A stretch of DNA of 6,899 nucleotides from Candidatus Poribacteria bacterium (GTDB lineage Bacteria; Poribacteria; DTPJ01; WJIO01), in NCBI GenBank assembly GCA_014730235.1, contig WJIO01000112.1, positions 1 to 6,899 on the forward strand, written 5' to 3'. Below, in pieces: positions 1 to 6,899 of this stretch. A program made the position numbers and the translations under genes. The notes under the pieces were generated by a model. It was given only the letters and a program-made list of their open reading frames with translations, had not been told where the DNA came from and did not search any database. Each line of letters opens with the position of its first letter. Positions within the stretch are counted from its first letter, which is position 1.

Positions 1-1
1 C

Positions 2-856
2 ATAAAAGCCAGTAAGCTCCTTATTGAAGCGGCGGAACGCAACGGAAAGATAGCCGCTACGGCTGAAAACATAAGGCGTGGACTGAGCCAAAGGACAGCC
101 CACTGGATCATAAACGATCAGAAAATGTTGGGTGACATGAGGCTTTTCTTCTCTCAAATGGCCGGATGGAACGATCCCAAGCCCGGAAACTGGCACTGGC
201 GATTAGATCACATGCTGGGCGGCGGTGGAATGGTCATGGATTCCGGTGCTCATTACTGTGATACCTTACGATTTCTGTTTGGTGACGTGGATACAGTCTA
301 TGCGGAAGTCGACCAATGGGAGGACAGGAAGGCCATGAAAGACGGCAAACTTGTTCCCAATGACCAGGAAGATACATGGATCGCCAACATAAAATTTAAG
401 AGTGGTCTTTATGGTGTATGGTCATGCACATGGGCTGCTCCGGGACATTCTTTTGTCAATATAGCATACTATGGCAGTGAAGGTTCCTTAACTGATAAAT
501 CCGATATATTCCACGGCCCTCACAGCACATCGGAAATTATCTTCAAAGACGGAACAAAACGTCCCATGACTGAATTACAAGATGAATTTCTGAATAGCCT
601 GGATGATGAGATGAAACAGTGCCTGTTCCCCTATGGATTTACCGACGGCGTTACCATCGAGTGTTATGATTTTCTTGATGCTATCCAGAATGGCCGACAG
701 CCAGAAGTTACTGGCGAGGTAGGTATGAAAGCCAAAGCCCTGTGTGAATCCATTTTTGAGTCAGGGGAATGCGGCGAAGCTGTGAAATACGATGATGTCA
801 TTTCTGGTAAGATAGATGCTTATCAGAAGCCGATAAATGATCACTGGGGAATTTAA
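2..856 (+). CDS. Gfo/Idh/MocA-family NAD(P)-dependent oxidoreductase, 5'-truncated by the window edge
   Basis: The reading frame is open from position 2 to the TAA at 854-856 (284 codons), so the ATG at 125 is internal and the true start lies before the window. The first visible residues (IKASKLLIEAAERNGKIAATAENIRRG) are split here only by the edge: they match the stretch that follows the EKP motif of this family, so the N-terminal Rossmann NAD(P)-binding half, roughly 100 residues, is missing. The C-terminal alpha/beta domain is complete. It holds the glycine-rich strand GGGGMVMDSGAHYCD, whose Asp and His correspond to the family's catalytic D-x3-H pair, and later the usual FLDAIQNGRQPEVTGE segment. 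Family members oxidise or epimerise sugars, inositols and related polyols in the cytoplasm; the substrate cannot be read from the sequence. mutS begins 3 bp after its stop, so the two are very likely co-transcribed. Confidence 0.9.
   Translation: MKASKLLIEAAERNGKIAATAENIRRGLSQRTAHWIINDQKMLGDMRLFFSQMAGWNDPKPGNWHWRLDHMLGGGGMVMDSGAHYCDTLRFLFGDVDTVYAEVDQWEDRKAMKDGKLVPNDQEDTWIANIKFKSGLYGVWSCTWAAPGHSFVNIAYYGSEGSLTDKSDIFHGPHSTSEIIFKDGTKRPMTELQDEFLNSLDDEMKQCLFPYGFTDGVTIECYDFLDAIQNGRQPEVTGEVGMKAKALCESIFESGECGEAVKYDDVISGKIDAYQKPINDHWGI
846..850 (+). promoter_or_regulatory. Weak ribosome binding site for mutS
   Basis: GGGGA lies 9 nt before the TTG at 860 and inside the last codons of the upstream oxidoreductase. 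It is a partial Shine-Dalgarno match. Together with the TTG start it suggests modest initiation, perhaps helped by translational coupling, since the upstream stop is only 3 bp from the mutS start. Confidence 0.45.
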
Positions 857-859
857 CCT

Positions 860-3481
860 TTGTCAAAGAATCTAACGCCTCTCATGAGGCAGTATCAAGG
901 AATAAAACGCAATTATCCTGATTCCATTCTGTTTTTCAGGATGGGCGATTTTTACGAGACGTTTTATGAAGATGCAAAGATCGCATCCCGGGTTTTAGGA
1001 ATAGCTCTTACAGCTCGTGATAAAAACAGAGGGGAACCTATACCCCTGGCTGGTGTTCCTTACAAAGCCGCCGATACTTACCTGACCAAGTTTATCAAGG
1101 CTGGATATAAAGTGGCTATATGCGAACAGGTGGAAGACCCTAAAAAAGCCAAAGGGTTAGTAAAACGGGAAGTAATAAGGTTAATCACTCCAGGAACTGT
1201 CATTGAACCAAATATTCTGGACAAAAAAACTAATAATTATCTGGCATCTGTAAGTCAGATAGACAACCTGTATGGCTTTGCCCACGTTGACCTTTCCACC
1301 GGTGAATTTTCTGTTACGGAGTTGGATACGGAAAATAAATTACTGGCGGAGATGGAACGTATACATCCAGCCGAATGTCTTATAAGCGAAAAATTTCGCC
1401 AGGAAAACAGATTGATGGATGCTGTTTCAGCATCCATCAATCCTGCTGTTAATTACCTGCCTGCATGGTCTTTTTCCCCTGAAACGGCCAGGAGTGAACT
1501 TCTGGAGCACTTCCACATTATATCTCTGGATGGTTTTGGCTGTGAAAACATGCCCGGGGCTATCAGCGCTGCCGGTGCGCTTATATATTACCTGAACGAC
1601 ACCCAGAAGCAGGAAGTAAAGCATATACAAACCCTGAGTACATATTCTATCGAACAATATATGATCCTGGATGCTGACACACAGCGTAACCTGGAATTGC
1701 TGCGTTCCCTTCGGGACGCTTCTACCAAGGGAACTTTGCTGGAAGTATTAGATGAATCCCTTACGCCTATGGGTGGTCGCAAACTCCGGCAATGCCTGTT
1801 AAGACCACTTATAGATGTAGATCAGATAAAAGCCCGGTTGGATGCTGTGGCTGAATTCCACAGCAAGATAATATTTCAGGATGATTTCCGGGAAATCCTT
1901 AAAGATATGCACGATTTGGAGCGTCTCATAGCCCGTATCAGCCTTGGAACAGCCAATGCCAGGGATATGCTGGCTCTGAAGACTTCCCTGCGCCTTCTTC
2001 CTTTACTTAAAGAAAAGCTGGATACATGCGAGGCAACGCTTTTATGTATTCTCAATGAAGAACTGGAAGATATATCCGATGTGGCTGATTTGATAGAAGT
2101 CTCTATCCATGAGGATCCCCCTACAACTCTTACTGAAGGTCATATTATAAAAGATGGTTACAATGAAGAGCTTGACGAACTCAGAAAGTTAAGCTCAACC
2201 GGTAAAGACTGGATCGCAAATCTTCAAGAGACTGAACGGAAACGCACAGGTATTAACTCCCTTCGTATAGGTTACAACGATACCTTTGGTTACTATATTG
2301 AAGTCACAAAGGCAAATCTGGAATCAGTGCCGGAAAATTATGTTCGTAAGCAGACGCTGGTAAACTCTGAACGCTTTATAACTCCTGAACTTAAGGAGCA
2401 CGAATCCAAGATACTGAATGCACAGGAACGCATGGAAGAAATTGAATATGATCTTTTTTGTGAGATAAGAAACAAGGTTTCGGAAAGTACCCAGCGGATT
2501 CAGAAAGCCGCTTCTATCGTGGCTATGCTGGATGTTTTGAGTGCCTTGGCTAATGTGGCTTCCAAACACAACTACATCAAACCCAATGTAAACGAAAGTG
2601 ACGAGATTATCATTAAAGGTGGTCGGCATCCGGTGGTTGAACAGTTTACAACTGGCGAGGGATTTGTGCCAAATGATGTAAATCTGGACTGCGATGAACA
2701 GCAGATGATTATTATCACGGGTCCAAACATGTCGGGAAAATCCACATATCTTCGTCAGGTAGCCCTGATAGTGCTGATGGCCCAGATGGGAAGTTTTGTA
2801 CCGGCCTCAGAAGCATCTATTGGCATTGTAGACAGGATTTTTACAAGGGTTGGTGCATCGGATAATCTGGTAATGGGAAGAAGTACATTCCTTGTGGAGA
2901 TGAACGAAACGGCTAATATACTTAATAACGCATCCAGAAGAAGCCTATTGATCCTGGATGAAATAGGCCGGGGAACAAGTACTTATGACGGCCTCAGCAT
3001 CGCATGGGCTGTGGCGGAACATATCCTGGATAAAACAAAAATAGGCGCAAGAACACTGTTTGCCACTCATTATCACGAACTGGTGGAACTGGGGGAAAAA
3101 CACGAAGGGGCAAGAAATTATAATGTAGCCGTAAGAGAAAAAGAAGACCAGATTGTGTTTCTACGCAAGATCGTAGAAGGTGGTACAGACGAAAGCTACG
3201 GAGTACATGTGGCCCAACTGGCTGGGTTACCTGTAGAAGTGGTTGAAAGAGCCAATGAAATACTGAAAAGGCTGGAAGAAAAAGGTGGTAAAAGAGAAAA
3301 TCTTCCCGAACCCCATAAAGTTCCTACCAATATAGAATATGTAGAACCTGTGCAATTGTCTTTGTTTGGGTCAAAGGCTGATGAAATTATAGACGAAATA
3401 ATCGCTGTGGATATAACCAATATGACTCCATTACAGGCATTGAATAAGCTTCAGGAATTAAAGAAAAAAGCGCAGGATTGA
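860..3481 (+). CDS. mutS: DNA mismatch repair protein MutS
   Basis: An 873-residue, full-length bacterial MutS (the family is usually about 850-880), which binds mismatches and small loops in new DNA and recruits MutL. The mismatch-recognition domain (about 1-115) contains GDFYE with Phe31 and Glu33, the F-x-E wedge. The connector domain (about 125-265) includes DLSTGEF, followed by the lever/core and clamp with RKQTLVNSERFITPELKE. The ATPase domain has Walker A TGPNMSGKST (620-629, Lys627) and Walker B LLILDEIGRGTST (Asp700, Glu701), then a helix-turn-helix with ESYGVHVAQLAGLP. QLSLF at 832-836 is a typical beta-clamp binding motif, and the tail ITNMTPLQALNKLQELKK is the C-terminal oligomerisation helix. 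The start is TTG at 860: the conserved LTPLMRQYQ begins at residue 5, so a later ATG would cut conserved sequence. It lies between an oxidoreductase and a nitrilase-like gene and no mutL follows. Codons 184-195 coincide with a perfect inverted repeat, described separately. Confidence 0.98.
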   Translation: MSKNLTPLMRQYQGIKRNYPDSILFFRMGDFYETFYEDAKIASRVLGIALTARDKNRGEPIPLAGVPYKAADTYLTKFIKAGYKVAICEQVEDPKKAKGLVKREVIRLITPGTVIEPNILDKKTNNYLASVSQIDNLYGFAHVDLSTGEFSVTELDTENKLLAEMERIHPAECLISEKFRQENRLMDAVSASINPAVNYLPAWSFSPETARSELLEHFHIISLDGFGCENMPGAISAAGALIYYLNDTQKQEVKHIQTLSTYSIEQYMILDADTQRNLELLRSLRDASTKGTLLEVLDESLTPMGGRKLRQCLLRPLIDVDQIKARLDAVAEFHSKIIFQDDFREILKDMHDLERLIARISLGTANARDMLALKTSLRLLPLLKEKLDTCEATLLCILNEELEDISDVADLIEVSIHEDPPTTLTEGHIIKDGYNEELDELRKLSSTGKDWIANLQETERKRTGINSLRIGYNDTFGYYIEVTKANLESVPENYVRKQTLVNSERFITPELKEHESKILNAQERMEEIEYDLFCEIRNKVSESTQRIQKAASIVAMLDVLSALANVASKHNYIKPNVNESDEIIIKGGRHPVVEQFTTGEGFVPNDVNLDCDEQQMIIITGPNMSGKSTYLRQVALIVLMAQMGSFVPASEASIGIVDRIFTRVGASDNLVMGRSTFLVEMNETANILNNASRRSLLILDEIGRGTSTYDGLSIAWAVAEHILDKTKIGARTLFATHYHELVELGEKHEGARNYNVAVREKEDQIVFLRKIVEGGTDESYGVHVAQLAGLPVEVVERANEILKRLEEKGGKRENLPEPHKVPTNIEYVEPVQLSLFGSKADEIIDEIIAVDITNMTPLQALNKLQELKKKAQD
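1410..1442 (+). repeat. 15-bp perfect inverted repeat with 3-nt loop inside mutS
   Basis: GATTGATGGATGCTG (1410-1424), TTT (1425-1427), CAGCATCCATCAATC (1428-1442). The two arms are exact reverse complements. The repeat is in frame and encodes part of R184-N194 of MutS in the connector domain. As RNA it would form a very stable hairpin within the coding region. No U-tract follows on either strand, so it does not look like an intrinsic terminator. Confidence 0.9.
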
Positions 3482-3487
3482 TTCTGA

Positions 3488-3493
3488 TGGAGG
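3488..3493 (+). promoter_or_regulatory. Ribosome binding site of the nitrilase-like gene
   Basis: TGGAGG with core GGAGG at 3489-3493, 5 nt before the ATG at 3499, in the 17-bp gap after the mutS stop. It is a strong site that fixes the start codon. Confidence 0.8.
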
Positions 3494-3498
3494 TTTAA

Positions 3499-4263
3499 AT
3501 GAAACTTCGCGTTGCATTAGCACAAATTCCCGTAACCAGAGAAATAGAATCCAATATTAAAGCTATAGAACGGGGTATGCAGTTTGCTGTAGAGGAAAAA
3601 GCCCATATATTACTTACTCCTGAAGGTTCTTTAAGTGGATATACCCATGATTTTAACGCAGAGGATGTCTATAAATCCCTGGAATATATAACTCAAAAGG
3701 CCAGAAGCTTGAAATTAGGGCTGGCCCTGGGAACATGCTTTGTAGAACCTGAAGATGGAAAATGCTACAACCAAATACGATTCTATACACCCGAAGGTGA
3801 ATATCTTGGTTTCCATAGCAAAACATTGACCTGCGGCAGTATGACAGACCCACCCCAGGGGGAGATCAATCACTATGCAGTTAGTCTTCTCAGGACATTT
3901 GAATTCAAAGGGATTACCATAAGCGGTCTAATATGCAACGACCTGTGGGCAAATCCCGGATGCACACCCATGCCGGACCCTCATCTTACCCATCAGTTAT
4001 CAAAGATGGGTGCAAATGTCATATTCCATGCTGTCAACGGTGGAAGAAGCAAAAGCGAATGGTCTGACGTGGCCTGGAATTACCATGAATCAAACCTGAG
4101 AATGAGAGCCCAAGCCAGCAATATATGGATCGTAACTGTAGATAACTGCTATCCTGAGGATACAAGGTGCTCATGTCCATCCGGGGTTATTGATCCCCAT
4201 GGAAATTGGGTCTGCAAGACTGAATCAATGGGGGAACAATTTGCAAGCTACAGCATCGGTTAA
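3499..4263 (+). CDS. Carbon-nitrogen hydrolase, nitrilase superfamily
   Basis: A 254-residue protein with the Glu-Lys-Cys triad of the nitrilase superfamily: Glu42 in LLTPEGSLSGY, Lys108 in FHSKTLTC and Cys146 in GLICNDLW. The N-terminal strand MKLRVALAQIPVT and the segment WNYHESNLRMRAQASNIWIVTVDN are also typical. Members hydrolyse the C-N bond of amides, carbamoyl compounds or nitriles in the cytoplasm through a thioimidate or acyl-enzyme intermediate. The substrate is not evident; the usual amidase or N-carbamoyl hydrolase sub-motifs are not clear enough to choose. No signal peptide is visible. It is somewhat short for the family (commonly 260-300) and ends right after the final strand (GEQFASYSIG). 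Its TAA overlaps the stop of the convergent gene. A good Shine-Dalgarno 5 nt upstream and a 17-bp gap after mutS point to a shared transcript. Confidence 0.9.
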   Translation: MKLRVALAQIPVTREIESNIKAIERGMQFAVEEKAHILLTPEGSLSGYTHDFNAEDVYKSLEYITQKARSLKLGLALGTCFVEPEDGKCYNQIRFYTPEGEYLGFHSKTLTCGSMTDPPQGEINHYAVSLLRTFEFKGITISGLICNDLWANPGCTPMPDPHLTHQLSKMGANVIFHAVNGGRSKSEWSDVAWNYHESNLRMRAQASNIWIVTVDNCYPEDTRCSCPSGVIDPHGNWVCKTESMGEQFASYSIG

Positions 4264-5666
4264 AAACTCACATCCTCCACAAAATCACCTATCCTTATCC
4301 GCGCTTCGTCAATATTTGTTATCTGTTTGCCATTGACAGTAAGATTCTCTATTTTAACACCTTTTACCTTGTGTTTTTCATCATAACCAACGAAATACGA
4401 GCCGGGAAAACATTCTCCTGTTACAGATATTTCTTTGAATAGAATGTTTTGTATATTACCCCGCTCTTTGTCATGGGAGTAGTTATTTTCCCTGATAATC
4501 AATACAAAAAGCTGAGGGCAGTATTTATCTTTTTCATTTATGCTGTATTTTTGATCTCTTGAAGATTGATATATGGGTAAAAGCGGGTTTTCTTCGATTT
4601 CAAACCGTATGTCCTCAAACCTTATGTTTTTAATTAACGCCCGGTCTCCATGCTGTATATCCATTGCTATGTGTACGGTATGGATTATATCGCAGTTTTT
4701 AAAGGTGATATCGCTTATCTCCGGCGCGACAGTTTCTGCGCCGATTTCCATTGCTCTACCCCAGTCGTTCCATATAACGCAGTTAGTCACCAGCATATTT
4801 TTAACTGGTTTATCGCCGGTTCCCCTCAGACCTTTTACCACTATACTATCATCAAATGAGCGGATAAAGCAATTATCAATGGTAACGTTGCGGCTGTTTA
4901 CTATATCAATGCCATCGGCATTATAACGCCAGAATCCTATGAGTTTGATGTTGGATATGTCCAGATTTTCACAATCCCGGGGAGTGATTGCCCAGACATT
5001 TGAATCCCGGATTATAATACCCTCTATTTTCACGTTCTGACATTTATGAAGGGTTATGGGGCCAGGATTTCCCTCACGCTTGAAGGTGCTGGTATCCAGT
5101 ATACCACGACCAAGTATACGGATGTCAGAAGTATTTGAAGATGTTACAAGACCGTGAACCACCGCGCCGCCAGCTATATAAACTGACTCACCGGTTTTTA
5201 GTTCTATTTTACCCGGGTTATGTATTCCCGGGGCAAAATGATAAACGTCGGGATCATCTGGTTCTGGAACATTTTCCTCAATTTGACTGACGAATATATG
5301 TAAGGCATGGTGTATGCCATTTATCTCTACGGTAGCATAGCCGGGTTCAGGCATCTGAAAAATTATCCTGTTGCCTTCAACTAGAGGTTTTATGTTATGG
5401 GATTTTGGACGAATATCAACCTTTTCTACCGGAATATTTGATACAACCTCCACATCAGCCGATCCGGACATATCCCAGTATACAAAAGAAGCCATCTCAG
5501 TTTGCTCCAGAGGCCTTTGGTATCCAGGCCAGACCTGGTTAAGGGGTACGGCAGAAACCCTGGCTTTATAGACAAATACAGGTTTTCCATTAACCTTGAC
5601 GGAATAATCCTCTGAAGGTGATTCATCCCCCGGTTGAGAATATATCTTAATATCCGAAATACTCAT
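4260..5666 (-). CDS. GH28/GH49-like glycosidase, possible independent translation from an internal ATG
   Basis: The ATG at 5666 (Met326 of the long frame) would give a 468-residue protein, 8 nt after a GGAGG core. It starts with a beta-sandwich (about 328-452 in long-frame numbering: VKVNGKPVFVYKARVS, then GYATVEINGIHHALHIFV), a GH49-type N-terminal layout. A right-handed beta-helix follows, opening with FAPGIHNPGKIELKTGESVY and AGGAVVHG. Active-site motifs are NADGID (574-579) and FDDSI (596-600), so the three acidic residues of GH28 enzymes are present (Asp576, Asp597, Asp598). The GHG position appears as GRAMEIG (628-634), with Arg instead of His, and no clear RIK motif follows. Such proteins cleave glycosidic bonds in pectin-like or dextran-like polymers by inversion; the substrate here is unknown. 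No signal peptide is present, so this form would be cytoplasmic. Domain identity is firm; separate expression is inferred. Confidence 0.5.
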   Translation of the reverse strand: MSISDIKIYSQPGDESPSEDYSVKVNGKPVFVYKARVSAVPLNQVWPGYQRPLEQTEMASFVYWDMSGSADVEVVSNIPVEKVDIRPKSHNIKPLVEGNRIIFQMPEPGYATVEINGIHHALHIFVSQIEENVPEPDDPDVYHFAPGIHNPGKIELKTGESVYIAGGAVVHGLVTSSNTSDIRILGRGILDTSTFKREGNPGPITLHKCQNVKIEGIIIRDSNVWAITPRDCENLDISNIKLIGFWRYNADGIDIVNSRNVTIDNCFIRSFDDSIVVKGLRGTGDKPVKNMLVTNCVIWNDWGRAMEIGAETVAPEISDITFKNCDIIHTVHIAMDIQHGDRALIKNIRFEDIRFEIEENPLLPIYQSSRDQKYSINEKDKYCPQLFVLIIRENNYSHDKERGNIQNILFKEISVTGECFPGSYFVGYDEKHKVKGVKIENLTVNGKQITNIDEARIRIGDFVEDVSF

Positions 5667-6641
5667 AGTCTTATCCTCCCCAAAAGCAAAGCTGTTAAGC
5701 AAAAATAGCATTAAAAAAGCGACAAAAGCTGCACCTATTACTGTAAATACCCATCCTGCAAATATATTAATCAACGTCTTTTTATTAACCATACCTGTTC
5801 CTTTTACCAGACCAACGCCTATCACCGCTCCTACCACAGCCTGAGAACTGGAAACCGGAACGCCGATCTGAGTGAAAATGTGTAAAGTAAAGGCTTCGGA
5901 TAAAACGGCAACCAATGCGGAAAATGGGGAAAGCTGGGTTATCTTTTCACCCACTGTATACATGACGTTTCGGCTGTATGTCAATACACCTATGGTTATA
6001 CTTATACCACCTAAAACAGTAGCCCGAAAAGGTGATATTAACCCCGCTCCAACATAAGCACCCATTACGTTGGCCAGGTTATTGGCTCCAAGGCTATAGG
6101 CAGCATAGCAACCTATAACTATGGATAGTATTTTTACTGTATAATTGAAAGTCATAAGATTTTTAACGCGCTTTTGCCAGATGAAAGCCAGTATATGATA
6201 ACATACAAAAGCTATTAATGCCCCACCAATTGGCGTAGCTATCCATGATATGACAATTTTGATAAGCCTGGTATAATCAATAGAACCCTGGTTAAAAATA
6301 GATAAACCGATAATACTTCCCACAACTGCCTGAGTTGCTGACACTGGTATCCGGAGATAGCTCATCACATTTACAACCAGAGCGGCTGAAAAAGCTGATA
6401 ATATAGCCTTTGTAAGATTTATATCCGCTATACCCCCAATGGTATCAAGGCCGCTCTGTCCTTCCAGTATTGCACCAATAACTATGAAAACCGCAGAAAG
6501 AGTAACTGCCTTCCAATACCTTATGATCCCGGAATTAACCTGAGGCCCGAAAACATTTGCCGCGTCATTACTACCTAATCCCCATCCAAGATATAATCCG
6601 GGTATGAATTTTAATACTGTCTTGATGTATATGGATAGCAT
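4260..6641 (-). CDS. PiT-family inorganic phosphate transporter fused to a GH28/GH49-like beta-helix glycosidase
   Basis: One uninterrupted 793-codon frame with two unrelated parts. Residues 1 to about 320 form a complete PiT (PHO4) phosphate permease: about ten hydrophobic segments and an internal duplication, with GSNDAAN (23-29) and IPVSATQAVVG (98-108) in the first half echoed by GANNLAN (185-191) and VPVSSSQAVVG (261-271) in the second. PiT proteins take up phosphate, usually as metal phosphate with H+ or Na+. Residues 326-793 are a beta-sandwich plus parallel beta-helix glycosidase (see 4260-5666). The linker GEDKT is only a few residues, and its DNA carries a strong ribosome binding site and an ATG, so the frame may be a recent join of two genes, or a sequencing indel. 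The ATG at 6641 has no clear Shine-Dalgarno; an in-frame TAG lies 18 nt upstream and no other start precedes the first membrane segment. The 3' end overlaps the convergent nitrilase-like gene by 4 bp. Confidence 0.8.
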   Translation of the reverse strand: MLSIYIKTVLKFIPGLYLGWGLGSNDAANVFGPQVNSGIIRYWKAVTLSAVFIVIGAILEGQSGLDTIGGIADINLTKAILSAFSAALVVNVMSYLRIPVSATQAVVGSIIGLSIFNQGSIDYTRLIKIVISWIATPIGGALIAFVCYHILAFIWQKRVKNLMTFNYTVKILSIVIGCYAAYSLGANNLANVMGAYVGAGLISPFRATVLGGISITIGVLTYSRNVMYTVGEKITQLSPFSALVAVLSEAFTLHIFTQIGVPVSSSQAVVGAVIGVGLVKGTGMVNKKTLINIFAGWVFTVIGAAFVAFLMLFLLNSFAFGEDKTMSISDIKIYSQPGDESPSEDYSVKVNGKPVFVYKARVSAVPLNQVWPGYQRPLEQTEMASFVYWDMSGSADVEVVSNIPVEKVDIRPKSHNIKPLVEGNRIIFQMPEPGYATVEINGIHHALHIFVSQIEENVPEPDDPDVYHFAPGIHNPGKIELKTGESVYIAGGAVVHGLVTSSNTSDIRILGRGILDTSTFKREGNPGPITLHKCQNVKIEGIIIRDSNVWAITPRDCENLDISNIKLIGFWRYNADGIDIVNSRNVTIDNCFIRSFDDSIVVKGLRGTGDKPVKNMLVTNCVIWNDWGRAMEIGAETVAPEISDITFKNCDIIHTVHIAMDIQHGDRALIKNIRFEDIRFEIEENPLLPIYQSSRDQKYSINEKDKYCPQLFVLIIRENNYSHDKERGNIQNILFKEISVTGECFPGSYFVGYDEKHKVKGVKIENLTVNGKQITNIDEARIRIGDFVEDVSF
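5674..5681 (-). promoter_or_regulatory. Strong internal ribosome binding site at the transporter-glycosidase joint
   Basis: On the minus strand GGGGAGGA is followed by TAAGACT and then ATG (5666-5664). The GGAGG core lies 8 nt from the ATG. It sits in codons for G-E-D within the long frame. It is a better site than the one at the transporter's own start, which suggests the glycosidase had, or still has, its own initiation. Confidence 0.65.
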
Positions 6642-6659
6642 AGATATTGTATAACTCTA

Positions 6660-6667
6660 AATAACCT
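6660..6667. repeat. Left copy of 8-bp target-site duplication
   Basis: AATAACCT directly abuts the left end of the inverted-repeat element at 6668 and is repeated in the same orientation at 6787-6794, next to its right end. This is the expected footprint of transposition. Confidence 0.75.
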
Positions 6668-6786
6668 GTTCTTCCGGGTTAAGTGTGGTTATAATTGAAA
6701 ATTCCCTCAGCTTGTCATTCCTGCGAAAGCAGGAATGACAGCATAAAAAAGTTTCTTGTCTTTACCACATTGAACCCGGAAGAGCT
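6668..6786. mobile_element. 119-bp MITE-like element with terminal inverted repeats and central palindrome
   Basis: The terminal inverted repeats are 6668-6689 (begins GTTCTTCCGGGTT) and 6764-6785 (ends AACCCGGAAGAGC), 19 of 22 positions complementary. AATAACCT flanks the element on both sides. At the exact centre (6713-6740) is a perfect 12-bp palindrome with a GAAA loop, and the two arms between centre and ends are both 23 nt. There is no coding capacity, so it must be mobilised in trans. The 8-bp duplication and CTTCC-type ends recall ISL3-family elements from memory, but no transposase is in the window to confirm it. It lies 19 bp upstream of the PiT start codon, including the duplication. 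Confidence 0.75.
6713..6740. repeat. REP/dRS3-like perfect hairpin at the centre of the MITE
   Basis: TGTCATTCCTGC (6713-6724), GAAA (6725-6728), GCAGGAATGACA (6729-6740). A 12-bp perfect stem with a GNRA-type tetraloop. The ATTCC...GGAAT core resembles the dispersed dRS3-type palindromes known from Neisseria and similar short repeats in many bacteria. No U-tract directly follows on either strand, so terminator function is doubtful. Confidence 0.85.
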
Positions 6787-6794
6787 AATAACCT
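6787..6794. repeat. Right copy of 8-bp target-site duplication
   Basis: AATAACCT, identical to 6660-6667 and directly after the right end of the element. Taking the left base of each flank too gives 8 of 9 matches (AAATAACCT against TAATAACCT). Confidence 0.75.
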
Positions 6795-6899
6795 TTATTT
6801 TATATTAAATATAATACAGAAAAATAGATGTCATCAAGTTTGTCATTTTTCTATACTTTCGCACTTTTTAAAAGACATAGTATTTATAAGCTTGTAGGA
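6795..6899. other. AT-rich non-coding flank
   Basis: About 105 bases to the window edge with no credible reading frame on either strand. It holds a small AT palindrome (TTATATT-A-AATATAA, 6800-6814) and the candidate promoter above. Otherwise nothing is recognisable. Confidence 0.6.
6811..6837 (-). promoter_or_regulatory. Candidate promoter of the transporter gene, displaced by the MITE
   Basis: On the minus strand TTGATG (6837-6832), a 15-nt spacer and TATTAT (6816-6811) make a weak sigma-70-like pair in an AT-rich stretch. The -10 is now 169 nt from the ATG at 6641. Removing the 119-bp element and one duplication would leave 42 nt, a normal leader. The short spacer and poor -35 keep this tentative. 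Confidence 0.2.

Follow-up and report, generated by a model that had tools for sequence, protein, structure and literature searches.

Organization of the open frame and its surroundings

The locus analyzed here raises the question of whether a 793-codon open reading frame encodes one composite protein or two adjacent genes whose frames have merged. The frame is positioned on the minus strand at 4260 to 6641 of the window, i.e., the whole stretch of DNA that was analyzed, which corresponds to the entire 6,899-bp contig C28; the draft genome comprises 451 contigs, with 91.6% completeness and 4.8% contamination. An earlier note on this DNA had described a single frame, and inspection of the sequence confirmed that it runs from an ATG at 6641 to a TAA at 4262 to 4260 with no internal stop codon; the open frame is real in the assembly. 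No second PiT and no further copy of its GH28/GH49-type enzyme were detected in the genome. Both modules are of known kinds, a PiT permease and a sugar-cleaving enzyme, each of them ordinary.

Analysis of the surroundings revealed an unbroken frame for MutS (860 to 3481; 873 aa), whose start codon is apparently TTG, and an unbroken amidase frame on the plus strand (3499 to 4263; 254 aa). The amidase gene is convergent to the glycosidase, and the two stop codons overlap at 4260 to 4263. A palindromic repeat of approximately 117 bp (6668 to 6785) is located immediately upstream of the PiT start and has 20-nt terminal inverted repeats (TCTTCCGGGTTAAGTGTGGT) and a perfect inner hairpin (TGTCATTCCTGCGAAAGCAGGAATGACA). 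Scoring of 40 of 869 first-look candidates placed the repeat at no fewer than about 40 further genomic sites with 83 to 95% identity, with copies in loci L098 to L107. The repeat is a MITE- or REP-like element, and its copy number is probably much above these 40 or so sites. The only DUF47/PhoU_div gene detected in the genome (L108) is localized on contig C96, away from PiT, next to genes that look like pstA, pstB, phoU, and mutL.

The N-terminal half is a complete PiT/PHO4-family permease

Residues 1 to 325 (positions 5667 to 6641, minus strand) were classified as a PiT/PHO4-family permease on the basis of Pfam, an AF2 model, and the ends of related proteins. Pfam PHO4 (PF01384) matched residues 23 to 308 with 192.9 bits (cut-off, 33.7), covering positions 2 to 350 of the 350-position profile. 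The AlphaFold model of this half (pLDDT 93.0) superposed on TmPiT (Protein Data Bank entry: 6L85) over 312 residues at 1.9 Å with a Z score of 41.7, and the next best match reached a Z score of 5.7. The motif pairs named in the earlier note were found as claimed, GSND and GANN together with PVSATQ and PVSSSQ. The first signature (GSND) contains the phosphate-linked Asp and the second (GANN) does not, a difference that the earlier note had missed. In the subclade to which this PiT belongs, Asp is mostly kept in the first signature (GAND/GSND) and Asn is found in the second; GANN is common to the closest relatives (L077 to L079, L081, L082, and L084).

The nearest PiT relatives, from genomes that belong to the same class and phylum as a clostridial metagenome-assembled genome (MAG), show 40 to 45% identity and have stop-to-stop frames of 318 to 373 aa. 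These proteins stop 6 to 18 residues past the column of window residue 310, and the window PiT has 16 residues from that column before M326 is reached. This match between the ends of the relatives and the 16-residue tail indicates that the permease is complete at the joint, its C-terminus being reached naturally around residues 316 to 325. A DUF47 protein is a common partner of bacterial phosphate PiTs, and in the relatives examined (L077, L078, and L081) a PhoU_div/DUF47 gene is positioned directly upstream of PiT. Phosphate transport has been tied to Asp in both PiT motifs, and both motif Asp residues are absent from the sulfate transporter CysP (PMC5840216). Judged against this pattern, the one signature Asp that is kept makes phosphate a likely substrate of the window PiT. 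The N-terminal half is thus probably a permease for an anion, plausibly phosphate.

The C-terminal half resembles GH28 and GH49 enzymes

Residues 326 to 793 (468 aa; positions 4260 to 5666, minus strand) were assigned to a glycosidase of the GH28/GH49 type by Pfam, profile, fold, and invariant columns. Pfam Glyco_hydro_28 matched residues 522 to 687 with 55.7 to 57.9 bits (cut-off, 22.9) and also matched 19 of 19 members of the enzyme alignment, and the enzyme profile matched polygalacturonases and one GH49 dextranase. The AlphaFold model of this half (pLDDT 90.9) consists of an N-terminal beta-sandwich and a right-handed beta-helix, and its first 10 or so residues are less ordered (pLDDT 78). 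Superposition of the whole half with GH49 isopullulanase and dextranase gave Z scores of 30 to 32.5 (roughly 30 to 33) over 405 to 412 residues at 2.6 to 2.8 Å, the two-domain GH49 fold being matched in entries 1WMR, 3WWG, 6NZS, and 1OGM. The beta-helix superposes on GH28 enzymes as well.

Comparison of the conserved residues revealed NxDG(I)D (D576 and D579) and DD (D597 and D598). The GH28 catalytic residues D576, D597, and D598 are invariant in the relatives and are aligned to 3JUR and 5OLP. The His of the GH28 motif GHG is absent; in the family profile, DWGKALEIGAE takes the place of GH-TLLGIGSE in 5OLP. As judged from its sequence and predicted fold, this half is best named a GH28/GH49-type glycosidase. 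Pfam, the confident AlphaFold models, and the fold matches bear out the description in the earlier note of a full permease followed by a full glycosidase.

The joint carries a strong internal ribosome-binding site

The two proteins abut without a linker. In the AlphaFold model the last helix of PiT ends at residue 323, three residues short of M326, and the PiT tail is hydrophobic up to about residue 322. The internal ATG that encodes M326 (5664 to 5666, minus strand) is the proposed start of the glycosidase gene, based on alignment to the first Met of the relatives, and a Shine-Dalgarno (SD) sequence, GGGGAGG (5675 to 5681, minus strand), is positioned 8 nt ahead of it. The anti-SD duplex energy of this context (GGGGAGG-N8-ATG) is -11.4, which ranks first among the 281 ATGs in the window; the corresponding energy at the PiT start is -2.4. 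The earlier note had overlooked this site, although it combines the best SD sequence of the window with the point at which the enzyme relatives begin.

Within the joint region (5663 to 5713, minus strand), the PiT frame has no stop codon. The other two frames contain TAA codons that precede the M326 ATG by 47, 31, and 7 nt, and a TGA in an alternative frame overlaps this ATG as ATGA. The spacing of these out-of-frame stops matches that of ordinary adjacent genes. Since stops in both other frames are found no more than 47 nt from the joint, one small change, either in the genome or in the assembly, can merge the frames. Homopolymer runs (TTTTTT, TTTTT, and GGGG) are present immediately ahead of the joint, and the GC content is even across it (0.39 to 0.43). 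A promoter scan between the two halves revealed nothing clear.

Relatives of the enzyme are free-standing

A peptide-pattern search of approximately 85,000 species genomes revealed relatives of the enzyme in 20 of them, and all 20 are free-standing frames. The best relatives (51 to 52% identity) were found in two Firestonebacteria MAGs, and the others mostly in gut Clostridia. They match the joint frame only from about residue 306 to 346 onward, and in most of the 20 the first Met (often "MS") is at M326 or a few residues from it; the exceptions are L031, which has an N-terminal extension, and L026 and L027, in which the start is ambiguous. Seventeen starts were listed for analysis of the start region, of which L025, whose start had been assigned to an incorrect codon, was left out and 16 were used. 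An in-frame stop was located 4 to 33 codons upstream of the start in all 16, and the SD energy was -8.0 or better in 13. None of the 20 loci contained a PiT frame in the DNA retrieved around the enzyme gene, and the window query detected no PiT in 14 of 16 host genomes tested.

The long N-terminal extension of L031 (296 to 2032; a Hydrogenedentota MAG) contains a signal-peptide-like stretch (KKILMVVCLFIACSALHAQS); in the other enzyme relatives no signal peptide was recognized by eye. The clostridial enzymes L021, L023, L024, L026, L027, and L033 carry an extra C-terminal region of about 230 residues on the glycosidase, and a Pfam scan of L023 recognized only the GH28 part. In Firestonebacteria locus L018 (4001 to 8542), the gene for the GH28/49-type enzyme precedes those for a xylose-isomerase-like protein, a sulfatase, and an IclR regulator. 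This gene set suggests a sugar catabolic cluster, and the sulfatase may point to a sulfated substrate.

No fused homologue was found in the collections searched

No fused homologue was found in 84 genomes of the phylum of the window, in which PiT frames measured 570 aa or less, and the single genome of the same order contained neither the PiT nor the enzyme gene. The search of 45 genomes from the phylum in which the nearest enzyme relatives occur likewise revealed no fusion; one 656-aa frame (G126) gave a weak PiT match over residues 213 to 316 only, with the enzyme not covered. For the nearest PiT relatives, 291 genomes from their class and 398 from their phylum gave the same result; the approximately 155 PiT frames listed from the 398 genomes measured 265 to 438 aa. 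No fusion was found by peptide patterns across the approximately 85,000 species genomes, nor in viral contigs or among 141 plasmid records with a match, and the first titles of a literature search on PiT and GH28 showed no described fusion. Across all collections searched, not one independent genome carried the PiT-glycosidase architecture.

The C-terminus of PiT is predicted to face outward

The numbers of Lys and Arg residues in the PiT loops are 11 in odd and 4 in even loops of the window protein, and the relatives have means of 11.7 and 3.5, respectively. This alternating charge places both PiT termini outside. Published topology models of PiT2 disagree, and one of them has extracellular termini (PMC3126765). 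Taken with this divided literature, the loop charges suggest that the PiT C-terminus probably faces outward, in line with the earlier note. A read-through product, if made, would display the enzyme outside the membrane, which is possible but unsupported, and a free product starting at M326 would be cytoplasmic.

Two merged genes as the preferred explanation

Very probably, the frame comprises two genes without a selected fusion, with the joint explained by faulty assembly or by a local mutation of recent origin. This explanation is preferred because the enzyme keeps a strong SD sequence of its own and stands alone in all relatives found, because the closest PiT relatives (45 to 40% identity) end where the window PiT meets M326, because two full proteins abut with no linker, and because the contig is a 6,899-bp fragment of a 451-contig draft. 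Two complete, unrelated genes, for a PiT-family anion permease and then a cytoplasmic-type GH28/GH49-like glycosidase, would lie in tandem on the minus strand. Translation of the glycosidase would begin at M326, for which it has a strong ribosome-binding site of its own, and we infer from the sequence that the enzyme is made mainly as a free protein of 468 residues. The PiT frame would happen to have no stop ahead of the glycosidase, owing to a minor mistake in assembly or to a local mutation that arose recently in this one lineage, and the joint would not represent a conserved, selected composite protein. If the stop-free joint is genomic, some read-through protein, its enzyme domain facing outward, would be formed beside the free enzyme. 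About half of the likelihood given to two genes falls to assembly error. An artefact of this kind, a small error in the last part of the PiT gene that hides its stop, has by itself somewhat less than an even chance; the homopolymer runs, the other-frame stops at typical operon spacing, and the short contig of a fragmented draft are consistent with it, but the MutS and amidase frames are unbroken and short-read assemblies rarely contain small indels.

Against two genes, the frame is fully open with a PiT tail that is hydrophobic almost to M326, the ancestral state at the exact joint was not seen in relatives, and a fusion restricted to one unsampled lineage would escape such searches. A lineage-specific gene could give two products: a read-through PiT-glycosidase, which would display the enzyme outside the membrane with no need of a signal peptide, and a cytoplasmic free enzyme initiated at M326. 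Such a functional fusion, in which PiT displays the glycosidase on the outward-facing side of the membrane, perhaps together with free enzyme, is considered unlikely. The uninterrupted frame and the predicted outward C-terminus fit it, the less ordered first residues of the enzyme could act as a tether, and the signal-peptide-like extension of L031 suggests that export of such enzymes may occur. However, not one second example was present among the 20 enzyme relatives, the approximately 155 PiT frames, and the 141 plasmid records, the internal SD sequence and start are fully kept, a linker is absent, and the enzyme relatives other than L031 appear to have no signal peptides. A chimeric contig, in which the assembler joined PiT and glycosidase from different genomes, was considered and set aside because the composition is even across the joint. 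The best matches of the halves do differ (a Clostridia-class genome at 45% for PiT and Firestonebacteria at 51% for the enzyme), but a well-spaced SD sequence sits at the joint and the high-copy repeat upstream of PiT is native to the same genome, and this origin is very improbable.

The modules and the frame in the earlier note stand, and so, probably, does the outward PiT C-terminus. Its proposal of one functional protein tying glycan breakdown to phosphate uptake is not supported, given the optimal start of the enzyme itself, the 20 of 20 free-standing relatives, and the PiT relatives, none of which is fused to such an enzyme. The check suggested in that note, whether relatives carry separate genes, spoke against fusion for each relative found, all of them neither close nor syntenic. 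If the fusion were true, a cytoplasmic-type glycosidase would be exported by being attached to a transporter at its outward-facing terminus. The case for merged genes carries a caution: a linker-less open frame of two known modules with a strong internal SD sequence should be read as two genes first.

Comparison with known systems

The window PiT shares the whole fold, both signature regions, the length, and the C-terminal end with TmPiT (6L85) and the short clostridial PiTs. It differs from TmPiT and the PiT family in having GANN, with Asp replaced, and SxxQ in place of SxxH, as do its closest clostridial relatives. The short clostridial PiTs have an adjacent DUF47/PhoU_div gene, whereas that of the window's genome is on contig C96. 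The best NCBIfam match of the window PiT is the CysP sulfate permease (SulfPermCysPBac), but its 128.9 bits are well under the curated equivalog cut-off of 400 bits, and CysP is without both signature Asp residues, whereas the window PiT is without the second only. The enzyme shares its beta-helix and the NxDG(I)D and DD Asp pattern with GH28 polygalacturonases and galacturonidases (3JUR, 5OLP, and 1BHE), from which it differs by the added N-terminal beta-sandwich and by WG(R/K)xxEIGAE in place of GHG. Both of its domains superpose on GH49 dextranase and isopullulanase (1OGM, 6NZS, and 1WMR), although in the Pfam GH49 model the enzyme reaches only noise (13.3 bits; cut-off, 27).
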